DNA of 6,737 bases from J061 sp003695725 [NCBI: Candidatus Schekmanbacteria bacterium] (lineage in GTDB: Bacteria > Schekmanbacteria > GWA2-38-11), in the NCBI GenBank assembly GCA_003695725.1, contig RFHX01000342.1, forward strand, positions 1 to 6,737, given 5' to 3'. Below, in pieces: positions 1-6,737 of the stretch. The notes under the pieces were generated by a model. The model saw nothing but the letters and a program-made list of their open reading frames with translations, made no database searches and was not told where the DNA came from. Position 1 is the stretch's first letter. Every line of letters begins with the position of its first letter. The position numbers and the translations under genes were made by a program.

Positions 1-18
1 GTCTTATCCCTCGAAATT

Positions 19-23
19 GGAGG
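19..23 (+). promoter_or_regulatory. Shine-Dalgarno of the assembly ATPase gene
   Basis: GGAGG lies 9 nt before the ATG at 33 and fixes that start, although the frame stays open to the left edge. The bases before it also read, in another frame, as VLSLEIGG followed by TAA at 25-27. That could be the tail of an upstream gene in the same operon, but eight codons are too few to call it. Confidence 0.75.
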
Positions 24-32
24 TTAATAATT

Positions 33-1964
33 ATGAATAGGAAAAAAAATATTCATAAACTTGATGCAATGAAAATAAAAAAGAACATTAAAAAGATGGG
101 AGAGCTTTTATGTGATGCTGGCCTTATAACTTCTGAGCAATTGCAAAAGGCATTAGCCAAGCAACAGAAAACAAATAAAAAGCTCGGAGAAATTTTAGTG
201 GAAATGTGCTTCATTTCCCATATGGATATTGCAAAGGTTCTTGCTCTTCAGCTTGGAATACAATTTATAGATTTCTCCGAAACAGCCGTTGAACCAGAGG
301 CAATTCAATTAGTTCCGGAAAAACTTTGTAGAAAGCACACTCTAATCCCTTTAAGTGTAGATAAAAAAGTCATAAAAGCAGTTTTCGCAGATCCCCTTGA
401 CCTTAGTGCAATAGATGAGCTCAGATTTGCCTCTGGAAGAAATGTACAACCCTGCATCTCAACACCTGATAAAATTCGGGAAGCAATAGCGCATAATTAT
501 CATATCAACATTCCTCTTCAAGATTTGATAAGTAGCCTTCCCATTCAATCACCAGTTGAAATTGTTTTTGAAGGAGACAATGAGCTTGATATATCTGATC
601 TCATAAAAAGAAGTGAAACAGCACCGGTTATTGCAATGGTAAACAGCATAATAATCAATGCAGTTCAACGAAGGGCAAGTGACATTCATATAGAGCCACA
701 GCAAAAGTTTGTCAATCTTAGGATGAGAATCGACGGACTGCTCAAAGATATAATGACTCTCCCGAAATGGGTGCAATGTCTTGTTATTTCAAGAATCAAG
801 ATTATGGCAAAAATGGATATATCTGAAAAAAGAATACCCCAAGATGGTAGAATAAAAATTCGCATCAAAAACAAAGAACTTGATCTTCGTGTTTCTTCTC
901 TTCCAACTCAGTATGGCGAAAACATAGTTATAAGAATACTTGATATGAAAGCTGATTCCTTTCAGCTTGAAAACATTGGATTAGGCAGTGAAGAGTTGAA
1001 AAAGGTAATTTCAATGATAGACCGTTCTCAAGGAATGATTCTTCTCTCCGGTCCTACAGGGAGCGGCAAAACATCAACACTGTATGCAATGCTCAATCGG
1101 ATTAAATCCAATACTATACATATTGTTACTCTCGAAGATCCCATAGAATATGAAATTCCCGGAATTAGTCAGGTAAATGTAAACGAAAAAGTAGGATTGA
1201 CCTTTGCTTTCAGTCTGAGGTCGATATTAAGGCAGGATCCTGACGCGATAATGGTTGGTGAAATAAGAGATGTCGAAACAGCATGCATTGCGGCACAAGC
1301 ATCAATTACAGGACATCTTGTATTGAGCTCGGTTCATACAAATTCTACTATATCCACTATAACCAGATTGAAGAATATGGGAGTTCCCTCTTATTTAATA
1401 TCATCATCACTGAACGGCATTATCTCACAAAGACTGGTTAGGTTAATCTGTCCAAATTGTAAAACAAAATATAATCCTTCAGAAGAAGAATTCGTAAAAA
1501 TAGGCCTTAGACCTGAAGATATAAAAAATAACAATTTCTATAAAGGTACGGGCTGTCAAAAATGCTCGCATACAGGCTATTCAGGCAGAATCGGAGTTTT
1601 TGAAGTTTTGACTATAACGCCTAAATTTCGGGAACTGATAAACAATGACGCTCCTGCAGAGCTATTACAAAAGGAAGCAATCAATTCGGGAATGAAATAT
1701 ATGATTTTTGATGGATTAGAAAAGGTGAAGAAAGGATTAACCACTTTGGAAGAATTAAACAGAGTTCTAATCTTTGAAGAAGAAGAAATTAGAAGTGTTA
1801 TATGTCCCAACTGCAATTCCTCTATAAAGTCCGATTTCATCAATTGTCCCTTCTGCGGTATAACATTGTCAAAAGTGTGTCCTTCATGCGGAAGACAAAA
1901 AGAAGAAAATTGGAAATACTGTCCATATTGTAAGAACAATTTTCAAGAACTAAACTATGCATAA
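33..1964 (+). CDS. GspE/PilB-family assembly ATPase with MshEN-like N-terminus and C-terminal double zinc ribbon
   Basis: This is a hexameric cytoplasmic motor ATPase that powers type IV pilus or type II secretion pseudopilus assembly. Residues 21-73 form two 24-residue MshEN-like motifs with a 5-residue spacer, followed by the rest of the N-terminal domain to about 155. The catalytic core shows RRASDIHIEP (213-222), Walker A GPTGSGKT (340-347, K346), the Asp box LEDPIEY (367-373), the Walker B region ending in GEIRD (409-413), and the His box TGHLVLSSVHTNS (427-438 region). The family tetracysteine zinc site is C473/C476 and C508/C511. The usual family end is near residue 582. A further 60 residues carry two zinc ribbons (C591, C594, C605, C608 and C616, C619, C630, C633), which is unusual. 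Whether it is PilB or GspE cannot be told without the neighbouring pilin or secretin genes. It overlaps the HD-GYP gene by 8 bp. Confidence 0.95.
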   Translation: MNRKKNIHKLDAMKIKKNIKKMGELLCDAGLITSEQLQKALAKQQKTNKKLGEILVEMCFISHMDIAKVLALQLGIQFIDFSETAVEPEAIQLVPEKLCRKHTLIPLSVDKKVIKAVFADPLDLSAIDELRFASGRNVQPCISTPDKIREAIAHNYHINIPLQDLISSLPIQSPVEIVFEGDNELDISDLIKRSETAPVIAMVNSIIINAVQRRASDIHIEPQQKFVNLRMRIDGLLKDIMTLPKWVQCLVISRIKIMAKMDISEKRIPQDGRIKIRIKNKELDLRVSSLPTQYGENIVIRILDMKADSFQLENIGLGSEELKKVISMIDRSQGMILLSGPTGSGKTSTLYAMLNRIKSNTIHIVTLEDPIEYEIPGISQVNVNEKVGLTFAFSLRSILRQDPDAIMVGEIRDVETACIAAQASITGHLVLSSVHTNSTISTITRLKNMGVPSYLISSSLNGIISQRLVRLICPNCKTKYNPSEEEFVKIGLRPEDIKNNNFYKGTGCQKCSHTGYSGRIGVFEVLTITPKFRELINNDAPAELLQKEAINSGMKYMIFDGLEKVKKGLTTLEELNRVLIFEEEEIRSVICPNCNSSIKSDFINCPFCGITLSKVCPSCGRQKEENWKYCPYCKNNFQELNYA

Positions 1965-2925
1965 AAAAGACAAAAATAAACATACAATAGTGGATAAGGA
2001 ACTATTGATTATATTCTTACTTGTCCTGATATTAGGCATAATCTATTATTTTGTTAAAAATCAGCTGGCTTTTTTAAACTTCTTTTATTTGCCTGTGGTA
2101 TTAGGGGCTTTCTTCTTTGGGAAGAAACATGGCACCTATTCAGCTCTCCTTTCTGTCCTCCTCATAGTGCTGATGGCATATTTTGTGCCTGAAACATTTA
2201 TTGATGACGGAAATATAGTAATCAATAAATGGATTAACATTGTCATATGGGGCAGTTTTCTAATCTTAACGGGCTATACAATGGGATTTCTCTATGAAAA
2301 ACAGAAAAATTATACATACGAATTGAATAATACTTACAAAGGCATCATCACAATGCTTTCAATCGTAATAGATTCTGTTGACAAATATACTCAAAATCAT
2401 GCTTATCGCGTCTCAAAGTATTCAGAAATACTTGCACGTGCAATGAAACTTAATGAAAAAGAAGTAGATGATATAAGGACTGCAGCTCTTCTTCATGATA
2501 TAGGGAAAATTGGGGTAAGTGAAAAAATTCTAAATAAAATAAGCAAACTTTCTGAAAGAGAAAGAAAAGAAATGAATTCCCATACAAAAAATGCAGAAGG
2601 ATTGTTGTCCCCTATAGGAGGAAGGATTTTGGATATTCTTCCTTTAATTATAAACCACCATGAAAAGTATGATGGAAGCGGATACAATTCTCTAATGGGA
2701 GATTCAATCCCCCTTGGCGCAAGAATAATTGCCGTTGCCGATGTATATGATGCCCTGACTACAGACAGGCCATATAGGAAAGCCCTCTCCCCTATTGAAG
2801 GAAGAAATGAAATAATAAAAGGCGCTGGGTCGCATTTCGACCCTAATGTTGTAAAATATTTTGAAAAAGTCTTTCCTGAATTCTTAAACATAATGGATGA
2901 TGCACCACAAATCGACGCCGCCTAA
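1957..2925 (+). CDS. Membrane-anchored HD-GYP domain protein, predicted c-di-GMP phosphodiesterase
   Basis: HD-GYP proteins hydrolyse cyclic di-GMP at a metal centre. Four hydrophobic segments (about residues 16-33, 35-54, 61-77 and 92-113) make a membrane-bound N-terminal half with no recognisable sensory family. The cytoplasmic catalytic domain (about 125-310) has the expected ligands: H148, the HD pair H180-D181 in HDIGKIGV, H209, H234-H235 in HHEKYDGSGY, and D262 in VADVYDALT, followed by RPYRKA. This fits the two-metal form. The signature reads GYN rather than GYP at 242-244, a conservative-looking departure. The ATG lies inside the end of the ATPase gene (8-bp overlap) without a clear Shine-Dalgarno, so translation is probably coupled. 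The likely job is local control of c-di-GMP for the neighbouring motor; that link is inferred from position. Confidence 0.92.
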   Translation: MHKKDKNKHTIVDKELLIIFLLVLILGIIYYFVKNQLAFLNFFYLPVVLGAFFFGKKHGTYSALLSVLLIVLMAYFVPETFIDDGNIVINKWINIVIWGSFLILTGYTMGFLYEKQKNYTYELNNTYKGIITMLSIVIDSVDKYTQNHAYRVSKYSEILARAMKLNEKEVDDIRTAALLHDIGKIGVSEKILNKISKLSERERKEMNSHTKNAEGLLSPIGGRILDILPLIINHHEKYDGSGYNSLMGDSIPLGARIIAVADVYDALTTDRPYRKALSPIEGRNEIIKGAGSHFDPNVVKYFEKVFPEFLNIMDDAPQIDAA

Positions 2926-2956
2926 AATCATCTGTAATTTCCTAATAACCATCCCT

Positions 2957-3101
2957 TTGCTATTATTTATTTGACAAAGAGCAATATCTTGCTATAGATT
3001 CCTACATTCTTTAAATCTGCTGATCTTTTCAACTCTTGATTTTTTTTGGGATTATTCAAAAGAATACCAATTTTGGAGTTATTGATTTTATTTATTGCTA
3101 T
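2957..3101 (+). repeat. Three direct copies of heptamer TTGCTAT upstream of fabD
   Basis: TTGCTAT occurs at 2957-2963, 2989-2995 and 3095-3101. The reverse complement of its core, AGCAA, lies at 2980-2984. The starts are 32 and 106 bp apart, close to whole numbers of helical turns. They could be regulator sites around the promoter. The region is AT-rich, so chance is possible. Confidence 0.3.
2971..2998 (+). promoter_or_regulatory. Putative sigma70-type promoter of the fabD-fabG-acpP operon
   Basis: A perfect -35 TTGACA (2971-2976) is followed after 16 bp by TATAGA (2993-2998), which matches four of six -10 positions. It lies in the only sizeable gap of the window. Transcription would start near 3005 and leave a leader of roughly 110 nt before fabD. 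A small dyad, AGCAA/TTGCT (2980-2984 and 2989-2993), fills the spacer and could be an operator half-site pair. Confidence 0.55.
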
Positions 3102-3104
3102 TTG

Positions 3105-3111
3105 AAAGGTG
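3105..3111 (+). promoter_or_regulatory. Shine-Dalgarno that decides the fabD start
   Basis: AAAGGTG lies 6 nt before the ATG at 3118. The longest open frame would begin at GTG 3109, but that codon lies inside this Shine-Dalgarno and adds three residues (MIV) unlike the family start. ATG 3118 is therefore chosen. Confidence 0.75.
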
Positions 3112-3117
3112 ATTGTG

Positions 3118-4047
3118 ATGAGTGCTAAGATTGCTTTTGTCTTTCCCGGACAGGCATCCCAATATGTTGGTATGGGAAGAGAATTGTATGAAAACTATGA
3201 ATCTGCAAAAAATGTTTTTGAAGAAGCAGATAAAGCACTTGGGATAAGCATAACCTCCCTTTGCTTTGAGGGTCCTGAAGAAAGACTAAAACAAACAGAG
3301 ATTACTCAGCCTGCAATATTGACTGTGAGCATTGCCGCACACAGGGTAGTTTCTGAAAAAGGATTAAATCCACTTTTCGCTGCCGGACACAGTCTTGGTG
3401 AGTATTCAGCCCTTGTTGCGGCAGGAGTTATTGATTTTTCAGAAGCAGTGAAGCTTGTCAAAATCAGGGGAAGACTTATGCAGGAAGCAGTACCTGAAGG
3501 CAAAGGGGCTATGGCTGCCATTCTTGGAATGCAAAAGGAAGATATTGAAGATTGTATAAATTCACTTACAGGGCTCATTGTATCAGTGGCTAATTACAAT
3601 TCTCCTAAACAGACAGTAATTTCAGGCAAAAAAGAAGATGTTGAAAAAGCCGTTACACTTTTAAAAGAAAGAGGGGCAAGAAAAGTCGTAATGCTTCCGG
3701 TGAGTGCGCCTTTTCATTGTGAATTGATGAAACCAGCTGAAGAAAAACTGATACCTCTTCTTGATGAAATCAAATTCGCTCCGTCAAAGTTTCCTGTATT
3801 TGCAAATGTAGATGCAACAGAAACAAATGGCGGCGATGAAGCAAGGGAAAAATTAAAACTTCAAGTTTCCCGCTCAGTGCTTTGGCAGCAGTCTGTTGAA
3901 AATATGAGAAAAAAAGGCGTTGACACTTTTATTGAAATAGGTCCCGGCAAGGTGTTATCAGGTCTTATCAAGCAAACAATACCAAATGTAGAAATATTTA
4001 ATATCGAAGATAAAAAAACTCTTGAAAAAACCTTTTCCTCTCTTTAA
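3118..4047 (+). CDS. fabD: Malonyl-CoA:acyl carrier protein transacylase (FabD)
   Basis: FabD moves malonyl from CoA to the phosphopantetheine of ACP, supplying the extender unit of type II fatty acid synthesis in the cytoplasm. The 309-residue protein has the family's normal length. It shows the N-terminal FPGQASQ oxyanion-region motif (9-15), the nucleophile elbow GHSLGEYSAL with catalytic S92, R117 that binds the malonyl carboxylate, and the catalytic H200 in SAPFHCELM. NYNSPKQTVISG (159-170) and IGPGKVLSGL near the C-terminus are also typical. It is the first gene after the putative promoter, followed by fabG after 35 bp and then by acpP, its protein substrate. No anomaly is seen. Confidence 0.97.
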   Translation: MSAKIAFVFPGQASQYVGMGRELYENYESAKNVFEEADKALGISITSLCFEGPEERLKQTEITQPAILTVSIAAHRVVSEKGLNPLFAAGHSLGEYSALVAAGVIDFSEAVKLVKIRGRLMQEAVPEGKGAMAAILGMQKEDIEDCINSLTGLIVSVANYNSPKQTVISGKKEDVEKAVTLLKERGARKVVMLPVSAPFHCELMKPAEEKLIPLLDEIKFAPSKFPVFANVDATETNGGDEAREKLKLQVSRSVLWQQSVENMRKKGVDTFIEIGPGKVLSGLIKQTIPNVEIFNIEDKKTLEKTFSSL

Positions 4048-4070
4048 AAGAAATATGTTTTTTCAAATTT

Positions 4071-4076
4071 TGAGGA
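4071..4076 (+). promoter_or_regulatory. Shine-Dalgarno of fabG
   Basis: TGAGGA lies 6 nt before the ATG at 4083, within the 35-bp gap after fabD. No terminator lies in this gap, which supports co-transcription. Confidence 0.7.
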
Positions 4077-4082
4077 TATAAT

Positions 4083-4823
4083 ATGAACAATGAAAACAGA
4101 ACAGCATTTGTTACAGGTGCTGCCCGCGGTATCGGAAGAGCAATAGCAGAAGAATTGGCAAAAGAAGGATGTGATATAGCCGCAGTGGACATCATCGAAG
4201 ACTTGCTTGCCGATACAAAAAAGGCAATAGAAGAAATTGGAAGAAAATGTCTAATCTGCGCCTGTGATGTAACATCTTCCGAAAATGTAAAAGAGGCAGT
4301 TGAAAAAACCATCAACGAATTTGGAAAGATTGATATACTTGTAAACAATGCCGGGATAACGAGGGATAATCTTCTTATAAGGATGAGCGATGAGGAGTGG
4401 GACCAAGTATTAAATATCAATCTCAAAGGAACATTCAATTGTATAAGAGCAGTGGCAAAACAAATGATGAAGGCAAGAAAAGGAGCTATAATAAACATTG
4501 CCTCCGTTGTAGGCGTAATGGGAAATCCCGGTCAAGCAAACTATGTGGCTTCAAAAGCCGGAATAATCGGATTGACTAAAAGCGCTGCAAAGGAGCTTGC
4601 ATCAAGAAACATCACTGTTAATGCAATAGCCCCCGGCTTCATTGATACGGATATGACAAAATCTCTGCCCGAAAAAGTTAAAGAAGAAATGTTAAACAGC
4701 ATTCCCTTAAAACGATTTGGAAATCCGCAAGATATTGCAGATGTAGTAAGCTTTCTCGCTTCTGAAAAAGCGTCATACATTACTGGTCAAGTCTTCAATG
4801 TAAATGGCGGAATGTATATGTAA
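4083..4823 (+). CDS. fabG: 3-oxoacyl-[acyl-carrier-protein] reductase (FabG)
   Basis: FabG is the NADPH-dependent short-chain dehydrogenase that reduces 3-ketoacyl-ACP to 3-hydroxyacyl-ACP in each elongation cycle. The 246-residue protein is a single Rossmann domain of standard length. It has the cofactor-binding TGAARGIG (11-18), D62 in CDVT, NNAG (88-91), and the catalytic tetrad N113, S141, Y154 and K158 (YVASK). The ending NGGMYM is typical of true FabG rather than a generic dehydrogenase. Its place between fabD and acpP makes the fatty acid role firm. The 34-bp gap to acpP has no terminator. Confidence 0.97.
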
Positions 4824-4841
4824 CAAAAAATAAACAACCAT

Positions 4842-4848
4842 AGGAGGT
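4842..4848 (+). promoter_or_regulatory. Strong Shine-Dalgarno that decides the acpP start
   Basis: AGGAGGT is a near-perfect anti-16S match. TTG 4855 and ATG 4858 are adjacent in-frame candidates, 6 and 9 nt downstream. ATG is preferred because it is the better codon and gives the usual MTIEERVKK start. This is the best ribosome site in the window, as expected for abundant ACP. Confidence 0.75.
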
Positions 4849-4857
4849 AATAGTTTG

Positions 4858-5094
4858 ATGACTATAGAAGAAAGAGTTAAAAAAATTGTAGCAGAAAATC
4901 TTCAGATTAGTGAAGATAAGGTAACACCTGAGAAATCATTTTTTGATGATTTAGGTGCTGATTCGCTCGATGTAGTCGAACTTGTGATGGCTCTTGAAGA
5001 AGAATTTGGAATGGAAATTTCTGATGAAGACGCTGAAAAGATAGTCACAGTAAAAGACGCTATTGACTATATTTCTGAACGCGCAAACCAGTAA
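4858..5094 (+). CDS. acpP: Acyl carrier protein (AcpP)
   Basis: This small acidic carrier holds growing acyl chains as thioesters on 4'-phosphopantetheine. The 78-residue protein has the conserved [20 protein letters not shown] segment starting at D31. S36 is the attachment serine, followed by the acidic helix II that partner enzymes recognise. The C-terminal part ([19 protein letters not shown]) is typical. The length and acidity are ordinary for primary-metabolism ACP, and the neighbours fabD and fabG exclude a polyketide-only role. fabF, which commonly follows acpP, is missing; a long hairpin and then rnc come next. Confidence 0.97.
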
Positions 5095-5102
5095 ATTAAT
5101 TA

Positions 5103-5147
5103 TGAAAGGGTGGATATGAATAGAATCTCTTTATATCCGCCTTTTTA
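5103..5147 (+). terminator. Long U-tailed hairpin between acpP and rnc
   Basis: The arms 5103-5120 and 5130-5147 can pair over 18 bp with four G-U wobbles, around a 9-nt loop (5121-5129). The GC-rich part is GGGTGGATAT against ATATCCGCCT, and a run of five T (5142-5146) follows. This is the form of a Rho-independent terminator ending the fab operon. It ends only 6 nt before the rnc start and no promoter for rnc is visible after it. It may therefore be a partial terminator or an RNA processing site instead. Confidence 0.7.
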
Positions 5148-5153
5148 ATTTAA

Positions 5154-5843
5154 ATGGATTACAAAGAATTCGAAAAAAAGATTTCATACTCATTCAATAA
5201 AAAATCCCTTATAAAAAAAGCTCTCAATCACACATCTTCCCATAAAAATAATAAAAGCGGTAAAAAAAATAAGAGAGAAAATATAACCCTTGAATTTATT
5301 GGTGATGCTGTATTAGAGCTTGCTTCAAGAGAATATCTTTTAAAGAAATATAAAACTCTTTCAGTTGGCGATATTTCAAAAATCAAAACAAGAATGGTAT
5401 CTGATAAAACTCTTTCATTTTTTGCAAAAAAAATAAATCTCGACAAATTTGTTAAAATCGCAAAAACAAAAGAGCCTCAAAGAAGAAATATGGATGCTGT
5501 CCTCGCAGCAACAATGGAAGCCGTGATAGGAGCAATTTTTTTTGATTCCGGACTTGAAAGCGCAAAAAAATTTGTAAGATATAAAATCTTTCTTCCCTTT
5601 ACCAAAAACAAAGACCTTATTAGAGAAGATTTTAAATCGATCTTTCAGGAAAAATATCAGAAAATTTATAAAAAACCTCCTGAATATTTTGTTGTAGATG
5701 AAAAAGGGCCTCCCCACAATAAAACATTTATCATAGAATTGATTCATTCAGGGCAAACTCTCGGAAGAGGGATTGGAAAAACAAAAAAAGAAGCAGAACA
5801 AAAAGCTGCTGAAAAAGCACTTACATTCTTTAAGAAAAAATGA
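5154..5843 (+). CDS. rnc: Ribonuclease III, with unusual active-site substitutions
   Basis: RNase III cuts double-stranded RNA in rRNA precursors and mRNAs as a dimer. The 229 residues match the family length. They comprise a nuclease domain (about 5-150) with the signature LEFIGDAVLEL (46-56) and MEAVIGAIFFDSG, then a complete dsRNA-binding domain (about 158-227) with GPPHNKTF and KKEAEQKAAEKAL. By ungapped alignment to the E. coli enzyme, E41, D45 and E117 are kept (E47, D51, E122), but D114 is alanine (A119), E38 is isoleucine (I44) and E65 is valine (V71). The lysine-rich stretch at 31-41 is longer than usual. The ATG follows the hairpin with no Shine-Dalgarno. The gene overlaps the radical SAM gene by 4 bp. 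Family assignment is firm; full catalytic activity is in doubt. Confidence 0.95.
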   Translation: MDYKEFEKKISYSFNKKSLIKKALNHTSSHKNNKSGKKNKRENITLEFIGDAVLELASREYLLKKYKTLSVGDISKIKTRMVSDKTLSFFAKKINLDKFVKIAKTKEPQRRNMDAVLAATMEAVIGAIFFDSGLESAKKFVRYKIFLPFTKNKDLIREDFKSIFQEKYQKIYKKPPEYFVVDEKGPPHNKTFIIELIHSGQTLGRGIGKTKKEAEQKAAEKALTFFKKK

Positions 5844-6737
5844 AGCATCTAATAATTCCAGTTTTCATACCTCACGCTGGATGCCCTCAAAAGTGCATTT
5901 ACTGCAATCAAAATAAAGTCACTCTTGAAAAAGGATTTCCAAAAACAGATGTCATTGACAGAAATGTAAACCTATACTTGAATTCTTCAAAAAAAGACAA
6001 AAGAAGTAAGAGGAAATATTCAAATATATCTAATGAGGCAATCAAAGTTGAAATAGGGATCCCTTTCTTTCGAGAGACAATAAGAGAAATAGCTTTTTTT
6101 GGAGGCAGTTTTACGGGAATAGACAACAAGATACAGAAAGAATTTCTCGATGGTGCACAGAAATGGATTTCTGCTGGAATCGTTGACGGAATCAGAATTT
6201 CAACGCGCCCTGATTTAATAAATGAAGAAAATATTGAATGGCTGAAAGAAAAGAAAGTTACGACAATAGAATTGGGCGCCCAATCTTTTTCAGACGATGT
6301 ATTGAAAAAATCTGAAAGAGGGCATTCAACTTATTCAACTATTCGCGCATCAAAAATAATCAAGAATGCTGGTTTAAGACTGGGGATTCAGCTTATGATG
6401 GGTCTTCCCAAAGAAGATGAAAAAAGTTTCATCGCTGGGATAAAGAAGGCAGTTTCTTTGAAGCCCGAGTTTATAAGGATTTATCCCTTATTAATATTAC
6501 CTGAAACAAAGATTATGGAGATGTACTTAAAAAATGAATATAAACCTTTATCGCTTGATGAAACTATTCATATGGGTGCAAAAGCGCTTAAAATTCTTTA
6601 CAAGAATAATATTCCCTGCATTCGATTTGGTTTGCCTGAAAACAATGAATATAAAGGTACATCCATAATTGGACCCTATCATCCATCGCTGAAACATATG
6701 ATTGACTCAAAACTTGCTTATGCTACGATGTATCGCA
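5840..6737 (+). CDS. Elp3-like radical SAM protein, partial (right edge)
   Basis: The frame starts at ATG 5840, sharing ATGA with the rnc stop, and is open for 299 codons to the window edge. Residues 15-22 (CPQKCIYC) give the CxxxCxxC cluster for a 4Fe-4S centre that cleaves S-adenosylmethionine. The AFFGGSFTGI stretch (85-94), STRPDLI (121-127), ELGAQSFSDDVLKKSERGH (144-162), MMGLP (186-190) and RIYPLLIL (213-220) are typical of the radical SAM domain of the Elp3 group. Elp3 itself adds an acetyltransferase domain. Short relatives without it are, as I recall, found beside rnc in clostridia, with unknown substrate. Whether this copy has such a domain lies outside the window. A basic insert (KKDKRSKRK, 51-59) lies between the cluster and GGSFTG. 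Translation is probably coupled to rnc. Confidence 0.88.
   Translation, partial: MKHLIIPVFIPHAGCPQKCIYCNQNKVTLEKGFPKTDVIDRNVNLYLNSSKKDKRSKRKYSNISNEAIKVEIGIPFFRETIREIAFFGGSFTGIDNKIQKEFLDGAQKWISAGIVDGIRISTRPDLINEENIEWLKEKKVTTIELGAQSFSDDVLKKSERGHSTYSTIRASKIIKNAGLRLGIQLMMGLPKEDEKSFIAGIKKAVSLKPEFIRIYPLLILPETKIMEMYLKNEYKPLSLDETIHMGAKALKILYKNNIPCIRFGLPENNEYKGTSIIGPYHPSLKHMIDSKLAYATMYR

Follow-up and report, generated by a model that had tools for sequence, protein, structure and literature searches.

The rnc gene studied here lies in a stretch of 6,737 nucleotides from a Schekmanbacteria genome, which as a whole we call the window, and it raises the question of whether an RNase III that lacks acids at three conserved positions still works as a nuclease. 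At the positions of E38, E41, D45, E65, D114 and E117 of the E. coli enzyme, the residues of the window protein are I44, E47, D51, V71, A119 and E122. The correspondence comes from an alignment to solved RNase IIIs and 249 homologues, and the E. coli numbering follows PMC9291653. The sequence-only reading had already named the three replacements and the three retained acids, and the alignments and codon counts bear it out, coordinates included.

A single two-domain RNase III in the window genome

We found that rnc (5154..5843, plus strand) encodes a protein of 229 residues, identified as ribonuclease III by TIGR02191, PF00636, PF00035, AlphaFold2 and VIA-align, in which the nuclease domain spans residues ~1-150 and the dsRNA-binding domain (dsRBD) residues ~160-225. 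The match to the TIGR02191 profile is full-length, at 202.1 bits against a cut-off of 166.25, and ranks 47th among the 56 rows of the profile search. The PF00636 match is followed by a C-terminal PF00035 match, confirming the earlier view that the dsRBD is intact. Among the families in the structure list compared, the AlphaFold2 model (mean pLDDT 91.8, pTM 0.76) aligned in VIA-align with E. coli 7r97 (Z 21.5, 217 residues, rmsd 7.2), A. aeolicus 2nug (Z 20.3, rmsd 7.2) and lone bacterial nuclease domains (rmsd 1.4-2.0), and the high two-domain rmsd of the model probably reflects a differing placement of the domains.

The window protein resembles the bacterial RNase IIIs of E. coli, A. aeolicus and T. 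maritima in domain order, signature, three acids and dsRBD, the E41/D45 signature and E117 of TIGR02191 enzymes being present as E47, D51 and E122, whereas the Asp of the D114 position is replaced by A119. It further differs from these enzymes in its Ile at the E38 position and in the joint loss of three acids. Mini-III enzymes consist of a nuclease domain without a dsRBD, whereas the window protein carries one. The mL44-type mitoribosomal protein (PF22935) is similar in fold, with 29.0 bits against a cut-off of 27 and Z values of up to 19.0 for the mitoribosome chains matched by the model, which are presumably mL44, but the window protein is far stronger on RNase III models and retains E47, D51 and E122. 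By the features tested, Asp114 excepted, it belongs to the RNase III family. Additionally, it is the only RNase III-domain gene found in the window genome (G000; 374 contigs, 97.8% complete), where the second RNase III or Mini-III that the sequence-only reading had thought worth a search did not appear.

Variation at the acidic positions across bacterial families

The main sample comprised 170 RNase IIIs and covered 168 bacterial families, two of which have two rows. It was made up of the window, 49 rows of the 56-row search (leaving out the window itself, G043, which is under the cut-off, the two G050 pieces and three matches that were second in their genome), 60 sequences from the high-scoring part of a wider search and 60 further ones, with L001, L032, L034 and the rRNA loci dropped as duplicates or non-RNase III. 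In the wider search 339 of 386 genomes matched TIGR02191, and about half of these matches were read. We observed that the equivalents of E41 and D45, in the window the ends of the motif E47-F-I-G-D51 (5292..5306, plus strand), and of E117, in the window E122 (5517..5519, plus strand), are invariant in all 170 rows. The D114 position, A119 in the window (5508..5510, plus strand), is occupied by D in 111 rows, N in 36, A in 8 (three of these from the window's order), S in 7, G in 4, C in 2, and T and E in one each. Non-Asp residues, most commonly Asn, are therefore found in 59 of the 170 RNase IIIs and, counting one row per family, 58 of the 168 families lack Asp there. Asp114 is thus not family-defining in practice, since these 59 enzymes belong to the same profile, and judging by these sequences its loss alone is no sign of a dying enzyme.

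The other two positions are more conserved. I44, at the E38 position (5283..5285, plus strand), faces E in 150 rows, Q in 16, D in 3 and I in one, and V71, at the E65 position (5364..5366, plus strand), faces E in 156/170 and V in 4/170. Only two rows of the 170 have non-acids at both E38 and E65, and the same two, the window and its relative G001, both of the window's family, have non-acids at all three positions. What is rare among the changes in the window RNase III is that the acids of both E38 and E65 are gone. Q169, the equivalent of E. coli Q165 (5658..5660, plus strand), is retained, as Q is in 144/170.

A second set, Firmicutes-rich and chosen by dsRBD peptides resembling those of the clade, comprised 80 named loci, none from the window's order. 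It gave the same result for E41, D45 and E117 (80/80), with D at the D114 position in 75/80 (non-Asp 5/80), E at the E65 position in 80/80 and E at the E38 position in 78/80. On a quick tree of 242 columns, with three residue columns named for exclusion, we count at least 43 changes between D and non-D at the D114 position, a rough figure given that support is weak (17 of 167 inner branches starred); the end branch of the window rnc is 0.44 long against a median of 0.62. When plasmid records were searched with rnc by tblastn, 62 records matched, all below 60% identity and outside the sample.

Two further observations came from the wider search. The rnc matches at G243:C1:261534-262193 and G367:C1:271980-272639, from the same genus, each contain one in-frame TGA, which suggests that these genomes decode TGA as an amino acid. 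No TIGR02191 match at E 0.001 was present in 47 of the 386 genomes, 36 of them within the 339 genomes that are at least 90% complete, suggesting bacteria free of RNase III or divergent forms of it.

Relatives within the order

When the window protein was aligned to its relatives in the order, we found that the same-family genome G001 carries Q44, L71 and A119, and the same-order genome G002 carries E44, I71 and A119; a profile search of a further same-order genome, G003 (~70% complete), returned no RNase III match. Across the three sequences of the order, Ala at 119 is present in 3/3, position 71 is aliphatic in 3/3 (V, L, I), and position 44 is I, Q or E, the acid being lost in 2/3. Within these three sequences, the constancy in the clade that the sequence-only reading raised for all three residues holds for A119 and for a non-acid at 71, and position 44 varies. 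Between G000 and G001 the identity of rnc is 51%, that of fabD, fabG and acpP 68-83%, and that of the gene after rnc also 51%.

These relatives bear on the reading in which an error of sequencing, assembly or alignment created the changes. The window genome assembly is fragmented, which would leave room for such an error, but the residue changes are not an assembly artefact because the separate genomes G001 and G002 carry like changes, A119 and a non-acid at 71 among them, where the sequence-only reading had allowed that close relatives might show Asp. Furthermore, the A119 codon is GCA, two base changes away from an Asp codon, and residues 119-122 align without gaps in all 170 rows up to the invariant E122. 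We regard an error as wholly improbable.

Published enzymes with changes at the same positions

The D114 residue is described as highly conserved, catalytic and metal-binding (PMC8708148, PMC5357909), and in the E. histolytica enzyme its homologue is a direct Mn ligand (PMC5357909). As PMC9291653 presents the E. coli postcleavage structure EcEEQ:RNA6, D114 alone of the four acids makes no direct contact with Mg2+, which tells against its earlier description as a metal ligand; that D114 is the labile one of the four acids in our sample fits this structure. In the same source, E38 and E65 belong to the surface that contacts RNA and lie at the ends of its valley, rather than near the dimer interface as the sequence-only reading had it, and their removal is reported to make the complex more stable and to favour cooperative cleavage. 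The E38A/E65A/Q165A variant of E. coli RNase III is the engineered 'bacterial Dicer' (EcEEQ), and both it and E38A place dimers side by side on long dsRNA in vitro and yield pieces of ~22 nt, Q165 being the residue that reads the +3 G (PMC9291653).

According to Table 1 of PMC8708148, the E. coli variants E38V and E65A have no activity in vivo. In vitro, E38A, E65A and D114A show weak activity and require excess Mg; dsRNA binding is high for E38A and low for E65A and D114A. Binding without cutting is possible in E117 mutants (PMC8708148), and A. aeolicus RNase III mutated at E40, D44, D107 and E110, with the account in PMC8138440 leaving open whether singly or jointly, bound RNA and did not cut it.

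Natural enzymes offer partial parallels. T. maritima RNase III (1o0w), for which PMC8708148 lists a biochemical study, has Val at the E65 position in the alignments, as does the window protein. Human Drosha has Asn at the D114 position of its RIIIDa domain in the alignment, in line with the D to N variation described for RIIIDa of class III enzymes (PMC5357909); RIIIDa thus resembles the window protein in having a non-Asp residue there with the other acids present, whereas Drosha is eukaryotic, has two nuclease domains and carries Asn instead of Ala. EcEEQ and the window protein both lack the E38 and E65 acids, whereas the latter is natural, keeps the Q165 equivalent and has also lost the D114 acid. 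The literature that we searched, mostly outside subscription journals, contained no description of D114 variability in bacterial RNase III or of natural E38/E65 loss.

Compensating and linked residues

We compared the 59 non-Asp with the 111 Asp rows in 1,368 Fisher tests of columns against residue classes, and found no significant compensating acid for D114 after correction (best p = 0.0015). An acid at window position 114, five residues before A119 and at the start of the helix that also bears 119 in the AlphaFold2 model, is present in 16/59 non-Asp rows vs 32/111 Asp rows (p 0.86), and in 6/8 Ala119 rows vs 48/170 overall, a difference noticed post hoc and with three of the Ala rows coming from the window's order; these counts hint at a stand-in acid for D114 in the Ala119 enzymes.

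There is at most a hint that E42 partly replaces E38, as suggested earlier. Position 42 is acidic in 8/17 rows that lack an acid at the E38 position vs 37/153 with one (p 0.08), and E42 is present in the window and G001 but absent in G002. The same position has an acid in 24/59 non-Asp114 rows vs 21/111 Asp rows (p 0.0033, uncorrected for many tests). D114 loss showed no link to E38 or E65 loss: supported branches of the tree offered only 4 independent pairs, and the D114 position is non-Asp in 5/14 rows that are non-Glu at the E65 position vs 54/156 other rows.

Gene neighbourhood and the acpP-rnc hairpin

All genes annotated in the window are on the plus strand. The rnc gene follows fabD (3109..4047, TIGR00128), fabG (4083..4823, TIGR01830) and acpP (4855..5094, TIGR00517), an order common to G000, G001 and G002, and its end is overlapped by a radical SAM gene (5840..6736, PF04055 and PF16199) that runs past the window end; the neighbour in G001 is similar. 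The window also encodes an HD-domain protein, recognised by its domain match, and a type II/IV secretion ATPase (33-1964, PF00437) that contains an MshEN domain and has a double zinc ribbon at its end (PF12773, residues 591-633); a similar Cys-rich tail is present in G001.

Between acpP and rnc we observed a long hairpin (5103..5147, plus strand), recognised by its pairing and compensating changes. Hairpins at this place in the three genomes (window 5103-5147, plus strand; L033 4719-4761, plus strand; L034 740-786, minus strand) have 18, 20 and 16 contiguous pairs, with z of -6.3, -5.9 and -7.0. The arms of G001 and G002 have 11 letters in common, and their arm pair occurs once per genome and is absent in G000 and G003; that of the window occurs once in G000. 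Against G001 and G002 the window hairpin shows four two-sided compensations (4/16 pairs; 46/48 cells paired), a number reached by 3/500 shuffles with three sequences only. Upstream of rnc at 108 loci, with guessed starts and two loci from the window's order, the longest perfect stem has a median of 7 pairs and at most 17 outside that order. A terminator scan near rnc, its rule limited to loops of 3-8, found none. The hairpin may be the acpP terminator or, by analogy, a site in the leader of rnc through which RNase III would trim its own message, as the E. coli enzyme is reported to do.

16S rRNA processing stems

Stems formed by the flanks of 16S rRNA are a classic RNase III substrate. In G001 the 16S flanks have a pairing score of 53.5 vs 60 shuffles (mean 25.0, sd 4.3, max 40.5), and in G002 a score of 44.0 vs a maximum of 39.0 in 60 shuffles. 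This test, a local pairing score on 130-nt flanks with mononucleotide shuffles, was chosen after a weak first test and after the stem had been seen by eye; the first test (RNAduplex, 250-nt flanks) gave -74.8 in G002 vs a mean of -60.4 in 200 shuffles (sd 5.9, min -78.5). In G000 the 5' arm is like the arms of its relatives, and the 3' flank falls beyond the contig end. Since the stem is retained in G001, in which the same three positions have lost their acids, this genome still seems to need RNase III. An explanation by unlinked rRNA genes and relaxed selection was dropped: the 16S and 23S genes of G002 lie near contig ends, and tRNA-Ile and tRNA-Ala follow 16S in both G002 (L267) and G001 (L270/L271).

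Alternative readings and the most probable explanation

Two alternatives would give the protein another function. It could be a weakened or dead nuclease that is now chiefly a dsRNA-binding regulator, as the sequence-only reading suggests. Weak or inactive E. coli mutants are on record for each of the three residues, E117 mutants can bind without cutting (PMC8708148), and the low rank on TIGR02191 might point the same way. We hold this to be unlikely, given that the three other acids are present as in all 170 rows, that it is the sole RNase III found in its genome, that G001 keeps a 16S processing stem, and that D114 is frequently lost in the genomes of other families. It is just as doubtful that the protein behaves naturally as the engineered bacterial Dicer does, with dimers packed on long dsRNA and products of ~22 nt. 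The in vitro behaviour of E38A and E38A/E65A/Q165A (PMC9291653) and the confinement of joint E38/E65 loss to the window's family point that way, whereas the retained Q169, the E44 of G002 and the inactivity of E. coli E38V and E65A in vivo (PMC8708148) point the other way, and no Piwi domain is present in G000-G003, leaving no evident user of ~22 nt RNAs. A link to RNAi or Cas9 was rejected, there being no Piwi in the four genomes and only sub-cut-off TIGR01865 matches in three of them (best 23.2 bits vs 100). A bolder proposal by analogy, that the window's family is a natural bacterial Dicer, with cooperative packing and siRNA-sized products, that does without the D114 acid, and that D114 is dispensable in about one third of bacterial families, appears improbable as a whole.

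We therefore favour, with good though incomplete confidence, the explanation that rnc encodes an ordinary housekeeping RNase III, an active dsRNA endonuclease working on three acids and with a less negative RNA groove. Two-metal cleavage would rest on E47, D51 and E122, the invariant acids of the sample, and the D114 position would be an outer-shell site often changed in evolution, mostly to Asn and here to Ala, where water could occupy the gap left by Ala119. That alanine is less frequent than Asn at this position counts against this explanation, as do the E. coli and A. aeolicus mutants, the Mn-binding D114 homologue of E. histolytica and the low rnc identity between G000 and G001, although the next gene is no better conserved. 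With the E38 and E65 acids absent in the window's family, the RNA groove of the dimer should be less negative, which might tighten dsRNA binding, as in E38A, though E65A and D114A of E. coli bind poorly. Of the altered metal use, weaker cleavage or shift toward RNA binding foreseen by the sequence-only reading, what is based on D114 loses ground, as 58/168 families share that loss, whereas weaker cleavage would fit the E. coli mutants. Activity is most likely, considering the residues and their distribution, the single copy, the predicted fold, the gene order and the stem of the relative, and the window RNase III, though slightly unusual, probably works as an RNA-cutting enzyme.

Overall, the survey of 168 families marks D114 as the sole labile member of the four catalytic acids, and the natural Asn, Ser and Ala enzymes would be ready-made probes of two-metal catalysis. 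In the window's family, the natural loss of E38 and E65 may be compared with a laboratory reagent, EcEEQ.
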